A stretch of DNA of 64,000 nucleotides from Amycolatopsis sp. NBC_01480 (lineage in GTDB: Bacteria; Actinomycetota; Actinomycetes; Mycobacteriales; Pseudonocardiaceae). Within the stretch, counting starts at the first letter, position 1. Each line of letters starts with the position of its first letter. The notes under the pieces were generated by a model. That model made no database searches, was not told where the DNA came from, and saw only the letters and a program-made list of their open reading frames with translations. Below, one piece after another: positions 1-64,000 of the stretch. A program made the translations under genes and the position numbers. The DNA is taken from positions 9,548,001 through 9,612,000 of the forward strand of contig NZ_CP109442.1 in NCBI RefSeq assembly GCF_036227205.1, given 5' to 3'.

Positions 1-513
1 CTCGCCGGTCAGCCGCAGCACCAGGTACGAGCTGGCCATGAGGAACAGCTCGGCCTGCGCGGCGACGTCCGGCTCGTGCCGGGACAGCCAGCGCCACTTG
101 GGCCCGACGGCCTGGCTGGACAGCGCGCTGCCCGAACGCTCCACAATGGACTGCTCGCCCAGCTCCGCGGTCAGCTCGGCGATCTCGGCGCTCGCGCGCG
201 TGTCGACGCCGTACAGGATCGCGGGGCGCAACGGGCGGCCGCTCGCGTCCGCGGGCAGCAGCACCGGGCCGATGCCGCTCACGGCCAGGCCCGCCAGCGG
301 CCGGTCGCCCGCCGCCGCGGCCAGCTCGCGGCACAGCGCGACGAAGTCGCCCCACCACACCGCTTCCGCGTCGTGCTCGAACCAGCCGGGGTGCGGACGG
401 GAGGTGGTGTGCGCACGGCCGGCGCGCGCAAGTATGGTCCCGTCCGCAGCGACCAGGACGCCTTTGGAGCTGGACGTGCCGATGTCGATACCGAGCAGCA
501 GGCCCGGATCCAC
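1..513 (-). CDS. FGGY-family carbohydrate kinase, N-terminal part
   Basis: ATP-dependent sugar kinase of the FGGY family (xylulokinase/gluconokinase type), cut by the window edge, so only the first 171 residues are seen. The N-terminus VDPGLLLGIDIGTSSSKGVL is the phosphate-1 motif of the actin-like ATPase fold. The region AVSGIGPVLLPADASGRPLR followed by YGVDTRA is typical of the first FGGY domain. The GTG start at 513 follows an AGGGAG ribosome-binding site. It is divergent from the LacI-type regulator at 617, with a palindrome between them, so it is probably that regulator's target. The exact sugar cannot be told from this part. Confidence 0.88.
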   Translation of the reverse strand, partial: MDPGLLLGIDIGTSSSKGVLVAADGTILARAGRAHTTSRPHPGWFEHDAEAVWWGDFVALCRELAAAAGDRPLAGLAVSGIGPVLLPADASGRPLRPAILYGVDTRASAEIAELTAELGEQSIVERSGSALSSQAVGPKWRWLSRHEPDVAAQAELFLMASSYLVLRLTGE

Positions 514-536
514 CGCGACTCCCTGGGTAAGGTTAC

Positions 537-550
537 GGTAAACGATTACC
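537..550. promoter_or_regulatory. LacI-family operator candidate
   Basis: GGTAAACGATTACC is an imperfect palindrome with the central CG step usual for LacI/GalR operators. It sits 24 bases upstream of the sugar kinase start and 67 bases before the regulator start, where it could control both. A close copy lies at 1751-1764. Confidence 0.65.
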
Positions 551-616
551 CGGGACGCTATTCTCGACCCGGCAGGGTGTCAAGGTAGGCGGGGACAAGC
601 CAGGGACGAGGAGGTC

Positions 617-1597
617 GTGGTGGCCACCATCAGCGACGTCGCCGCGCGGGCCGGGGTCTCCACGGCGACCGTGTCGAGGGCGCTGAACGGGAAGTCCACT
701 GTGGACCCCGAACTGGCCGCCCGGGTGCTGCTGGCCGCCGAGGAGCTCGGCTACCACCCGAACGGCCTGGCCAGGAACCTGCGCCGGCAGGAGACCGCGG
801 TGCTCGCGCTGATCATCTCCGACGTGGAGAACCCGTTCTTCACGGCGATCGCGCGCGGGGTGGAGGACCTCGCGCAGGTGTCGGGGTACTCGGTGGTGCT
901 GTGCAATTCCGACGAGAACGAGGACAAGGAGCGCCGCTACATCGACGTGGCGCTGCAGGAGCGGGTCGCGGGCGTGGTGCTTTCGCCGACCGGCCGCTCC
1001 ACCAACGTCGAGCACCTGCGCCGCCAGGGCACGCCGGTGGTGGCCGTCGACCGCCCGCTGAACGGGCCCGACGGCGACCAGGTCCTGGTCGACACCCGCC
1101 GCGCCGCGCGCGAAGCGACCCAGCACCTGATCGCGGGCGGCTACCACCGGATCGGCTGCCTGAGCGGCCCCGCGGGCGTGCGCACCGCCGACGACCGGCT
1201 CGACGGCTTCCGCGACGCCGTCGGCGAGGACACCAAGCTGTTCCGCCGCACCGAGTACCGCGCGGAGGGCGCCCGGCTGGCCGCGCTGGAGCTGCTGGAC
1301 CTGCCCGAGCCGCCGGACGCGCTGCTGGTCGCCAACAGCACCATGACCATCGGCGTCCTGCAGGCGCTCACCGGACGCGACCTGCGGCCCGGCCGCGACG
1401 TCGGCATCGTGTCCTTCGACGACGCCCCCTGGACCACGCTCATCGACCCGCCGCTGACGGTCGTCGCGCAGCCCGCGTACGACATCGGCCGCGTCGCCGC
1501 GCAGCTGCTGCTGGCCCGGATCGCCGACGGCACCCGCGTGCCCACCACGACCACGCTGGAAGCCCGGCTGATCGAACGGCAGAGTTCCCGCCGCTGA
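617..1597 (+). CDS. LacI-family transcriptional regulator
   Basis: Sugar-responsive repressor of the LacI/GalR family, 326 residues, the family's usual length. The N-terminal helix-turn-helix and hinge are clear (TISDVAARAGVSTATVSRAL, then a hinge helix near residues 48-57). The rest is the periplasmic-binding-protein-like ligand domain (ALIISDVENPFFTAIARGVE; DVGIVSFDDAPWTTLIDPPL). The AGGAGG site at 609-614 fits GTG 620 as well as GTG 617; the two differ by one residue. Divergence from an FGGY kinase suggests it senses that kinase's sugar or sugar phosphate. Confidence 0.93.
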   Translation: MVATISDVAARAGVSTATVSRALNGKSTVDPELAARVLLAAEELGYHPNGLARNLRRQETAVLALIISDVENPFFTAIARGVEDLAQVSGYSVVLCNSDENEDKERRYIDVALQERVAGVVLSPTGRSTNVEHLRRQGTPVVAVDRPLNGPDGDQVLVDTRRAAREATQHLIAGGYHRIGCLSGPAGVRTADDRLDGFRDAVGEDTKLFRRTEYRAEGARLAALELLDLPEPPDALLVANSTMTIGVLQALTGRDLRPGRDVGIVSFDDAPWTTLIDPPLTVVAQPAYDIGRVAAQLLLARIADGTRVPTTTTLEARLIERQSSRR

Positions 1598-1646
1598 ATC
1601 GCGGCCGGGCGACGACTCGGAGGCACCGGCCGCACGGGCGAACGAC

Positions 1647-1684
1647 GTGCCTGGTGGGCCGGCATGGCGCCGGCCCCCAGGCAC
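1647..1684 (+). terminator. Hairpin terminator after the LacI gene
   Basis: The arms at about 1647-1663 (GTGCCTGGTGGGCCGGC) and 1669-1684 (GCCGGCCCCCAGGCAC) pair with one bulge around a short loop. It lies 50 bases after the regulator's stop codon. There is no T-tract, as is common for terminators in high-GC actinobacteria. Confidence 0.6.
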
Positions 1685-1750
1685 GTCCCACCCCCTTGAC
1701 CCCCCAGCGCCGGTGCCCCGAAGGACACCGGAGCCGCAGCACCCCGAGGC

Positions 1751-1764
1751 GGAAATCGATTACC
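1751..1764. promoter_or_regulatory. Second LacI-type palindrome
   Basis: GGAAATCGATTACC differs from its reverse complement at only one pair of positions and resembles the site at 537-550 (shared core about GGtAAtCGaTTACC). It may be an auxiliary operator for looping, or it may control a short transcript not recognised here. Confidence 0.45.
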
Positions 1765-1950
1765 AACGGAACGTAAAGGCGCCACGTCGGGGTGTCAAGC
1801 ACGCGAAAGCCTGGACAAGCGGGCCACGTCCTGGGCACACTGTCCCCCAATCGCCTACGCATCGTGTTTGATGCTGTGCACTCCGTGTCGATCTCTGGTG
1901 AATTCACCCACAGATCCGGTGAGAAACCGCACGAACCCGCACACGCGAGC

Positions 1951-1956
1951 TAGTCT
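1951..1956 (+). promoter_or_regulatory. -10 hexamer, leaderless promoter of the antitoxin gene
   Basis: TAGTCT ends six bases before the ATG at 1963. There is no ribosome-binding site in front of that ATG, so the transcript probably starts at or next to the A of the start codon. Confidence 0.55.
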
Positions 1957-1962
1957 GGGCGC

Positions 1963-2544
1963 ATGTCACCCGCGCTGGAGAACGTCCTCGCCAAAGCCGG
2001 CCTCAAGGCCGACGCGAACGAGTTCTTGACGCTCGTGGAGGACGCGGCCCGCCGGCTCTCGCCCCCGAATCCGGACCCGTCCCACTACTTCTCGCCCGAC
2101 CAGCAGGCGGCGCTCGCCGACGTCGGGCTCGACCTGTCGCCCCGGCACGAGGACGAGCCGGACTTCCGCGCGCGCACCGTCGCCGCGCACGCTGTGCTCG
2201 CCGACTCCGCGCTGAACGTGCTGGAGGCCGCGCAGGCGCTCGGCGTCGACGACAGCCGCATCCGGCACCGTCTCAAGGAAGGCCGGCTCACCGGCTGGAA
2301 GGACCAGGGCTGGCGGCTGCCGTCCTGGCAGTTCAACGGCTCGGGCGTGCTGCCCGGCCTCGAGATCGTGCTGCGCGCGGTGCCCGAGGACCAGCCGGCG
2401 CTGGTCGTCGCCGCGTTCATGAACACCCCTCAGGCCGACCTGGTGATCAGCGACCGGCCCGCGACCCCGCGGCAGTGGCTCCTGTCCGGCGGTGACCCCG
2501 AAGTCCTCGCCCGCCTCGTCGCCACGCTCGGCTCGCCGTTCTAG
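1963..2544 (+). CDS. Antitoxin-like HTH protein paired with RES toxin
   Basis: Protein of 193 residues preceding a RES-domain gene by 50 bases. Residues about 80-120 (LEAAQALGVDDSRIRHRLKE, then GWRLPSWQF) look like an excisionase-type helix-turn-helix rather than a canonical Xre domain. The C-terminus (TPRQWLLSGGDPEVLARLVA) resembles the toxin-binding Xre/MbcA/ParS segment (DUF2384-like), which commonly has a TP..WL..G pattern. It is inferred to bind and neutralise the downstream RES toxin and to repress the shared promoter. About 75 N-terminal residues (charged, proline-containing) are not assignable by eye. Confidence 0.7.
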   Translation: MSPALENVLAKAGLKADANEFLTLVEDAARRLSPPNPDPSHYFSPDQQAALADVGLDLSPRHEDEPDFRARTVAAHAVLADSALNVLEAAQALGVDDSRIRHRLKEGRLTGWKDQGWRLPSWQFNGSGVLPGLEIVLRAVPEDQPALVVAAFMNTPQADLVISDRPATPRQWLLSGGDPEVLARLVATLGSPF

Positions 2545-2594
2545 GCTGAGCCGAAGAGCAAGATCACCCACACAGGACGGACGACCCCCGACGC

Positions 2595-3251
2595 ATGGCC
2601 CGGCTCCCCCTGCCGCCCGCACGATCTGCCCTGGTCAAGGAACTGGACCGGAGCCACGACGTGGTTTCGGTGCAGCCCGAGACCAGGCTGGTCCGGATCT
2701 TCACCGCGCACGGCAACCACCCGCAGCAGTGGAACACGTTCCGCTACACCGGCCCGCTCCCGCACGGGCGGTTCGACCAGCAGCCGCCCGGCCGCGGCGG
2801 CCAGCCGGTCACCGATCCGGCCAACGGCGTGCTGTACTTCGGCCTGACCGTGCGCACCAGCGTCGCCGAGGTCTTCCAGACCAGCTCCACCGTCGACCGC
2901 AAGACGCGCGGCCCGCGCCTGGTCGTAGTCCGGCCGACGCGGACGCTGCGGCTGCTCGACCTGACCGGCCTGTGGCCGACGCGGGTGGGCGCCTCGCAGG
3001 AGATCTCCAGCGGGCCGAAGAAGATCACCCAGGCCTGGGCCCGGGCGATCCGCACGGCCCTGCCCGACCTCGACGGCCTCTGGTACCGCTCCTCGATGGA
3101 CGCCGGCGACCCGTCGCTGTGCCTGTGGGACCCGCCCGCGGGCGCCGCGCTGCCGATCGCGCCGGACGTGCTGCTGCCGCTGGACCACCCCGGCCTCGAC
3201 GTGCCGCTGGGCCGGGTCTGCGAAGAGCTGAACTACACGCTGCTCAACTAG
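2595..3251 (+). CDS. RES-domain protein, probable NAD+-degrading toxin
   Basis: RES-domain protein of 218 residues. In characterised RES toxins such as MbcT the fold degrades NAD+ and stops growth until the antitoxin binds. Visible family positions are Arg34 (RLVRIF), Arg59 (HGRFD), Tyr81 and Glu92 (GVLYFGLTVRTSVAEVF) and the serines after Tyr164 (YRSS), so the active site looks complete. It follows the HTH antitoxin-like gene and the pair forms a type II toxin-antitoxin module. Toxicity and NAD+ cleavage are inferred from the family. Confidence 0.8.
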   Translation: MARLPLPPARSALVKELDRSHDVVSVQPETRLVRIFTAHGNHPQQWNTFRYTGPLPHGRFDQQPPGRGGQPVTDPANGVLYFGLTVRTSVAEVFQTSSTVDRKTRGPRLVVVRPTRTLRLLDLTGLWPTRVGASQEISSGPKKITQAWARAIRTALPDLDGLWYRSSMDAGDPSLCLWDPPAGAALPIAPDVLLPLDHPGLDVPLGRVCEELNYTLLN

Positions 3252-3285
3252 CACCGTGTGCTGCCGGGCTCCGCCGTCGCCTGAA

Positions 3286-3370
3286 GCGCCCCAATGTGGC
3301 GTTGGTTGCGCTCAACGCACCCAATGTGGCGTTGGTTGCGCCCAACGCACCGAACGCCACATTGGGGCGC
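3286..3370. repeat. Compound inverted repeat, AATGTGGCGTT family, copy 1
   Basis: The outer arms are perfect 18-base inverted repeats (GCGCCCCAATGTGGCGTT at 3286-3303, complement at 3353-3370). A second direct copy of CCAATGTGGCGTTGG lies 30 bases after the first. The element lies between the convergent RES toxin and S9 peptidase genes and could end transcription from both sides. Related elements occur at 33625-33707 and 37460-37540. Confidence 0.85.
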
Positions 3371-3376
3371 AACCGC

Positions 3377-5326
3377 CTAGCCGAGGTGCCGCGACCACCA
3401 CTCGAGCACGGCTTCGAAGCGCTGCACGCGGTGGCGCGGCCGGCCCGAGCGGGTCAGCTCGTGGCCCTCGCCCGGGAACAGCAGGAACTCCGCGTCGGCG
3501 CCCGCCTTGCGCAGGGCCACGAACATGCGCTGCGCCTGCTCCAGCGGGCACCGCCAGTCCTGCTCGGAGTGCACCACGGCGAACGGGATGGAGATGTCCG
3601 CGGCGTAGGTGAGCGGGCTGCGGTCGCGCTGGACTTCGGGGTCGGAGCCGATGTAGGAGTCGACGAAGGTGTAGCCGATGTCGGAGCTGCCGACCATCGA
3701 GTCCCACGCATTCACCGCGCGCTCGCTCCAGGCGGCCTTGAACCGCTCCGGGTGGTGCGAGGCGACCCAGCTGGTCATGAACCCGCCGTACGAGCCGCCC
3801 ATGATTCCCACCCGCGACGGGTCGAGGTCGGGCCGCTCCAGCGCCTTGTCCAGCAGCGCCAGCACGTCGTCGACGTCGACGGTGCCGAACGCGTGGGTGA
3901 TCGCGCGGCCGTGGCTCTGCCCGTAGCCCGCCGAGCCGCGCGGGTTGCCGAGCACCACGGCGTATCCGGCGGAGGCGTACACCTGGGCCTCGTCGAACAC
4001 CGCCCAGTCCTGCGGGGCGAACGGGCCGCCGTGCACGACGCGCAGCACCGGGTGCGGGCCCTCGCCCTCGGGCAGCACCACCCAGCCATGCACCGGGTAG
4101 CCGTCGGGCGCGGTGGTGTTCAGCTCCTCGACCGCGCAAAGGCCCTTGTCCCGCAACGTCTTCGAGTAGTCCGTGAGCACGCGGGGGCCGCCGGCCGCGG
4201 TGAGCACCACGACGTCACCGGAAGTCTCCGGCGTCGCGACCACGGCGACCACCGTGTCGCCGTCCGCGGCGAACCCGCGGACCGCGAGGTGCCCGCCGTG
4301 CAGCACGCGCAGGCTCTCCAACGGCGCCGCGTCGGCCTTCACCGGCACGGCGCGCAGCTCGGCCGCGCCGCGGTCACGCGCGACCACCAGGACCTCGTCG
4401 CCGAGCGGGATCGCCGGGCCCGCACCGATTTCGAGGTCGACGGTCTCGATGTCGGTCAGCCGGCGCGCCTCGGCCGGGCCACCGTCGCCCAGGACGGCGG
4501 CGTACAGGCCGATGTTGTTGGCCTCGAAATGACCGTCCTCATAGGACGTTCCGTAGAAGAACAGGGTGCCGTCCGGGCCGAACACGGGCAGATCGGCGGC
4601 ACCGTGGCACTGCACGAGCAGCTCGGGCTCGCCGCCCGCGGCCGGGAACGAGACCAGGTCGCGGTAGTCGGTCTCCACCCGGTCCCAGTCCTGCGGCACC
4701 ACCACGACCAGGCGCTCGCCGTCGGGTGTCCACACGGGATGGTCCACGTCGTAGCCGGCGGGCGAAATGGGTTCCAGTCCGGCCGCGGGGTCAGCGTCGA
4801 TGTCAACCACGAAGAGCCGCTTCACCCGGTCCCGCAGGAAGCCGACGTCGTCGATGCGGTAGTCGAAACGCGTGATCCGGCGCGGGGCCTCGGCGGGCGG
4901 CTCCGGCGTCGTGCCGTCCGCGGTCGCGGTGCCGTAGCGACCGGCTTCCGGCACCCGGGCAGTGAACGCGAGCCGGCGCGAGTCCGGCGCCCACACCGCC
5001 GCGTCCGCGCCCAGGTGCAGCGACGTCAGCCGCTTGGCCTCACCGCCGCCGGTCGGCATCACGTGCACCTGCGGGCTGCCGTCGGCGCCGGTGCCCTCGC
5101 CGGCGCGGAGGAACGCCACCCAGCGCCCGTCCGGTGAGATCGACGGCGCCGCGTCGTGCGGCCCGTGGGTCCACGGCGCCTCCCCGCCGCCGAGGTCCAC
5201 CCGGCGCAGCGCGCTGTGCCCGGAGTCGGACTCCAGGTCCGGACGCTGCACCGCGGTGATCAGCAGCTCACCCCGCAGCGCGGGACGGCCGGGGACGACA
5301 AGGGCTTCGATGTCGGCAGGACGCAT
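3377..5326 (-). CDS. S9-family prolyl oligopeptidase-like peptidase
   Basis: Serine peptidase of 649 residues in the S9C/acylaminoacyl-peptidase group. The N-terminal part is a beta-propeller made of WD40-like repeats (ISPDGRWVAFLR; WAPDSRRLAFTA; WTPDGERLVVV). The C-terminal alpha/beta-hydrolase domain has the nucleophile elbow GGSYGG (Ser512), the preceding HGGPF oxyanion region, the acid in HSEQDWRCP and the histidine in GEGHE. No signal peptide is seen, so it probably acts in the cytoplasm on short peptides. The ATG lies seven bases after TACCGT, which suggests a leaderless mRNA. It stands alone. Confidence 0.92.
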   Translation of the reverse strand: MRPADIEALVVPGRPALRGELLITAVQRPDLESDSGHSALRRVDLGGGEAPWTHGPHDAAPSISPDGRWVAFLRAGEGTGADGSPQVHVMPTGGGEAKRLTSLHLGADAAVWAPDSRRLAFTARVPEAGRYGTATADGTTPEPPAEAPRRITRFDYRIDDVGFLRDRVKRLFVVDIDADPAAGLEPISPAGYDVDHPVWTPDGERLVVVVPQDWDRVETDYRDLVSFPAAGGEPELLVQCHGAADLPVFGPDGTLFFYGTSYEDGHFEANNIGLYAAVLGDGGPAEARRLTDIETVDLEIGAGPAIPLGDEVLVVARDRGAAELRAVPVKADAAPLESLRVLHGGHLAVRGFAADGDTVVAVVATPETSGDVVVLTAAGGPRVLTDYSKTLRDKGLCAVEELNTTAPDGYPVHGWVVLPEGEGPHPVLRVVHGGPFAPQDWAVFDEAQVYASAGYAVVLGNPRGSAGYGQSHGRAITHAFGTVDVDDVLALLDKALERPDLDPSRVGIMGGSYGGFMTSWVASHHPERFKAAWSERAVNAWDSMVGSSDIGYTFVDSYIGSDPEVQRDRSPLTYAADISIPFAVVHSEQDWRCPLEQAQRMFVALRKAGADAEFLLFPGEGHELTRSGRPRHRVQRFEAVLEWWSRHLG

Positions 5327-5333
5327 GCCGACG

Positions 5334-5339
5334 ACGGTA
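5334..5339 (-). promoter_or_regulatory. -10 hexamer, leaderless promoter of the S9 peptidase
   Basis: On the minus strand TACCGT is followed by seven bases and then the ATG at 5326. Confidence 0.5.
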
Positions 5340-5364
5340 CCGGATCATTAGCAACGCGAACGAC

Positions 5365-6330
5365 CTATTTCGCGGCCAGCCCGGCGCGCTCGTCCCGCTT
5401 GGCCTTCGCCAGGCTCGCCACCGTGGTCACGGTCAGCACGACCACGATCACGCCGAGGGAGATCCAGTTGTTGATGTCCAGCCAGTCCGGCGCCACGTGG
5501 TACTCGTGCAGCGCGTGCACGAACAGCTTCGCGCCGATGAAGGCGAGGATCACGGCCAGCCCGTAGGTCAGGTACACCAGCTTCTCGACCAGCCCGCCGA
5601 GCAGGAAGTACAGCTGGCGCAGGCCCATCAGCGCGAACGCGTTGGCCGTGAACACCAGGAAGGCCTCCTGGGTGATGCCGAAGATGGCCGGGATCGAGTC
5701 CACCGCGAACAGCAGGTCGGCCGAGCCGATCGCGACGATCACCACCAGCATCGGGGTGATCATCCGCTTGCCGTTGACCTTGACCGTGTACTTGTGCCCG
5801 TGGAAGTCGTCGGTCACCGGGAAGAACTTGCGCACCCACCGGGTGACCGCGTTCTCCTTGTACTCCTCTTCCTCGTCCTTCTTGCGCAGCATGCTGATCG
5901 CGGTCCAGATCAGCACCGCGCCGAAGAGGAAGAAGACCCACACGAACTCCGCGATCAGCGCGGCGCCGACGGCGATGAACACGCTCCGCATGGCCAGCGC
6001 GAGCAGGATCCCGACCAGCAGCACCCGGTGCTGGTGGATCGCCGGCACCTTGAACGATGCCATGATGATCATGAAGATGAACAGGTTGTCGACGCTCAGC
6101 GAGTACTCGGTGATGTACCCGGTGAAGAACTCGACGCCGGAGTTGTGCCCGGCGAACACCCAGACACCGATGCCGAAGAGCACCGCGCAGGCGACGTAGA
6201 AGATCACCCAGCGGGCGGCCTCACCGGTGGTCACCGCGTGTGGATTGTGGTCGACGATGAACAGGTCGATCGCGATCAAGGCGAGAATCCCGCCGACCGT
6301 TGCGATCCACAGCCACAGGGGGACAGTCAT
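5365..6330 (-). CDS. TerC-family integral membrane protein, probable manganese exporter
   Basis: TerC/Alx family protein of 321 residues with about nine hydrophobic segments. Family hallmarks are the acidic residues in or next to the membrane: ALIAIDLFIVDHN near the N-terminus, TEYSLSVDNLFIF near residue 80, and SADLLFAVDSIPAIFGIT near residue 205. A charged cytoplasmic loop (RKKDEEEEYKE) splits the two halves. Members of this family are implicated in Mn2+ efflux, and the leader here resembles the Mn2+-sensing yybP-ykoY riboswitch, which supports that role over tellurite resistance. The Shine-Dalgarno sequence is strong but can be masked by the leader. Confidence 0.92.
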   Translation of the reverse strand: MTVPLWLWIATVGGILALIAIDLFIVDHNPHAVTTGEAARWVIFYVACAVLFGIGVWVFAGHNSGVEFFTGYITEYSLSVDNLFIFMIIMASFKVPAIHQHRVLLVGILLALAMRSVFIAVGAALIAEFVWVFFLFGAVLIWTAISMLRKKDEEEEYKENAVTRWVRKFFPVTDDFHGHKYTVKVNGKRMITPMLVVIVAIGSADLLFAVDSIPAIFGITQEAFLVFTANAFALMGLRQLYFLLGGLVEKLVYLTYGLAVILAFIGAKLFVHALHEYHVAPDWLDINNWISLGVIVVVLTVTTVASLAKAKRDERAGLAAK

Positions 6331-6336
6331 GAAACA

Positions 6337-6460
6337 ACCTCCGGATAGTGCACAGCAGCAACTAACCGGAGGTCTCTCCCGCCGCTTCGATCAGCGACCG
6401 ACGGTGCCGGGGGCCTGAGCCACCGTGCTGACGACACCGCCGCGAAGGAATACTCCCCTC
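6337..6460 (-). promoter_or_regulatory. yybP-ykoY-type (Mn2+) riboswitch leader of the TerC gene
   Basis: On the minus strand the leader opens with GAGGGGAGTATTCC (from about 6460), the GGGGAGUA signature of the family, and ends with GGGAGAGACCTCCGG (about 6366-6380). The terminal ACCTCCGG (6366-6373) is an exact complement of CCGGAGGT (6337-6344), the Shine-Dalgarno sequence of the TerC gene. This suggests translational control: the 8-base helix hides the ribosome site when the aptamer is unliganded, and Mn2+ binding frees it. Family assignment is by motif and gene context only. Confidence 0.8.
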
Positions 6461-6558
6461 ACAGCGAGTTCAGTGTGCCGGTTACGGCCCGCAAACGCCA
6501 GCGGAGGTTGCCCGCGTCACCGGTCCGGCGGTGTTAGCCCGGTCACCGCGGCCAGGCC

Positions 6559-6611
6559 GGGTGACACCCGCGGCCGGAATGGCTTCCCGGACGGGTGACG
6601 CCCGCGGCCGG
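6559..6611. repeat. Short direct repeat upstream of the hydrolase-ABC gene
   Basis: GGGTGACACCCGCGGCCGG (6559-6577) recurs with one change at 6593-6611, 34 bases on, about 60 bases upstream of the TAGCGT hexamer. Each copy contains the GGGTGaCaCCC inverted core. It could bind a regulator; nothing else in 6461-6660 is recognisable. Confidence 0.5.
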
Positions 6612-6660
6612 GATGTCGGATTCGTGTGAGCCCGCCGCGACGTTCTCAGCAAAACTCCAA

Positions 6661-6666
6661 TAGCGT
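6661..6666 (+). promoter_or_regulatory. -10 hexamer, leaderless promoter of the hydrolase-ABC gene
   Basis: TAGCGT is followed by six bases and GTG 6673. No Shine-Dalgarno sequence precedes the start. Confidence 0.5.
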
Positions 6667-6672
6667 CGGCGC

Positions 6673-9543
6673 GTGCCCCGAATCCCACTCCCTCGCACGC
6701 GCGGCGCCCGCCTCACCGCGCTGGCCGCGGTCGTGGTGGTCGTCGCCGCGGCCGTGGTCGTCTGGACGACCAGCGGCTCGCCGCCGTCCGCCGTCCGGAC
6801 CCAGGACGCCTTCCTCGAGATGCCGGCCGCGCCGGGCTCGGCGGACAAGGTCCGCATCGACACGACCACCTACCTGCCCGAGAAGACCCCCGCGCCCGCC
6901 GTCCTGCTGGCCCACGGCTTCGGCGGCGACAAGTCCAGCGTCGACCCGCAGGCCCGGGAACTGGCCGGCCGCGGCTTCGTCGTGCTGACCTGGTCGGCGC
7001 GCGGCTTCGGCCGCAGCACCGGCAAGATCGGCCTCAACGACCCGGACGCCGAAGTCGCCGACGCCAGCCGGCTCGTGGACCACCTGGCCGCGAGCCAGGA
7101 CGTGCTCACCGACGGCAAGGGCGACCCGAAGGTCGCGGTCACCGGCGCGTCCTACGGCGGCGCGCTCTCCCTGCTGCTCGCGGGCACGGACAAGCGGATC
7201 GACGCCGTCGCGCCCGTGATCACCTACAACGACCTGGCCCAGGGCCTGGTGCCGAACGCGGCCGCGGCGCAGGCACCGGCGGCGGACACCCCGGCGGCCG
7301 GCGAGTTCGCCCCCGACGGGGTGTTCAAGAAGAGCTGGGCCGGCATCTTCTTCTCCGCCGGCTCCGGCGCGACGTCCGCGGGCGGCCCGTCCGCCGAAGC
7401 CCCCGAGGCCGGGCAGGAGACGAACGACTCCGGCACCACGGCCGGGGGTTCGGGCACCGCGCCCCAGGCCGCGACGCCCACCGCGGGCGGCCAGGCGTCG
7501 CAGCTGCCCGCCGCCGACCCGTGCGGCCGGTTCACCGCCCAGGTCTGCCAGGCCTACACCGAGCTGGCCACGACCGGGAAGGCGAGCCCGCAGACCGTCG
7601 CGCTGCTGCACCGGGTCTCCCCCGCCTCGGTGACGAGCAAGATCACCGCGCCGACCCTGCTGGTGCAGGGCGAAAGCGACACGCTGTTCGGGCTCGACCA
7701 GTCCGACGCCACCGCGCGCCAGATCAGCGCGGCGGGCGGCAAGGTCAAGACCATCTGGTACACCGGCGGCCACGACGGCGGCACCCCCGGCCCGCAGCTG
7801 CGGGCCAAGATCGGCGACTTCCTCTGGCACTCGCTCACCGGCGAGGGCAGCGACCCCGGCACCGGCTTCAGCTACGACGTGCAGGGCACGTTGCGGGCCA
7901 ACGGCACGCCGTCCGTGCGCACGGTCAACGCCGACGCCTACCCCGGCCTCACCGGCCAGGGCACGGAACGGCGGCAGATCGCGCTCACCGGCCCGGTGCA
8001 GCCGGCGGTCCGTCCCGCGGGGGCGAACCCCGCCGCGGTCAGCGGCATCCCCGGGCTGAACGGGCTCGCGGGCAGCTCGTCCCGGCTGGCGCCGCTGTTC
8101 AGCACCGACCCGGCGGGCCAGGCGGCCCAGTTCCGCACCACGCCGTTCGGCAGCCAGCTGCTGGTCGCCGGATCGTCCACAGTGCACCTCCAGGTCGCGG
8201 CCGACCCGGCGCACCCGCTGACCGACGCGGTGCTGTTCGCGAAGCTCTACGACGTGGGCACGGACGGCAGCCGGGTGCTGCCGGCCAACGCCGTCGCGCC
8301 GTTCCGGGTCAGCGGGCTGCCCGCGGACGGCACGCCGGTCGACGTGACCGTGACGCTGCCCGGCATCGTGCGGCCGATAGAGGCGGGCCACTCGCTGCGG
8401 CTCGTGGTCGGCACCACCGACCAGTCGTACTCCGTGCCGGGCCAGCCCGGGGTGTTCCGGATCGGGCTCGCGGCCGGCTCCTCGCTCGCCGTGCCGGTCG
8501 TGCCCGGGGTCTCCGTGGGCACGCCGGCGCCGGCCGGGCAGCTGATCGGCATCGGCGCGACGCTGCTGGTCGCCGTCGCGGCGCTGGCGTTCGCGGCCCT
8601 GCGACGCCGCCGTTCGCACGACGTCGACCCCGAGCTGGCGCACACCCCGCTGGTGATCAGCGGGCTGCGCAAGCAGTACGCGGGCGGGTTCGTCGCGGTG
8701 AAGGACCTGTCCTTCCGCGTCGAGCCGGGCCAGGTGCTCGGCCTGCTCGGGCCCAACGGCGCGGGCAAGACGACCACGCTGCGCATGCTGATGGGCCTGA
8801 TCAGCCCGACCGAGGGCGAGATCCGCGTGTTCGGCCACCGGATCACCCCGGGCGCGCCGGTGCTGTCCCGGATCGGGTCCTTTGTGGAGGGTTCCGGCTT
8901 TCTGCCGCACCTGTCCGGCCGGACCAACCTGGAGCTGTACTGGGCGGCCACCGGCCGGCCCGCGGAGAAGGCGCACTTCGCCGAGGCGCTGGAGATCGCC
9001 GGGCTCGGCGACGCCGTGGACCGGCGGGTGAAGAACTACAGCCAGGGCATGCGGCAGCGGCTGGCGATCGCCCAGGCGATGCTCGGCCTGCCGGAGCTGA
9101 TGGTGCTCGACGAGCCGACCAACGGGCTCGACCCGCCCCAGATCCACCAGATGCGCGAGGTCCTGCAGCGCTACGCCGCCACGGGCCGCACCGTGGTCGT
9201 CTCGAGCCACCTGCTGGCCGAGGTCGAGCAGACCTGTTCGCACGTCGTGGTCATGCACCGCGGCACGCTGGTGGCCTCGGGCGAGGTCGGCGAGCTGGCG
9301 GCGGCCAGCGGCGAGGCGACGTTCCGGGTCGACGACCCGGCCGCGGCCGCCGCGGCGCTGAAGGCCTTCGACGGCGTCACCGACGTCACGGTCGAAGGCG
9401 AGCTGGTGCACGCGAACCTCGACGGGCTGCCGCGCGCCGAGGCCGTGGCGGCACTGGTCCGGGCGGGAGTCGCGGTGGAGCAGGCCGGGCCGCGGCGCCG
9501 GCTGGAAGACACGTTCCTGCAGCTGGTCGGAGAGAACTCATGA
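6673..9543 (+). CDS. CocE/S15-type hydrolase fused to an ABC transporter ATPase
   Basis: Two-domain protein of 956 residues. An N-terminal membrane anchor (residues 11-30, Val/Ala-rich) is followed by an alpha/beta hydrolase of the CocE/X-Pro dipeptidyl-peptidase type (LAHGFGGDKSS; nucleophile GASYGG, Ser160; GGHDGG) with its C-terminal jelly-roll-like part. A second hydrophobic helix (about 623-645) and RRRR lead into a complete ABC ATPase (Walker A GPNGAGKT at 693-700, signature YSQGMRQR, Walker B LMVLDEPTNGLDP). The topology suggests an outside hydrolase tethered to a cytoplasmic ATPase. It overlaps the permease gene by ATGA. Substrate unknown; similar fusions exist in actinobacteria. Confidence 0.88.
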   Translation: MPRIPLPRTRGARLTALAAVVVVVAAAVVVWTTSGSPPSAVRTQDAFLEMPAAPGSADKVRIDTTTYLPEKTPAPAVLLAHGFGGDKSSVDPQARELAGRGFVVLTWSARGFGRSTGKIGLNDPDAEVADASRLVDHLAASQDVLTDGKGDPKVAVTGASYGGALSLLLAGTDKRIDAVAPVITYNDLAQGLVPNAAAAQAPAADTPAAGEFAPDGVFKKSWAGIFFSAGSGATSAGGPSAEAPEAGQETNDSGTTAGGSGTAPQAATPTAGGQASQLPAADPCGRFTAQVCQAYTELATTGKASPQTVALLHRVSPASVTSKITAPTLLVQGESDTLFGLDQSDATARQISAAGGKVKTIWYTGGHDGGTPGPQLRAKIGDFLWHSLTGEGSDPGTGFSYDVQGTLRANGTPSVRTVNADAYPGLTGQGTERRQIALTGPVQPAVRPAGANPAAVSGIPGLNGLAGSSSRLAPLFSTDPAGQAAQFRTTPFGSQLLVAGSSTVHLQVAADPAHPLTDAVLFAKLYDVGTDGSRVLPANAVAPFRVSGLPADGTPVDVTVTLPGIVRPIEAGHSLRLVVGTTDQSYSVPGQPGVFRIGLAAGSSLAVPVVPGVSVGTPAPAGQLIGIGATLLVAVAALAFAALRRRRSHDVDPELAHTPLVISGLRKQYAGGFVAVKDLSFRVEPGQVLGLLGPNGAGKTTTLRMLMGLISPTEGEIRVFGHRITPGAPVLSRIGSFVEGSGFLPHLSGRTNLELYWAATGRPAEKAHFAEALEIAGLGDAVDRRVKNYSQGMRQRLAIAQAMLGLPELMVLDEPTNGLDPPQIHQMREVLQRYAATGRTVVVSSHLLAEVEQTCSHVVVMHRGTLVASGEVGELAAASGEATFRVDDPAAAAAALKAFDGVTDVTVEGELVHANLDGLPRAEAVAALVRAGVAVEQAGPRRRLEDTFLQLVGENS

Positions 9544-10478
9544 ACGACACCAACGGCTCCGGCGGGGTGCACACCGACCCGGCCGCACTGCAGGAGCTGA
9601 GCGACCTCGCGTCGCACGAACGGACGGAGGTCGGCCCGGACGGCGCCGTGGCCGGCTACCGCGCCGACCGCACGCTGCGGCTCGGCGTGGAGCTCAAGCG
9701 CCAGCTCAAGCGGCGGCGTACCCAGCTGGTGCTCGGGTTCGTCGTGCTCCTGCCGTTCATCCTGGTGGTGGCGTTCGAGATCGGGCAGTCGAACCCGAAC
9801 GCCCGCTCGGGCGGGTTCGTGGACCTCGCGACGGCGAGCGCGCCGAACTTCGTCGTGCTCGCGCTGTTCGTGTCCGGGACCTTCCTGCTGCCGATGATCG
9901 TGGCGCTGTTCTTCGGCGACACGGTGGCGAGTGAGTCCTCGTGGTCGAGCCTGAAGTACCTGCTCGCCATCCCGGTGCCGCGGCACCGGGTACTGCGGCA
10001 GAAGGCGATCGTGTCGGGCCTGCTGTCCGCCGCGGCACTGGTGCTGCTGCCGCTGGTCTCGCTGCTGGTCGGCGTGATCTGGTACGGCACGGGCGACGCG
10101 ATCAGCCCGACCGGCGACTCGGTGGGCTTCGGGCAGAGCCTGCTCGCGCTCGTACTGTCCACTGTGTACATCGTGGTGCAGCTGGCCTGGGTGGCCGGGC
10201 TGGCGCTGCTGCTGAGCGTGTCCGTCGAGGCCCCGCTCGGCGCGGTCGGCGGGGCGGTGCTGGTGGCGATCCTGTCGCAGATCCTGGACCAGATCACGGC
10301 ACTGGCAGGGCTGCGCAACTACCTGCCCACGCACTACTCGTTCGCCTGGATCGACCTGATCTCCACCGACGTCGACTGGTCGAACATGGCCAGCGGGGTG
10401 CTCTCGTCGCTGATCTACAGCACGGTGTTCCTGCTGCTGGCCGGGCGCCGGTTCGCGCGCAAGGACATCACCAGCTGA
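9540..10478 (+). CDS. ABC transporter permease (ABC-2 type)
   Basis: Membrane protein of 312 residues that partners the upstream hydrolase-ABC ATPase; the genes overlap by ATGA, implying coupled translation. After a soluble N-terminal stretch of about 65 residues there are six hydrophobic segments (from LVLGFVVLLPFILVVAF to VLSSLIYSTVFLLLAG). The loop ESSWSSLKYLLAIPVPRHRV is typical of ABC-2 permeases. It probably forms a half- or full-size exporter with two copies of each chain. Substrate unknown. Confidence 0.85.
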   Translation: MNDTNGSGGVHTDPAALQELSDLASHERTEVGPDGAVAGYRADRTLRLGVELKRQLKRRRTQLVLGFVVLLPFILVVAFEIGQSNPNARSGGFVDLATASAPNFVVLALFVSGTFLLPMIVALFFGDTVASESSWSSLKYLLAIPVPRHRVLRQKAIVSGLLSAAALVLLPLVSLLVGVIWYGTGDAISPTGDSVGFGQSLLALVLSTVYIVVQLAWVAGLALLLSVSVEAPLGAVGGAVLVAILSQILDQITALAGLRNYLPTHYSFAWIDLISTDVDWSNMASGVLSSLIYSTVFLLLAGRRFARKDITS

Positions 10479-10480
10479 CC

Positions 10481-10531
10481 CCGCCCGTCCTCCGGCCGCC
10501 GCGTCGTCCGACGCCGGCGGCCGGAGGGCGG
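10481..10531 (+). terminator. Hairpin after the ABC permease gene
   Basis: TCCGGCCGCCG (10491-10501) pairs with CGGCGGCCGGA (10515-10525), extended with a bulge by CCGCCC and GGGCGG. It starts two bases after the permease stop codon. Confidence 0.65.
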
Positions 10532-10537
10532 TACGGT
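10532..10537 (+). promoter_or_regulatory. -10 hexamer, leaderless promoter of the enoyl-CoA hydratase gene
   Basis: TACGGT is followed by seven bases and GTG 10545. It directly abuts the preceding terminator hairpin. Confidence 0.5.
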
Positions 10538-10544
10538 CGCCAGC

Positions 10545-11300
10545 GTGACGATCCACCTCGAACTCGACGCCGGCGTCGCCCTCGTGACCCTCGATCACGG
10601 CCGCGGCAACACCCTCGACACGGCCACCTGCCGGGAACTCGTCCTGCAGCTCGGGGAGGCCGAGGCCGCGGGCGCCCGCGCGGTCGTGCTCACCGGGACC
10701 GGCTCGATGTTCTCCGCGGGCGTCGACCTGCTCAGCATCGACGAGGGCGGCGCCGGCTACGTCAGCGAGTTCCTGCCCGCGCTGTCCGACGCGCTGCTGG
10801 CGGTCTTCGGCTTCCCGCGCCCGGTGGTGGCCGCGGTCAACGGGCACGCGATCGCGGGCGGCCTGGTACTGGCCGCCGCGTGCGACCACCGGGTGCTCGC
10901 CGCCGGGCCGGCCCGCCTCGGCGTCACGGAACTGCTCGTCGGCGTGCCGTTCCCGATCGCGGCGCTGGAAATCCTGCGCTGCGCGTACGGCACGAACCCG
11001 CTGCCCGGCCTGATCTACAGCGGGGCGACCGTGCCGGGCGAGGACGCGCTCGCCCGCGGCCTGGTCGACGAGATCGCGCCGGCCGAAGAGGTGCTCGGCC
11101 GCGCCCGCGAGCTGGCCACGCGGCTGGGCGAGCTGCCCGCCGAGGCGTTCGCGCTGACCAAGGCGCAGCTGCACCGGCCCTACCACCAGCGGATCGCGGA
11201 GAACCGGGTGTCCGACGACGACAGCGTCGAGCGGATGTGGCGCTCCGAGGCCGCGCTGGCCGCCGTCAAGTCCTATGTGGACCGCGTACTGCGTTCCTGA
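10545..11300 (+). CDS. Enoyl-CoA hydratase/isomerase family protein
   Basis: Crotonase-fold protein of 251 residues acting on acyl-CoA thioesters, such as hydration of enoyl-CoA or isomerisation. The CoA-binding/oxyanion segment GTGSMFSAGVDLLSID and NGHAIAGGLVLAAACDHRVLA are the classic motifs. The second catalytic glutamate of hydratases is not obvious by eye around residue 130 (LGVTELLVGVPFPIAALEIL has one Glu), so the reaction is uncertain. No fatty-acid genes lie next to it; it is a single gene. Confidence 0.9.
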   Translation: MTIHLELDAGVALVTLDHGRGNTLDTATCRELVLQLGEAEAAGARAVVLTGTGSMFSAGVDLLSIDEGGAGYVSEFLPALSDALLAVFGFPRPVVAAVNGHAIAGGLVLAAACDHRVLAAGPARLGVTELLVGVPFPIAALEILRCAYGTNPLPGLIYSGATVPGEDALARGLVDEIAPAEEVLGRARELATRLGELPAEAFALTKAQLHRPYHQRIAENRVSDDDSVERMWRSEAALAAVKSYVDRVLRS

Positions 11301-11397
11301 CTCGCGTCCGGAAAGACCCGCCATTGGTGGGTTGCCCGGTCCTGGGCGGTCTGTGAGGATCCGACGGCTGGGATGGTCCGGGTGTTCGGAGGACACT

Positions 11398-12804
11398 GTG
11401 CGCAGGCTGCTCACCGCCTTCTCGACGGTTCTGCTTTCGGCCGCTGCCGTGGTGGGAGTGGCGCCCACGGCGGTCGCCGCCGGTGACCGCGACATCAGGG
11501 CTGTGCTCGACACGGTGCCGGGGCTGACCGTCGTGTCCGAGGACCCGGCACCGGCCGGGTTCCGCTTCTTCGAGCTGACCTTCACCCAGCCGGCCGACCA
11601 CCGGAACCCGCACGGGCCGGCGTTCCAGCAGCGGTTCACCCTGCTGCACCACGACTTCAGCGCGCCGACGGTCGCCTTCACCAGCGGCTACAACGTGTCC
11701 ACCGCTCCCAACCGCTCGGAGCCGACGAGGATCGTCGACGGCAACCAGCTCTCGATGGAGTACCGCTACTTCGCCCCGTCGCGGCCGGAGCCCGCGGACT
11801 GGTCGCGCCAGCTCACCATCTGGCAGGCCGCGGCCGACGAGCACGCCGCGGTGCAGGCGTTCAAGCGGATCTACCCGGGCAAGTGGCTCGCCACCGGCGC
11901 CAGCAAGGGCGGCATGACGGCCACCTACTTCCGCCGGTTCTTCCCCGGCGACGTCGACGGCACCATCCCGTACGTCGCGCCGAACGACGTGATCGACCCG
12001 CTCGACCGGTACAACGACTTCCTCGCGCACGTCGGCGACCCCGCCTGCCGCGCGTCGCTCAAGGCGATCCAGCGTGACGCGCTGAAGCGACGCGGTGAAC
12101 TCGGCGAGCTGGCGAAGGCCGACGCGGCGAAGAACGGCTACACGTTCTCCACCGTCGGCTCGGTGGACAAGTCGCTCGAGATCTCGGTGATCGACTCGTA
12201 CTTCGCGTTCTGGCAGTACCAGCCGGCGTCGGCGTGCGCTTCGGTGCCGAAGCCGGGCGCGCCCGCGGCGGACGTCTGGGCGTGGTTCGAACAGGTCGAG
12301 AGCCTGAACACCTACTCCGACCAGCAGCTGGAGCCGTACGTTCCGTACTACTACCAGGCGGCGGTGCAGCTCGGCTCGCCCGAGGCGTACGACAGCTACC
12401 TGCGCGACCTGCTGCGTTACCCCGGCGCCGACGTGCCCGCGACGTTCGTGCCGCCTTCGGTGAAGCTGCCGCGCTTCGACTACCTCGCCATGCCGGACGT
12501 CGACTTCTGGGTGAAGACCCAGGGAAAGCAGCTGCTGTTCGTGTACGGCTCGAACGACCCGTGGGGCGCGGAGCCGTTCGAACTCGGCTTCGGGAGCAAG
12601 GACTCGTACCGCTACTTCGTGCCGGGCGGCAACCACGGGTCGAACATCGCGCAGCTGCCCGCCGCGCAGTCCGCGGAGGCGACGGCGACGATCCGCCGCT
12701 GGGCCGGACTGCCCGCCCAGCCGTCACCGTCCGCCCGATCGGCGACGGCCGGTTTCCCCGGGTTCGACGCCGACCCGCTGACGGCCGAACGGCCGCGGCT
12801 CTAG
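11398..12804 (+). CDS. Secreted S37-family prolyl aminopeptidase (PS-10 type)
   Basis: Exported serine peptidase of 468 residues, like the streptomycete prolyl tri/tetrapeptidyl aminopeptidases that remove N-terminal peptides from secreted proteins. The GTG start at 11398 is chosen because GGAGG lies five bases upstream and a signal peptide follows at once (RRLLTAFSTVLLSAAAVVGV, cleavage probably after AVAA). The nucleophile elbow is GASKGGMT. The acid and histidine probably lie in YGSNDPWG and PGGNHGSN. It converges with the Rrf2 gene, seven bases apart. Confidence 0.9.
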   Translation: MRRLLTAFSTVLLSAAAVVGVAPTAVAAGDRDIRAVLDTVPGLTVVSEDPAPAGFRFFELTFTQPADHRNPHGPAFQQRFTLLHHDFSAPTVAFTSGYNVSTAPNRSEPTRIVDGNQLSMEYRYFAPSRPEPADWSRQLTIWQAAADEHAAVQAFKRIYPGKWLATGASKGGMTATYFRRFFPGDVDGTIPYVAPNDVIDPLDRYNDFLAHVGDPACRASLKAIQRDALKRRGELGELAKADAAKNGYTFSTVGSVDKSLEISVIDSYFAFWQYQPASACASVPKPGAPAADVWAWFEQVESLNTYSDQQLEPYVPYYYQAAVQLGSPEAYDSYLRDLLRYPGADVPATFVPPSVKLPRFDYLAMPDVDFWVKTQGKQLLFVYGSNDPWGAEPFELGFGSKDSYRYFVPGGNHGSNIAQLPAAQSAEATATIRRWAGLPAQPSPSARSATAGFPGFDADPLTAERPRL

Positions 12805-12811
12805 ACCGTCC

Positions 12812-13270
12812 TCATCGGACAGTCGCGCCCGGGTTCCCGGCGCGGTCGATGGCGCGCAGCTCGTCGAGGCTGTCGGCGAGGGTGCGATCGGCCAGCGCGC
12901 CGAGGACGGCGACCTCGATCTCGGTGGTGAGCTGGGCGAAGTACTCGGCGGAGTTGTTGGTGACCAGGCATTCCCGGGGTCCCTCCGCGCGCGGGGCCCA
13001 CAGCGGCTTGTCACCGACCGACGAGCGGTAGATCTTCCCCAGCGTGATCCGGTCCGCGGGCCGGCCGAGGCGGACGCCGCCGCTGCGGCCCTTGATGGAC
13101 GCGACGAGCCCGTCCTGCACCAGCGGGACCATCAGCTTGCGCACCAGGCTCGGGTTCGTGTCCAGGCTGCGGGCGAGCTGAGTCGAGCTGAGGACGGGAC
13201 TGCCTTCTTCCTCACCGTGGCCCAGCAAGAGCATCGCCTTGAGCGCGCTGGAGAACCGCACGTCCACCAT
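12812..13270 (-). CDS. Rrf2-family transcriptional regulator
   Basis: Small winged-helix regulator of 152 residues (VDVRFSSALKAMLLLGHGEE; LSSTQLARSLDTNPSLVRKL; GLVASIKGRSGGVRLGRP). It has only one cysteine (PRECLVTNN), so it lacks the three-Cys cluster of IscR/NsrR and is probably of the YwnA type, often linked to redox or NAD(P)-dependent oxidoreductases. It is divergent from a remnant SnoaL-like gene and an NAD(P)-binding reductase, which could be its former targets. Confidence 0.88.
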   Translation of the reverse strand: MVDVRFSSALKAMLLLGHGEEEGSPVLSSTQLARSLDTNPSLVRKLMVPLVQDGLVASIKGRSGGVRLGRPADRITLGKIYRSSVGDKPLWAPRAEGPRECLVTNNSAEYFAQLTTEIEVAVLGALADRTLADSLDELRAIDRAGNPGATVR

Positions 13271-13318
13271 GCCCGGGCTCCTTCCGTCGACGCCGCGGAC
13301 CGGCGCGACGGCGAGGCG

Positions 13319-13717
13319 ATGGCCACGCTGTACGAGGCCGACGCGGTCGTCGAGATCCACTACCGCGGGCCGGAAGGGTTGGAGCTGCTGGGAAAGCTCT
13401 CCGGCGGGGCGCGGATCGCCGAGGCCATGTCCACGGCCATGGCGCCGCACCCGCCCCTGGGCTGGAGCCACCACACCACCTACGACCCGGTGGTCTCCCT
13501 CGACGGCGACGACGCCGACATCGAAACCCAGTTCATCACGTTCGACGTCGTCGGAGCTCCGAAGCCCGAGGGCGGCTGGCCCGCCGGCACCTTCGGCGCC
13601 CAGGGCACCATCAAGCCGATCGAGTCCGGCTACTACCACTTCTTCTTCCGGCGGACCGGCGGCGCGTGGCGCGTCCGCCACATGGACATCACCCACGACA
13701 TCCCTTACGTCTTCTGA
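13319..13717 (+). pseudogene. SnoaL/NTF2-like protein, apparently 5'-truncated
   Basis: The frame encodes a SnoaL-like cone-fold domain (AMATLYEADAVVEIHYRG ... SGYYHFFFRRTGGAWRVRHM). The usual first helix is only partly present: the reading frame continues upstream as DAADRRDGE, which belongs to the family, but there is no start codon there until it runs into the start region of the Rrf2 gene. Translation could only begin at Met 13319, inside the first helix. The 5' end therefore looks lost by deletion next to the Rrf2 gene. A functional short protein cannot be ruled out. Confidence 0.55.
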
Positions 13718-13727
13718 TCGGCCGGGC

Positions 13728-14410
13728 ATGAAGACCCTCGGACTGATCGGAAGCGGGCACATCGGCGGCGTCCTCGCCCGGCTGGCGGTGGATGCCGGCC
13801 TGGACGTCGTGCTCAGCAATTCGCGGGACCCGCAAACGCTTTCCGGCCTCGTGCGCGAACTCGGGCCGCGGGCCCGGGCGGCCACCCCCGCGCAGGCGGC
13901 GGCCGCCGGGGACTGGGTCGTCGTGACGATCCCGGTCGGCGCCGTCGGGACGGTTCCCGCGGAACCCCTCGCCGGCAAGACCGTCATCGACACCGGCAAC
14001 TACTGGGCCCCGCGTGACGGCGCCATCCCGGAGCTCGAAGCGCGGGAGCTCACCGACAGCGAACTGCTCCAGCGGCACCTGACCGGGGCACACGTCGTGA
14101 AGGCGTTCAACAACATCAACTACCAGCACCTCGAAGCCCTGCCCCGGCCGGTGGGCGCGGCCGACCGCACCGCCTGCCGATCGCCGGCGACGATCCGGGC
14201 GCGAAGAAGGCGGCCGCCGAGCTGGTTTCCCTGCTCGGGTACGACTTCGTGGACATGGGGCCGCTCGCCGAAAGCTGGCGCTCGCAAGCGGGCAGTCCGG
14301 CCTTCTGCGCGCCCTACTCGGTGACCAAGGACGACCGGTTCCTGGGCCGGCCGGCCGCTCCGGCCTCGGCTGCCGAGATCGGTGCGGCGCTGGCTTCGGC
14401 TCGGCGCTGA
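13728..14410 (+). pseudogene. NADPH-dependent F420 reductase-like protein, frameshifted
   Basis: The N-terminal Rossmann domain is intact (KTLGLIGSGHIGGVLARLAV; WVVVTIPVGAVG; IDTGNYW; VVKAFNNINY). At about 14173 the frame breaks: reading one base later gives LPIAGDDPGAKKAAAELVSL, then GYDFVDMGPLAESWRSQAGS and a stop at 14408, the expected C-terminal half. A single lost base (GCCCTG to GCCTG) explains it. It could be a real mutation or a sequencing error. It sits 10 bases after the SnoaL-like remnant in the same direction. Confidence 0.8.
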
Positions 14411-14450
14411 CACTCTGTTGCCGTTGTCCGGGAATGCTTTCCGGCCTTCC

Positions 14451-15674
14451 CTAGGCGGCGGGGGCGGCCCGGGGCCGCGGGAAACCGTGGCTCCGGGCCG
14501 AAACCACCACGACGAGCACCGGGCCCAGCAGAATCAGTGCGCTCCACGGGAAAACGCGCGCCCCGAACGCGTCGAGCAGGATCCCGCCGGCCACGCCGCC
14601 GCCGGCCATCGCCGCGTTCCACAGGGTCACGAGCATGGCTTGGGCGGCGTCGGCCTGTTCGCCGCCGGCGTCGGCGGCCGCGGTTTGCAGGAGCGTCGGG
14701 ACGCCGCCCCAGCCGAGGCCCCACAGCGCGGCGGCGACGTAGACGAGTACCGGGCTGCCGCCGGCGAGGGCCGCGGCCGCCACCGCGACCAGCACGGTGC
14801 CGGCGAGGGTGAGCGCCCGCAGCCGCCGCTGGATGTGCGCGCCGACGACCGCGATGCTCACCAGCGACGCGAGGCCGAAGACGAGCAGCACGAGGTCCGT
14901 CTGCCCGCTCAGGCCCAGCGTGGTCAGGAAGGTGGCGACGTAGGTGTAGAGAATCGTATGTGCCAGCACGAAAACGAGCGTCACGGCCAGTACCGGGGTG
15001 ACGCCGGGGACGGCGAGGGCCTTGAGCGCCGGTGCCTTCTCGTGGCGTCGCCCGGGCTGTTCCGGGACGAGCGCCGCGATCCAGGCGAGCGTGCCGACGG
15101 CGAGCCCCGTCATGGCGAAGAACGGCGCGCGCCAGCCGAACGCGTCACCGGCGAACGTCCCGGCCGGCACCCCGAACGACAACGCGACCGGGATGCCGGT
15201 CATGACCAGGGCAATCGCCTTGCCCCGCAACGGTTCCGGCGCGAGGCCCCGCGCAAACCCGGCGAGCAGCGCCCAAGCCAGCCCGGCCGCGACCCCGGCG
15301 ATGAAGCGGGCGGCCATCGTCAGCGGGTAGCTCCCCGAGACGGCAGTGACGGTGTTGGCCGCGGCGAACCCCGCCATCGCGGTGAGGAGCAACCGCTTGC
15401 GTCCCCAGCTCGAGGTGACGGCGGACAGCGGAATGGCCGTGAGGGCGGTGCCGAGCGCGTAAACCGTGACGGCCTGGCCCGCCGCTGCCTCGCTGACGCC
15501 GAGTCCGGCGCTCAGGCCGGGCAGCACTCCGGCGGGCAGGGTCTCGGTGAGGCTGGTGAGGAAGACGGCTGTGGCCAGGGGCAGGAGAGCGCGGGTGGGG
15601 AGCTTGGCGGGGAGGTTCCGGGGGCGGTCGGGGCTGGGGTGCGGCTTGTGGTGTGGCTTCCGGTGGACTCGCAT
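14451..15674 (-). CDS. MFS transporter (DHA1/AraJ-like exporter)
   Basis: Major facilitator of 407 residues with twelve predicted membrane helices. The motif between helices 2 and 3 is AVTSSWGRKRLLL, and the N-terminal helices read LLPLATAVFLTSLTETLPAG. It resembles drug or sugar/arabinose efflux proteins of the AraJ/CmlR group. It is divergent from a MerR regulator, and its promoter spacer holds a long dyad, so it is very likely the MerR target and effluxes that regulator's ligand. Substrate unknown. Confidence 0.9.
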   Translation of the reverse strand: MRVHRKPHHKPHPSPDRPRNLPAKLPTRALLPLATAVFLTSLTETLPAGVLPGLSAGLGVSEAAAGQAVTVYALGTALTAIPLSAVTSSWGRKRLLLTAMAGFAAANTVTAVSGSYPLTMAARFIAGVAAGLAWALLAGFARGLAPEPLRGKAIALVMTGIPVALSFGVPAGTFAGDAFGWRAPFFAMTGLAVGTLAWIAALVPEQPGRRHEKAPALKALAVPGVTPVLAVTLVFVLAHTILYTYVATFLTTLGLSGQTDLVLLVFGLASLVSIAVVGAHIQRRLRALTLAGTVLVAVAAAALAGGSPVLVYVAAALWGLGWGGVPTLLQTAAADAGGEQADAAQAMLVTLWNAAMAGGGVAGGILLDAFGARVFPWSALILLGPVLVVVVSARSHGFPRPRAAPAA

Positions 15675-15688
15675 GGTCGTATGCTCGA

Positions 15689-15710
15689 ACCATCACATGG
15701 ATGTGAAGGT
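15689..15710. promoter_or_regulatory. MerR operator in the MFS promoter
   Basis: A 22-base dyad with 11-base half sites (ACCATCACATG / reverse complement with one mismatch) lies between the two genes. On the minus strand TTGACC (15708-15713) could be the -35 element of the MFS gene, with the dyad filling a long spacer before TCGAGC/GAGCAT. That is the arrangement in which MerR proteins twist an over-long spacer to activate. Confidence 0.75.
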
Positions 15711-15738
15711 CAATCCGGCGAGGAGTGAGGCGGCGCAC

Positions 15739-16131
15739 ATGCGTATCGGGGAGCTGTCCGCGCGGACTGACACGCCACGTCGGCTGTTGCGGTACTACGA
15801 GGAGCAAGCGCTGATCGTGGCGAGCCGCTCCCCCAATGACTACCGCGAATACGACGAGCCGACCGTCGACCGGGTGCTGCAGATCCGCGGTCTGCTCGAC
15901 GCCGGCCTGCCGACGCGGATCATCAAGCAGATCCTGCCCTGCCTGGGCAAACCCCGCGCCCTCTACTTCCCCGACGCGACCCCCGAAATGATCGCGACGC
16001 TGGAACACGAACTCGACCGCATGACCACCCGCATCACCTGCCTGACCCACAACCGCGACGCGATCGCCGAGTACCTGGACGCGGTCCGCGACGGAAACCC
16101 ACCGGACGTGCTCGTCGAGGCACCGGCCTGA
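15739..16131 (+). CDS. MerR-family transcriptional regulator
   Basis: MerR-type activator of 130 residues. The N-terminal winged helix is canonical (MRIGELSARTDTPRRLLRYY; YREYDEPTVDRVLQIRGLLD), followed by a dimerisation helix (EMIATLEHELDRMTTRITCL) and a short tail. No Cys pair for metals is seen, so it probably senses an organic compound. An upstream in-frame ATG at 15697 lies inside the operator, so the ATG at 15739 is preferred. It is divergent from the MFS exporter. Confidence 0.9.
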   Translation: MRIGELSARTDTPRRLLRYYEEQALIVASRSPNDYREYDEPTVDRVLQIRGLLDAGLPTRIIKQILPCLGKPRALYFPDATPEMIATLEHELDRMTTRITCLTHNRDAIAEYLDAVRDGNPPDVLVEAPA

Positions 16132-16193
16132 CGTCTGGCCCCCGCTCCCCGGGACAGAACGGTAGCGGTGTGGCGGGCATCCGGGCAGGAGCC

Positions 16194-16257
16194 CGCGGCA
16201 AGCAGGCGGCGGTGCGGCAGGACATCCAGACCGGCGCCCGCGCGGCAAGCAGGCGGC
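16194..16257. repeat. Imperfect direct repeat in the MerR-mmcQ gap
   Basis: CGCGGCAAGCAGGCGGC occurs at 16194-16210 and again at 16241-16257, 47 bases apart, within a GGCAG-rich stretch (16132-16379) that encodes no recognisable protein. It looks like low-complexity decay. Confidence 0.4.
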
Positions 16258-16379
16258 AGCGTCTCCAGACAGGCGGCCGCGCGCTGCAGGGAGCCAGCAG
16301 GCATCCCGCGGCAGGGCGGCAGGCTATGTTCGCGGTGTGTCCTTTGTGGATTCAGGCACCGCGGCGATCGAGCGAAGGT

Positions 16380-16754
16380 TCAGGGGCGGCGCGACTTCGG
16401 CAGCTTGGCTACCACTGCGTCGTAAGAGGCGTCGAGTAGTTCTGCCAGTTCGGTGGGCGGCACGGTGGCGTGAACAGGAGCGGTGAGGGCGATGTTGTTC
16501 CAGCCGTAGCGGCCCAGGTAGGCCATCACCGAGACCGTGGACGGATAGCGGGTCCGGAGTTCCGCGGCCTCCTCCTCGGTGGCGCCGCATTTCAAGCCGA
16601 CCGAGGGCGGGGCGTTCTGGCCTATGAAGGCGAAGGCCTTGCCTCCGACCTTCGCCACGAGGACGTGGTCGCCGAAGGGGTAGGTCTCCTGCGCGCCCGG
16701 TTTCGCCAGGCAGTAGGCGATCACGTCTTCGACGGTCCTGGGGTCGGTGGTCAC
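16380..16754 (-). CDS. MmcQ/YjbR-family protein
   Basis: Protein of 124 residues with the CyaY-like fold of the MmcQ/YjbR family (PGAQETYPFGDHVLVAKVGG; KCGATEEEAAELRTRYP; NNIALTAPV). Family members are annotated as DNA-binding but their function is not settled. The GTG start overlaps the stop codon of the preceding Ala-rich frame (GTGA), so it could be the last gene of a uvrB transcript. Confidence 0.88.
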   Translation of the reverse strand: MTTDPRTVEDVIAYCLAKPGAQETYPFGDHVLVAKVGGKAFAFIGQNAPPSVGLKCGATEEEAAELRTRYPSTVSVMAYLGRYGWNNIALTAPVHATVPPTELAELLDASYDAVVAKLPKSRRP

Positions 16755-17041
16755 GGACGGAACCCGCGCATGGGCTCGGGGGCCACGCGCTCGGCTGCAT
16801 CGGCCTCGGCGGCATCGCCGACGCGAGCGGCCGCCGCGAAAGTGGCCGGAGTGGCAGCCACAAGAGTCGCACCTCCCGGAGCGGCAGCCCCAGAAGTGGC
16901 GGCCCCCGGAGCGGCAGTCCCGGGAGTGGCGGCGCCCGGAGCGACCACCGCGGGAGTCGCGGTGGCCCTCCTGGTGGCTGCGGTCGGAGCGGCGGCTGTA
17001 GCAGCCAACAGGGCAGCGTCGAGCGCGAACGTGGCGGTCAC
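16751..17041 (-). CDS. Ala/Pro-rich repeat protein, hypothetical
   Basis: A frame of 96 residues between uvrB and the mmcQ gene. Its middle is built from pentapeptides of the type A(A/T)PGA (for example APGAATPGTAAPGAATSGAA), encoded by a 15-base tandem repeat. The N-terminus (TATFALDAALLAATAAAP) is hydrophobic. It starts with GTG 28 bases after uvrB without a clear ribosome site and ends in a GTGA overlap with mmcQ. It may be a real linker-like protein or just a repeat expansion; no family recognised. Confidence 0.35.
   Translation of the reverse strand: MTATFALDAALLAATAAAPTAATRRATATPAVVAPGAATPGTAAPGAATSGAAAPGGATLVAATPATFAAAARVGDAAEADAAERVAPEPMRGFRP
16848..16967. repeat. 15-base tandem repeat, eight units
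   Basis: Eight consecutive 15-base units of the form GGAGYGGCRGCCCCN run without a break. Because the unit is a multiple of three, both strands stay open, giving an Ala-Pro-Gly pentapeptide repeat on the minus strand. Such arrays change copy number easily. Confidence 0.8.
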
Positions 17042-17069
17042 CGGCGACCGCTCACTGCATCCCCGCGGC

Positions 17070-19229
17070 TCACTTGATTCCGGCGGCGTCCATTCCGCGC
17101 AGTTCCTTCTTCAGGTCGGAGACCTCGTCGCGGAGGCGGGCGGCCAGTTCGAATTGGAGGTCGCGGGCGGCTTGCATCATCTGGTCGGTCATTTGCTGGA
17201 TCAGGTCGGCCAGCTGGGCTCGGGGCATGCCCGAGACGTCCTTGTCCAGGAGCATGCCGGAGCTGCGGACGCGGTCGCCTTGTTCGGGTTTCTTGCCGCG
17301 GGAGGAGTTGCGGCCTGAGCCGCCGACGGCGACTGTTTCTTCGGAGTCCTCGGCTTCCAGGTAGACGCGGTCGAGGATGTCGGCGATCTTCTTCCGGAGC
17401 GGCTGCGGGTCGACGCCGCGCTCTTCGTTGTAGGCGACCTGCTTGGCGCGGCGGCGGTCGGTCTCGTCGATGGCGTGGCGCATCGAGTCGGTGATCTTGT
17501 CGGCGTACATGTGGACTTCGCCGGAGACGTTGCGGGCCGCGCGGCCGATGGTCTGGATCAGCGAGGTGCCGCTGCGCAGGAATCCTTCCTTGTCCGCGTC
17601 GAGGATCGCGACCAGCGACACCTCCGGCAGGTCGAGGCCCTCGCGCAGCAGGTTGATGCCGACGAGCACGTCGTAGTCGCCGGCGCGCAGCTGGCGCAGC
17701 AGCTCGACGCGGCGCAGGGTGTCGACCTCCGAGTGCAGGTAGCGCACCCGGATGCCCAGCTCCAGCAGGTAGTCGGTGAGGTCCTCGGACATCTTCTTGG
17801 TGAGCGTGGTGACCAGCACCCGCTCGTCCTTCTCCGCCCGCTCGCGGATCTCGTGCACCAGGTCGTCGATCTGGCCCTCGGTCGGCTTGACCACCACCTT
17901 CGGGTCGACCAGGCCGGTCGGGCGGATCACCTGCTCGACGAACTCGCCCGCCGCCTGGCCCATCTCGAACGGGCCCGGCGTCGCCGAGAGGTACACCGTC
18001 TGGCCGATCCGGTCGGAGAACTCCTCCCAGGTCAGCGGCCGGTTGTCGGTGGCGCTGGGCAGCCGGAAGCCGAACTCGACGAGGTTGCGCTTACGCGACA
18101 TGTCGCCCTCGTACATGCTGCCGATCTGCGGCACCGTCTGGTGCGACTCGTCGATGACCAGCAGGAAGTCTTCCGGGAAGTAGTCGATCAGCGTGGCCGG
18201 CGCGGTGCCGGGGCCCCGCCCGTCGATGTGCCGCGAGTAGTTCTCGATGCCGGAGCAGAAGCCGACCTGGCGCATCATCTCGATGTCGTACGCCGTGCGC
18301 ATGCGCAGCCGCTGGGCCTCCAGCAGCTTGCCCTGGCGCTCCAGCTCGGCCAGGCGCTGCTCGAGCTCCTCCTCGATGCCCTTGATCGCCTTCTCCATGC
18401 GCTCCGGGCCGGCGACGTAGTGCGTGGCCGGGAAGATCCGGACCTCGTCGATCTCGCGCACGATGTCGCCGGTGAGCGGGTGCAGGTAGTACAGCTTCTC
18501 GATCTCGTCGCCGAAGAACTCGACCCGGATGGCCAGCTCCTCGTACGCCGGGATGATCTCCACCGTGTCGCCGCGGGCGCGGAAGGTGCCGCGGGCGAAC
18601 GCGATGTCGTTGCGCGTGTACTGCACATCGACCAGCGCGCGCAGGAACACGTCGCGGTCGAGCCGCTCGCCGACCCGCAGCATCGAGGACCGGTCGAGGT
18701 AGGACTGCGGCGTGCCCAGGCCGTAGATGCAGGACACGCTGGCCACCACGATGACGTCGCGGCGCGAGAGCAGGTTCATCGTGGCGGAGTGGCGCAGCCG
18801 CTCGACGTCGTCGTTGATCGACGAGTCCTTCTCGATGTACGTGTCCGTCTGCGCGATGTACGCCTCGGGCTGGTAGTAGTCGTAGTAGCTGACGAAGTAC
18901 TCGACCGCGTTGTTCGGGAACAGCTCGCGCAGCTCGTTCGCCAGCTGCGCGGCCAGCGTCTTGTTCGGCGCCATGACCAGCGTGGGCCGCTGCACGCGCT
19001 CGATCAGCCACGCGGTGGTGGCCGACTTGCCCGTGCCGGTGGCGCCCAGCAGCACGACGTCCTTCTCGCCCGCGCGGATGCGGCGCTCGAGCTCGTCGAT
19101 GGCCGCCGGCTGGTCACCGGCGGGCTGGTAGTCGCTGACGACCTCGAACCGGCCGCCGGACCGGGGGACGTCGGAGACCGGCCGGAAGTCGGACTGGGCG
19201 AGGACGGGGTGTTCGGTTGCGAAAGCCAC
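17070..19229 (-). CDS. uvrB: Excinuclease ABC subunit B
   Basis: DNA-damage recognition helicase of nucleotide excision repair, loaded by UvrA and partnered by UvrC. 719 residues. It has the P-loop GATGTGKS, the beta-hairpin region ([13 protein letters not shown]), SVSCIYGLG, the motif [11 protein letters not shown], and a C-terminal UVR domain ([20 protein letters not shown]) that binds UvrC. GTG 19229 is chosen because TACTCT lies seven bases upstream and the protein then begins [14 protein letters not shown] as in relatives. It is a fixed landmark of the actinobacterial uvrB-coaE-rpsA-polA region. Confidence 0.98.
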
Positions 19230-19236
19230 GAGAACC

Positions 19237-19242
19237 AGAGTA
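19237..19242 (-). promoter_or_regulatory. -10 hexamer, leaderless promoter of uvrB
   Basis: On the minus strand TACTCT is followed by seven bases and GTG 19229. No SOS-box-like sequence was recognised by eye in this short gap. Confidence 0.5.
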
Positions 19243-19442
19243 AGCCGACCCACCGACAGTTTTCAGTCGCGGAGTCGGTATGAGGCGCTCCACCTGCGGC
19301 AAGAGGGGTTTCGGGCAGTCCCCGGCGGACCGGCCCCAGGCGGCAGCGCCCCCTACGCCCGGCCGGGTGCGCGCTGGCCGATCCGGGTACGACCCGGGTG
19401 AGAAACGTCCGGTTCCGGCCCCGCGCAAGGCAAGATGAGCGG

Positions 19443-19961
19443 ATGACCGACCTGCACCCGCCGAAGATCGAGGTCTTCGACCCGGCCGCTCGTGTCAACA
19501 TCGACCCCAAGGGCGTCGCGCGGGAGGTGGAGGAGTTCCGCGAGGAGCCGTTCGGCCTCTACCTCGCGCGCCCCGCTCCCGGGCGCGCCCAGTTCCGCTA
19601 CCTCGAGTCGTGGCTGCTGCCGGTGCTGGGGCTGCGCGTCACCGACTTCTGGTTCAACCCCGGCCACGAGCGGGACCAGGACTTCTACCTCGACGTGGTC
19701 CGCGTGCGCTGCGAAGGGGCCCGCTGGATCGCCACCGACCTCTACCTCGACCTGGTGCTCAAGGACAAGCAGTCGGTCCGCGTCATCGACAACGACGAGC
19801 TGGTCGCGGCGGTCGCCGAGGGCCTGCTGCCGCAGTCCGAAGCCGAGTACGCGCTCGAAGCCACGTACGCCGCTGTCGAGGGCCTCGCCGCGCACGGTTA
19901 CGACCTCGCCGCCTGGCTGTCCACAAAGGACATCACGCTGACCTGGCGGCGGCACCCTTAG
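19443..19961 (+). CDS. DUF402-family protein
   Basis: Protein of 172 residues with a DUF402 core (RYLESWLLPVLGLRVTDFWF; RDQDFYLDVVRVRCEGARWI; TDLYLDLVL; VIDNDELVAAVAEGLL). DUF402 proteins include FomD, a metal-dependent hydrolase of nucleotidyl phosphonates, and nucleoside phosphatases. The acidic residues of the metal site (D and E in DLYLDL and DNDEL) are present. The ATG at 19443 is preceded by CAAGAT six bases upstream, a possible leaderless -10. It ends at a hairpin shared with the convergent TetR gene. Confidence 0.85.
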   Translation: MTDLHPPKIEVFDPAARVNIDPKGVAREVEEFREEPFGLYLARPAPGRAQFRYLESWLLPVLGLRVTDFWFNPGHERDQDFYLDVVRVRCEGARWIATDLYLDLVLKDKQSVRVIDNDELVAAVAEGLLPQSEAEYALEATYAAVEGLAAHGYDLAAWLSTKDITLTWRRHP

Positions 19962-19976
19962 CAGCGACCGGAGGTA

Positions 19977-20025
19977 GCGGATGACGCTTTCCCCACGCTG
20001 AGTGCAGGGAAAGCGTCATCCGCTG
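19977..20025. terminator. Bidirectional hairpin, GCGGATGACGCTTTC family, copy 1
   Basis: The perfect 18-base arms AGCGGATGACGCTTTCCC (19977-19994) and its complement (20008-20025) flank a 13-base loop. It separates the convergent DUF402 and TetR genes, and the TetR stop codon (20016-20018) lies inside one arm. A diverged copy is at 62343-62395. Confidence 0.8.
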
Positions 20026-20576
20026 CGCCCACCGCGCAGAAGCGGCAAGAGGATGTCGTCGACGAGGTGCTCGACGAAGCGCTCATCGCACGGCTCCCCG
20101 ACCACGACAACACGGTGCACGACCAGAGCCGGCGCGACCTCGGCGAAGACACCGCCGGACGCCTCACCCGGCAGCCGATCGGTCATCGCGGCCGCGTCGC
20201 GGTGCAGGATGCGGCGCATTTCCGCGGCCAGCCCCGGGTCGCCGCGCATCCCGGCGAACATGGCCCCGAGCAGGCCGATCTCCTGCTCGGCGATCTGCCG
20301 CGCGAGCCAGGTGACGAGCACGAGCAGATCCGCGCGGAGGTCGTCCCCGGGAAGCGAGGGCGGCGTGGCGGGCGAGCGATGCTCGACCGCGGCGGCAACA
20401 AGGGCGGCCTTGTCCCGGTAGCGGCGGTAGATCGTCGTCTTCGCCGCCCCGGAGCGGGCCGCGACCGCCTCGATGGACAGCTGCTCGTAGCCGTTTTCGA
20501 TCAGCAGGGCCAGCGTCGCCTCGAGGATCGCCACGTCACGGCTCGCGTCACGCGGCCGGCCCAGCGTGCCACTCAC
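20016..20576 (-). CDS. TetR-family repressor
   Basis: TetR/AcrR regulator of 186 residues. The helix-turn-helix is clear (ILEATLALLIENGYEQLSIE; AARSGAAKTTIYRRYRDKAA). GTG 20576 is preferred because the protein then begins SGTLGRPRDASRD and GGAAGGGAA precedes it; the longer frame would run through the operator. A perfect 17-base palindrome lies just upstream. It probably represses itself and the divergent ABC/glycosyltransferase/two-component operon that starts at 20780. Confidence 0.9.
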   Translation of the reverse strand: MSGTLGRPRDASRDVAILEATLALLIENGYEQLSIEAVAARSGAAKTTIYRRYRDKAALVAAAVEHRSPATPPSLPGDDLRADLLVLVTWLARQIAEQEIGLLGAMFAGMRGDPGLAAEMRRILHRDAAAMTDRLPGEASGGVFAEVAPALVVHRVVVVGEPCDERFVEHLVDDILLPLLRGGRSG

Positions 20577-20594
20577 CAGCCGATTCCCTTCCGA

Positions 20595-20611
20595 TACGAA
20601 ACGGTTTCGTA
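20595..20611. promoter_or_regulatory. TetR operator
   Basis: TACGAAACGGTTTCGTA is a perfect palindrome (8-base arms around a central G), 19 bases upstream of the TetR start and 169 bases before the ABC gene. Confidence 0.8.
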
Positions 20612-20779
20612 GCGAAAGTAACACGCGCCGCCGGAGCGGTCAAAAACCGCCCGCCTCCACCGATCGGTTGATGCCGGCCGCCTGCCGGTGGAGCCCGGTT
20701 CTGGCCGTTCCGGCGATCCGCGCCGGGCCCTCCCCGCGGGAGGCTTTCCCGGACGAACCGATCATGAGGGGAGGGCGCG

Positions 20780-21685
20780 ATGCCGGTCATCGAAGTCGAG
20801 CGCCTGCACAAGCGGTACGGCACCAAGGTCGCGGTGGACGACGTGTCGTTCAGTGTGGAGCGCGGGGAGATCTTCGGGATCCTCGGGCCCAACGGCGCCG
20901 GCAAGACCACCACGGTGGAGTGCCTGGAGGGGCTGCGCGTCGCGGACGGCGGCACGCTCTCGGTGCTCGGCCTCGACCCGCGCGCGGACCGGCACGAGGT
21001 GCGCCAGCGCGTCGGCATCCAGCTCCAGGAGAGCCAGCTGCCCGACCGCCTCCGGGTCCGCGAGGCGATCGACCTGTACGCCTCCTTCTACCGCAAGCCC
21101 GCCGATCCGGAGCGGCTGCTCGCCACGCTGGGCCTCGCCGAAAAACGCGACACCGCGTACAAGAAGCTCTCCGGCGGCCAGAAGCAGCGGCTGTCCATCG
21201 CGCTCGCGCTGGTGGGCAGCCCGGAGATCGCCGTGCTCGACGAGCTCACCACCGGCCTCGACCCGCAGGCCCGGCGCGACACCTGGGACCTGATCGAGGC
21301 GGTGCGCGAGCACGGCGTGACGATCCTGCTGGTCACGCACTTCATGGAGGAGGCCGAGCGGCTCTGCGACCGGATCGCGGTGATCGACTCCGGCCGCGTG
21401 GCCGCCATCGACACGCCCGCCGGCCTGGTCGGCCGGGTCGACGACGAGCAGCGGATCCGCTTCCGCCCGTCGGCGCCGGTCGACGTGGCGCGGCTCGAGG
21501 CGCTGCCCGACGTGCTGAAGGTCGAGCGCCGCGGTGAACAGCTGGTGGTGACCGGGCGCGGCAACGCGCTGCACACCGTCACCTCGTTCCTGGCCCGCAA
21601 CCAGGTGATCGCCGGTGAGCTGCGGGTGGACCAGGCGAACCTCGACGACGCGTTCGTCGCGCTCACCGGCCGGAAAATGGACTGA
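20780..21685 (+). CDS. ABC exporter ATP-binding protein (DrrA-like)
   Basis: ATPase of 301 residues of the drug-exporter group. Walker A is GPNGAGKT, the signature is KLSGGQKQRLSIAL, Walker B is IAVLDELTTGLDPQ (note Leu in place of the usual Pro after DE), and the switch histidine is in LLVTHFMEEAERL. A C-terminal extension of about 75 residues (PAGLVGRVDDEQRIRFR onward) is typical of DrrA-type subunits. It works with the permease 13 bases downstream and is the first gene of the operon. Substrate unknown. Confidence 0.93.
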   Translation: MPVIEVERLHKRYGTKVAVDDVSFSVERGEIFGILGPNGAGKTTTVECLEGLRVADGGTLSVLGLDPRADRHEVRQRVGIQLQESQLPDRLRVREAIDLYASFYRKPADPERLLATLGLAEKRDTAYKKLSGGQKQRLSIALALVGSPEIAVLDELTTGLDPQARRDTWDLIEAVREHGVTILLVTHFMEEAERLCDRIAVIDSGRVAAIDTPAGLVGRVDDEQRIRFRPSAPVDVARLEALPDVLKVERRGEQLVVTGRGNALHTVTSFLARNQVIAGELRVDQANLDDAFVALTGRKMD

Positions 21686-21698
21686 GGGGACCACGCAG

Positions 21699-22436
21699 AT
21701 GCTCACCAAGATGACCGCCGTGGAGGCGAAGCTGTTCCTCCGCGACCCGGGCGCGCCGGCCACCGTGCTCGGCATCCCGCTCGCGCTGATCCTGGTGTTC
21801 GGGCTGATCCCGGGCATGAAGGACCCGAGCGCGCAGTTCGGCGGCCAGTCGCCGCTGTCCACGCTGATCGCCCCGATGGCGGTGGCGATCGTCATCGCCA
21901 TGCTCGCGGTGACGCTGTTCCCGGCCGCGCTGGCCGGCTACCGCGAAAAGGGCGTGCTGAAACGGCTTTCCGCCAGTCCGGTGCCGCCGGCCCGGCTGCT
22001 CGCGGCCCAGCTGATCGTGAACCTCGTGGCCGCCGTGGTGGTGATCCTGCTCGTCGTGGGGGTGGGCAGGATCGCCCTCGGCATGGCCTTGCCGAAGAAT
22101 CCCGGCGGCTTCGCGCTTTCGGTGGCGCTGGGGGCGGCGGCGCTGTTCTCGGTGGGCCTGCTGGTCGCCGCGCTCGCGCCGACCGCGCGGGCCGCGAACG
22201 GCATCGGGGCGCTGGTGTTCTTCCCGATGCTGGCGCTGGGCGGGGTGTGGGTGCCGAAGGAGCAGCTGCCGGTATTCCTGCAGCACGTCGCCGACGTCCT
22301 GCCGCTCGGCGCGACGATCAACGCCCTGCGCGAAACCGCGGCGGGGCACGCGCCGGAACTTCTGCAGCTGGGCTCGATGGCCGCGGTCACCGTGGTCTGT
22401 TCCGTGCTCGCCGCCCGATTCTTCCGCTGGGAGTGA
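21699..22436 (+). CDS. ABC-2 type permease
   Basis: Membrane subunit of 245 residues with six hydrophobic segments. YREKGVLKRLSASPVPPARL is the conserved cytoplasmic loop of ABC-2 exporters (DrrB/NodJ-like) that contacts the ATPase. GAGGGGA lies about ten bases before the start. Together with the previous gene it should form a small-molecule exporter of the antibiotic- or lipid-export kind. Confidence 0.9.
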   Translation: MLTKMTAVEAKLFLRDPGAPATVLGIPLALILVFGLIPGMKDPSAQFGGQSPLSTLIAPMAVAIVIAMLAVTLFPAALAGYREKGVLKRLSASPVPPARLLAAQLIVNLVAAVVVILLVVGVGRIALGMALPKNPGGFALSVALGAAALFSVGLLVAALAPTARAANGIGALVFFPMLALGGVWVPKEQLPVFLQHVADVLPLGATINALRETAAGHAPELLQLGSMAAVTVVCSVLAARFFRWE

Positions 22437-22438
22437 CG

Positions 22439-23944
22439 ATGACCGCGACCACCACCGTCCTGGCGACGCGCGCCGTCGCCCCGTTCGCCCGCAAGCCCGT
22501 GCTCATCCTGGCCGGCCTGCTCACCGCGCTGCTGGCCGTGACTGGGAACCGCTACGGCTACATGGGCGACGAGCTGTACTTCATTTCCGCCGGACGGCAT
22601 CTGGCCTGGGGCTACGTCGACCAGCCGCCGCTGCTGCCGCTGCTGGCCCACACGATGGACGCGATCTTCCCCGGTTCTCCGCTCGGGCTGAGGATTCCAG
22701 CCATCCTGGCGATGGCCGCCGCGGTGGTCTTCGCCGCGCTGATCGCCCGCGAGCTCGGCGGCGGGGCCAGGGCGCAGGGCCTCACCGCGGCGACGGTGGC
22801 GGTGTCGACCCAGTTCATCGGCAGCGGCCACTACCTGGCGACCTCGACGCTCGACCCGTTCCTGTGGACGGTGCTGCTCTGGCTGCTGGTCCGCTGGGTC
22901 CGCACCCGCGCCGACGGCCTGCTGGTCTGGGCGGGCGTGGTCACCGCGTTCACGCTGTACACGAAGTTCCTGATCGGCGGCTTCTGGCTGGTCGCCGGGG
23001 TGGTGCTGCTCGTGTCCGGCCCGCGTGAGCTGCTGCGCCGGCCGAAGCTGTGGCTGGGCGCCGCGATCGCCGCGGTGGCGCTGGTCCCGACACTGGCCTG
23101 GCAGGCCACGCACGGCTGGCCGCAGCTGGGCATGGGCGCGGCCGTCTCGAACGAGGTCAGCAGCGTCCTGGGCGGACGGGCGCTGTGGCTGCCCGAGGCG
23201 CTGCTCGTCGCCGGCCTGCCGGTCGGGGCCGTGCTCCTCTGTTACGGGGTGTGGCGGCTGCTGCGCTCGGAGGGGCTGCGGCCGTACCGCTTCCTCGCCT
23301 GGGCCACGCTCGGGCTGTCCCTGGTGTTCTTCCTGGCCAACGGCCGCGCGTACTACGTCGCGGGCATGTTCGGGCCGTGCTGGGCGGCGGCCGCGGTCGA
23401 GCTCGAAAGCGGCCGGGCCTCGCGGTGGTGGCGCTGGCTCGCGACCTGGCCGGTGTATCTGCTGGCGCTGGTCCTCGCGGTGACCCAGTCGCTGCCCGTG
23501 TGGCCGCAGTCCTGGCTGAACGAGCACCCGTCGCTGCCCCGGTCGATCCTCGCCTACGCCGAGATCGGCTGGCCGGAGACGGCGCGCTCGGTGGAAGGCG
23601 CGTTCGCGAAGGTGCCCGACCCGGCGCACACCGCGGTGGTCACCGAGTCCTATTGGACGGCGGGCGCGCTGGACTACTACGGCCGCGCGCTCGGCCTGCC
23701 GGAGCCGGCCAGCCCGAACCGCGGGTACGCCACCCTGGTCCTGCCCCCGGACTCGGCCCGCGACGTGCTGTTCGTCGGCACCGACCCGCGGCCGCTGCTC
23801 GGCCACTTCGCGGACCTGCGCCCGGCGGGCAAGGTGGACACCGGCGCGGCCGTGCCGAGCGTCGAGCAGGGCCTGCCGATCTGGCTGGCGAGCGGGCGGC
23901 TCCAGCCGTGGCCGCAGATCTGGCCCAGCCTCGTCAACGACTGA
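22439..23944 (+). CDS. GT39-family membrane glycosyltransferase (first paralogue)
   Basis: Polytopic protein of 501 residues of the ArnT/PMT-like GT39 superfamily, which transfers a sugar from a polyprenyl phosphate donor to a lipid or protein outside the membrane. The catalytic acidic pair is in YGYMGDELYF in the first outer loop, followed by HLAWGYVDQPPLLPLLAH. About ten membrane helices follow, then an extracytoplasmic C-terminal domain. It starts two bases after the permease stop and is paralogous to the next gene. Confidence 0.87.
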   Translation: MTATTTVLATRAVAPFARKPVLILAGLLTALLAVTGNRYGYMGDELYFISAGRHLAWGYVDQPPLLPLLAHTMDAIFPGSPLGLRIPAILAMAAAVVFAALIARELGGGARAQGLTAATVAVSTQFIGSGHYLATSTLDPFLWTVLLWLLVRWVRTRADGLLVWAGVVTAFTLYTKFLIGGFWLVAGVVLLVSGPRELLRRPKLWLGAAIAAVALVPTLAWQATHGWPQLGMGAAVSNEVSSVLGGRALWLPEALLVAGLPVGAVLLCYGVWRLLRSEGLRPYRFLAWATLGLSLVFFLANGRAYYVAGMFGPCWAAAAVELESGRASRWWRWLATWPVYLLALVLAVTQSLPVWPQSWLNEHPSLPRSILAYAEIGWPETARSVEGAFAKVPDPAHTAVVTESYWTAGALDYYGRALGLPEPASPNRGYATLVLPPDSARDVLFVGTDPRPLLGHFADLRPAGKVDTGAAVPSVEQGLPIWLASGRLQPWPQIWPSLVND

Positions 23945-24038
23945 GGCGGTGTGCCCGGCGCCACAACGACCAGCCCGGCGCCGGGCCCGCCCCCGTAGGG
24001 TGCGGCTCGTCGGGCCCGAACAGCGGACGGGGAGCAGG

Positions 24039-25565
24039 ATGGAAGCCGTGATCACGGCCGGCGCTCGCGCCAAGCCCACCGGTGACGTCGCGGAGTTCGC
24101 GCGGCTGCCGGTGGCGCTGCTCGCGGCCGGTACCGCGGCGGTCCTGCTCGCCACGGCCGGCCGCTACGGCTATTTCGGCGACGAGCTGTACTTCCTCGCC
24201 GCGGGCAAGCACCTGGCCTGGGGCTACGCCGATCAGCCGCCGGTGCTGCCGCTGATCGCGTGGCTGATGAACACGATCGCCCCCGGCTCGCTGGTGGTGT
24301 TCCGGGTCCCGGCGATCCTGGCCACCGCGGCCGGGGTGGTGGTGACGGGGCTGATCGCGCGGGAACTCGGCGGCAACCGCCGGGCGCAGACGCGCGCGGC
24401 CGCCGCGTTCGCGATCTGCGGCCAGTTCGTGGGCAGCGGCCACTACCTCGCGACGTCCACTGTGGACCCGGTGCTGTGGACGGCGGCGCTGTGGCTGCTC
24501 GTGCGCTGGCTGCGGACCCGCGACGACAACCTGTTGCTGTGGCTGGGATTGGTCACCGCCGTCGCGCTCAACGTGAAGTTCCTGATCGGCGCGTTCTGGG
24601 CCCTGGCCGCGGTGGCTTCGCTCGTGTTCGGCCCGCGCGACCTGCTGCGCCGGCCGAAACTGTGGGCGGGGGCCGGGATCGCCGCACTGGCCTGCGTTCC
24701 GACGCTGTGGTGGCAGACGGCCAACGGCTGGCCTCAGCTCGGCATGGGCGACGCCATCGCCAAGGAGGTCGACCAGGGCGGCGGCCGCGCCGGGTTCATC
24801 CCGGGCCTGCTGGCCGGGGCCGGGCTGGTGACCGGCGCACTGGGTGTCCTCTATGGACTTTCGGTGCTGCTGGGCGCCAAACAGCTGCGGCCGTACCGGT
24901 TCCTCGGCTGGACGACGCTCGGGCTGGTCGTCGTGTTCATCGTCGCGAACGGGCGGTTCTACTACGCCGCGGGCATGTTCGGCCTGCTGTGGGCCGCGGC
25001 CGCGGTGCACCTGGAGAGCCGGCAGCCCGCGCGGTGGTGGCGCTGGGTGCCGACCTGGCCGGTGTTCGTGCTCTCCGCGCTGTACAGCCTGCCGTACGCG
25101 CTGCCCGTCTGGCCGGTGCAGTGGCTGGTGGAGCACCCCGACGCGCCCCACCCCGCGTATGCCGTGGAAGAGGTGGGCTGGCCCGATCTGGCGGACTCCG
25201 TCGCCGGCGCGTACCGCCTGCTGCCGCCCGCCGAACGCGACCACACCGCGCTCGTCACCGCGGGCTACTGGCAGGCGGGCGCGCTCAGCCGGTACGGGCC
25301 CGAGCGTGGCCTGCCCGAGGCGTACAGCCCCAGCCGCGGCTTCTGGTACTTCGGGCGGCCCGCCGACGACATGGACACCGTGCTCTTCATCGGCAACGAC
25401 CCGTCGAAGCTGGCGAAGCACTTCCAGTCGGCGAAGATCGTGGCGCGCGTCGACAACCGGCTCGGCGCGCTCAACGCCAGCCGGAACATGCCGATCTGGC
25501 AGCTCACCGGACGTCTCGACGCCTGGTCCGAGATCTGGCCGCAGCTCAAGGACCTCAAGGCATGA
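24039..25565 (+). CDS. GT39-family membrane glycosyltransferase (second paralogue)
   Basis: Second ArnT-like enzyme, 508 residues, collinear with the first (YGYFGDELYFLAAGKHLAWG; GSGHYLATSTVDPVLWTAAL; LRPYRFLGWTTLGLVVVF). The pair arose by tandem duplication; differences are spread over the whole length, so the duplication is old. GGGGAGCAGG precedes the ATG at 24039. It overlaps the sensor kinase gene by ATGA, which ties the enzyme to that signalling pair. Confidence 0.87.
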   Translation: MEAVITAGARAKPTGDVAEFARLPVALLAAGTAAVLLATAGRYGYFGDELYFLAAGKHLAWGYADQPPVLPLIAWLMNTIAPGSLVVFRVPAILATAAGVVVTGLIARELGGNRRAQTRAAAAFAICGQFVGSGHYLATSTVDPVLWTAALWLLVRWLRTRDDNLLLWLGLVTAVALNVKFLIGAFWALAAVASLVFGPRDLLRRPKLWAGAGIAALACVPTLWWQTANGWPQLGMGDAIAKEVDQGGGRAGFIPGLLAGAGLVTGALGVLYGLSVLLGAKQLRPYRFLGWTTLGLVVVFIVANGRFYYAAGMFGLLWAAAAVHLESRQPARWWRWVPTWPVFVLSALYSLPYALPVWPVQWLVEHPDAPHPAYAVEEVGWPDLADSVAGAYRLLPPAERDHTALVTAGYWQAGALSRYGPERGLPEAYSPSRGFWYFGRPADDMDTVLFIGNDPSKLAKHFQSAKIVARVDNRLGALNASRNMPIWQLTGRLDAWSEIWPQLKDLKA

Positions 25566-26893
25566 GACTCCGGCGGGACGGCGACGTGAAGGTGGACTGG
25601 AGTCGCTCACTGATGCCGCCCCTCGCGAAGCCGGGCAGCCCGGGCCTGCGCTGGCACCAGTGGTTCACCCGGGTCGAGACCGTGTTCGGGTTCGTGCTCC
25701 TCGTCGTCCCGGTCCTGCTCACCACCCTGCCCGCGAACCAGACGGCCGACCATCGGGCGGTCACGCTGGCCCTCGCGGGCGGCGCCGCGGTGTGGCTGCT
25801 GCTCACCACCGTGCTGCCGCACCCCGGCATCCGCGAGCGCCCGGTGTTCGCTGTGCTGACCTTCGTCGGCGTGGTCAGCTTCGCGACGGCGCTGCAGGCC
25901 CGGGACTCGTCTTTTTTCGTCTTCATGATCTTCGCGTTCTTCGCGGCCATGCGGATGAGCCCGATGCCCGTGGCGGTTCTCGGCGTGGGCATCACCTCGC
26001 TGCTGATCAACACCGTCTCAGTGGGCGGTCCGGTGCACTCGCTGACCACCTCGCCGGGGGTGATGGTGACGCTGATCCTGGTCCAGACGGCGGCGATCGG
26101 CGGCGGGGGCGCGGTGTTCGCCGCGGTCGGGCGGCAGAGCCAGGAACGCAAGCGGATGCTCGACCAGCTGGCCGCGGCCGAGGCGGAAAACCGGGGCCTG
26201 CAACGGCAATTGCTCACCCAGGCCCGCGAGGCGGGGGTGCTCGACGAGCGCCAGCGGCTGAGCCAGGAAATCCACGACACGCTCGCCCAGGGCTTCACCG
26301 GCATCATCACCCAGCTCGAGGCGGCCGCGCAGGCCGAGGCCGATCCGGCCGAGTGGCGGCGCCACCTCGGCACCGCCACCGAGCTGGCGCGGGAGAACCT
26401 GACCGCCGCCCGGCGGTCCGTCGGCGCGCTGCGGCCGGAGCCGCTGGAATCGGCGACGCTGCCCGAGGCACTGGCCGACGTGACGCGCCGCTGGGGCGAG
26501 CGCACCGGCGTCCACGCGGACTTCACCGCCACGGGCACCGCCGAGGCCCTGCACCCCGAGCTGGAGGCGACCCTGCTGCGCATCACGCAGGAGGCACTGT
26601 CCAATGTGGCCAAACACGCATCGGCGGGCCGGGTGGGGCTCACGCTTTCCTACATGAGCGGCGAGGTGACGCTGGACGTGCGCGACGACGGCGTCGGCTT
26701 CGACCCCGAGGCCCCACCCCCGGCCGAGGGTGGCTTCGGGCTGCCCGGCATGCGAAGGCGCGTCGAGCGGCTGGCCGGGACCCTGCACGTGGAGTCCGAG
26801 CCCGGCGGCGGCACAGCGATCTCGGTGAACCTGCCTGCCATCCCGGCTGCCACACTTCCCACGGGCATCGACAACGAGGGGGCGTCCGCGTGA
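25562..26893 (+). CDS. Sensor histidine kinase (NarL/DesK type)
   Basis: Membrane sensor kinase of 443 residues. Several hydrophobic segments occupy residues about 38-190, with little outside loop, so the stimulus is probably sensed within the membrane. A coiled linker (ERKRMLDQLAAAEAENRGLQ) leads to a HisKA_3 phosphoacceptor (RQRLSQEIHDTLAQG, His238) and a HATPase domain (TQEALSNVAKH; DVRDDGVGFDP; GGFGLPGMRRRV). It phosphorylates the response regulator that overlaps it by GTGA. Confidence 0.94.
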   Translation: MRLRRDGDVKVDWSRSLMPPLAKPGSPGLRWHQWFTRVETVFGFVLLVVPVLLTTLPANQTADHRAVTLALAGGAAVWLLLTTVLPHPGIRERPVFAVLTFVGVVSFATALQARDSSFFVFMIFAFFAAMRMSPMPVAVLGVGITSLLINTVSVGGPVHSLTTSPGVMVTLILVQTAAIGGGGAVFAAVGRQSQERKRMLDQLAAAEAENRGLQRQLLTQAREAGVLDERQRLSQEIHDTLAQGFTGIITQLEAAAQAEADPAEWRRHLGTATELARENLTAARRSVGALRPEPLESATLPEALADVTRRWGERTGVHADFTATGTAEALHPELEATLLRITQEALSNVAKHASAGRVGLTLSYMSGEVTLDVRDDGVGFDPEAPPPAEGGFGLPGMRRRVERLAGTLHVESEPGGGTAISVNLPAIPAATLPTGIDNEGASA

Positions 26894-27516
26894 CGATCAC
26901 ACTGCTCATCGCCGACGATCACCCGATCGTCCGCGACGGCCTGCGCGGCATCTTCACCGGAGAGCACGGGTTCGAGGTGCTCGGCGAGGCCGGGAACGGC
27001 AGCGAGGCGGTGGCGCTGGCCGAGTCGCTGAAGCCCGACGTCGTGCTGATGGACCTGCGCATGCCCGGCACCGACGGCGTCGCCGCGATCACCGAGCTGG
27101 CCCGCCTCGGCAACCCCGCGCGCGTGCTGGTGCTGACGACCTACGACACCGACTCCGACGTGCTGCCGGCCATCGAGGCGGGCGCGACCGGCTACCTGCT
27201 CAAGGATTCCCCGCGCGAGGAGCTGTTCCGCGCCGTCCGCGCTGCCTCCCGCGGCGAGGCGGTCCTCTCCCCCGCCGTCGCCAGCCGGATCATGGGCCAG
27301 ATGCGCGCGCCGGCGAAGGAGCCCTTGTCCCAGCGCGAAATCGAGGTCCTTTCACTGGTCTCCCGCGGCTCGACGAACAAGGACGCGGCGAAGAAGCTCT
27401 TCATCAGCGAGGCCACCGTGAAGACCCATCTCCTGCACGCGTACGCCAAGCTCGGCGTGAAGGACCGCGCGGCCGCCGTCGCCGTCGCCTTCGAACGCGG
27501 GCTGCTGGGCTCCTAA
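26890..27516 (+). CDS. LuxR/NarL-family response regulator
   Basis: Response regulator of 208 residues. The receiver has Asp9/Asp10 (LLIADDHPI), the phosphorylated Asp55 (VVLMDLRMPG) and Lys105 (GYLLKDSP). The C-terminal LuxR helix-turn-helix is intact (LSQREIEVLSLVSRGSTNKD; ISEATVKTHLLHAYAKLGVK). It is the last gene of the 20780-27516 operon, and its TAA stop overlaps the TAG stop of the convergent synthetase gene. Confidence 0.95.
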   Translation: MTITLLIADDHPIVRDGLRGIFTGEHGFEVLGEAGNGSEAVALAESLKPDVVLMDLRMPGTDGVAAITELARLGNPARVLVLTTYDTDSDVLPAIEAGATGYLLKDSPREELFRAVRAASRGEAVLSPAVASRIMGQMRAPAKEPLSQREIEVLSLVSRGSTNKDAAKKLFISEATVKTHLLHAYAKLGVKDRAAAVAVAFERGLLGS

Positions 27517-28727
27517 CCCCACAGTTCCCCTCCTCGGCCCGCGACCCGCTCGGCCACCCGCGCGACGAACTCGCCGACGGCCAGCGCCTCCACCTTCCGG
27601 CTATCCCGCAGCCGCGGGGCGACCAGCCCGCCCGCAGCTTCGGCGGCACCGAGCACCGCCTGGTACGGAGCGAGACGCCCGGCGCGGACGCGGGCGCCGA
27701 GGCTGCCCTGGTCCGGGCTCGCCAGCTCGGCGCGCAAGCCCGCGTCGAGGCACCGTTCCAGGAGCGCCGACGCCTCGGGGAGCTGGGCGTCGGACACCGG
27801 CAGGACCAGGACCTGGACCGGCGCGAGCCACGGCGGGAACGCGCCGCCGTGCTCCTCGACCAGCTGGGCCATCGCGCGCTCCAGGCTGCCGAGCACGCTG
27901 CGGTGGACCAGCGCCGGCCGGTGCGCGGCGCCGTCCGGGCCGGTGTAGCGCAGGTCGAACCGCTCGGGCTGGTGGAAGTCGACCTGCACGGTCGACAGGG
28001 TGGACTCGCGGCCCGCGCTGTCGACGACCTGGACGTCGATCTTCGGGCCGTAGAACGCCGCCTCCCCCGCCACCGCTTCGTACTCGATTCCGCTGCTGTC
28101 CAACGCTTCGACGAGCAACGCGGCCGCGCGGTCCCATTGCTCGGGCGAGCCCGCGTGTTTCCCGCCCTCGCCGGCCAGCGAAAGCCGGTAGCGCGCCGGG
28201 CGGAGGCCGAGGTCCCGGTGGACGCGCCGGATCAGCTCCAGCGCGCCGTGCGCCTCGGCGGCGACCTGGTCCGGGGTGCAGAACAGGTGCGCGTCGTTGA
28301 GCTGGATCGCGCGCACCCGGTTCAGCCCGCCCAGCACGCCGGACAGCTCGGCCCGGTACATCCCGCCCAGCTCCGCGATCCGCAGCGGCAGCTCGCGGTG
28401 GCTGCGCGCCCGGGACCGGTAGACGAGCGCGTGGTGCGGGCACAAACTGGGCCGCAGCACCACTTCCTCGCCGCCGACGGCCATCGGCGGGAACATGTCT
28501 TCGCGGTAGTGCGCCCAGTGCCCGGACCGCTCGTACAGCTCGCGTTTGCCGAGCACCGGCGAATACACGTGCCGGTAGCCCGCGCGGCGTTCGAGATCGC
28601 GGACGTACTCCTCCAGAGTGTGGCGCAGCACGGCGCCGTCGGGCAGCAGGAACGGCAATCCGGCGCCGATCAGCGGGTCGGTGGCGAACAGGTTCAGCTC
28701 GCGGCCGAGCTTGCGGTGGTCGGGCAT
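27513..28727 (-). CDS. Threonyl-tRNA synthetase, short form without editing domain
   Basis: Class II synthetase of 404 residues matching only the catalytic core and anticodon-binding domain of ThrRS. The N-terminal TGS and editing domains (roughly 240 residues in bacterial ThrRS) are absent. Motif 2 and active-site segments are recognisable: VVLRPSLCPHHALVYRSR with the Cys and His used for zinc, RAELSGVLGGLNRVRAIQLN, DAHLFCTPDQ, EAAFYGPKIDVQV, and motif 3 in ALVHRSVLGSLERAMAQLVE. It lies behind a Thr-rich leader peptide and a hairpin. It is probably a second, conditionally used ThrRS; a role in resistance to a ThrRS inhibitor is possible. Confidence 0.88.
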   Translation of the reverse strand: MPDHRKLGRELNLFATDPLIGAGLPFLLPDGAVLRHTLEEYVRDLERRAGYRHVYSPVLGKRELYERSGHWAHYREDMFPPMAVGGEEVVLRPSLCPHHALVYRSRARSHRELPLRIAELGGMYRAELSGVLGGLNRVRAIQLNDAHLFCTPDQVAAEAHGALELIRRVHRDLGLRPARYRLSLAGEGGKHAGSPEQWDRAAALLVEALDSSGIEYEAVAGEAAFYGPKIDVQVVDSAGRESTLSTVQVDFHQPERFDLRYTGPDGAAHRPALVHRSVLGSLERAMAQLVEEHGGAFPPWLAPVQVLVLPVSDAQLPEASALLERCLDAGLRAELASPDQGSLGARVRAGRLAPYQAVLGAAEAAGGLVAPRLRDSRKVEALAVGEFVARVAERVAGRGGELWG

Positions 28728-28765
28728 CGTGGTCTCCTCACGGACGGGAGACGGGTGACCACACG

Positions 28766-28799
28766 GCGAAGCCCCGGGGCACCCGCCCCGGGGCTTCGC
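28766..28799 (-). terminator. Attenuator hairpin before the short thrS
   Basis: Perfect 15-base arms (GCGAAGCCCCGGGGC and its complement) close a 4-base loop, 13 bases after the leader peptide stop codon and 38 bases before the synthetase start. There is no U-tract. Its place between leader and gene is that of a transcription attenuator. Confidence 0.7.
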
Positions 28800-28812
28800 T
28801 ACTGCTCAGGTG

Positions 28813-28863
28813 TCAGCGCGCCGGGTCGGTGTCCGGCGTGGTCGTCGATGCGGCGCGCTGCAT
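28813..28863 (-). CDS. Thr-rich leader peptide of the short thrS
   Basis: The 16-residue frame MQRAASTTTPDTDPAR ends in TGA just before the attenuator hairpin. Four of 16 residues are Thr, with three in a row (ACG ACC ACG) and another (ACC) soon after. The leader RNA can itself fold CGCCGG with CCGGCG across these codons. The ATG has no Shine-Dalgarno sequence but TAGCGT lies seven bases upstream, so it is probably leaderless. Slow reading when Thr-tRNA is uncharged would favour an antiterminated form and raise synthetase expression. Inferred from position and composition. Confidence 0.65.
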   Translation of the reverse strand: MQRAASTTTPDTDPAR

Positions 28864-28870
28864 GGGAGAC

Positions 28871-28876
28871 ACGCTA
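28871..28876 (-). promoter_or_regulatory. -10 hexamer of the thrS leader transcript
   Basis: TAGCGT on the minus strand, followed by seven bases and the leader ATG at 28863. Confidence 0.5.
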
Positions 28877-28933
28877 ACCGCGGCCACGGCCCGGGCGCAT
28901 CCGCTTTTCGCAGCGCGCTTTTCCGGCGCGGGG

Positions 28934-28979
28934 CTCGTGAGTGTTTAGGACGGTTCTAACCGTCCTAAACACTCACGAG
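28934..28979 (-). terminator. Hairpin terminator after coaE, GTGAGTGTTTAGGACGG family, copy 1
   Basis: Perfect 22-base arms (28934-28955 and 28958-28979; core GTGAGTGTTTAGGACGGTT) around a 2-base centre, starting five bases after the coaE stop codon. A near copy ends the RibD-type reductase gene at 62875-62920. Confidence 0.8.
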
Positions 28980-28983
28980 TCCT

Positions 28984-30171
28984 TCACGGCGTCCAGGACG
29001 TCTGCGCGGCCCACGCCTCGGCGCGGGTGAAGGCGGCGTTGACCCAGCTCTGCTTCTCGTCGGCGTAGTGCTCGATCGTGCCGTCCGCGGCGTGCTTGCG
29101 GGCGAGCTGCTGCTTCAGCTCCGCGTACGCGTCACGCTCGTCCGGGTGCGCGCGGATCCAGTCGCGGAACAGCAGCGCGAGCCGCCACGAGGGCGTTTCC
29201 GGGGAGCGCACGTGCACGTTCACCGCGCGCTTCGGGTCGGCGCCGACGTGCACCCGCTTCGGCCACGGGGCCGCGCCGTCCTCCTGCGGGTCGTCGACCC
29301 ATTCGCCCTCCAGGAGCGGGAAGCCGGCGTCGCAGACCGCGCCGGCGATCGCGTCGGCGTCGTCCAAAGAGGACACCGTGAGCTGGAGGTCGAGCACGTC
29401 CTTCGCGGGCAGGCCCGGCACCGACGTCGAGCCGATGTGGTCGGCGCGCAGCAGCCGGTCCCCCGCGGCCTGCCGCAGCCGGGCGAGCTGGCGCTCCGCC
29501 TGCATCGGCCACGTCGTGTCGTACGGGGTGATGACCGGCGACATCGGCGGGCGCGGCCGGCGCAGCCGCACGTTGGCCTCGAACGGCACCAGCCGGTCCG
29601 CCCACAGCGCGTCCACCTCGGCGAGCACGATGTCCTGCGCGCCGCCGTTGTCGAGCCAGACGTCGGCGACCGCGCGGCGCTGGGCGTCGCTGGCCTGGGC
29701 GCGGATGCGGGCGCGCGCGTCTGCCTCGGCCATGCCGCGGGCCTCGACCAGCCGCCGGACGCGGACCTCCATCGGCGCGTCGACGATCACCACCAGGTGG
29801 TACGCCGGGGCCAGGTGCCCCTCGACGAGCAGCGGGATGTCGTGCACGATCACCGCGTCCTGCGCCGCCCCGGCCATCAGCTCGGCCGTGCGCGCGCCGA
29901 CCAGCGGGTGCACGATCCCGTTCAGCCGCTTGCGCGACTCCTCGTCGGCGAAAGCCTTCGCGGCGAGCGCGGGCCGGTTCAGCGAGCCGTCCTCGGCGAG
30001 CACGTCCTCGCCGAACGCCGCGACGACAGCGGCCAGTCCCGGGGTGCCGGGCTCGACGACCTCGCGCGCGATCTTGTCGGAGTCCACGAGCACCGCGCCG
30101 TGTTCGGCGAGCCGGGTGGCCACCGTCGATTTGCCCGCGCCGATTCCGCCCGTCAATCCCACTCGCAGCAT
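28984..30171 (-). CDS. coaE: Dephospho-CoA kinase fused to a GrpB/UPF0157 domain
   Basis: Catalyses the last step of coenzyme A synthesis, phosphorylation of dephospho-CoA. Residues 1-200 form the kinase (P-loop [45 protein letters not shown]). Residues about 210-395 are a nucleotidyltransferase-like GrpB domain ([40 protein letters not shown]), the usual actinobacterial fusion. ATG 30171 is chosen over GTG 30180 because TAGGGT ends seven bases upstream of it and the P-loop follows directly. Confidence 0.96.
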
Positions 30172-30178
30172 GGGGGCC

Positions 30179-30184
30179 ACCCTA
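30179..30184 (-). promoter_or_regulatory. -10 hexamer, leaderless promoter of coaE
   Basis: On the minus strand TAGGGT is followed by seven bases and ATG 30171. Confidence 0.55.
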
Positions 30185-30389
30185 ACCAGACTCCGCTGTC
30201 ACCCGATCAGGGGAGGTCAGGCCTCGTGCACGTGCACCCGCACGGGTGGACGCACACCTCAAGTGGAAAAGCAAGGACATAGTGGTGGGCAGCTCCCGCT
30301 GATTTGGGTGACACGCCGGGCCATTACCCGGATTTATCGCCGTGAGTGCGTAGCGTGCGCGGCGGACGGGTCGCCCACACGGAGGAACG

Positions 30390-30608
30390 ATGGCGGAAAA
30401 GCACGTCGGGAAGCACCGGCTCGGCACACCGGGGCTGGTGCACTGCGTGGGGTACCGCCCCGTGGCGGAGGCGCTGGCCGAGTACCGGCGGACCTGGCTG
30501 AGCGCCTTGCTGGTCCCGGCCCAGCACAGCTTCGCCGGCCTTCGCCGCCGCGCCCGCGCCGCAGCCCTGGAACACATCTGGGTCCCGGCGGTCGTCCGCA
30601 CCACCTGA
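30390..30608 (+). CDS. Small hypothetical protein
   Basis: Basic protein of 72 residues (MAEKHVGKHRLGTPGLVHCV, then YRPVAEALAEYRRTWLSALL), with a single cysteine and no membrane segment. GGAGGA lies three bases before the ATG, which supports real translation, and the GC-rich third positions fit its neighbours. No family is recognised. It stands alone between coaE and the GlxA regulator, with which it converges. Confidence 0.55.
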   Translation: MAEKHVGKHRLGTPGLVHCVGYRPVAEALAEYRRTWLSALLVPAQHSFAGLRRRARAAALEHIWVPAVVRTT

Positions 30609-30634
30609 CCCGGCTCAGTCACGGCCCGGCTCAG

Positions 30635-31606
30635 TCACGGCCGAGGACGCGCGGCGGTGCGGAAACGCGCCCGGTACGCGCTCGGCGGCACGCCCAACTC
30701 CCGCGTGAACACCCGCCGCAGGGTCTCCGAAGAGCCGAAGCCGGTGCGTCGCGCCACCACGTCGAGCGGATCCGTCCCGCGCTCGAGCAGCTGGCGCGCC
30801 GCCTCCAGGCGCGTGCTCTCCACGAACCTCGCGACCGAGGTGCCCGCCTGCTCACGGAACAGCCGCGTCAGATGCCGGACGCTGACTCCCGCTCCATGGG
30901 CCAGCGAGGCCAGGCTGTGGTCCCCCGCCGGGTCGGCCGTGACGCGGTCCATCAGCCGCCGCAGCAGCTCGTGGCCCGAAGGCCCGGCGGTGAGGCGCAC
31001 GCTGAACTGCGACTGGCCGCCCGGCCGTTGCAGGAACACCACCAGGTGCTTGGCCACCAGCCGCGCCGCCTCGGCGCCCAGGTCCTCCTCCACCAGCGCG
31101 AGCGAGAGGTCGATGCCCGCCGTGACGCCGGCGGAGCTGAGCACCGGGCCGTCGCGCACGAAGATCGCGTCGCTGTCCACCTCGACGGCCGGGTAACTGC
31201 GGGCGAGCTGGTCCGCGAACTCCCAGTGCGTCGCCGCGCGCCGCCCGTCCAGCAGGCCCGCTGCGGCCAGTGCGAAGGCGCCTGCGCAGACCGACGCCGT
31301 GCGCCGCGCCTGCCCGGCCAGGCGGTGGACCTGCGCCAGCAACGGCTCGTCGGCCACCGTCGCCTGCCAGTGCGGGCCGCCGGGCACGACCAGGGTGCCG
31401 TCTTCGACGGTCACCTCCTCCAGCGCGACGTCCACGCCGAGCCGGGTGCCGGTGGTCGTGCGGACGTCGGCGCCGCCCGGGGACGCGGTCAGCAGCTCGT
31501 ACTCCGCGCCGTGCTCGTTGGCCATGCCGAAGACCTCGAGCGGGCCGGTGACGTCCAGCAGCCGCACCGAGTCGTAGACGACGACCACCACGCGTCCGGA
31601 GCGCAT
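30635..31606 (-). CDS. GlxA-family AraC-type regulator with DJ-1/PfpI domain
   Basis: Regulator of 323 residues. The N-terminal half is a DJ-1/PfpI amidotransferase-like sensor (RVVVVVYDSVRLLDVTGPLE; nucleophile-elbow cysteine in ASVCAGAFALAAAGLLDG). The C-terminal half has the two AraC helix-turn-helix motifs (SLASLAHGAGVSVRHLTRLF; DPLDVVARRTGFGSSETLRR). ATG 31606 (MRSGRVVVVVYD) is the natural start. It follows the OsmC gene by 43 bases and probably shares its transcript. Confidence 0.93.
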   Translation of the reverse strand: MRSGRVVVVVYDSVRLLDVTGPLEVFGMANEHGAEYELLTASPGGADVRTTTGTRLGVDVALEEVTVEDGTLVVPGGPHWQATVADEPLLAQVHRLAGQARRTASVCAGAFALAAAGLLDGRRAATHWEFADQLARSYPAVEVDSDAIFVRDGPVLSSAGVTAGIDLSLALVEEDLGAEAARLVAKHLVVFLQRPGGQSQFSVRLTAGPSGHELLRRLMDRVTADPAGDHSLASLAHGAGVSVRHLTRLFREQAGTSVARFVESTRLEAARQLLERGTDPLDVVARRTGFGSSETLRRVFTRELGVPPSAYRARFRTAARPRP

Positions 31607-31649
31607 GCCCCCAGCCTCGCCGTCCGGGAGGCCCGGGCGCAACACGCGC

Positions 31650-32099
31650 TCAGACCACCCGGGTGTCGATGGCGATCTCGTGCGTCAGCGTCCGGTGCAC
31701 CGGGCACTTGTCCGCGATCTCCAGCAGCTTCGCGCGCTGCTCGTCGTCCAGGTCGCCTTCGAAGGAGATCTCGCGGGTGATGCGGCTCAGCATGCCGACC
31801 TCGGTCTCGCAGCGTTCGCAGTCGCGCGCGTGGATGCGGTCGTGGCGCAGGCGGACGGTGGTGCGCACGAGCGGGATGCCCTTGCGGTCGGCGTACATCC
31901 GCAGGGTCATCGCCGTGCAGGAGCCCAGCGAGGCGAGCAAGAGGTCGTACGGCGTCGGCCCCGCGTCGTCGCCGCCCACCGACTGCGGCTCGTCCGCGGC
32001 GAACTCGTGGGCCGCGGTGGTGATCCGCTGGGTGTAGCGGCCGCCGCCGGCGTCGGTGACGACAACGGTGCCGGGCTCCGGCTGGGTCATCCGCCTCAT
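31650..32099 (-). CDS. OsmC-family peroxiredoxin-like protein
   Basis: OsmC/Ohr-fold protein of 149 residues. The two redox cysteines are in LLASLGSCTAMTLRMYADRK and CPVHRTLTHE, with extra cysteines in ARDCERCETEV. Such proteins reduce organic hydroperoxides or handle reactive sulfur. The ATG at 32099 overlaps the TGA of the upstream HD gene (ATGA), with GGGAGG just before, so the two are co-translated. Confidence 0.92.
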   Translation of the reverse strand: MRRMTQPEPGTVVVTDAGGGRYTQRITTAAHEFAADEPQSVGGDDAGPTPYDLLLASLGSCTAMTLRMYADRKGIPLVRTTVRLRHDRIHARDCERCETEVGMLSRITREISFEGDLDDEQRAKLLEIADKCPVHRTLTHEIAIDTRVV

Positions 32100-32761
32100 T
32101 CCTCCCACTCGGAGTTCTCGATGGTCTCGACGAAGTCCTGCCGGGCGAAGCCTGGCACAAACCGCGCGAGCACGTCGGCCTTGACGTTGCCGAACGTCGT
32201 TTGTGGACGGTCCCGGATGCCGTCGGTGAACGCCGCCAGGATCCGCCGCTTGAAGTCGGGCCGGGGATGGGCCGCGACCACCGCGGCGCGGGCCTCGGCG
32301 CTCAGGTCCGCGTAGCCGATGCCGAGCACGTCGTACTCCACGCCCGCGGTCACCAGCGCGACCTCCGGCTCCATGTGGGCCGGGATCTCGGGCGTGGTGT
32401 GCAGGGCGATGGCCGTCCACGCGATCCGCGCGCGCTCGGCGGCCTTGTCGGCAGCACTGTCGGCGTCGTGGGCCAGCAGGAACCGGCGGGCCTCATCGGC
32501 GCCGTCCAGCTCGAAGCGGCGGTCGGTGCGGTGGCCGTCGACGAGGCCGATGTCGTGGAACAGCGCCGCGACGTAAAGGAGTTCCGCGTCGAAAACCAGC
32601 TCCCGGCGCTCGCCCTGCAGCGCGCCGAAGAGGAACACCCGCACGGAATGGTCGTACAGCAACGGGCTCACGGTGTCGCGGACGAAGTCGGCGGCGTCCG
32701 TGGCGAGCTTGCTGTCGGGGATTCGCACACCCGCGATCCGGGTGGCCGAAGTGGAGGTCAT
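32096..32761 (-). CDS. HD-domain hydrolase
   Basis: HD-domain metal-dependent hydrolase of 221 residues. The metal ligands are seen in YDHSVRVFLFG, LYVAALFHDIGLVDGHRTDR (HD motif) and AIALHTTPEI. The overall pattern resembles cyanamide hydratase-type HD proteins. ATG 32761 follows AGGGAAAGG. It is the first gene of an HD-OsmC-GlxA operon and is divergent from a TetR regulator 210 bases away, which may control it. Confidence 0.88.
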   Translation of the reverse strand: MTSTSATRIAGVRIPDSKLATDAADFVRDTVSPLLYDHSVRVFLFGALQGERRELVFDAELLYVAALFHDIGLVDGHRTDRRFELDGADEARRFLLAHDADSAADKAAERARIAWTAIALHTTPEIPAHMEPEVALVTAGVEYDVLGIGYADLSAEARAAVVAAHPRPDFKRRILAAFTDGIRDRPQTTFGNVKADVLARFVPGFARQDFVETIENSEWEE

Positions 32762-32971
32762 GGCCGGGCCTTTCCCTGTTCCGGCACGAAATGGCCGGGC
32801 ACCTCCGACGGTGCCAGTGACCGGACCGACCGGCCCGTTGTCCATGGGACGAACATCCCACAGATCGGGCCGGAGGGTGAAGTTCCCAAGACGGCGCGGA
32901 TATCGTATCTTCGGCAGGCGTACGCGGACTTGAACGTTGTCCTACGCGGCACCTGCGAAGGGGGTGAGGCC

Positions 32972-33610
32972 ATGGCCACCCGGCATTTGTCCGTGCAGCC
33001 CGCCGACCAGAACAGCCGCAAGCGGTTCCTCGACGCGGCGCTGGCGGTGCTGACCGACCGGGGCGTCGCCGGGCTCACCGTGCGCGGGGTCGCCGAGGCG
33101 GCCGGCGCCTCCACCATCACCGTGTACACCCGCTTCGGCGGGCGCACCGGACTGCTGGACGCCTTGTACGAGCGCGCTTTCGACCTGATGCGCGAGCAGC
33201 TGCTCGACGTGCCGCCCGAAACCGAAGACGGCCTCGCCGACCTGCTCGAGGTCGCGCTGGCCTATCGCCGCTTCGCGCTGGAGAACCCGGCGCGCTACGC
33301 GTTGATGTACGAGCGGTCGGTGCACGACTTCGACCCGGACCCGGAGCTGCGCAAAGCGGTGATGCGGACGACGTTCGTGATGTTCGTGGACAAGATCCGC
33401 CGGATCAGCCGGCCCGGCGCGGACCTGCAACAGCTCGGTTACCTGCTGTGGACGTCGATGCACGGCCTGGTCAGCGTGGAGCTGACAATGCGCTCGCAGA
33501 CCCCGCTGAGCGACTGGTTCATCGAGAACACCGACGAGGCCAATGAGGACGTCTACCGCACCGGCGTGCGGGCGATGTGCACCGGCCTCGGCCTCCGCCT
33601 CCGCGACTGA
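32972..33610 (+). CDS. TetR-family transcriptional regulator
   Basis: TetR/AcrR regulator of 212 residues with the N-terminal helix-turn-helix (FLDAALAVLTDRGVAGLTVR; AEAAGASTITVYTRFGGRTG) and a WHG-like C-terminal domain (YLLWTSMHGLVSVELTMRSQ). It is divergent from the HD-OsmC-GlxA operon. The gap has GCGTA...GGAC at about 32918-32930 mirrored by GTCCTACGC at 32939-32947, a weak operator candidate. Ligand unknown. Confidence 0.9.
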   Translation: MATRHLSVQPADQNSRKRFLDAALAVLTDRGVAGLTVRGVAEAAGASTITVYTRFGGRTGLLDALYERAFDLMREQLLDVPPETEDGLADLLEVALAYRRFALENPARYALMYERSVHDFDPDPELRKAVMRTTFVMFVDKIRRISRPGADLQQLGYLLWTSMHGLVSVELTMRSQTPLSDWFIENTDEANEDVYRTGVRAMCTGLGLRLRD

Positions 33611-33624
33611 CGAACAACCTCTTC

Positions 33625-33707
33625 CGCCCCAATGTGGCGTTCGGTGCGTTGGACGCACCGAACGCCACATTGGGTGCGCTCAACGCAACCAACGCCACAT
33701 TGGGGCG
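33625..33707. repeat. Compound inverted repeat, AATGTGGCGTT family, copy 2
   Basis: Perfect 22-base arms (33628-33649 and 33653-33674; core CCCAATGTGGCGTTCGG) around a 3-base centre, followed 30 bases on by another inverted unit that ends TTGGGGCG and can pair with the first arm instead. It lies 15 bases after the TetR stop, opposite the end of rpsA. Confidence 0.85.
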
Positions 33708-33771
33708 CTTCAAGCCGGGGCGGGCGGGCGGCGGCGGAGAAGGGTGGTGTGAGGGGAAGGCTGGGCGTGGG

Positions 33772-33816
33772 AAACACCGCGGCCCCAGTCCGAATCGGAC
33801 TGGGGCCGCGGTGTTT
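33772..33816 (-). terminator. rpsA terminator hairpin
   Basis: Perfect 21-base arms (AAACACCGCGGCCCCAGTCC core at 33772-33792, complement 33796-33816) with a 3-base loop, 16 bases after the rpsA stop. On the minus strand the stem ends in GTTT, giving a short U-run. Confidence 0.85.
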
Positions 33817-33831
33817 GCCTACGGGGCTAGA

Positions 33832-35343
33832 TCACGCGCCACCGGAGAGCTTCTCGCGCAGAGCCGCGAGCTGCTCGTCGCTGGCCAGCGTGCCGCCGCT
33901 CTTGGCCTCGGCCGGAGCGGAGGTGTAGCTCTGCTCGCCGCCGTCGCTGGAGCTGGTGCTGCTGGTGACCCCGGTCGCGGCGTCGGCCGCCGCTTCCGCG
34001 TCGGCCTCGGCGGCCTTGACGACCTGCTTCATGTGGGCCTCGTAACGGGTGTGCGCCTCGGCGTACTGGCGCTCCCACTCCTCACGCTGCTTGTCGAAGC
34101 CGTCCTGCCACTCCTGGGTGTCCGGGTCGAAGCCTTCGGGGTAGATGTAGTTGCCCTCGGCGTCGTACTCGGCGGCCATGCCGTACTGGGTCGGGTCGAA
34201 CTCGGTCTCGGCGGTGACGCCCTCGTTCGCCTGCTTCAGCGACAGCGAGATGCGACGACGCTCGAGGTCGATGTCGATGACCTTGACCATCACGTCGCCG
34301 TTGACCTGGACGACCTGCTCCGGGATCTCCACGTGGCGCTCGGCCAGCTCGGAGATGTGCACCAGGCCCTCGATGCCCTCCTCGACACGCACGAACGCGC
34401 CGAACGGGACGAGCTTGGTGACCTTGCCCGGCACGATCTGGCCGATCGCGTGGGTGCGGGCGAACTGGCGCCACGGGTCTTCCTGGGTCGCCTTCAGCGA
34501 CAGGGACACGCGCTCGCGGTCCATGTCGACGTCGAGGACCTCGACCGTGACCTCCTGGCCGACCTCGACGACCTCGGACGGGTGGTCGATGTGCTTCCAG
34601 GACAGCTCGGAGACGTGCACCAGGCCGTCGACGCCGCCCAGGTCCACGAAGGCACCGAAGTTGACGATGGACGACACGACGCCCTTGCGGACCTGGCCCT
34701 TGGCGAGCGCGTTGAGGAACTCGCTGCGCACCTCGGACTGGGTCTGCTCCAGGTAGGCGCGGCGGGACAGGACCACGTTGTTGCGGTTCTTGTCCAGCTC
34801 GATGATCTTCGCCTCGAGCTCGCGGCCGACGTACGGCTGCAGGTCGCGCACCCGGCGCATCTCGACCAGCGACGCGGGCAGGAAGCCGCGCAGGCCGATG
34901 TCCAGGATGAGGCCGCCCTTGACGACCTCGATGACGGTGCCCTTGACGGGCTCGTCCTTCTCCTTGAGCTCCTCGATCGTGCCCCAGGCGCGCTCGTACT
35001 GCGCGCGCTTCTTGGACAGGATCAGGCGGCCTTCCTTGTCCTCCTTCTGGAGAACCAGGGCTTCGACCTCATCGCCGACGGTGACAACCTCAGCCGGGTC
35101 GACATCGTGCTTGATGGAGAGCTCACGCGAGGGGATGACACCCTCGGTCTTGTAGCCGATGTCGAGCAGGACCTCGTCGCGGTCGACCTTGACGATGGTG
35201 CCTTCGACGATGTCCCCATCGTTGAAGTACTTGATCGTCTTGTCGATCGCAGCGAGGAAGTCTTCCTCCGACCCGATGTCGTTGATGGCGACCTGGGGGG
35301 CGCCGGACGGCGCGGTCGGGGCGGTGGCGATGTCGGTGGTCAT
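33832..35343 (-). CDS. rpsA: 30S ribosomal protein S1
   Basis: mRNA-binding ribosomal protein of 503 residues with four S1/OB-fold repeats starting near residues 45, 130, 215 and 300 (VDRDEVLLDIGYKTEGVIPS; VVKGGLILDIGLRGFLPASL; IVNFGAFVDLGGVDGLVHVS; LVPFGAFVRVEEGIEGLVHI). An acidic, flexible C-terminal tail (AEADAEAAADAATGVTSSTS) ends in EQLAALREKLSGG. Four repeats plus tail is the actinobacterial form, shorter than the six of enterobacteria. ATG 35343 (MTTDIATAPTAPS) is the usual start. Confidence 0.98.
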   Translation of the reverse strand: MTTDIATAPTAPSGAPQVAINDIGSEEDFLAAIDKTIKYFNDGDIVEGTIVKVDRDEVLLDIGYKTEGVIPSRELSIKHDVDPAEVVTVGDEVEALVLQKEDKEGRLILSKKRAQYERAWGTIEELKEKDEPVKGTVIEVVKGGLILDIGLRGFLPASLVEMRRVRDLQPYVGRELEAKIIELDKNRNNVVLSRRAYLEQTQSEVRSEFLNALAKGQVRKGVVSSIVNFGAFVDLGGVDGLVHVSELSWKHIDHPSEVVEVGQEVTVEVLDVDMDRERVSLSLKATQEDPWRQFARTHAIGQIVPGKVTKLVPFGAFVRVEEGIEGLVHISELAERHVEIPEQVVQVNGDVMVKVIDIDLERRRISLSLKQANEGVTAETEFDPTQYGMAAEYDAEGNYIYPEGFDPDTQEWQDGFDKQREEWERQYAEAHTRYEAHMKQVVKAAEADAEAAADAATGVTSSTSSSDGGEQSYTSAPAEAKSGGTLASDEQLAALREKLSGGA

Positions 35344-35639
35344 TAGGCGGGTTGCTCCGGTGGATGGGATCGTAGGGTTTGCAGTTGGCGGCGCAGCGAG
35401 CGGTGAGAACGAGGCATGCAACGACCGTCAGACAAGCAAACGTCCACCAGTGAACGACCGCGGCATGATCCGCAAACGGTGCGCGGCCCCGGCAGGTGAT
35501 GAACCCAGGCAGCGCGAACCCACTGCGCTAACACTTATCGTACGCGGGCCACGGTAGGGGACACAATCAGGGTCTCCTCCCCGGCCGGTACCCTCGCCGC
35601 AACGCCGGACCCCGGCCCCACATTCCCCGAAGGACCAGC
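35344..35639. other. rpsA leader and promoter region
   Basis: This 296-base gap has no gene. On the minus strand it holds the rpsA promoter candidate at 35537-35566 and an untranslated leader of almost 200 bases, long enough for autoregulation by S1. On the plus strand GAAGGA precedes the methyltransferase start. Confidence 0.5.
35537..35566 (-). promoter_or_regulatory. rpsA promoter candidate
   Basis: On the minus strand TTGTGT (35561-35566) and TACGAT (35537-35542) are spaced by 18 bases, close to the housekeeping sigma consensus for actinobacteria. Confidence 0.45.
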
Positions 35640-36530
35640 ATGCCCGAGCCCGCAGCGGTGCCCGAACAGGTGCCGGCGGCGGTGGCCGCGGCGGTGCCCG
35701 AGGAGGACCGCCACGAGCACGCCGAGCAGCAGCTCGGCACCACCGGCGTCGCCTACCGGGCGGTCGGCGGCGCCGAGGCCGCGGCCGCGAACCTCGCCTG
35801 GTGGGACGCCGACGCCGACGACTACCAGGCCGCCCACGGCGACTTCCTCGGCGACGCCGACTTCGTCTGGTGCCCCGAGGGCGTGCGCGAGGCCGAGGCG
35901 CACCTGCTCGGCGACGTCCGCGGCAAGCGGGTGCTCGAGGTCGGCTGCGGCCAGGCCGCCTGCTCGCGCTGGCTCGCCTCGGCAGGCGCGGCCGCCGTCG
36001 CCACCGACCTGTCCGCGGGGATGCTGCGCCACGCCCGCGAGGGCAACGAGCGCACCGGCGTCGCGGTCCCGCTCGTGCAGGCCAACGCCGAGGTGCTGCC
36101 GTTCGCCTCCGGCAGCTTCGACGCGGCCTGCTCGGCGTTCGGCGCGCTGCCCTTCGTCCCCTCGGTCGAGACGGTCTTCGCGGAGGTCCGGCGGGTGCTG
36201 CGGCCGGGCTCGCCGTGGGTCTTCTCGGTGACTCACCCGATGCGGTGGATCTTCCCGGACGACCCGGGCCCGCAGGGGCTGACCGTCACGCAGCCCTACT
36301 TCGACCGCACGCCGTACCTCGAAGTGGACGAAGCCGGCGAAGCCACGTACGTCGAATACCACCGGACCCTCGGCGATTACGTGCGCGCGCTGGCCGCGAC
36401 CGGGTTCACGCTGGAGGACCTGCTGGAGCCGGAGTGGCCGGCGGGCCACACCCGCACCTGGGGCCAGTGGAGCCCGTTGCGCGGCAAGCTCTTCCCGGGC
36501 ACGGCAATCTTCCGGACCCGCCTCGCCTGA
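35640..36530 (+). CDS. Class I SAM-dependent methyltransferase
   Basis: Methyltransferase of 296 residues. The SAM-binding motif I is RVLEVGCGQAACSRWLASAG, with ATDLSAGML and NAEVLPFASGSFDAACSAFG as the next motifs and LRPGSPWVFSVTHPMRWIFP after them. The first 45 residues are Ala/Pro/Glu-rich and unlike the domain. Annotated relatives next to rpsA are common in actinobacteria, but the substrate (small molecule or RNA) is unknown. Confidence 0.9.
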   Translation: MPEPAAVPEQVPAAVAAAVPEEDRHEHAEQQLGTTGVAYRAVGGAEAAAANLAWWDADADDYQAAHGDFLGDADFVWCPEGVREAEAHLLGDVRGKRVLEVGCGQAACSRWLASAGAAAVATDLSAGMLRHAREGNERTGVAVPLVQANAEVLPFASGSFDAACSAFGALPFVPSVETVFAEVRRVLRPGSPWVFSVTHPMRWIFPDDPGPQGLTVTQPYFDRTPYLEVDEAGEATYVEYHRTLGDYVRALAATGFTLEDLLEPEWPAGHTRTWGQWSPLRGKLFPGTAIFRTRLA

Positions 36531-36552
36531 CCCGCGGCTACGCTCCGTCCTC

Positions 36553-37458
36553 GTGGCCGCCACCGAGGGTATGACCCGCTTCTCCGCGCTCGACCCGATG
36601 CTGCCGCCGCCCGCACCGCCCGCACTCGGCGACCGGATCGACGTCGCGACGGCGGACGGCGTGCGGGTGACCGGCGGGGTCCAGCGCCACCGGCACGGGC
36701 CCGGCGACCCGCCGCTGCTGTGGTCCGCGGCCGAGGTCTGGCAGCTCTTCCCCGACGCGGACACCGCCGGCACCGAGGGTTTCGACCTGCTGCTGGGCGC
36801 GCTGCGGTCCCGTTTGGACACCGAGGCGCCGGCCGCCGACTCGGCCTGCGTGGTCAACTGGCCGAGCCGCGACGCCGAGGCGATCCGCGCCTTCCTCGAC
36901 CACGGGCTCGCGCCGCTCTCCGCGCTCGCGGTGCGGACCGAGGGCCCGCCCCCGCCGCCGGTTCCGGGCGACGCCGTGATCCGCCTGGCCGGCCCGGCCG
37001 ACTTCGACGCCGTGCTGGCGCTCTGCACCGCGACGTTCGACTACACCGGGCTCGTCGCGCACCGGCGGCGGGAGCAGACCGCCGAGCTGCTCGCGCCCGC
37101 CCTGCGCCACACGCTCGACGAGCCTCTGACCTGGCTGGCCGAAGCCGAAGGCGAGCCGGTGGCCCTCGCCCAGTGCGCGTGGGTCGACTCGGGCGAGGGC
37201 GCCGAGGCGGCGGAGCTGCTGCCACCCGGGCGCTGGGGTTACGTGAACAACCTGGTGACCGTGGCCGGGCACCGCGGCTCCGGCGTCGGCCGGGCGCTGA
37301 TGGCGCACGTCCACCGGGAGCTGCTCGGCGGCGGCGCCACCGCCACGTACCTCTACTACAACCCGACCAACCCGCTCTCGTCGGTGTTCTGGCACCGCCA
37401 GGGCTATCGTCCACTGTGGACGTCCTGGGAGGCGCACCCGGCGTCCGCGCTCCGCTGA
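36553..37458 (+). CDS. GNAT-family N-acetyltransferase
   Basis: Protein of 301 residues with a C-terminal GNAT domain: YVNNLVTVAGHRGSGVGRAL is the acetyl-CoA pyrophosphate-binding motif, followed by YLYYNPTNPLSSVFWHRQGY. The N-terminal 135 residues look like a degenerate first acetyltransferase-like domain. GTG 36553 follows the methyltransferase by 22 bases, so the two may be co-transcribed. The acetyl acceptor is unknown. Confidence 0.88.
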   Translation: MAATEGMTRFSALDPMLPPPAPPALGDRIDVATADGVRVTGGVQRHRHGPGDPPLLWSAAEVWQLFPDADTAGTEGFDLLLGALRSRLDTEAPAADSACVVNWPSRDAEAIRAFLDHGLAPLSALAVRTEGPPPPPVPGDAVIRLAGPADFDAVLALCTATFDYTGLVAHRRREQTAELLAPALRHTLDEPLTWLAEAEGEPVALAQCAWVDSGEGAEAAELLPPGRWGYVNNLVTVAGHRGSGVGRALMAHVHRELLGGGATATYLYYNPTNPLSSVFWHRQGYRPLWTSWEAHPASALR

Positions 37459-37459
37459 C

Positions 37460-37540
37460 CGCCCCAATGTGGCGTTCGGTGCGTTCAACGCAACCAACGC
37501 CACTGGGTGCGTTCAGCGCAACCAACGCCGCATTGGGGCG
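37460..37540. repeat. Compound inverted repeat, AATGTGGCGTT family, copy 3
   Basis: CGCCCCAATGTGGCG (37460-37474) is mirrored by CGCCGCATTGGGGCG (37526-37540), with a third, partly deleted inverted unit between them. It begins one base after the GNAT stop. This copy is more eroded than the two others and here the next gene is in the same direction. Confidence 0.8.
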
Positions 37541-37605
37541 CATGGCCCGTCACCCGGTGGTGTGACGTGCACCCACCCGGGTTGCCGCCCGTCGGCCTGG
37601 GGGTC

Positions 37606-37611
37606 TAGCTT
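37606..37611 (+). promoter_or_regulatory. -10 candidate for the TetR/Pip operon
   Basis: TAGCTT directly abuts the 26-base operator palindrome, so bound repressor would cover the transcription start. Confidence 0.4.
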
Positions 37612-37636
37612 TTTGAACTGACCGGTCAGTTCAAAA
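37611..37636. promoter_or_regulatory. Perfect 26-base TetR operator
   Basis: Both halves read TTTTGAACTGACC toward the centre, a perfect palindrome of 26 bases ending 17 bases before the first gene of the operon. The TetR gene at 40261 closes the same operon and is the expected ligand-controlled repressor. Confidence 0.88.
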
Positions 37637-37653
37637 GAGGCAGGAGCTCCCCC

Positions 37654-38313
37654 GTGCAGGTACGAGCCGACCGGGTGTCCTTGACGGGCGCCCACGGCAT
37701 TCTGTTGCCGCCCACCTCGCTGACCGCCGAGGAGGGCTGCGTGACACTCGTCCACGGCGAGCCCGGCGTCGGCGTCACCGCCCTCGGCCTCGCGCTCGCG
37801 GGCCGGGTCAAGCCGACCACCGGCACGGTGACCACCGATGCCGGCGGGGACCTTCGCGACCTGGTGGCGGTCGTCGACGCGCGCGAGGTGAGCGAGCCCG
37901 ACGAGGCGCTCACCCTGCGCGTGGTCGCCGGTGAAGAGCTGGCGCTGGCCCACCGCCCGGCCGGCAAGGAGGACGTCGCGCGCTGGCTCGCCGCGCACGA
38001 CGCCGCGCCGTTCGCGAACAGCCGCTTCGAGAACCTCGAGCCCGCGCTGCGGACCCGGCTGCTGGCCGCGCTGGCTGCCGAGCGCCGGGGCATCCGCGTG
38101 CTCGTGCTCGTCACCCCCGACCGGCACACCAGCGACGTCGAGTCGTGGGCCTCGGTCGCGCGGGAGCACGCCGAACGCGGCCTGGCCGTGGTCGTGCTCG
38201 CCGCGACCACGCCGGTCTCCGCCCTCCCCTACCCGCCGGCCCTGATCGGGTCGGCCGACCAGCCCGAACCGGTGCGGCTGCTCGTGAGCACCGAAGGAGA
38301 CGACGAGGCATGA
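37654..38313 (+). CDS. ABC-ATPase-like protein with degenerate P-loop
   Basis: Protein of 219 residues that aligns by eye with an ABC ATPase but lacks key residues. The Walker A position reads GEPGVGVT (35-42), with Val in place of the essential Lys. A usual LSGGQ signature is missing (FANSRFENLEPALRTRLLAA sits there), and the Walker B-like RGIRVLVLVTPDRHT has no DE pair. It is probably not an ATPase. It overlaps the YhgE/Pip gene by ATGA and probably serves as its soluble partner. Confidence 0.7.
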   Translation: MQVRADRVSLTGAHGILLPPTSLTAEEGCVTLVHGEPGVGVTALGLALAGRVKPTTGTVTTDAGGDLRDLVAVVDAREVSEPDEALTLRVVAGEELALAHRPAGKEDVARWLAAHDAAPFANSRFENLEPALRTRLLAALAAERRGIRVLVLVTPDRHTSDVESWASVAREHAERGLAVVVLAATTPVSALPYPPALIGSADQPEPVRLLVSTEGDDEA

Positions 38314-40250
38314 CCACCCCCGAGGACCAGGGCGGCGGCAAGCGGGCCGGCGGGCTGAACGCGTTCCGCATCGCCCTCAACGAACTGCGCCGGCTGTCCG
38401 CCGGCACCCTGCCGAAGCTGGCGATGGCCGCGCTCGTGCTCGTGCCGCTGCTGTACGCGTCGTTCTACCTGTACGCGAACTACGACCCGTACGGCCGGCT
38501 CGACAAGCTGCCCGCCGCCGTCTACACCACCGACGCCGGGGCCAAGGACTCCAGCGGCGCGGAGCGCAACATCGGCCGCGAGGTGACCGACGAGCTGACC
38601 AAGTCCGGCACCTTCCAGTGGCACGAAGTGTCCGAAAAGGACGCCAACGACGGCGTGCGCGACGACAAGTACTCCTTCGCCATCGGCATCCCGCGCGACT
38701 TCTCCGCCGCGCTGCTGTCCTCGGGCAACTTCACCCCGCAGCAGGCCACGATCACGCTGTCCACCAACGACTCCAACAACTACCTGGCCGGCACCATCGC
38801 CAAGCAGGTGGCCGACCAGGTGCGCAAGACCATCCAGGAGAAGGTGGGCAGCGAGGCCGCCGACCGGTTCCTGGTCGGGTTCTCCACCATCTACGGCAAG
38901 ATCTCCGACGCCACGGGCGGCGCGCAGCAGCTCGCCGACGGCGCGGCGAAGCTGCAGACCGGGCAGCACCAGCTCGCCGACGGCGCGAGCCAGCTGGCCA
39001 CCGGGTCCGGCACCCTGGCCACCGGGCTGAGCACGCTGAAGTCGAGCACCGCGCAGCTGCCTAGCCAGACCCAGCAGCTCGCGTCCGGCGCCGGGCAGGT
39101 CGCCGACGGCAACCAGAAGGTGGCCGACGCCGCCTCGCTGGCCGCCTCCGCGTCGTCCGGCATCCAGAGCCAGCTCGACAGCTACCGCGCCCAGCTGAGC
39201 ACCGACCTGCACAACGCCGGGCTCACCGACGCGCAGGCGAACGCGATCCTGGACCGGGCCGACCAGCTGCGCTCCCCCGTCGACCAGGCGAACACCAAGA
39301 TCCAGGCGGCGAACGGCGATCTGGCGAAGCTCGCGAGCGGCGCGCGCCAGGTTTCGGACGGCGCGCAGCAGCTCGCCGCCGCCTCGCCGCAGCTGACCAG
39401 TGGCATCGCGCAGGCCTCCGACGGCGCGAACCAGCTGCGCGACGGCGCGGCGAAGCTGAATGACGGGGAGAAGACCGCCGTCACCGGCACCGACCAGCTC
39501 GCCAGCGGCGCCGCGCAGCTGCGTGACGGGCTCGCGGCCGGGCTCAAGCAGATCCCGAACCCGGACGACCCGACCCGCACGGCCACGGCCAACACGATCG
39601 CCGACCCGGTGGCGGTGACCTCCAACGGCGTCGCGTCCGCGGGCACCTACGGCGCCGGGCTGGCCCCGTTCTTCATCTCGCTGGCGACCTGGATCGGCGC
39701 GTTCGTGCTGTTCCTGCTGATCCGGCCGCTGTCCACGCGGGCGCTGACCGCGGGCGCGTCGCCGCTGCGGGTGGCCCTCGGCGGCTGGCTGTCCTCGGCC
39801 GTGCTCGGCATCGCGCAGGTGATCGTGCTGTTCGCCGCGGTGACCTGGCTTGTCGGCATCCACATCGCGCATCCGTTGGGCGCCATCGGTTTCGCGATAC
39901 TGGTATCGCTGGCGTTCACTTCGGTGGTGCACGCGCTGAACGCGTTCTTCGGCGCCGTGGGCAAGTTCCTCGGGCTGGTGCTGCTGGTGCTGCAGCTGGT
40001 CAGCGCGGGCGGCACGTTCCCGTGGCAGACGATCCCGGACGCGCTGTACCCGCTGCACGTGGTGCTGCCCATGGGCTACGCGATCGACGGCTTCCGCCAC
40101 CTGCTCTACACCGGCGCCTCGCTGCAGATCCTCGGCGACATCGGGGTGCTGGCGGCCTACCTGGTGGGCGGGGTCCTGCTGTCCACGCTGGCGGCGCGCA
40201 AGCACCGCGTGTGGTCGGTCTCGGCGCTCAAGCCCGAGCTGAGCCTGTAG
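38310..40250 (+). CDS. YhgE/Pip-domain membrane protein
   Basis: Membrane protein of 646 residues. It has one N-terminal helix (LAMAALVLVPLLYASFYLYA), a large outside domain with the repeated X-heptad QLADGAxxLxxG (for example QQLADGAAKLQTGQHQLADG, through about residue 420), then five C-terminal membrane helices of ABC-2 permease type. The family includes phage infection protein and type VII-linked export factors; functions are poorly known. It lies between the ATPase-like gene and the TetR gene in one operon. Confidence 0.9.
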   Translation: MTTPEDQGGGKRAGGLNAFRIALNELRRLSAGTLPKLAMAALVLVPLLYASFYLYANYDPYGRLDKLPAAVYTTDAGAKDSSGAERNIGREVTDELTKSGTFQWHEVSEKDANDGVRDDKYSFAIGIPRDFSAALLSSGNFTPQQATITLSTNDSNNYLAGTIAKQVADQVRKTIQEKVGSEAADRFLVGFSTIYGKISDATGGAQQLADGAAKLQTGQHQLADGASQLATGSGTLATGLSTLKSSTAQLPSQTQQLASGAGQVADGNQKVADAASLAASASSGIQSQLDSYRAQLSTDLHNAGLTDAQANAILDRADQLRSPVDQANTKIQAANGDLAKLASGARQVSDGAQQLAAASPQLTSGIAQASDGANQLRDGAAKLNDGEKTAVTGTDQLASGAAQLRDGLAAGLKQIPNPDDPTRTATANTIADPVAVTSNGVASAGTYGAGLAPFFISLATWIGAFVLFLLIRPLSTRALTAGASPLRVALGGWLSSAVLGIAQVIVLFAAVTWLVGIHIAHPLGAIGFAILVSLAFTSVVHALNAFFGAVGKFLGLVLLVLQLVSAGGTFPWQTIPDALYPLHVVLPMGYAIDGFRHLLYTGASLQILGDIGVLAAYLVGGVLLSTLAARKHRVWSVSALKPELSL

Positions 40251-40260
40251 CGCCCGCGCC

Positions 40261-40833
40261 GTGAGAGAAGCGACCAAGCAGAAGCTCTTCGAGGCGACCC
40301 TGCGGCTTTCCGCCAGCCGGGGCCTCGTCGGGCTGACCGTGGACGACATCGCCACCGAGGCCGGCGTCGCCAAGGGCACCGTGTACTACAACTTCGGGTC
40401 CAAGGACGGGCTGATCGACGGGCTGCTGCGCTACGGCGTGGACCTGGCGGCCGGGCGGCTGCGGGCGGCGGTCTCGGACGCCGACCCGCTGACCGTGATC
40501 GAGGCGCAGATCGATGTCACGCTCGCGTTCATCGCCGAGTACCCGGGGTTCTCGCAGATCCTGGTCAGCGAGCTGTGGCGGACGCCGGGCCAGTGGCACG
40601 ACACGCTGGCGCTGCTGCGCGAGGAACTGATTTCGATCGTCAAGGACCAGCTCCAGCGCCTCGACGACGCCGGGCGGCTGCCCGCGGGCGTGGCCATCCC
40701 GACCGCCGCGGCCGGGCTGTTCGGCACCATGCTGGTGGTGGCGCTGGACTGGCAGGTCTTCCAGCCGGGCCGCACCCGCGACGAGGTTCGCGACGCGGTG
40801 ATGGTGCTGGTGCGCGGCCTCGGCCGGGCCTGA
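40261..40833 (+). CDS. TetR-family repressor of the Pip operon
   Basis: TetR regulator of 190 residues (KLFEATLRLSASRGLVGLTV; ATEAGVAKGTVYYNFGSKDG), with a C-terminal ligand domain (LFGTMLVVALDWQVFQPGRT). It starts with GTG 10 bases after the Pip gene and closes the operon whose promoter carries the 26-base palindrome, so it probably autoregulates. Similar TetR-Pip pairs occur in many actinobacteria. Confidence 0.92.
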   Translation: MREATKQKLFEATLRLSASRGLVGLTVDDIATEAGVAKGTVYYNFGSKDGLIDGLLRYGVDLAAGRLRAAVSDADPLTVIEAQIDVTLAFIAEYPGFSQILVSELWRTPGQWHDTLALLREELISIVKDQLQRLDDAGRLPAGVAIPTAAAGLFGTMLVVALDWQVFQPGRTRDEVRDAVMVLVRGLGRA

Positions 40834-40836
40834 CCC

Positions 40837-40876
40837 GTGAGTGGCTGCGCCGGCCGGGACCGGCGCGGCCACTCAC
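40837..40876. terminator. Bidirectional hairpin between TetR and the Cys-rich gene
   Basis: GTGAGTGGCTGCGCCGG pairs with CCGGCGCGGCCACTCAC (one G-U pair) around a 6-base loop. It starts three bases after the TetR stop and ends five bases before the end of the convergent cysteine-rich gene. Confidence 0.75.
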
Positions 40877-40881
40877 CACTG

Positions 40882-40974
40882 TCAGTGACAGTTGGCGCAG
40901 CAGCCGCAGCCCTTGCCGGTGCACGCGGAGCAGCACCCGTGCCGCATGACGACCTTGAACAGCCGTTTGATCAT
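40882..40974 (-). CDS. 30-residue cysteine-rich protein
   Basis: Tiny basic protein whose first 13 residues (MIKRLFKVVMRHG) form an amphipathic cationic stretch and whose rest, CCSACTGKGCGCCANCH, has seven Cys and a terminal His. The spacing CC-x2-C-x4-C-x-CC-x2-CH suggests metal binding, like a minimal metallothionein or zinc knuckle pair. GGAGGA lies seven bases before the ATG and TAGCGT (41010-41015, minus strand) is a possible -10, so translation is well supported. It has its own terminator side. No modification enzymes lie nearby, so a RiPP is less likely. Family unknown. Confidence 0.75.
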   Translation of the reverse strand: MIKRLFKVVMRHGCCSACTGKGCGCCANCH

Positions 40975-41091
40975 GTCCGTCCTCCGTTCGATCGACGCCG
41001 ACGCATGTGACGCTAAGTGCCGCGGCGGCGACCGCGGTACCGCCGGGCGGGCGGGTGAGCGGGTGAATCACGCCGCGCGAGCACCGGGGGT

Positions 41092-42426
41092 TCACTGTCC
41101 ACAAGGGACGTCCAGCCACTCGCCGCGCGGGACGGCCCGGCGGGTGTCCTCGAGCCGGCTCAGCAGGGTGTCCAGCTGCCCGGGGTCGTTCACGTACTCC
41201 AGGACCGCGCGGTAGAACGCGCCGGTCATGGCAGCGGGCATCAGGTCGGACGCATCGAAGCACACCTGTGAGGGCCCGGTCAGCGCCGCGGCCACTTTGC
41301 GCTTGACCGGGTCGCCGTAGGCCTCCGGGCCCACCTTCGCGCTGGCCGAGAACGCGCTGGCCGAGGCGATGCCCGGCCAGATCCGCTGCGCCGCGGGCGT
41401 GACCAGGAACTGCATCAGCCGCCGGGACTGCGGGGTGTCGTGGAACATCCCGGCCAGGTCCGCCGAAACCACCGAGACGGGCGGACCGGGGAAGCGGAAG
41501 AAGTCGTAGTCGGTGCCCGGGCGCGGGGCCTGCCCGGTCCCGGTGCGCATGGCCTGGTAGCTGCTCATCACGAACGAGCCCTCGTGCTCCATCAGGCAGC
41601 CCGGCGGACTGGCGAACAGCGGGCGGCCCGCGTCGCCGAAGTCGGTGAGCAGCGCGGCCGTGGCGCCGCCGTCGATCCCGCCCGGGTGGACCACCAGCGC
41701 GCCCCAGTCCAGCCACGCCTGGCGGACCTGCGGCGAGGTCCACGGCAGCGTGCCCGCCGCCCACTGCCGGTAGACCGCCGGCCCGGCCGAGTGCAGCAGG
41801 ATGTCCTCGATCCAGTCGGTGCCCGGCCAGCCCGAGACCGGCGGCGCGGACAGGCCGAGGCACCACGGCGCGGTGCCGCTCGCGCTCTGACGCTGGGCCA
41901 GGCTCAGCAGCTGCGGCCAGGTGGCCGGCTTCGCGCCGGGCAAAGCCGAGGGGTGGTACCAGATCTCGCTCTTCAGGTCGGCCTTCACCGCCACGGAGTA
42001 CAGCTGCGGCTCCCCGACGCGTTGCAGGTTCACCCACTGCTTGCCGTAGAAGTCCTCGGCCTGCGGTTCCAGGAAGCCGAGCGGCTGCAGCTCGTGCCGC
42101 CGCACGTAATCGGCCAGCGAGCCGGGGCTCGGCAGCACCGCGACGTCCGGCGCCGTGCCGCGCTGCAGGTCGGCGGCCAGCACCTGGTCGAGCGCGCGGG
42201 TGCCCTGGTAGTCGATGGTGATGTGGGTTTCGTGCTCGAACGCCAGCAGCACCTGGTGGAACGCGTCGCCCTCGGCGCCGGTCCAGGACGCGAGCACGCT
42301 CACGCTGCCACCGTCCGAAGTGGACGAGCAGGCCGTGCTCACGCCGAGCAGGAAAACCGCGGCCAGCACGGCCAGCCGGTGCCGCAGCGGGGCTCTCGAC
42401 GACCGCGAACTCATCGGATTTCTCAT
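41092..42426 (-). CDS. Extracellular solute-binding lipoprotein of the PknG cassette
   Basis: Lipoprotein of 444 residues: signal peptide HRLAVLAAVFLLGVSTAC with the lipid-bearing Cys33. The mature part is a family 1 (ABC sugar-type) solute-binding protein (VLASWTGAEGDAFHQVLLAF; AADLQRGTAPDVAVLPSPGS; EIWYHPSAL; WPGIASASAFSASAKV). No ABC permease is nearby. It overlaps the GlnX-like gene by ATGA at the end of the kinase operon, the position of GlnH in the mycobacterial GlnH-GlnX-PknG system. It is therefore inferred to be the outside ligand receptor. The ligand is unknown and need not be an amino acid. Confidence 0.85.
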   Translation of the reverse strand: MRNPMSSRSSRAPLRHRLAVLAAVFLLGVSTACSSTSDGGSVSVLASWTGAEGDAFHQVLLAFEHETHITIDYQGTRALDQVLAADLQRGTAPDVAVLPSPGSLADYVRRHELQPLGFLEPQAEDFYGKQWVNLQRVGEPQLYSVAVKADLKSEIWYHPSALPGAKPATWPQLLSLAQRQSASGTAPWCLGLSAPPVSGWPGTDWIEDILLHSAGPAVYRQWAAGTLPWTSPQVRQAWLDWGALVVHPGGIDGGATAALLTDFGDAGRPLFASPPGCLMEHEGSFVMSSYQAMRTGTGQAPRPGTDYDFFRFPGPPVSVVSADLAGMFHDTPQSRRLMQFLVTPAAQRIWPGIASASAFSASAKVGPEAYGDPVKRKVAAALTGPSQVCFDASDLMPAAMTGAFYRAVLEYVNDPGQLDTLLSRLEDTRRAVPRGEWLDVPCGQ

Positions 42427-43508
42427 GCCTCGTACCGGTATTCGTCGATGCGCCGGTACAGCCCCCACACCACGAGGCCCGCGGCCAGCACCACGCCGAC
42501 CGGCACCAGCACCGGCAGCCCGCCGGACTCGGTGGCCGAAGCCGCCTGCGCGGTCACGGCCTTGACCGCCGCGGCCACCCGGTCCGTGGTGTCCGGCGCG
42601 GCGGAGACCGGCCGGACGGCCGCCTCGAAATCGTCCACAGTGGACCCACAGCCGGCCGGGGCGCACTGCTGCCGCACCAGGTTCGCGAGCCCGGCCTGCC
42701 CGTTCGCGTCGGTGGCGGCCACCTCGGCCTGGCGGACGGCGAGCGCCTGGTCGACCCGGTCCCGCACGTCGTCGAGCCCGCCGGCCAGGCCGAGCGTGGC
42801 GGACAGCGCCACGACGACCCCGGCGGTGAGCACACTCGCGCCCAGCAGCAACGGGTTGAGCCGGCGGCGGAACCGGCTACGCAGGTACAGCTGGGTGAGC
42901 ACCAGCAGGACCAGCAGCAGCACCGGCGGCAGCAGCCACAGCGGGAGCAGGCCCGCGCTCATGCCATCGCCGGCCAGCTGGCGGTCGAGGGCCGCGCGCT
43001 CCTGCGCCTGCAAGTCCGCCAGCTGCGCCAGCACCCCGCCCGGCGCGTGCAGCAGCCGCGAGGCGTACCAGAGGTCGGCGAGCCCGACGACCGCCGAGCC
43101 GGGCTGGCGGAAGTGCGCGTCGGCCTGGCCCATCGCGCTCGCATACGCGGTGACCAGGCCCGCGACGACCTGCGGGGTGCCGCCGGCGGACTCGTCCGCC
43201 TGGTTGAACTCCGCGACCTGCGCGAGGCTCTGGCTCGCCGCGGCCATCTCGTTCTCGTAGTCCTGCCCCGGCCCGGCGAGTTTCGCCTCGCCCGAAGCGA
43301 AACTGGACACGGCCGCGGCGTCGGCGGACACCAGCGCGTCCCGCGCCGCCGCGACCGCGAGGATCGCCTGGCTCGTCCGGTCCCGCACCAGCACGGCGGT
43401 GTCCACCACGCCGGTGACCGCGAGGTACGACGTGACCAGCGTCAGCACCGCGCACCCGAGCAGGGCAGCGCGCAGCCGGACCAGCGTCACCCGGGTCGTG
43501 GCCCTCAC
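42423..43508 (-). CDS. GlnX-like four-helix membrane sensor
   Basis: Membrane protein of 361 residues with four hydrophobic helices at about 14-34, 186-207, 221-243 and 331-352. Two outside helical domains lie between helices 1-2 (AAARDALVSADAAAVSSFAS onward) and 3-4 (LDDVRDRVDQALAVRQAEVA; two Cys in QQCAPAGCGS). The cytoplasmic tail is short and charged (YRRIDEYRYEA). Topology and context match mycobacterial GlnX, which passes the signal of the GlnH lipoprotein to PknG. It overlaps both neighbours by GTGA/ATGA. Confidence 0.75.
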   Translation of the reverse strand: MRATTRVTLVRLRAALLGCAVLTLVTSYLAVTGVVDTAVLVRDRTSQAILAVAAARDALVSADAAAVSSFASGEAKLAGPGQDYENEMAAASQSLAQVAEFNQADESAGGTPQVVAGLVTAYASAMGQADAHFRQPGSAVVGLADLWYASRLLHAPGGVLAQLADLQAQERAALDRQLAGDGMSAGLLPLWLLPPVLLLVLLVLTQLYLRSRFRRRLNPLLLGASVLTAGVVVALSATLGLAGGLDDVRDRVDQALAVRQAEVAATDANGQAGLANLVRQQCAPAGCGSTVDDFEAAVRPVSAAPDTTDRVAAAVKAVTAQAASATESGGLPVLVPVGVVLAAGLVVWGLYRRIDEYRYEA

Positions 43509-44917
43509 GCGGGGTCCCCCTCGGCCAGCGGTTCGCGGCAGGCCTCGCAGAAGGCGGCCGGCCGCGGCGTCCGCTCACCACAGGCCGGGCACTCCAGCGG
43601 CTCGCCGTCCGGCTGGGGTGCGGCTTTCGGGGTCTCGCCACCGAGGTGCGTGACGCGGGAGATGAGCAGGTTGAGCAGTTCGCTGCGGGTGACGTCGGGG
43701 CGCAGCAGGACGTCACCGGTGCCGGCGTCGACGACTTCGACGATCCGGCGCAGTCGCTTGAGGATCTCCTCGTTCCCGGTCTCGGTGGCGATCCGGATGG
43801 CCCGGCCCCAGGCGGCGCGCGCGCCCGCGTGGTCGCCGGCCGCGTAGGCGTCGCCGCCCTCGGTGAGCGCCTGGCCGAGTCCGTCCTGCACGGTGTACTG
43901 CAGCACCTTCGGATGGATGAGCGTGGGCGGCACCGGATCGTGCGTCCAGCGGCCGAGCACCGGCACGGGCGGGTTCCCGGCGCCGTCGACCTCGACCCAG
44001 GCCAGCTGCCGGTCGCGGTCGTAACTCGGCACCAGGTCCTGGTCGAGGTCCACCGCGAGCTGGTACTCGCGGGTCTCGGCCGCGCCCCAGGAACCCAGTG
44101 ACAGCACCAATTCGCCCTCTTCGCCGGGCACGCAGCGCGAGGTGAGGTCGTAGTCGTGCGGGCGGACCTGCTTGACCGACCGCAGCCGGCTGTAGGCCAT
44201 CGTGCCGATCCGCAGCCGGACCTCGGCCACCACCTTCGTCAGCGCGGCGTCGACCAGCGCGCGGAAATCGCCGGCCAGATCCTCGTCGCGCACCACCGAA
44301 TCGACGCCGCCGCGCAGCACCGTGACGATCTCGGTCAGCTCGGCCGGCTCCCAGCCGTCGCCGATCCCCCGCGCGTCGCAGACGAACTCGCCCTCGCACG
44401 CGTCGAGCACCCGCTGCAGCTCTTCCCGAGACTGCGACTCGTTGCGGCCGTCGGTGAGCAGGATCGCGTGGCGGACGGCCTCGGGCGCGAGCGCGAACAG
44501 CTCCCGGGCCAGGGTGAGCCAGGCGCCCATCGCCGTGCCGCCCACCGCCGCGAGGCGCCCGACCGCCGCCGTGGCCGCACTGCGGGTCTCCGGCGACGCC
44601 GTGGCCAGCCAGGGCCCGTCCGGGTAGACCAGTTCGGCCCGCCCGGTGCCGCGGACGACGGCGAAGCGCGTGCCGTCCGGCAGCACCGAGACCGCCGCGG
44701 CCGCCGCCTTGCGCGCGGCGCCGATCTTCGTCGGCGGGTAGCGCATCGAGCTGGAGCAGTCGACCAGCAGCACCTCCGCCGCGCCCATGCCTGCCGAGGT
44801 GCTGCCGGCCGGTTCTGGCTCGCCGTGCGCCGACACGGTCACGATCGCCTGCATCTGCCGGTCCCCGGCCCCGAGGAACCGGTTCTGGTGGACCTCGACC
44901 TTCAGCCCCACAGCCAT
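43505..44917 (-). CDS. VWA-domain protein with C-terminal zinc ribbon
   Basis: Protein of 470 residues. A von Willebrand A domain carries the metal-ion site VLLVDCSSSM (Asp53, Ser55, Ser57) with GGTAMGAWL and LLTDGRNESQ as the following MIDAS parts. A second beta-rich region follows (EYQLAVDLDQDLVPSYDRDR), then a TPR-like helical segment (ALTEGGDAYAAGDHAGARAA) and a zinc ribbon with Cys443, 446, 457 and 460. It sits between the kinase and the GlnX-like gene. It may be a kinase substrate or a metal-dependent adaptor; role inferred from context only. Confidence 0.85.
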   Translation of the reverse strand: MAVGLKVEVHQNRFLGAGDRQMQAIVTVSAHGEPEPAGSTSAGMGAAEVLLVDCSSSMRYPPTKIGAARKAAAAAVSVLPDGTRFAVVRGTGRAELVYPDGPWLATASPETRSAATAAVGRLAAVGGTAMGAWLTLARELFALAPEAVRHAILLTDGRNESQSREELQRVLDACEGEFVCDARGIGDGWEPAELTEIVTVLRGGVDSVVRDEDLAGDFRALVDAALTKVVAEVRLRIGTMAYSRLRSVKQVRPHDYDLTSRCVPGEEGELVLSLGSWGAAETREYQLAVDLDQDLVPSYDRDRQLAWVEVDGAGNPPVPVLGRWTHDPVPPTLIHPKVLQYTVQDGLGQALTEGGDAYAAGDHAGARAAWGRAIRIATETGNEEILKRLRRIVEVVDAGTGDVLLRPDVTRSELLNLLISRVTHLGGETPKAAPQPDGEPLECPACGERTPRPAAFCEACREPLAEGDPA

Positions 44918-44943
44918 TTTTCGCCCCCTCGTGGTTTCGCCCG

Positions 44944-47232
44944 TTAGAACCAGGTGACCGGCCGGGTCGCGTTGGCCCGGTCGACCAGCACGTCGTGGTG
45001 GGCCGTGGTGCCGGCGTGCCGGCCGATCCGGCGGTAGGAGCCCTCGAGCAGCAGCCGCAGCCCGCGTGCGTCCGGCGCCTCCCCGAGCACCGGGCCGGGC
45101 GGCAGGCCGTGCCGTCCGGCGACCGCGCAGAGCAGCCCGGTCTCGCGGACCTCGGCCGTCAGCCGCTCGGCGGTGTCCTCGTCCAGCTCCAGCGCGGGCA
45201 GCCGTTCGACGGCCTCGGCGAGGTCGGCGGTGCCGGGCAGCCCGGCGCGGCCCGGCAGCACACCGGCGAGCACGCGGACGACCGCGATCCGCGCGGCCTC
45301 GTCGTGGCGCGAGTACTCCGGGACCTGATCGAGCAGCCGCACCGCGGCCGCGCGGTCACCGCGCTGCAGATGCCCGCGGGCCAGCGCGAACGCGGCGTTG
45401 ACCTGAAGGCGGTCACGCACCCACAGCGCGTCGTGGAACGGCTCGGCGCGGGCCGGGCCCTCGAGGTGCTCGAGGCACAGGCCGAGGGCGAGCTTCGGCG
45501 TCTCTTCTCCGGGGATGTCGCGGTAGACCCGGTCGAACTTCGCCCGCGCTTCCGGGACGTCACCCGCGGCCAGCGCCACCAGGCCGCGGTACCAGGCGAT
45601 CCGCCAGTCGTGCTCGGCCCGGGCGCCGAGCAGCCGCGCCGCCGCGGTGACGCAGGCGCCGGCTTGCGCGACTGCCCCGGCTGTCCTGTCCATTTCGGAC
45701 AGTTCGAGCAGGGCGCGGCAGCGGCGCAGCTCCACCTCGACCGAGCGGCCGGACCGGTCCAGCTTTCTGAGCAGCCGCAAGGCATCCGGAGCGCGGACGG
45801 TGCGCAGGAAGGTGATCTCGGCGTCGTTCGGGTCCTCGCGCGGGACGGGCAGCCCCAGCGCGATCTCGCGCGGGGTGGGCAGCGCGTCGAGCGGCGCCGT
45901 GACCCCGTTCGTCCAGTGCTCCAGCGGACGGGCCTGGCCCAGCCCGGCGTCGAGCAGCACGGCGGGCTCGGTGAACAGGGTGGAGATGGCCGGGCGCGAT
46001 TCCCGGTCGCGCAGCGAGAGGATCTCGTGGAGCACCCCGTCGAGCTGGACGAGCATCTCCTGCGCGGTGGCGAACCGGTGGTCGAACCCGCCGGTCGCGC
46101 GGTCCAGCACGTGGGTGAACGAGGTGACGCCGAAGGCGATCGAGCGGTCCTGCGGGCGCGGCCAGCCGTCGCTGGCGAGGAACAGGTCGCGCAGGGTCGC
46201 GCCGACGGTGTGCAGGTCCGACCGCACCGTGAGCCCGTGGTCGGCCAGCTCCGCGTCGCCGATCTGGAACCGCGGGTTGCCGACCACCGGGCTGGCCTGG
46301 TCGCCGATCTTGCGGATCGCGCCGAAGTCGATCAGCTTGATCCGCTTCTCGCCGTGGATCACGTTCTGCGGGCTCATGTCGCAGTAGAGCAGGCCCTGGG
46401 CGTGCAGGTAGTCCAGCGCGGTCAGGATCTCCCGGCCGTACGCCACCACGTGCTCCACGAGCAGCCGCCCCTCGGGGCCGTCGAGCGCCGCGCGGCCGCG
46501 CCGCATCACCTCCGACAGCGGCAGCCCGTCGACGAACTCCATCACGATGTAGCGGGCGTCCTCGCCGCCGTGCGGGTCGGGATGCGTGACGACGTCGTGG
46601 ATCCGCACGATGTTCGGGTGCTCCAGCGCGGTGAGCACTTGGCTCTCGGTCTCCGCGATGCGCACGGCCGCCTCGTCGCTGGTGTTGATCAGGCCCTTGA
46701 GCGCGACGTACTGACCGAGCCGGGTGTCCGTGCCCAGGTAGACGAAACCGAGCCCGCCGCGGGCGATGCAGCCGTGCACCTGGTACCGGCCGTCCACCAG
46801 GTCGCCGGCGAAAAGCTTGGGAGAGAAGGAGAACGGGGTCCCGCAGACCCAGCAGAAGCCCTCCGCGCGGGCCGGCTCCCCATAGCGGGACCGCCCGACT
46901 TCGGCGCCGCAGTCGCGTTTTCCGCAGTGCCGCTCCTGCTCGCTCACGTGCGGTTCGACGATCACGCGGCCGGCCAGGTCGGGCAGCACGACCACGGGCA
47001 GCGGCACGTACTCGCCGCCGGTGCCGTGGCCCGCGGTCTGCTGCGCCCGGGTGACGACGGTGCCGGTGAGGCGGCTCGGGCGCTCCCCCGGCGCCGGGAT
47101 GACCAGCGAAACGGGCCCGGCACCCGGTGTCGCGGCGGCAGGCTCGGGGTCGCCGGGCGCCCAGCCGCACTGGCGGCAGAACCCGGTGCGGCCGATGGTG
47201 CCGTCGCAGTCCTCGCGGGGGCAGCTCGTCAC
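44944..47232 (-). CDS. pknG: PknG-type serine/threonine protein kinase
   Basis: Soluble kinase of 762 residues with PknG architecture: zinc-binding cysteines (Cys4/9/19/22 and Cys103/108/127/130), kinase domain (about 145-420) and C-terminal TPR helices. The glycine loop is GCIARGGLGFVYLG, the ATP lysine Lys179 (YVALKG), the acidic partner Glu195. The catalytic loop reads YCDMSPQN (Asp285, Asn290): no HRD arginine, as in PknG, and Ser where Lys is usual. DFG is intact (Asp302). In mycobacteria PknG phosphorylates the FHA regulator GarA to adjust glutamate metabolism. The extra N-terminal Cys set is unusual. Confidence 0.93.
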   Translation of the reverse strand: MTSCPREDCDGTIGRTGFCRQCGWAPGDPEPAAATPGAGPVSLVIPAPGERPSRLTGTVVTRAQQTAGHGTGGEYVPLPVVVLPDLAGRVIVEPHVSEQERHCGKRDCGAEVGRSRYGEPARAEGFCWVCGTPFSFSPKLFAGDLVDGRYQVHGCIARGGLGFVYLGTDTRLGQYVALKGLINTSDEAAVRIAETESQVLTALEHPNIVRIHDVVTHPDPHGGEDARYIVMEFVDGLPLSEVMRRGRAALDGPEGRLLVEHVVAYGREILTALDYLHAQGLLYCDMSPQNVIHGEKRIKLIDFGAIRKIGDQASPVVGNPRFQIGDAELADHGLTVRSDLHTVGATLRDLFLASDGWPRPQDRSIAFGVTSFTHVLDRATGGFDHRFATAQEMLVQLDGVLHEILSLRDRESRPAISTLFTEPAVLLDAGLGQARPLEHWTNGVTAPLDALPTPREIALGLPVPREDPNDAEITFLRTVRAPDALRLLRKLDRSGRSVEVELRRCRALLELSEMDRTAGAVAQAGACVTAAARLLGARAEHDWRIAWYRGLVALAAGDVPEARAKFDRVYRDIPGEETPKLALGLCLEHLEGPARAEPFHDALWVRDRLQVNAAFALARGHLQRGDRAAAVRLLDQVPEYSRHDEAARIAVVRVLAGVLPGRAGLPGTADLAEAVERLPALELDEDTAERLTAEVRETGLLCAVAGRHGLPPGPVLGEAPDARGLRLLLEGSYRRIGRHAGTTAHHDVLVDRANATRPVTWF

Positions 47233-48896
47233 GCGGGCTCCCCCTCGTCCCGGCCGCAGATGGCGTCGCCGTACTCCTCGACCGCGGCCGTAGCCACGCG
47301 CAGGTCGCACCGGCCTTCGTAGAGCAGCTTCCAGGCCTTGGCGTACAAGGAATCCAGGAGCGGGTCTTCGACGAGCCCGAGCTTGCGGGCCTTGTCGCTG
47401 TAGCTGTCGAGCCGGAAGCGCAGGGCGGTGCGCTGCTCGATCAGGTCGTCCAGGCGCTCCTTCGCCGCGTTCCCGGCGGCGAGGTCCGCGGTGAGGCGTT
47501 GCTCGATCTCCCCGATGTGCCGCCCCGCCCACTCGACGTCGCCCTCGTCGGCCGCCGTGCGCAACTGGTTGACCAGGCCGCGGCGGCGCGCCACCAGGGC
47601 CGGCGGCTCCGGCTCGCCGTCGAAGCGCTCGCTGACCGCCACGGCGTGCTCCTCCAGCGCGGCCAGCTCCGTGACCGCGTTGTCCAGCAAGGAGATCCGG
47701 CTCGCGAGGCCGCCCGGCGGCACCGCGCTCAGCGAACGCAGCGTGGTCACCCCGGGCGAGGACTCGCGGCGGAAACCGAGCGCGAGCCGCAGGCCGAGCT
47801 GCCCTGCGCGGTCGGCCAGCGGCGCGATCACCTCGCCGACCAGCCGGTCCGGCTCCGCGGCATCGTCGATCGCGTTGACCACGACGGTCCGGACCGAATG
47901 CGGGACGGGACCACCGTGGTCCGGCGTGAGCGAAAGGCGTTCGGCGAGCCGGCGGCGGACCTCGTCGACGGACTTGCCCGCGGCGTCCACGGCGAGGTCG
48001 ACGCTGCCCGAGGGCGGCACCGTCCCCTCGGGCACGGTGTCCCGCAGCGAGCCGGCGGCGGCCGCGCGCTCCCGGTCGGCCAGCACGACGCCGAGGTCGA
48101 GCGCCACGGCGCGGGCCGAGCCGCGCTCGCCGGTGACCACCACCCACACCGGCGGCCCCGAGCGGTTCGCCTTGTCGCCGAACCAGCCGGCCAGCTTCCG
48201 CGCGAACGCCAGGTCGTAGGCCACGACGTGCGGCGCGCTGCCGAAGCCGGTGCTGAAGGTCGGGTCGACCGCCGGGCTGCCGTCGCCCCAATCGCGCAGG
48301 CCGCCGAAGTACCCGAGCACCGTCTCGACCGGGATCATCCACGAGGCGAAGTCCCCGTCCGCGACGTAACGGCCGACCACCATGCCGACGACCCGGCCGC
48401 TGTCCTCGGCGAGCACCGCCGTGCCGCTGTACCCGGAGTCGATCGGGGGCGAGTCCGGCCGGCGGGCCAGCTGCACCCATTCGCCGGCAGGGCCGCCCTC
48501 CCCGGTCAGCGTGCCGCGGAACCACAGGCCGTCGTCCGCGCCGGGCGGGAAGCCGTACGCGCGGACGGGCAGGCCGTCGGGCAGCGGCATCCGGTGCAGC
48601 GGCGCGGGAAACACCCCGGGCTCCGGCTTCTCCAGTTTGAGGAGCGCGACGTCGCCGCGCTCGTCGGACCCGGCCGGCACCCAGCCGCCGTCCACCACCT
48701 TCGCTGTTCCGGTGGGGGCTTCGAGGATCCCGACGAAGTCCGCGGACAGCTCGGCCTCCGGGCCGCCCGCCTGCTCGACGACGTGGGCGCAGGTGAGCAG
48801 GTACCGCTCGTCGAGCATGGTGCCCGCCCCGTGGATCCGCCCGTGCCGATCGCGCAGCCGGACCCGCCAGCGTCTTCGCTCGGCCTGGTAACCCAC
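47229..48896 (-). CDS. Trypsin-like serine protease-domain protein, first gene of the kinase operon
   Basis: Protein of 555 residues from GTG 48896. The N-terminal chymotrypsin-fold domain has a full triad: His38 (LLTCAHVV), Asp82 (RGDVALLKL) and Ser157 (DSGYSGTAVL, in place of GDSGGP). Residues about 200-360 are a second domain (VVAYDLAFARKLAGWFGDKA; PVWVVVTGERGSARAVALDL) that resembles no family by eye. The last 150 residues are helical (LAALEEHAVAVSERFDGEPE; QRTALRFRLDSYSDKARKLG). No signal peptide, so it acts in the cytoplasm. It overlaps pknG by GTGA. The upstream ATG 48956 has no ribosome site. Confidence 0.85.
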   Translation of the reverse strand: MGYQAERRRWRVRLRDRHGRIHGAGTMLDERYLLTCAHVVEQAGGPEAELSADFVGILEAPTGTAKVVDGGWVPAGSDERGDVALLKLEKPEPGVFPAPLHRMPLPDGLPVRAYGFPPGADDGLWFRGTLTGEGGPAGEWVQLARRPDSPPIDSGYSGTAVLAEDSGRVVGMVVGRYVADGDFASWMIPVETVLGYFGGLRDWGDGSPAVDPTFSTGFGSAPHVVAYDLAFARKLAGWFGDKANRSGPPVWVVVTGERGSARAVALDLGVVLADRERAAAAGSLRDTVPEGTVPPSGSVDLAVDAAGKSVDEVRRRLAERLSLTPDHGGPVPHSVRTVVVNAIDDAAEPDRLVGEVIAPLADRAGQLGLRLALGFRRESSPGVTTLRSLSAVPPGGLASRISLLDNAVTELAALEEHAVAVSERFDGEPEPPALVARRRGLVNQLRTAADEGDVEWAGRHIGEIEQRLTADLAAGNAAKERLDDLIEQRTALRFRLDSYSDKARKLGLVEDPLLDSLYAKAWKLLYEGRCDLRVATAAVEEYGDAICGRDEGEPA

Positions 48897-48903
48897 GCCG
48901 GGG

Positions 48904-48909
48904 ACCCTA
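48904..48909 (-). promoter_or_regulatory. -10 hexamer, leaderless promoter of the kinase operon
   Basis: On the minus strand TAGGGT is followed by seven bases and GTG 48896, the same spacing as at coaE. Confidence 0.5.
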
Positions 48910-49135
48910 CGCCGGGCGATGGCGGCGCCGGGGCGGCTTCGGCGAAAGTGGACCATGCTGGAGCAATGGCCTCACCCGTTCGGCGCTGGGACATCACCCG
49001 GTTCGCCGAATTCCTGGACTACGGCTGAGGAATCGTCGAACGACGGGACCGGGACGCGGATTTCCCGCTGTCGTGTAACGGCATTCGGAGTGGTGCACGC
49101 GCCGATGCACGGTAAAGGTGTTGTGCGCCGGCCTT

Positions 49136-49855
49136 TCACCGCCCCCGGATCCCGGCGACCGCCTGGAGTTCCTTGCCCAGCAGCTCGGCCCCGTCCCCGA
49201 AGAACGCGTCGTCGAACTCCCGCGCGATCGCCGCGGCCCGCTCCGCGAGCACCCGCCCGTCCACACTGAGCGCGATCCGCATCGACCGCGCGTCGGACTC
49301 GTGCGCGGTCCGGCTGAGCAGACCGCGTTTTTCCAGCAGCCGCAACACTTTCGAGGTCATCATCCGATCGGCACCCGCCTGCTCCGCGACCTCCTGCTGA
49401 GTGGCGGGCCCGCCCCGGCGCTCGAGCCGGTCTGCCGCGGACAGCAGGAGGAACTGGGTCGGCGTGAGGCCGAGCGGCCGCAGCCGGAGGTCGAGCTGCG
49501 CCCGCCAGGTCAGCGCCGCCTGGTGCAGCCAGAACCCGGCCGGGGGCGCGGATTCCGGGGTGGATTCGGGGCCGGGCAAGGGTTCTTGGGGTGCCGCGGG
49601 TGCGGCGGGGTGGCCGGGTGCCGTGGCTGCGCCACGGTGGGCCGAAAGAGGGTCCGGCGCGGCGGCCTCGACGACCGCCAGAGGTGGCGCAGCGGCCTCG
49701 GCAGTCGCCGGGGGTCGCGCGGGGTTGGGTGGATCCGGGGCCGAGGTGGTGGCGGGTACGGAATCCGCAGTGAACAGGCGGTCGCAGGGGAGGTTCCTCA
49801 ACGCGGTCGTGGCCGGTCCTTTCTCGTGGATAGTGTCCGAGATCTCGTACATCAT
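49136..49855 (-). CDS. MarR-family regulator with disordered N-terminal extension
   Basis: The last 140 residues are a MarR winged helix (LDLRLRPLGLTPTQFLLLSA; ATQQEVAEQAGADRMMTSKV; GLLSRTAHESDARSMRIALS). They are preceded by about 95 residues rich in Pro and Ala (DPPNPARPPATAEAAAPPLA), unlike usual MarR proteins of 140-160 residues. GGAAC lies just before ATG 49855. A shorter start inside the extension cannot be excluded. No target gene is adjacent, and the ligand is unknown. Confidence 0.82.
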   Translation of the reverse strand: MMYEISDTIHEKGPATTALRNLPCDRLFTADSVPATTSAPDPPNPARPPATAEAAAPPLAVVEAAAPDPLSAHRGAATAPGHPAAPAAPQEPLPGPESTPESAPPAGFWLHQAALTWRAQLDLRLRPLGLTPTQFLLLSAADRLERRGGPATQQEVAEQAGADRMMTSKVLRLLEKRGLLSRTAHESDARSMRIALSVDGRVLAERAAAIAREFDDAFFGDGAELLGKELQAVAGIRGR

Positions 49856-50043
49856 GCGTTCCGATCGCCCGGACGGATGGCGGTCCGGGCAGGCAGCGGC
49901 GCCGCTCGGGTCGGGATGCCGCCAGGGTGCGGCGGCAGCACCGCCCAAGCGCGGTGACACTGGTGCAGTACCAGCGCTTCCCGGATGCGGCACCGGGTGT
50001 CCAGCCGTGGCAGCGCTGGGCGCCCGGGTGCCGAGCGCCGTGG

Positions 50044-50598
50044 TCAGCGGGCGGCCAGTGGCAGGTCGAAGCGGCCGAAGACCCAGGTGCCGGGGGCGTC
50101 GGGGTCGTTGCCGGCCCAGAATTCCGTCCAGTGCTCGGCGAATTCACCGGCGGACAGGTAGCCGTCGCCGTCGAGGTCGAGGATCGGGAAGATCTCGTCG
50201 GTGGGGGTGCCGGCGCCGTTCCAGGTTTCGATCAGGCGGCGGTATTCACTCTGGGAGATGCGGCCGTCGCCGTTCTCGTCGATCGCCCCGAACATCGCGC
50301 CGGCGGTGCTGGTGACGGCGTCCGGCATGTCGCCGAGCTGGTCGACGACGAGCAGGACCTCCTCGACGGTTACCTGGCCGTCCCGGTTGACGTCGGAGGC
50401 GGCGAGCAGGGTCGTCCACCAGCCCATCATGGTTTCCGACAGCCGCTCCGCCTCCGGTGAGCCGGCGTGCACCCCCCGCGCGGCGACCCACCTCGCGGCG
50501 AGCGCGGCGAAATCGGATTCGGTGAGGAATCCGTCCCCGTCGACGTCCATCGCGCGGAACACCGTGGTGATCTTGCGTCTCTGCAGTTCGCTCGCCAT
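50044..50598 (-). CDS. EF-hand calcium-binding protein (calerythrin-like)
   Basis: Protein of 184 residues with four EF-hand loops: DVDGDGFLTESD, DVNRDGQVTVEE, DENGDGRISQSE and DLDGDGYLSAGE. All four keep the ligands at positions 1, 3, 5 and 12, so four calcium sites are possible. Length and layout match calerythrin of Saccharopolyspora and streptomycete CabD-type sarcoplasmic proteins, thought to buffer or sense Ca2+ in the cytoplasm. It is a single gene with the start at ATG 50598. Confidence 0.93.
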   Translation of the reverse strand: MASELQRRKITTVFRAMDVDGDGFLTESDFAALAARWVAARGVHAGSPEAERLSETMMGWWTTLLAASDVNRDGQVTVEEVLLVVDQLGDMPDAVTSTAGAMFGAIDENGDGRISQSEYRRLIETWNGAGTPTDEIFPILDLDGDGYLSAGEFAEHWTEFWAGNDPDAPGTWVFGRFDLPLAAR

Positions 50599-50777
50599 CG
50601 TCCGTCCCTTCCGGTCCCCCTTGGCCGGGGACCCGCCGGAGCACTCAGCGTTGTCCCGCACCAAGATCACCACTACCGGCAGGCGGGTTCGGCGGCGACA
50701 CGGACCGGTGATTCCGGCGGTGACTGGATGTGTTCGCAAATTTTCGCCACCATTCGAAGCCGGCTGGTGACAACAAA

Positions 50778-50825
50778 CCGCAGCAAGGCTCCCTCACCGT
50801 TACGGGTGAAGGAGCCTTGCTGCGG
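50778..50825 (-). terminator. polA terminator hairpin
   Basis: CCGCAGCAAGGCTCC (50778-50792) and GGAGCCTTGCTGCGG (50811-50825) form the outer stem and CTCACCG/CGGGTGA the inner one, with a TTA loop. It begins 33 bases after the polA stop. Confidence 0.75.
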
Positions 50826-50857
50826 AAACACGGCCGAGCGCGGCCGCGAAAACGGGG

Positions 50858-53599
50858 CTAGTGGGCGGCTTCGTTCCAGGACCGGCCGTAGCCGACCGAA
50901 ACCTCCAGCGGGACAGCCAAAGCGTAGGCCGAGCCCATGCCCTCGCGGACCAGATTCTCGACCTCGTCGCGCTCGCCTTCGGCGATTTCCAGCACCAGTT
51001 CGTCGTGGACCTGGAGCAGGACGCGGCTGCGCAGCTCCGCCTTCGCCAAGGCGCTGTGGACGTTCAGCATCGCGACCTTGATGATGTCCGCGGCGCTGCC
51101 CTGGATCGGCGCGTTCAGAGCCATCCGCTCGGCCATCTCGCGGCGCTGGCGGTTGTCGCTGTTGAGGTCCGGCAGGTAGCGGCGGCGGCCGAAGATCGTT
51201 TCGGTGTAACCGCTCTTCGCCGCTTCGCCGACGACCGACTGGAGGTAGTCGCGCACGCCGCCGAACCGGGCGAAGTACGCCTCCATCTGCGCTTTGGCGT
51301 CGTCGGTGGAAATCCGCAGCTGCTGCGAGAGCCCGTACGCCGAAAGCCCGTACGCCAGGCCGTACGACATGGCCTTCACCCGATAGCGCTGCTCCGCGGT
51401 GATTTCCTCGGCCGGCACCGAGAACGCCCGCGACGCGACGAACGTGTGCAGGTCCTCGCCGCTGTTGAACGCCTCGATCAGGCCCTCGTCCTTGGACAGG
51501 TGCGCCATGATCCGCATCTCGATCTGGCTGTAGTCCGCGGTCATCAGCTCCGCGTAGCCCTCGCCGACCACGAACGCGTCGCGGATTCGGCGGCCTTCCT
51601 CGGTCCGGACCGGGATGTTCTGCAGGTTCGGCTCCACCGAGGACAGCCGCCCGGTGGCCGCGATGGTCTGCTGCAGCGTGGTGTGGATGCGCCCGTCGTC
51701 GGCGACCGACTTGATCAGGCCCTCGACGGTGGTGCGCAGCCGGGTGGCGTCGCGGTGCTCCAGCATGTGCTGCAGGAACGGGTGCTCGGTCTTCTCGAAC
51801 AGGCTCTGCAGCGCTTCGGCGTCGGTGGTGTAGCCGGTCTTGGTGCGCTTGGTCTTCGGCATGCCCAGCTCGTCGAACAGCACCACCTGCAGCTGCTTGG
51901 GCGAGCCCAGGTTGATCTGCTTGCCAATCACCTTGTACGCCTCGTCGGCGGCCTGGGTGACCCGGCTGAGGTAGTGCGCCTCCAGCTCGGTGAGCTGCTC
52001 GACGTCGACCGCGATGCCCGCGGCCTCCAGCTCGGTGATCACCTCGAGCAGCGGCAGCTCCAGCTCGGCCAGCAGCTTCGACCCGCCCAGCTCGTCCAGC
52101 TCCTTGCCGAGCGCGGCGGCCAGCTCGAAGACCGCGCGGGCCTTGACCAGCTCCTCCTGGATCTCCTTCTGCTCCAGCTCTTCCGCGCCGCCGTCGAGCA
52201 GCGACAGCTGGCCGTCGCCGTCGGCCGACTCGGACCGCAGCTCGCGGTGCAGGTAGCGCAACGCCAGGTCGTCCAGCTCGAAGGTGCGCTGGCCCGGCCG
52301 CACGAGGTACGCCGCGAGCGCGGTGTCCAGCACCAGCCCGGCGAGCGTCCAGCCGCGGGCGCGCACCGCGTGCAGCGGCACCTTCAGGTCGTGGCCGATC
52401 TTGTGCACGCCGGCGTCGGCGAGCCAGGCGGCCAGCGCCCGGTCGTCCGCCTCGTCCATGGCCGTGACGTCGAGGTACGCGCCCTCGCCGTCCGGCGTCG
52501 CGAAGGCGATCGCCCGCAGGTCGGAGCGGACCGAGCTGCCGGTCGTGCGGAAGGCCAGGGCCACCGGCTCGCCCGCGCCGGCGTGCGCGGTGAGCCATTC
52601 GGCCAGCCCGCCGGGCGCGAGCGCGGAGCCGGAGACCTCGAAGCCCTCCTCGGCCTCGGGCTCGGCACTGCTCAGCGTGGCGAAGAGCCGGTCCCGCAGG
52701 ACGCGGAACTCCAGCTCGTCGAACAGCCGGTGCACCGCGTCGCGGTCCCACGGCTGCAGCTCCAGCGCCTCAGGCGCCTTGTCCAGCTCCACGTCGCGGA
52801 CCAGCTCGGTGAGCTGCCGGTTCAGCGTGACCGACGACAGGTGCTCGCGCAGTGAGTCGCCCACCTTGCCCTTGACCTCGTCGATCCGGTCGATCAGCTC
52901 GTCGAGCGAGCCGAACTGGCGGATCCACTTGGCCGCGGTCTTCTCCCCCACCCCGGGGATGCCCGGCAGGTTGTCCGACGGGTCGCCGCGCAGCGCCGCG
53001 AAGTCCGGGTACTGCCGCGGCGTGAGGCCGTACTTCTCCTCCACCGCCTCGGGCGTGAAGCGGACCAGGTCCGACACGCCGCGCTTCGGGTACAGCACGG
53101 TGACGTGCTCGTTCACCAGCTGCAGCGCGTCGCGGTCGCCGGTGCAGATCAGCACGTCGAAGTCCTCGGCGCCGGCCTGCGTGGTGAGCGTGGCGATGAT
53201 GTCGTCGGCCTCGAAGTTCTCCTTCGTCAGCGACGGGATGCCCAGCACCTCGAGCACCTCCTTGACCAGGTCCACCTGGCCGCGGAACTCGTCCGGCGTG
53301 GTGCTGCGGTTGGCCTTGTAGTCGGCGAACGCCTCCGACCGGAAGGTCTTGCGCGAGAGGTCGAACGCCACCGCCAGGTGGCTCGGCGCCTCGTCGCGCA
53401 GCAGGTTGATGAGCATCGAGGTGAACCCGAACACCGCGTTGGTGACCTGCCCGGTCTTGGTCTTGAAGTTCTCCGCGGGCAGGGCGAAGAAGGCACGGTA
53501 GGCCATGGAATGACCGTCGATGAGCAGCAGGCGGGGCCGCTCGGCCGTGCTGGTGTCGCCGGTGGCGTTGGCTACGGTTCGGTTCTCACTCGGGCTCAC
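50858..53599 (-). CDS. polA: DNA polymerase I
   Basis: Repair and Okazaki-fragment polymerase of 913 residues. The 5'-3' exonuclease fills residues about 20-310 (LLLIDGHSMAYRAFFALPAE; CTGDRDALQLV; DNLPGIPGVGEKTAAKW). The proofreading domain is degenerate: where the first metal motif DxE is expected the sequence reads VALAFRTTGSS, so 3'-5' exonuclease activity is lost, as in other actinobacteria. Polymerase motifs are intact (MTADYSQIEMRIMAHLS; RVKAMSYGLAYGLSAYGLS; LLQVHDELVLEI). GTG 53599 is chosen because TAGACT lies seven bases upstream. Confidence 0.97.
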   Translation of the reverse strand: MSPSENRTVANATGDTSTAERPRLLLIDGHSMAYRAFFALPAENFKTKTGQVTNAVFGFTSMLINLLRDEAPSHLAVAFDLSRKTFRSEAFADYKANRSTTPDEFRGQVDLVKEVLEVLGIPSLTKENFEADDIIATLTTQAGAEDFDVLICTGDRDALQLVNEHVTVLYPKRGVSDLVRFTPEAVEEKYGLTPRQYPDFAALRGDPSDNLPGIPGVGEKTAAKWIRQFGSLDELIDRIDEVKGKVGDSLREHLSSVTLNRQLTELVRDVELDKAPEALELQPWDRDAVHRLFDELEFRVLRDRLFATLSSAEPEAEEGFEVSGSALAPGGLAEWLTAHAGAGEPVALAFRTTGSSVRSDLRAIAFATPDGEGAYLDVTAMDEADDRALAAWLADAGVHKIGHDLKVPLHAVRARGWTLAGLVLDTALAAYLVRPGQRTFELDDLALRYLHRELRSESADGDGQLSLLDGGAEELEQKEIQEELVKARAVFELAAALGKELDELGGSKLLAELELPLLEVITELEAAGIAVDVEQLTELEAHYLSRVTQAADEAYKVIGKQINLGSPKQLQVVLFDELGMPKTKRTKTGYTTDAEALQSLFEKTEHPFLQHMLEHRDATRLRTTVEGLIKSVADDGRIHTTLQQTIAATGRLSSVEPNLQNIPVRTEEGRRIRDAFVVGEGYAELMTADYSQIEMRIMAHLSKDEGLIEAFNSGEDLHTFVASRAFSVPAEEITAEQRYRVKAMSYGLAYGLSAYGLSQQLRISTDDAKAQMEAYFARFGGVRDYLQSVVGEAAKSGYTETIFGRRRYLPDLNSDNRQRREMAERMALNAPIQGSAADIIKVAMLNVHSALAKAELRSRVLLQVHDELVLEIAEGERDEVENLVREGMGSAYALAVPLEVSVGYGRSWNEAAH

Positions 53600-53606
53600 G
53601 GGAGCG

Positions 53607-53612
53607 AGTCTA
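53607..53612 (-). promoter_or_regulatory. -10 hexamer, leaderless promoter of polA
   Basis: On the minus strand TAGACT is followed by seven bases and GTG 53599. The thioesterase gene starts 62 bases away on the other strand. Confidence 0.55.
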
Positions 53613-53661
53613 AGGTGAGGGTCCGACACTCTTACGGGTCGCATAGGTTGAGGAGCAGCGC

Positions 53662-54102
53662 GTGACCGAGCAGGCCGGCGACATCAGGCTGGAGAGCTTT
53701 GCGGGCATCGACCCCGCGGCCGCCGGCCAGCAGCTGAACGACAAGATCGGGTTGAAGCTGCTCGAAGTCACCCCGCAGCGGGTGGTCGCCACCATCCCGG
53801 TCGAGGGCAACCTGCAGCCGTACGGGCTGCTGCACGGCGGGGCGAACGCGACCCTGGCCGAGTCGATCGGCTCGACCGTCGCGGCGCTGAACGCGGGACC
53901 GGACCGGGCCGCGATGGGCCTGGAGCTGTCCTGCACGCACCACCGGGCCGTCCGCTCGGGCACCGTCACCGGCGTCGCCACCCCGCTGCACGTGGGCCGC
54001 GGCACCATCACCGTCGAGATCGTGCTGACCGACGACGAGGGCCGGCGCACCTGCACCGCCCGGCTGACCTGCGTCGTGCGGGACAAGCCGCCGGGCGCCT
54101 GA
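53662..54102 (+). CDS. Hotdog-fold thioesterase (PaaI-like)
   Basis: Acyl-CoA thioesterase of 146 residues. LQPYGLLHGGANATLAESIG carries the His-Gly-Gly and the catalytic acidic residue of the PaaI/4HBT group, and GLELSCTHHRAVRSGTVTGV follows. GAGGAG lies seven bases before GTG 53662. It is divergent from polA, an arrangement common in actinobacteria. The physiological substrate is unknown. Confidence 0.92.
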   Translation: MTEQAGDIRLESFAGIDPAAAGQQLNDKIGLKLLEVTPQRVVATIPVEGNLQPYGLLHGGANATLAESIGSTVAALNAGPDRAAMGLELSCTHHRAVRSGTVTGVATPLHVGRGTITVEIVLTDDEGRRTCTARLTCVVRDKPPGA

Positions 54103-54107
54103 GCCCG

Positions 54108-55076
54108 GTGGACCTCGACCTCGGGCAGGTCCGCGCGTTCGTGGTGACGGCCGAGCAGCGCCACTTCAGCCGGGCCGCCGAGGCGCTGTTCCTTACCCAG
54201 CAAGCACTGTCGAAGCGGATCCGCCGGCTGGAAGACACGCTGTCGGTGCGGCTGTTCGCGCGCACCAACCGCGCCGTGGAGTTGACCGCGGACGGCGAGC
54301 GCTTCCTGCCGCACGCCCGTGAGCTGGTGCGGGCGGCCGACGCGGCCGTCGCCGCGATGGGCGAGCGGCCGTTGCGGCTCGACCTCGTGGACAACCGGCT
54401 GTCCCCCATGTTCCTGCTGCGCCGGCTCGCCGAGCGCGATCCCGGGCTGCGCGTGGACCGCCGCACCGGGCACGGTTTCGCGCACGCGGTGGACCCGCTG
54501 GCGCGGGGCGAGCTGGACGTCGCGATCGGCCGCGTGACCGGCTTCGGCCGCGAGCTGCCCGCCGAGCTGGAGCACCGCGTCATCCGGCTGGAGCCGCTGG
54601 TGGCATTGCTCGCACCGGAGCACCCGCTGGCCGGGGCCGCCGTGCTGCGGCTGGCGGACCTGCGCGAGGAGGGCATCTGACTGCCCCAGCTCGGCGGCCC
54701 GGCCGAGTGGCTGTCCTACCTGCGGGAGCTGTGCGCGGCGTTCGACGTGCCGGTGGACGACTCCGGCGTCAGCTACGACCTGCGGCACACGCTGGAGCAG
54801 ACGCGCTACGGCAAGCCACGGGTGACGTTGGCCGGGGCGGACATGGAGCTGGCGCCCGACCTGAACCTGCGGGTGCTGCCGTTCGAGCCCTCGCCGCTGT
54901 TCCCGTGGTCGCTGGTCTGGCGGCGCGGCCGTCCGGCGCCGGCGCTGCGGCGGCTGCTGGCGCTGGCCGGGCGGACCAGCCGCGAGGAGCAGTGGTGCGC
55001 CTACGATCCGGCGCGCGACTGGCTCCCCGCGGCCGACCTCGCCGCGTTCACCGAAGGTGCCGCGCGAACCACGTAG
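54108..55076 (+). pseudogene. LysR-family regulator interrupted by an in-frame stop
   Basis: The first 190 codons encode a LysR helix-turn-helix (VDLDLGQVRAFVVTAEQRHF; LTQQALSKRIRRLEDTLSVR) and the start of the effector domain. A TGA at 54678-54680 stops it after DLREEGI. The same frame stays open for 132 more codons (LPQLGGPAEWLSYLRELCAA ... WCAYDPARDWLPAADLAAFT), which complete a normal 322-residue LysR protein. A TGG to TGA change at a Trp codon is the simplest cause. The truncated form keeps the DNA-binding domain but lacks most of the sensor. Confidence 0.85.
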
Positions 55077-55851
55077 TGAAGGCCTCGTCGACGCGCCGCG
55101 CGTCGGCGTTCTGCGGCGCCGCCTCGATCCCGGGCGCCTCGGCGAGCTGGTGCCCCATGCCGTCGACGACCACCAGCTCCGCGCGTTCGCCCAGCTCGGC
55201 CCGGAGCGCGTCCGACGGCTCGCGGAACGCGATGTCGTCCTCCCCGCCGACCACCAGCAGCAGCGGCTGGGTCAGCTCGCCCGCGCGGCGCACGAAGTCC
55301 AGCCGGGCCGCGACCGCGCGCGAGGCTTCGGTCCAGGGGTAGGTGACGCCGTACAGCCGTTCGTTGCGCCCGATCACCGGGGTCAGCTGCGCCACCGGGC
55401 TGACCACCGCGCCGGCCGCGATGTCCAGCTCGCCGCGCGCCAGCACCTCCAGTGCCACGGCCGAGCCCGCCGAGCCGCCGAACACGCCGAGCGGACCGTC
55501 CACGATGGACAGACGGCGGCGCAGTTCCGCCACCGCGGCGGGGAATTCGGCGGCCGCCTGCTCGGTCACCGGCCCGTTGACGTTCAGCACCGCGTCCTCG
55601 CTCGCGAGCCGGAAGAACTCGTCGTACCCGCCGTCAGGCAGCCGCGCGCCGGTGAGCGGCAGGCCGAGGTACACGCGCCACGCGTCGAGGGCCGCCATCG
55701 GCACCGCGGCGGCCATCGCCTGCTCGCTCGCCGGCGGCTCCATCAGGTGCCAGCCGACGACCAGCGCGCCGGTCGCCGTCCCGCCGGCCGGCGGCAACGC
55801 CACGAACGGCACGCCCGCCGCCATGCCGTGGATCTGCTCCGTGGTGTCCAT
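55048..55851 (-). CDS. Alpha/beta-hydrolase family protein
   Basis: Hydrolase of 267 residues. The nucleophile elbow is GVFGGSAGSAVAL, the acid lies in LLLVVGGEDDIAFREP, and the histidine in VVVDGMGHQLAEAPG. GGGAGGAC precedes ATG 55851. It probably cleaves an ester or peptide; substrate unknown. Its 3' end overlaps the end of the broken LysR gene by 29 bases, tail to tail. Confidence 0.88.
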   Translation of the reverse strand: MDTTEQIHGMAAGVPFVALPPAGGTATGALVVGWHLMEPPASEQAMAAAVPMAALDAWRVYLGLPLTGARLPDGGYDEFFRLASEDAVLNVNGPVTEQAAAEFPAAVAELRRRLSIVDGPLGVFGGSAGSAVALEVLARGELDIAAGAVVSPVAQLTPVIGRNERLYGVTYPWTEASRAVAARLDFVRRAGELTQPLLLVVGGEDDIAFREPSDALRAELGERAELVVVDGMGHQLAEAPGIEAAPQNADARRVDEAFTTWFARHLR

Positions 55852-55958
55852 CTTGTCCTCCCAGGTGGTGTGTGCCTCCAGCAAACCGCCTGGCCAGGGG
55901 GTGCGTCCAACAGCCGTTTCGCCGCCGAGCACAACCAGCGGTTGTGATCGAGACACAG

Positions 55959-55992
55959 AGAAAGCCCCCTCGCGCGAGCGAAGGGGCTTCTC
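55959..55992 (-). terminator. Terminator of the liv operon
   Basis: GAGAAAGCCCCCTCGC (55959-55974) pairs with GCGAAGGGGCTTCTC (55978-55992), 17 bases after the livF stop codon. On the minus strand the stem ends in CTTTCTC. Confidence 0.85.
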
Positions 55993-56008
55993 CGAAAACA
56001 GACCGTCC

Positions 56009-56722
56009 TCAGCCGACGCCGAGGTAGGCCTCCTTGATGCTGTTGTCCGCCAGCAGTTCCTTGCCGGTGCCGGACTTCGTGATGCGCCCGGTCTCCAGCA
56101 CGTACGCCCGGTGGGCCCGCGACAGCGCCTGCTGCGCGTTCTGCTCCACCAGGAGCACGGTGGTGCCCTGCTTGTTGATCTCCGTGATGATCCGGAAGAT
56201 CTGCTGGATGAACTGCGGCGCCAGGCCCATCGACGGCTCGTCCAGCAGCAGCAGCCGCGGCTTCGCCATCAGGGCGCGGCCGATGGCGAGCATCTGCTGC
56301 TCGCCGCCGGACATCGTGCCGCCGACCTGGGTCTTGCGCTCCGCGAGCCGCGGGAACAGCTCGAAGACGCGGTCGAAGTCCGGCTGCAGGTTCTTCCGGT
56401 CCTTGCGCGCGTACGCGCCCATGTCGAGGTTCTCGAGCACCGTCATGCCGGGGAAGATCCCCCGGCCCTCGGGCGACTGCGAGATCCCGCGGACCACGCG
56501 GAGGTCACCGCGCAGCCGGGAGATGTCCTCGCCGGCGAAGTGGATCGAGCCGCCGGACAGCGGCCGGATGCCGGAGATCGCCCGCATGGTGGTGGACTTG
56601 CCGGCCCCGTTGGCGCCGATCAGCGTGACGATCTCGCCCTCGTCGACCGTGATGGACAGCCCGGACACGGCCTGGATCCGGCCATAGTGGACGGACACAT
56701 CGGACAGCTCAAGCAACGTCAT
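56009..56722 (-). CDS. livF: Branched-chain amino acid ABC transporter ATPase LivF
   Basis: ATPase of 237 residues of the high-affinity branched-chain amino acid importer. Walker A GANGAGKS, signature MSGGEQQMLAIGRAL, Walker B RLLLLDEPSMGLAP, and the LivF-type SPEGRGIFPGMTVLENLDMG. It heterodimerises with LivG below LivH/LivM. It overlaps livG by 14 bases and is the last gene of the operon. Confidence 0.96.
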   Translation of the reverse strand: MTLLELSDVSVHYGRIQAVSGLSITVDEGEIVTLIGANGAGKSTTMRAISGIRPLSGGSIHFAGEDISRLRGDLRVVRGISQSPEGRGIFPGMTVLENLDMGAYARKDRKNLQPDFDRVFELFPRLAERKTQVGGTMSGGEQQMLAIGRALMAKPRLLLLDEPSMGLAPQFIQQIFRIITEINKQGTTVLLVEQNAQQALSRAHRAYVLETGRITKSGTGKELLADNSIKEAYLGVG

Positions 56723-57638
56723 CGTCGGGAACCCCCAGGTAGGCGGCGATCACGGCGGGGTTCTCCCGGATCTCGGCAGGCTCCCCTTCCGCGATCTTCT
56801 TGCCGAACTCCAGCACCACGATCCGGTCCGTCACGCCCATCACGAGCTTCATGTCGTGTTCGATCAGCAGGACGGTGTACCCGTCGTCGCGGATCGTCCG
56901 GATCAGCCCCATGAGCTCTTCCTTCTCCGCCGGATTGAACCCGGCGGCCGGCTCGTCGAGGCAGAGCAGCTTCGGCTCGGTGGCCAGCGCCCGCGCGATC
57001 TCCAGGCGCCGCTGGTAGCCATACGGCAGGTTCTTCGCCCGGTCCGCGGCGCGGTCGGCGATGCCGACGAACTCCAGCAGCGCCATGGCCTTCTCGATCG
57101 CGGACTTCTCCTCGCGGTGGTGCCGGGGAGAGCGCACCAGCGCGCCGAGCAGGCTGGTGCGGTGCCGCGCGTCGGTGCCCACGACCACGTTCTCCAGCGC
57201 CGTCATTTCGCTGAAGAGCCGGATGTTCTGGAACGTCCGCGCGATGCCCAGCTGCGTGATGCCGTGCCGGGAGGCCTTGCCCAGCGGCTTGTCCTCCAGC
57301 AGCACCTGGCCCGAGGTGGGCCGGTAGACGCCGGTCATCGCGTTGAAGCAGGTGGTTTTGCCCGCGCCGTTCGGCCCGATCAGGCCGAGGATCTCCCCGC
57401 GCCGGATGTCGAACGACACCGCGTCCAGCGCGACCAGCCCGCCGAAGCGCACCGTCACGTCGTCCACGCGCAGCAGGGTGTTCCCCATCGCCACGTCGAT
57501 CTCACGGTCCGGTGCGACGACCTCGGCGACCTCGGCCTCGTGCTCGGCCAGCTCGTCGGCGCTCATCTGGGCGACCTCGGCCACCAGGCCGCCCTCGGCC
57601 GGGACCTCCGGGCCGGTGCCGTTGCCAGGGACGGTCAT
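56709..57638 (-). CDS. livG: Branched-chain amino acid ABC transporter ATPase LivG
   Basis: ATPase of 309 residues. Walker A GPNGAGKT, LivG-type [20 protein letters not shown], signature [15 protein letters not shown], Walker [14 protein letters not shown], and the C-terminal [13 protein letters not shown]. It has an acidic N-terminal extension of about 50 residues ([20 protein letters not shown]) not found in enterobacterial LivG; an internal ATG at residue 51 ([11 protein letters not shown]) would remove it. It overlaps livM by ATGA, which favours the long form. Confidence 0.95.
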
Positions 57639-58774
57639 GCCTTCTCTCCCGGGTTGTCCGTGGCCAGCGAGCCGTCGCTGCTGATCTGCTCACCCTTGCC
57701 GAGCAGCCGCCGGTACGCCAGCCTGCCGTAGGTGAGCAGCCGCTGCCGCGCGCCCAGCAGGCCCTGGGGGCGAAAGATCATCAGGATGATCAGCGCCAGG
57801 CCGAAGATCAGGTACTTGTACTCCGCGATCGCCTGGAACCGCAGCGGCACGTAGGCCACCACCACCGCGCCCAGCAATACCCCGACCTTGTTGCCCGCGC
57901 CGCCGAGGATCACCGCGGCCAGGAACAGCATCGAGGTGACCACGTCGAACTTCTGGTTGTTCACGAAGCCCAATTGCCCCGCGTACAACGCGCCGGAGAG
58001 GCCGCCGACCGCCGCCCCGCTGACGAACGCCCAGATCTTGAACTTGAACGTCGGCACGCCCATGATCTCGGCCGCGTCCTCGTCGTCCCGGATCGCGACC
58101 CAGGCGCGGCCGACGCGGCTGCGCTCCAGGTTCCCGACCACGAACAGGATGATGATGATGATCGTGACGCACAGCCAGTACCACGGGACGCCGTCGGAGT
58201 TGTTGAACAGCGGCGTGCCGTCGGCCTTGGCGCCGGGCGGGTGCCCGACCCCGGAGAAGCCGCTGTTCCCGCGCAACGGCTCGATGTTGTCGGCGAGCAG
58301 GCGGACGATCTCGCCGAACCCCAGCGTGACGATCGCGAGGTAGTCCCCGCGTAATCGAAGCGTTGGAGTTCCGAGGATCACGCCGAAGATCATCGTGACC
58401 ACCATCGCGATGGGGAGCACGACCAGGAACGGCAGCTTGGACAGCGACGAGTCGGGGCTGGTGAACAGCGCCATCACGTACGCGCCGATCGCGAAGAACC
58501 CGACATAACCGAGGTCCAGCAGGCCGGCCTGGCCCACCACGATGTTGAGCCCGATGGCGACCAGCGCGTAGCGGGCCACCTCGAACATCGCGATCGGGAA
58601 GTTGTAGCCGGGCTCGGTGCTCAGGATCGGCGGGTTCAGGACCGGCAGCAGGTAGATCAACACCACCAGCGGGATCAGGATGGCGCACTGCTGCAGCCGG
58701 CTGAGGGTGTTCCACCATTCACGGACCGGGCGGCGGCTCTTGGCCGGCGCCGGCGCGGGCAAGGTCGTTGTCAT
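57635..58774 (-). CDS. livM: Branched-chain amino acid ABC transporter permease LivM
   Basis: Permease of 379 residues with about ten membrane helices. The LivM signatures [20 protein letters not shown] and [20 protein letters not shown] are exact, with [19 protein letters not shown] as the ATPase-contacting loop. The Ser/Asp-rich C-terminal tail after the last helix is hydrophilic. It overlaps livH and livG by ATGA on both sides. Confidence 0.96.
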
Positions 58775-59787
58775 ACCCGGGCCTTTCCGAGCGACTCACC
58801 GAGGATGCCGGTGGGCCGGATCATCAGCACCAGCACCAGCAGCGCGAACGCGACCACGTCGCGCCAGCCACCGCCGAACAGGGACTGGCCGTAGTTCTCC
58901 ACGACGCCGAGCAGCAGCCCGCCCAGCAGCGCGCCGCGCAGGTTGCCGATGCCGCCGAGCACCGCGGCGGTGAACGCCTTGATGCCGAGCAGGAAGCCGC
59001 CCTGGTACGCCGCGCCCTGCGGGATCTTCATCATGTAGAACAGCGCCGCGGCGCCGGCCAGCAGGCCGCCGATCAGGAACGTCGTGGTGATGACCCGTTC
59101 CTTGTTCACGCCCATCAGCATCGCGGTGTCGGGGTCCTGCGCCACCGCGCGGATCCCGCGGCCGAACTTGGTCTTGTTCACGAAGTAGTTCACGGCCAGC
59201 ATCAGCACCACCGCGGCGACCACGGTGATGATCGTGACGCTGGTGATGCTGCCGCCGAAGACGGTGAAGACCGGGTCGTTGCGCATCAGCCGGATGCCCT
59301 GCTCGGCGTTGCCGCCGCGCCAGATGAAGATGAGCTGCTGCAACACGAAGGACGCGCCGATCGCGGTGATCAGGAAGACCAGCTTCGGCGCCCCGCGTTT
59401 CCTCAGTGGACGGTAGGCGACCCGTTCCAGCACCACCGCGGTGCCGCCCGAGACCGCCATCGACGCGATCAGCGCCAGCAGCAGGAACCCGATCAGCTCG
59501 AAGACGGGCAGATCGGGGGTGCTGCCGGGTCGGAAACCGAGGCCGTAGAAGGTGAACCACGTCGCGTAGGCGCCGTAGATGAACACCTCGGAGTGGGCGA
59601 AGTTGATCAGTTTCAGCACGCCGTAGACGAGGGTGTAGCCCAGCGCCACGAGCGCGTAGATGCTGCCGTAGGCGAGCCCGTCGAACGTGTTGTCCCAGAA
59701 CTGGTCCAGGAACGACTTCACGTCGAAGGTGATCCAGCTGCCGCCCTGCGCCAGGACGAGCGAGCTCAGCTCATGAGTCATCGACAC
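58771..59787 (-). CDS. livH: Branched-chain amino acid ABC transporter permease LivH
   Basis: Permease of 338 residues. YGSIYALVALGYTLVYGVLK with LINFAHSEVF is the LivH signature, and GRGIRAVAQDPDTAMLMGVN is the coupling loop. GTG 59787 has GGAG seven bases upstream; ATG 59781 two codons on is the alternative. It is separated from livJ by a strong hairpin, so it may be made in lower amount than the binding protein. Confidence 0.96.
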   Translation of the reverse strand: MSMTHELSSLVLAQGGSWITFDVKSFLDQFWDNTFDGLAYGSIYALVALGYTLVYGVLKLINFAHSEVFIYGAYATWFTFYGLGFRPGSTPDLPVFELIGFLLLALIASMAVSGGTAVVLERVAYRPLRKRGAPKLVFLITAIGASFVLQQLIFIWRGGNAEQGIRLMRNDPVFTVFGGSITSVTIITVVAAVVLMLAVNYFVNKTKFGRGIRAVAQDPDTAMLMGVNKERVITTTFLIGGLLAGAAALFYMMKIPQGAAYQGGFLLGIKAFTAAVLGGIGNLRGALLGGLLLGVVENYGQSLFGGGWRDVVAFALLVLVLMIRPTGILGESLGKARV

Positions 59788-59808
59788 ACTAGTTCTCCAT
59801 GTGGGTCC

Positions 59809-59850
59809 GGGGTGCGCGCCCGGCGGGCCTGGCCGCCGGGCGCACACCCC
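59809..59850 (-). terminator. Hairpin between livJ and livH
   Basis: GGGGTGCGCGCCCGGCGG (59809-59826) pairs with CCGCCGGGCGCACACCCC (59833-59850) with one mismatch around a 6-base loop. Placed after the binding-protein gene and before the membrane genes, it probably stops part of the transcription and protects the livJ message 3' end. Confidence 0.75.
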
Positions 59851-59874
59851 GGTAACTGGAACGGAAGCGTTGCG

Positions 59875-61083
59875 CTACTTGATTTCGGTGTTCCGGACGA
59901 TCTTCCCGTTCTCCACCTTGTAGGTCCACACGGTGGTCGAGGACAGCTCGCCGTGGTCGTTCCACTTGAAGTGCTTGGTGATGCCCTGGCCGTCGTAGTT
60001 CTTGACGAAGTCGAGCAGGCCCGCGCGGTCCTTCTTGCCGGAGTCGATGCCCTTCAGCAGGATCGTCGCGAGGTCGTAGGCCTCGGGCGAGTAGGTGCCC
60101 GGGTCCTTACCGGTCTCCGCCTTGTACGCGTCGCTGAACTTGGTGAACTGGTCCGCCGGCACACAAGGGCAGGTGAAGTAGGCGTTCTTGGCCGCGTCGC
60201 CGGCGCCCTTGACGAACTCGTCGTCCTTCACGCCGTCCGGGCCCACGAACTTCGCGGTGACGCCGGCGTCGTTGAGCTGCTGCGCGAACGGGGCCGCCTC
60301 CTGGTAGTACCCGGAGTAGAACACCGCGTCGGGCTTGTCGCCCTTGATCTTGTTGACCACGGCCGAGAAGTCGGTCTGCTTGGTCTTGACCTTGTCCTGG
60401 CAGGAAACCGCGCTGCCGAGGGCCTTGATGGTCGAGGTGGCCAGGCCCGTGCCGTAGTCCGAGTCGTCCTGGATGACGCAGACCTTCTTGGCGCCGAGCT
60501 CGCCGGTCATGAACTTGGCGGCGGCTGGGCCCTGGGTGTTGTCGTTGCCCAGGCCTCGGAAGAAGGTCTTCCAGCCGTTCTCGCTCAGGGTCGGGTTCGT
60601 GGCCGACGGGGTCACGGTGACCAGGCCGGCGCTGTTGAAGATGTTGCCCGCGGCCTTGGACTCGCCGGAGAACGGCAGGCCCACGACACCGATGATGCCC
60701 GGGGTGTTGACGATCTGGGTCACGATGCCGGGCGCCTTGTCCGGCGTGCCCTCGGTGTCGAACTGCTGCAGCTTGACCTGGCAGCCGGCGTTCGCCTTGT
60801 TGTGCTGGTCGACGGCGAGCTTGGCGCCGTTGAGGATGTTCTGGCCCAGCGCGGCGTTCGCACCGTTGATGGTGCCGGCGTACGCGATGGAGGTCGGGGC
60901 GCACTGCGCCTTGCCGTCGCCCGCGGGGTCCGCGGCGTCGGCGGCGGCCGACGGGGCCGCGGCCTGCGGCGCCGAGCTGGCGTTGCCACCCGAGCTGCTG
61001 TTGTCACGCGCCGCGCACGCGCTGAGGGAGATGACCCCGGCGGCGGCGAGCACGATGACCTTCGTGAGTCGTGCTTTCTGCAC
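59875..61083 (-). CDS. livJ: Branched-chain amino acid-binding lipoprotein LivJ
   Basis: Substrate-binding protein of 402 residues. GTG 61083 is chosen because GGAGGAACGA precedes it; the signal peptide is TKVIVLAAAGVISLSAC with the lipobox LSAC. A low-complexity Ala/Asp linker follows. The type I periplasmic-binding fold is clear (IAYAGTINGANAALGQNILN; VVGLPFSGESKAAGNIFNSA; AVFYSGYYQEAAPFAQQLND; YSPEAYDLATILLKGIDSGK). It delivers Leu/Ile/Val or a related solute to LivHMGF. Confidence 0.95.
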   Translation of the reverse strand: MQKARLTKVIVLAAAGVISLSACAARDNSSSGGNASSAPQAAAPSAAADAADPAGDGKAQCAPTSIAYAGTINGANAALGQNILNGAKLAVDQHNKANAGCQVKLQQFDTEGTPDKAPGIVTQIVNTPGIIGVVGLPFSGESKAAGNIFNSAGLVTVTPSATNPTLSENGWKTFFRGLGNDNTQGPAAAKFMTGELGAKKVCVIQDDSDYGTGLATSTIKALGSAVSCQDKVKTKQTDFSAVVNKIKGDKPDAVFYSGYYQEAAPFAQQLNDAGVTAKFVGPDGVKDDEFVKGAGDAAKNAYFTCPCVPADQFTKFSDAYKAETGKDPGTYSPEAYDLATILLKGIDSGKKDRAGLLDFVKNYDGQGITKHFKWNDHGELSSTTVWTYKVENGKIVRNTEIK

Positions 61084-61238
61084 TCGTTCCTCCAAATGCC
61101 AACCAGCCGCCCGGATGAACGGCCTGTCCCACGTGGGACCTGACTGGCCGCTGAAAGTAGCCGCCCGGCGGGGCGTTGCACAGAGTCACGCAGAGTCTTG
61201 TATCCACATCGTGACGGTCGTCACGAGTATTAACGGAT

Positions 61239-61268
61239 GATTTACACCCGATCGTCCCATTGTGACAA
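61239..61268 (-). promoter_or_regulatory. livJ promoter candidate
   Basis: On the minus strand TTGTCA (61263-61268) and TAAATC (61239-61244) are 18 bases apart. The inverted repeat CACCCGAT/ATCGGGTG brackets the spacer and could bind a nitrogen- or leucine-responsive regulator. The leader would be about 150 bases. Confidence 0.4.
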
Positions 61269-61456
61269 TCGGGTGATAACCCTGAGTACGCAGTTACACC
61301 ACTACCGGACCATTGACCATCGGCCAGGTCTGTGTAGGCAGCCTAAGGCTCGTCACTCCCCCGGATCGGCCGAACGCACGAACTCCCGGCCGCCACGGTA
61401 GCAAACCTGCCCTTTCGGCCCTTTCAGACAGCCCGGCGCGACCCTGGGTATGCCAA

Positions 61457-61486
61457 AACGGGCGCGACCCCCTGGTCACGCCCGTT
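61457..61486 (-). terminator. Terminator of the ANTAR regulator gene
   Basis: AACGGGCGCGACC pairs with GGTCACGCCCGTT (one G-U pair) around CCCT, and on the minus strand the stem is followed by TT, giving a CCGTTTT end. It lies 21 bases after the regulator's stop codon and looks like a standard intrinsic terminator. Confidence 0.8.
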
Positions 61487-61507
61487 CGGCCGGTCTGGTG
61501 CGAAAGC

Positions 61508-62119
61508 TCAGCCGATGCTCTCCACCACGGCTTCCGCCACCGCCTTCATGGTGGTGCGGCGGTCCATGGCGGTCCGCTGGATCCAGCGGAAGGCGTCCGG
61601 CTCGGTGAGGCCCTGACGGCTCATGAGCAGGCCCTTCGCCCGGTCGATCACCTTGCGGGTCTCGAGCCGATCGGTCAGGCCCGCGACCTCGGCCTCGAGC
61701 GCCTGCAGCTCGGAAAAGCGGCTCACCGCCAGCTCGATGGCCGGCACCAGGTCGCGCTTGGCGAACGGCTTGACCAGGTAGGCCATGGTGCCCGCGTCGC
61801 GGGCCCGCTCGACCAGGTCGCGCTGGCTGAACGCGGTGAGGATGACCACGGGCGCGATCCGGTCGCCGGTGATCTTGGAAGCGGCCTCGATGCCGTCGAG
61901 CTTGGGCATCTTGACGTCGAGGATGACGAGGTCGGGCTTGAGGTCCGTGGCCAGCGCGATGGCCTGCTCCCCGTCCCCGGCTTCGCCGACGACCTCGTAG
62001 CCCTCTTCGCGCAGCATTTCGACCAGGTCGAGCCGGATCAGCGCCTCGTCCTCGGCGACGAGCACCCGACGCTGCGGCACGGTGACGGCATCGCTGGCCT
62101 CGGTAGCCGGTTCGGTCAC
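61508..62119 (-). CDS. pdtaR: ANTAR-domain response regulator (PdtaR-like)
   Basis: Response regulator of 203 residues that acts on RNA, not DNA. The receiver has the phosphorylated Asp68 (DLVILDVKMPKLDG) with LVAEDEALIRLDLV and LVKPFAKRDL. The C-terminal ANTAR domain (ETRKVIDRAKGLLMSRQGLT; AFRWIQRTAMDRRTTMKAVA) binds paired RNA stem-loops and antiterminates. AGGAGGA precedes GTG 62119. Mycobacterial PdtaR is paired with the histidine kinase PdtaS encoded elsewhere, and it also lies near polA. It has its own terminator. Confidence 0.94.
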   Translation of the reverse strand: MTEPATEASDAVTVPQRRVLVAEDEALIRLDLVEMLREEGYEVVGEAGDGEQAIALATDLKPDLVILDVKMPKLDGIEAASKITGDRIAPVVILTAFSQRDLVERARDAGTMAYLVKPFAKRDLVPAIELAVSRFSELQALEAEVAGLTDRLETRKVIDRAKGLLMSRQGLTEPDAFRWIQRTAMDRRTTMKAVAEAVVESIG

Positions 62120-62453
62120 CGGGGTCCTCCTGAAGGCTCGGCGGGACGATGGACACGCGGTGAACCGCGAACCCGAAGCCTACCGGGAACGATCCAGTAG
62201 CGAAGATGGCGTTCACCACGAAGTGGCGGGCATGACACCGACGCGTCGGCGCGAACCCGGCTTCGCCGCGTCCAAACAGCACAGTCGCCGCCCGGGACGG
62301 CCTGGCGCGTGTCTGAGAAAGCCGGTCTCGCGGCTGCCACCGGTAGCGGATGACACTTCCCCTGCACTGAGTGCAGCGAAAGCGTCATCCGCTACACCGA
62401 GCCAGCCCGCCGCACAGCGACCCGCAACCTTTGCCAGGCACGCCCGGGGCTGC
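62120..62453. other. Intergenic region upstream of the ANTAR regulator gene
   Basis: This 334-base gap contains the repeat hairpin at 62343-62395, which ends the PPOX gene, and the untranslated region of the regulator. No protein family is recognisable in the open frames that cross it, and no paired ANTAR-type stem-loops were seen by eye. Confidence 0.5.
62343..62395 (-). terminator. Hairpin, GCGGATGACGCTTTC family, copy 2
   Basis: GTAGCGGATGACACTT...CTGCA (62343-62366) pairs with TGCAG...AAGCGTCATCCGCTAC (62372-62395) with a few mismatches. It shares the arm AAGCGTCATCCGCT and the loop-side GAGTGCAG with 19977-20025. It lies 59 bases after the PPOX stop codon. Confidence 0.75.
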
Positions 62454-62831
62454 TCAGCCCGCGCTCTGCCGGTCCGGCTCGATGAGGGCGACCACCCGCT
62501 CTTCCTCACGGGAGTAGGGAGCGCCGATGTACTTCGCCGCGATCCGGTCGACGATCTCCCAGCCGGCGTCGCCGTCGAGCCACTCCACGACCCGGCCGCG
62601 CACGAGCACCGGCTGGAACGGGTTGTCCGCCGGGGTCAGGGAAATCGCCACGCGCGGGTCCCGCCGGAGGTTGCGGGCCTTGCGCGAGCCCGGGCCGGTC
62701 AGGATCGCGATGCGGTCGCCGTGGGTGCCGATCCAGAGCGGGACGGAATGCGGGCCGCCGTCGGGCAGCACGGTGGCGAGGTGGGCGATGGGGGTGCCGT
62801 CGAGCACGAGGCGGACGTCGGGGTCGAGCAT
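62454..62831 (-). CDS. PPOX-class F420/flavin-dependent oxidoreductase
   Basis: Split-barrel protein of 125 residues in the pyridoxamine-phosphate-oxidase-like superfamily, of the F420-dependent actinobacterial type (PIAHLATVLPDGGPHSVPLW; KARNLRRDPRVAISLTPADN; VVEWLDGDAGWEIVDRIAAK; KYIGAPYSREEERVVALIEP). Such proteins reduce or oxidise small molecules with F420 or flavin. AAGGAG precedes the ATG. It may form a unit with the reductase gene upstream, but a hairpin lies between them. Confidence 0.88.
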   Translation of the reverse strand: MLDPDVRLVLDGTPIAHLATVLPDGGPHSVPLWIGTHGDRIAILTGPGSRKARNLRRDPRVAISLTPADNPFQPVLVRGRVVEWLDGDAGWEIVDRIAAKYIGAPYSREEERVVALIEPDRQSAG

Positions 62832-62874
62832 GGTGGTCAGCTCCTTTGACGACTACTGGACAGGTATTTCAGGC

Positions 62875-62920
62875 CTTGTGAGTGTTTAGGACGGTTCTAA
62901 CCGTCATAAACACTCACGAG
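62875..62920 (-). terminator. Hairpin terminator, GTGAGTGTTTAGGACGG family, copy 2
   Basis: The 22-base arms (62875-62896 and 62899-62920) match the copy at 28934-28979 except for two positions. The stop codon of the RibD-type reductase (62904-62906) lies inside one arm, so the last residues of that protein are encoded by the repeat. Confidence 0.8.
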
Positions 62921-63518
62921 CTTCTTGGCGTTCGACTGCATAGTGAAGGTGGGTGACGCCCGCGGCGGGCACCGCTTCGACCAGGCGCAGCCGGACGTGT
63001 GCGGGCAGCTCCCGGAAGAACGGCCGTCCGGCGCCGAGCAGGACCGGCACCTGGTGCAGCACCAGCTCGTCGACGAGGCCCGCTTTCAGTGCTTCGGTCA
63101 CCACCCCGCCGCCCATCAGCGCGACGTCCCGGTCGCCGGCGGCCTCACGCGCCGCCGTGATCGCGTCCTCGATGCCGGTGCTGACCAGGGTCTGCCGCTC
63201 GCCCAGCCCCGGCACCGGCCGGTGGCTGAGGACGACCAGCGGGGCGCTCGGGTGGGGACTGCCGCCGTTGAACCCGTCGGAATCGTCGTAGGTGGCGCGC
63301 CCGGCGACGGTCGCGCCCACTCGTTCGGCGACGGCGTCGAAAACCCGCGCGCTGGGCTCGCTCAGCTTGAAGCCGTCGAATACCCGACTGGCGGTGTCGC
63401 CGTCGAAGTACCAGTCGAAGAGTGCGGTCCCGTCACCGAGCCCGCGCCCGGCGCCGGGGTCCCGGCCGGTGATGTACCCGTCGACCGACACCGCGTGGGC
63501 GCTGAAGACCTTGCTCAT
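62904..63518 (-). CDS. RibD-type dihydrofolate reductase family protein
   Basis: Reductase of 204 residues with the RibD C-terminal/DHFR-like fold (KVFSAHAVSVDGYITGRDPG; GATVAGRATYDDSDGFNGGS; DVALMGGGVVTEALKAGLVD; ELVLHQVPVLLGAGRPFFRE). NADPH-dependent reduction is expected; the substrate is unknown. ATG 63518 (MSKVFSAHAVS) is the natural start. It is divergent from the HxlR gene, with a palindrome in the gap, and is probably its target. The last few codons are inside a repeat hairpin. Confidence 0.92.
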   Translation of the reverse strand: MSKVFSAHAVSVDGYITGRDPGAGRGLGDGTALFDWYFDGDTASRVFDGFKLSEPSARVFDAVAERVGATVAGRATYDDSDGFNGGSPHPSAPLVVLSHRPVPGLGERQTLVSTGIEDAITAAREAAGDRDVALMGGGVVTEALKAGLVDELVLHQVPVLLGAGRPFFRELPAHVRLRLVEAVPAAGVTHLHYAVERQEARECL

Positions 63519-63573
63519 CGCCGTGGTCCTTTCCGGAGTTCCTTCAGGAGACTCAGGGAGCGTAGCATTCAAA

Positions 63574-63588
63574 GTTCCCTTAGGGAAC
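63574..63588. promoter_or_regulatory. HxlR operator candidate
   Basis: GTTCCCTTAGGGAAC is a perfect 7-base-arm palindrome around a central T, in the 91-base gap between the divergent reductase and HxlR genes. A weaker AGTTCCT...AGGAGACT pair lies at 63537-63553. Confidence 0.75.
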
Positions 63589-63597
63589 CCAGTGGCG

Positions 63598-63603
63598 TAG
63601 ACT
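63598..63603 (+). promoter_or_regulatory. -10 hexamer, leaderless promoter of the HxlR gene
   Basis: TAGACT is followed by six bases and ATG 63610. The operator lies just upstream, where bound protein would block or assist polymerase. Confidence 0.55.
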
Positions 63604-63609
63604 CGGCTC

Positions 63610-64000
63610 ATGCAGCGGACCAACTTCGGTGAGATGGCGTGCTCGATCGCCCGGACCCTCGACGTGATCGGGGAGCCCTGGTCGCCGCTGATCCTGCGGG
63701 ACGTTTTCGTCGGGGCGAACCGGTTCGAGCAGATCCAGGCGGACCTCGGCATCTCCCGCAAGGTCCTGACCGAGCGGCTGAACCACCTCGTCGAACACGG
63801 GGTGCTGGAGCGCCGGCCCTACGACCAGCGGCCGCGGTACGAGTACGCGTTGACCGGAAAAGGGGCCGAACTCGTCGACCTGCTGATGGTCATGGTCGGC
63901 TGGGGCGACCGGTGGCTCGCGGGCGAGGCCGGCCCGCCGGTGCTCTACCGCCACCACGCGTGCGGCGAGGTCAGCAGCGTCGAGCTGCGCTGCGCGCACT
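63610..64000 (+). CDS. HxlR-family transcriptional regulator, 3' part cut by the window edge
   Basis: Winged-helix regulator, 130 residues seen. The HxlR pattern is clear: MACSIARTLDVIGEPWSPLI, then LRDVFVGANRFEQIQADLGI, SRKVLTERLNHLVEHGVLER and RPRYEYALTGKGAELVDLLM. A cysteine in the N-terminal CSIA segment and another in HHACGE are common sensing residues in this family (electrophile or aldehyde response). It probably controls the divergent RibD-type reductase and itself. Confidence 0.93.
   Translation, partial: MQRTNFGEMACSIARTLDVIGEPWSPLILRDVFVGANRFEQIQADLGISRKVLTERLNHLVEHGVLERRPYDQRPRYEYALTGKGAELVDLLMVMVGWGDRWLAGEAGPPVLYRHHACGEVSSVELRCAH

Follow-up and report, generated by a model that had tools for sequence, protein, structure and literature searches.

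A paralogous second PknG system encoded together with a VWA protein and a trypsin-like protein in Amycolatopsis sp. NBC_01480

Introduction

The canonical PknG pathway is established in C. glutamicum and in mycobacteria, according to the accessible parts of PMC9769921, PMC6069109 and PMC8546545. Its members are a PknG with kinase and TPR domains (and a rubredoxin domain, except in corynebacteria), a GlnX-family protein with four transmembrane segments and a lipoprotein sensor, GlnH. The GlnX of C. glutamicum is the reference for topology and its glnX mRNA is assumed to be leaderless in the part of PMC9769921 available to us. How GlnX reaches PknG is a stated open point.

Other described systems have some of the same parts. 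The Ser/Thr kinases SGR_4432, SCO1468 and MSMEG_1200 are linked or fused to solute-binding proteins, which are thought to control them, as in the cassette described here; these kinases are not PknGs, however, and PknG-linked binders are treated as amino-acid binders (PMC6069109, accessible part). The TerY-P triad consists of a TerY-like VWA protein, a PP2C and a Ser/Thr kinase with a zinc ribbon (Anantharaman et al. 2012, as given in the accessible part of PMC11090510), and trypsin-STAND fusions and vWA partners are found in predicted conflict systems (Kaur et al. 2020, PMC7159879, accessible part).

We analysed a five-gene cassette in a window of 64,000 nucleotides (the whole stretch of DNA examined) from Amycolatopsis sp. 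NBC_01480. Titles and abstract beginnings of the literature on PknG/GlnX/GlnH, on PknG with VWA, on TerY/PP2C/vWA/kinase and on PknG in Streptomyces or Amycolatopsis gave no account of it. A partnership of PknG with VWA, PP2C, helical protein or protease is not described in the PknG papers examined; the text seen of PMC8546545 does not mention VWA, nor that of PMC7159879 PknG. The SCO4775-4779 cluster of S. coelicolor was considered as the same cassette and dropped, as it holds five kinase genes and its paper, in the part available, has neither PknG nor VWA.

Results

Organization of the cassette and start of the protease gene

ORF analysis of the window showed five ORFs on the minus strand between 41092 and 48956 (Table 1), with overlaps of 4 bases each at 42423-42426, 43505-43508 and 47229-47232 and a single intergenic gap of 26 bases (44918-44943), in agreement with the initial annotation. 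A leaderless promoter had also been proposed. In the window, TAGGGT is followed after 7 bases by an in-frame GTG. A comparison of protease-gene starts, which took in the window and also the unlinked L051 gene, found TANNNT-N6-8-in-frame start at 42 of 57 distinct starts (8 sequence-identical ones of 65 dropped), versus 1.3 in mononucleotide shuffles, and the leaderless promoter is therefore supported. For the protease gene, GTG 48896 (555 aa) is the most likely start, in place of ATG 48956. TAGGGT begins at 48909, the upper limit originally set for the unit. No sigma-70 promoter was found in a scan of 40800-49300 (0.2 in shuffles), and no Rfam match in the whole window at gathering thresholds.

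Table 1. Coordinates of the cassette genes, domains and motifs in the window
Feature	Position	Strand	Evidence
LIPO, extracellular solute-binding protein family 1	41092..42426	-	Pfam SBP_bac_1 2.5e-12
GLNX2, GlnX-like membrane protein, four predicted transmembrane segments	42423..43508	-	NCBIfam, hhalign, hydropathy
Tail RRIDEYRYEA, candidate PknG docking peptide	42426..42455	-	Tail conservation
VWA gene: MIDAS DxSxS-T-D, VWA_3_C, C-terminal CxxC pairs	43505..44917	-	Pfam VWA_3 7.5e-14
PKNG2, second-type pknG	44944..47232	-	Pfam domains, PDB 2pzi_A match 8.6e-95, tree
N-terminal zinc ribbon of PknG, CPREDC...CRQC	47167..47223	-	Pattern match
PROT gene: trypsin, pseudo-STAND and helical domains	47229..48896	-	GTG start 48896, alternative ATG 48956
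C-terminal helical domain of PROT	47232..47669	-	hhalign 1.2e-21 vs 19 helical proteins of canonical operons
STAND NTPase-like domain without Walker A (pseudo-NTPase)	47757..48206	-	Profile vs trypsin-STAND-WD40 protein of L051
Trypsin_2 domain, triad H58/D102/S177 (P0001 numbering)	48381..48830	-	Pfam 1.1e-12
-10 element TAGGGT (leaderless promoter)	48904..48909	-	7 bases before GTG 48896; recurrence across protease-gene starts

The membrane protein and the lipoprotein

GLNX2 matched the NCBIfam GlnX family with an E value of 1.1e-27 and 97 bits, below the cut-off of 250 for curated membership, and the same model was matched by 26 of 26 GLNX2 members (hhalign 7.1e-32, residues 9-274). Among the 10 candidates scored in its own genome, the GLNX2 profile had the canonical GlnX as its only other match. 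By sequence similarity, GLNX2 is thus, as had first been suggested, a homologue of GlnX and not a protein of an unrelated family. Hydropathy predicted transmembrane segments at residues 7-25, 186-204, 220-238 and 329-347, which corresponds to the GlnX topology of four segments, two outside domains and a short C-tail. The predicted cytoplasmic part consists of hardly more than the short tail and a loop near residues 205-219, and the long N-terminal cytoplasmic region of canonical GlnX is absent. Of 71 GLNX2 and 34 GlnX proteins, 67 and 29, respectively, carry the motif E-Y-[RGQW] within their 14 C-terminal residues, counts that take in species entered twice and one split gene (L032); the GlnX of L051, which has pknG nearby, ends in RLRELS, without E-Y.

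The lipoprotein had been assigned to the sugar-type class, and SBP_bac_1 bore this out; it is not of SBP family 3, unlike canonical GlnH, whose representative in the same genome matched SBP_bac_3 at 1.8e-27. The window LIPO alone had no relatives among solved structures at 1e-3, and the nearest solved proteins to the LIPO profile were AcbH, NagB1, NagB2 and a glucose-binding protein. LIPO relatives adjoin BPD_transp_1 permeases in three of three loci tested, and LIPO has its sequence family and the signature SGWPGTDW-ED in common with these transporter-binding proteins. Unlike them, it has no permease genes in its cassette and carries C375 at a position that is Arg in 80% of the transporter group. 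The ligand of LIPO is most likely a carbohydrate, to judge from these relatives.

The kinase, the VWA protein and the protease

PKNG2 showed the domain order of PknG, with PknG_rubred (PF16919, 8.8e-15), Pkinase (PF00069, 6.9e-26) and PknG_TPR (PF16918, 2.1e-56) all above cut-off. All 68 second-type kinases retain the catalytic K, D, N and D, apart from one gap at K, and the DxKP lysine is replaced by Ser in 4 (window included), by His in 3 and by Asn in 1. In a tree of PknGs the second type formed mostly a clade separate from canonical PknG, while five second-type kinases and their lipoproteins (Streptomycetaceae, f18) fell outside the main group in both the PknG and the lipoprotein tree, which were built by short searches with midpoint rooting from sets reduced to 89 of 109 and 91 of 121 sequences, respectively. 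Of 79 loci with VWA, 60 have the N-terminal zinc ribbon of PknG and 19 do not, versus 5 of 28 that have it among loci without VWA, the incomplete loci L044 and L047 being left out; tree-independent pairs numbered only 6, with a median p of 0.06.

MIDAS is invariant in 81 of 81 VWA proteins. The initial annotation had given this protein a MIDAS, which is complete, and a zinc ribbon, which appeared as a CxxC pattern and below the Pfam threshold (DZR 17.2 of 27.3 bits). The MIDAS VWA beside a kinase with a pattern-matched zinc ribbon recalls the TerY-P triad; the cassette differs in having the ribbon at the N-terminus of the kinase instead of the C-terminus, no PP2C, a trypsin-pseudo-STAND protein, an outside sensor and a PknG with TPR.

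PROT had been read as a cytoplasmic trypsin-like protein with a full triad, and its His-Asp-Ser triad is indeed complete, with no transmembrane segment by hydropathy. By these residues it is predicted to be an active trypsin fold; of 65 homologues, counting L051, 62 retain the triad and 3 have lost it. The STAND-like domain matched the L051 protein with hmmsearch at 1.6e-18 (one target) and with hhalign at 8.9e-11. GxxxxGK[ST] occurs in 1 of 65 homologues, namely this non-cassette L051 protein (GTPGVGKS), and the other 64 are without it. Pfam found no NTPase model across 27 protease members, so the pseudo-STAND assignment depends on the L051 relative. The helical C-terminal domain exists as a separate protein in canonical operons. 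Low-scoring 'protease' matches in those operons were dropped as trypsins, having only C-terminal helical parts in common with PROT, and an assignment of PROT to HtrA/DegP was rejected (NCBIfam 0.14).

Linkage and distribution

The host genome also holds a separate canonical glnX-glnH-pknG operon, and the cassette is therefore a paralogous second PknG system. The earlier account is amended here, since the cassette accompanies that operon. In a family sample of 150 genomes the membrane gene was present in 36, with PKNG2 and LIPO adjacent in all 36; PROT and VWA were also present in 30 and missing from 6, so the proposed linkage of protease and VWA genes to pknG held in relatives. Both were likewise missing from 11 of the 68 second-type loci gathered (counting as a three-gene locus L133, which has a weak VWA match of 87 bits), and are thus not essential to the sensing core. 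Gene order was kept in 53 of the 68, and PP2C was found in none of the 68 (same strand, within 7.5 kb), nor in any of 43 second-type loci in another count. The table of 109 loci is not a census: it was gathered through VWA, GLNX2, lipoprotein and hand-picked PknG hits, identical PknG ends were counted once, genes are stop-to-stop frames, and 'protease present' includes helical-only matches.

Comparison with canonical loci did not bear out the view that VWA was gained by this unit, as canonical operons of other actinomycetes carry VWA, usually with PP2C. VWA was present in 25 of 41 canonical loci, a set partly found through VWA in which VWA-bearing loci are over-represented, and in 13 of 24 taken from PknG hits alone. 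In 16 of 109 loci we found the operon glnX-glnH-helical-pknG-PP2C-VWA, where PknG, mostly with the N-terminal zinc ribbon, stands beside the same helical domain and VWA as in the cassette; the differences are the presence of PP2C, a helical protein without trypsin/STAND and a family 3 sensor (3/3 tested). The window operon departs from the classical GlnX-GlnH-PknG set also by its added protease and VWA genes and another gene order. The ligand-gated signalling system first proposed thus stands as a GlnX-PknG type with a sugar-class lipoprotein, modified by the canonical operon also present and by a VWA that is not unique to it.

The window's nearest relatives (L031-L035, L115) share a single location of the cassette, next to polA and a common set of TetR/YhgE/ABC genes; in the truncated L114 polA alone was seen. 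Other Amycolatopsis cassettes (e.g. L036, L116, L124, L128, L138) are without these flanking genes, so that the place of the cassette varies across the genus.

Discussion

We consider it probable that the cassette encodes a paralogous transmembrane signalling system, the second of the GlnX-PknG type in this genome, with a VWA/protease output. Building on homology, catalytic residues, linkage, predicted topology and tail conservation, we propose a relay from carbohydrate to lipoprotein, GlnX-like protein, PknG and finally a VWA/protease complex. LIPO would bind the outside solute and contact GLNX2, whose tail R-x-x-E-Y-R would engage the TPR domain of PKNG2 and set kinase activity; the question of how GlnX reaches PknG would then be narrowed to a short conserved tail. 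PKNG2 may work on, or within, a complex of the MIDAS-bearing VWA and the trypsin/pseudo-STAND protein, held via the PknG zinc ribbon and the helical domain of the protease, and the protease would be turned on or off by phosphorylation. In canonical operons, too, PknG is accompanied by VWA and the helical domain. The known scheme thus appears rewired to respond to another signal and, probably, to give another output.

The sensing half of this relay could instead serve as a sugar-fed second input to the canonical pathway, PKNG2 sharing with canonical PknG its FHA-protein substrate (GarA/OdhI), sugar and amino acids together tuning 2-oxoglutarate dehydrogenase, and VWA and protease being helpers of assembly or turnover. 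We regard this as rather unlikely. The complete domain set of PKNG2 and the 11 loci reduced to PknG, GlnX and lipoprotein, the classical three parts, speak for it, but a canonical PknG is already in the genome, and the rubredoxin domain is missing by pattern search from 9 of 12 second-type loci without VWA versus 5 of 56 with it, so these reduced loci do not simply reproduce the classical set. That protease and VWA genes are merely co-operonic with the sensor kinase and have an unrelated target is very improbable: the same three-gene loci would fit, yet the conserved gene order, the tendency of the zinc ribbon to accompany VWA and the helical domain shared beside PknG with canonical operons all speak against it.

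A conflict or cell-suicide system, in which the STAND-like trypsin, VWA and kinase would respond to damage or phage by cleaving cellular proteins, had been offered as an alternative. A homologous trypsin-STAND-WD40 protein exists, kinase, PP2C and vWA genes belong to the theme of predicted conflict systems (PMC7159879, accessible part), antiphage defence is reported to include TerY-P-like modules (PMC11090510, accessible part), and the cassette changes place across Amycolatopsis. The proposal was nevertheless weakened by the loss of Walker A from the cassette proteases, by the single site beside polA in the nearest relatives and by a VWA match at 1e-15 in only 1 of 72,556 plasmid records, itself of 11.85 Mb. 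PADLOC at 1e-3 gave no match for VWA, GLNX2 and LIPO; the two remaining proteins matched through the kinase domain or, weakly, through the trypsin domain. The sugar-type lipoprotein and GlnX-like protein are regular parts of the cassette, and the five genes, while sharing the trypsin-STAND-like fusion and VWA partner with the systems of Kaur et al. as far as their accessible text goes, include a sensor lipoprotein and no MoxR-type ATPase. A defence role is less likely, and we judge it improbable.

Returning to the second GlnX-PknG system, we put forward more tentatively that an outside sugar would act through PknG on inside proteolysis, with a trypsin whose STAND domain would have lost NTP binding being switched instead by phosphorylation via a VWA adaptor. 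One PknG may receive input from several GlnX/lipoprotein pairs, because five such pairs lie apart from pknG, all in genomes with PknG elsewhere.

Gene order and linkage of the cassette

A family sample of 150 genomes was searched with the membrane protein at E ≤ 1e-8, and matches were found in 41 of them. Five of these matches were weak; four were mapped (loci L080-L083) and were canonical GlnX, that is, of the glnX-glnH-pknG operon type, while the fifth (genome G541) was left out of mapping. The other 36 were all mapped, and a second-type PknG (that of loci like the window cassette) and the lipoprotein adjoined the membrane protein in 36/36. The protease and the VWA protein were present too in 30 of the 36, in the order of the window at 29 of these 30 loci and permuted in one (L077); the trypsin triad was missing in two of the 30 (L075 and L079).

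We also gathered 109 distinct PknG loci, which are not a census. The window's gene order was found in 53, PknG-membrane protein-lipoprotein alone in 11, other second-type arrangements in 4 and the canonical type in 41. The canonical loci had VWA in 25/41, some of them having been found through VWA, and PP2C in 26/41; when canonical loci were taken from PknG hits alone, VWA was present in 13/24. PP2C was found in none of the 68 second-type loci.

Neighbouring cassette genes overlap by 4 bases at three of the four junctions and are 26 bases apart at the other. The sequence TAGGGT lies 7 bases upstream of the protease GTG at 48896. Of the 57 distinct related starts, 42 have a TANNNT motif at a distance of 6-8 bases from the in-frame start codon, versus 1.3 in shuffles. 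The leaderless promoter proposed in the initial annotation is therefore well supported, and it favours GTG 48896 as the start codon of the protease gene.

Features and loci of the PknG cassette and related units (window coordinates unless a gathered locus, L, is named)
Feature	Position or loci	Strand	Remarks
Five-gene cassette	41092-48896	minus	transcription order protease, pknG, VWA, membrane protein, lipoprotein
Lipoprotein gene	41092-42426	minus	last gene of cassette
pknG	44944-47232	minus	serine for DxKP lysine
MarR-like and EF-hand genes	49136-50739		between cassette and polA; names read from sequence
Trypsin-STAND-WD40 protein, intact Walker A	L051:191-4210	minus	near pknG-VWA-glnX-glnH locus
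Second-type PknG without VWA, mostly without rubredoxin	L055-L058, L066, L072, L097, L118, L120
Six-gene canonical unit	L040, L042, L043, L045, L046, L049, L050, L087, L091, L094, L096, L098, L101, L107, L108, L113

Two PknG kinases and the VWA protein

The host genome contains two full PknG genes, the other of which is 42% identical and lies within a canonical glnX-glnH-pknG operon whose glnH belongs to SBP family 3. The distribution of PknG was patchy (14/198 genomes of a phylum sample and 116/298 of an order sample). In the PknG tree, 48 of the 89 rows used formed a second-type clade (SH-aLRT 97). Five more kinases of the second type, which come from genomes of Kitasatospora and f18, had long branches and fell on the canonical side of the tree, and the lipoproteins of these five loci were likewise apart in the lipoprotein tree. 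The three-gene form was nested at several places, which suggests that it arose by repeated loss of the protease and the VWA protein.

All 68 second-type kinases have intact catalytic residues (with a single gap, at the lysine), and the DxKP lysine was replaced by serine in the window PknG and three others (4/68). This catalytic-loop lysine is serine in the Amycolatopsis circi PknG (L114) as in that of the window. The VWA MIDAS was invariant (81/81), and a C-terminal CxxC pair pattern was present in 40/56 second-type and 0/25 canonical VWA proteins. The PknG N-terminal zinc ribbon was found at 60/79 loci with VWA and 5/28 without (Fisher 1.3e-7, without correction for kinship). Among six independent tree pairs, ribbon and VWA changed in the same direction in 4.9 and in opposite directions in 0.1 (median p 0.06), while the rubredoxin domain showed no such link with VWA (median p 0.5). 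These results are suggestive, and not proof, that the PknG zinc ribbon accompanies VWA. By pattern search, rubredoxin was missing from 9/12 second-type PknGs without VWA versus 5/56 with VWA.

The protease

The trypsin triad was intact in 62/65 protease homologues. Judged from sequence, the middle region is a STAND-like NTPase domain in which Walker A has been lost. The profile of this region matched the trypsin-STAND-WD40 protein of L051, in which GTPGVGKS is kept, at 1.6e-18 (single target) and 8.9e-11 (hhalign); the Walker A motif was found in 0/64 other protease homologues. Other actinomycetes have, between glnH and pknG of their canonical operons, a gene for a helical protein whose C-terminal part was matched by the last 146 residues of the protease (hhalign 1.2e-21). 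With this C-terminal match and a STAND-like middle without Walker A, the protease resembles a PknG partner onto which a trypsin-pseudo-STAND head has been fused.

The membrane protein and its tail

The NCBI GlnX family model matched all 26 aligned membrane-protein members, the window protein scoring 97 bits, below the cut-off of 250. The profile matched canonical GlnX at 7.1e-32 over residues 9-274, and its sole other hit in its own genome, among 10 candidates scored, was the canonical glnX. The window protein has four hydrophobic segments, the number also shown for C. glutamicum GlnX (PMC9769921). Unlike that protein, it has no long cytoplasmic region at the N-terminus, and only a short loop and a tail remain in the cytoplasm.

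The tail of the window protein reads RRIDEYRYEA. Its residues R353, E356 and Y357 were invariant across the 26-member alignment, and in 23 canonical GlnX proteins the same held for R and E. The pattern E-Y-[RGQW] occurred within the last 14 residues of 67/71 second-type and 29/34 canonical proteins, a counter-example being the GlnX of L051, which ends RLRELS. The GlnX-like gene of L032 (genome G090) is interrupted in the assembly, either by an internal stop or by a shift of frame. The same 2022 paper proposes that GlnX cytoplasmic parts contact the PknG TPR domain; 'EYR' does not occur in it. The conserved tail is a candidate PknG docking peptide.

Five membrane-protein/lipoprotein pairs with related tails were located apart from pknG (L135, L153, L156, L157 and L158), and each of their genomes has PknG elsewhere. 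PknG was present in 8/8 genomes searched, namely those of the five pairs, that of L193 (cut by a contig end) and two controls. Several sensor pairs without an adjoining pknG may thus feed one kinase.

The lipoprotein and its ligand

The lipoprotein is an SBP_bac_1 protein whose best named relative is from A. circi (65%), and its gene was detected at 1e-40 in 46/80 genomes of the genus to which the host belongs, a count that includes the host. A search of solved structures with the single sequence found no relative, while a 27-sequence profile ranked AcbH, NagB1, NagB2 and a glucose-binding protein highest (1.1e-13 and weaker). Non-cassette relatives adjoined BPD_transp_1 permeases in 3/3 loci tested (L131, L144 and L172). 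In a tree with a weak midpoint root, the 50 cassette lipoproteins were separate, with few exceptions, from 36 non-cassette ones and 5 from pairs that have no pknG in their locus; 45 alignment columns, SGWPGTDW-ED among them, were common to both sets. A carbohydrate is the natural candidate for the ligand. PMC6069109 foresaw further kinases under the control of binding proteins.

Proposed relay and alternatives

From the homology, linkage and residue conservation observed, we infer the ligand, contacts and proteolytic output of a relay in which an outside solute would reach the lipoprotein and then the GlnX-like protein, whose tail, acting on the TPR domain, would set the activity of PknG, and this activity would pass to a VWA/protease complex. 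In its main rival, the cassette would serve as a second input to GarA/OdhI.

A role in defence is less likely. In the nearest relatives the cassette is flanked by polA on one side and a TetR/YhgE/ABC group on the other (L031-L035 and L115; polA alone in the truncated L114), although these flanks were not seen around other Amycolatopsis cassettes. Only 1 of 72,556 plasmid records matched, and that record is 11.85 Mb long; PADLOC returned kinase-domain and weak trypsin-domain matches only. The MarR-like and EF-hand genes next to the window cassette had no match at 1e-15 in L031-L035 and L115.

No account of this five-gene cassette was found in our literature searches. Neighbouring kinase, PP2C and vWA genes are described in the eLife 2020 conflict-system survey, a paper that nowhere mentions PknG. 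In many actinomycetes (16/109 gathered loci) the canonical genes form a six-gene unit, glnX-glnH-helical protein-pknG-PP2C-VWA, which is unmentioned in the available text of the PknG papers examined. Compared with TerY-P, as described in PMC11090510, this unit has PknG joined to a TerY-P-like triad.
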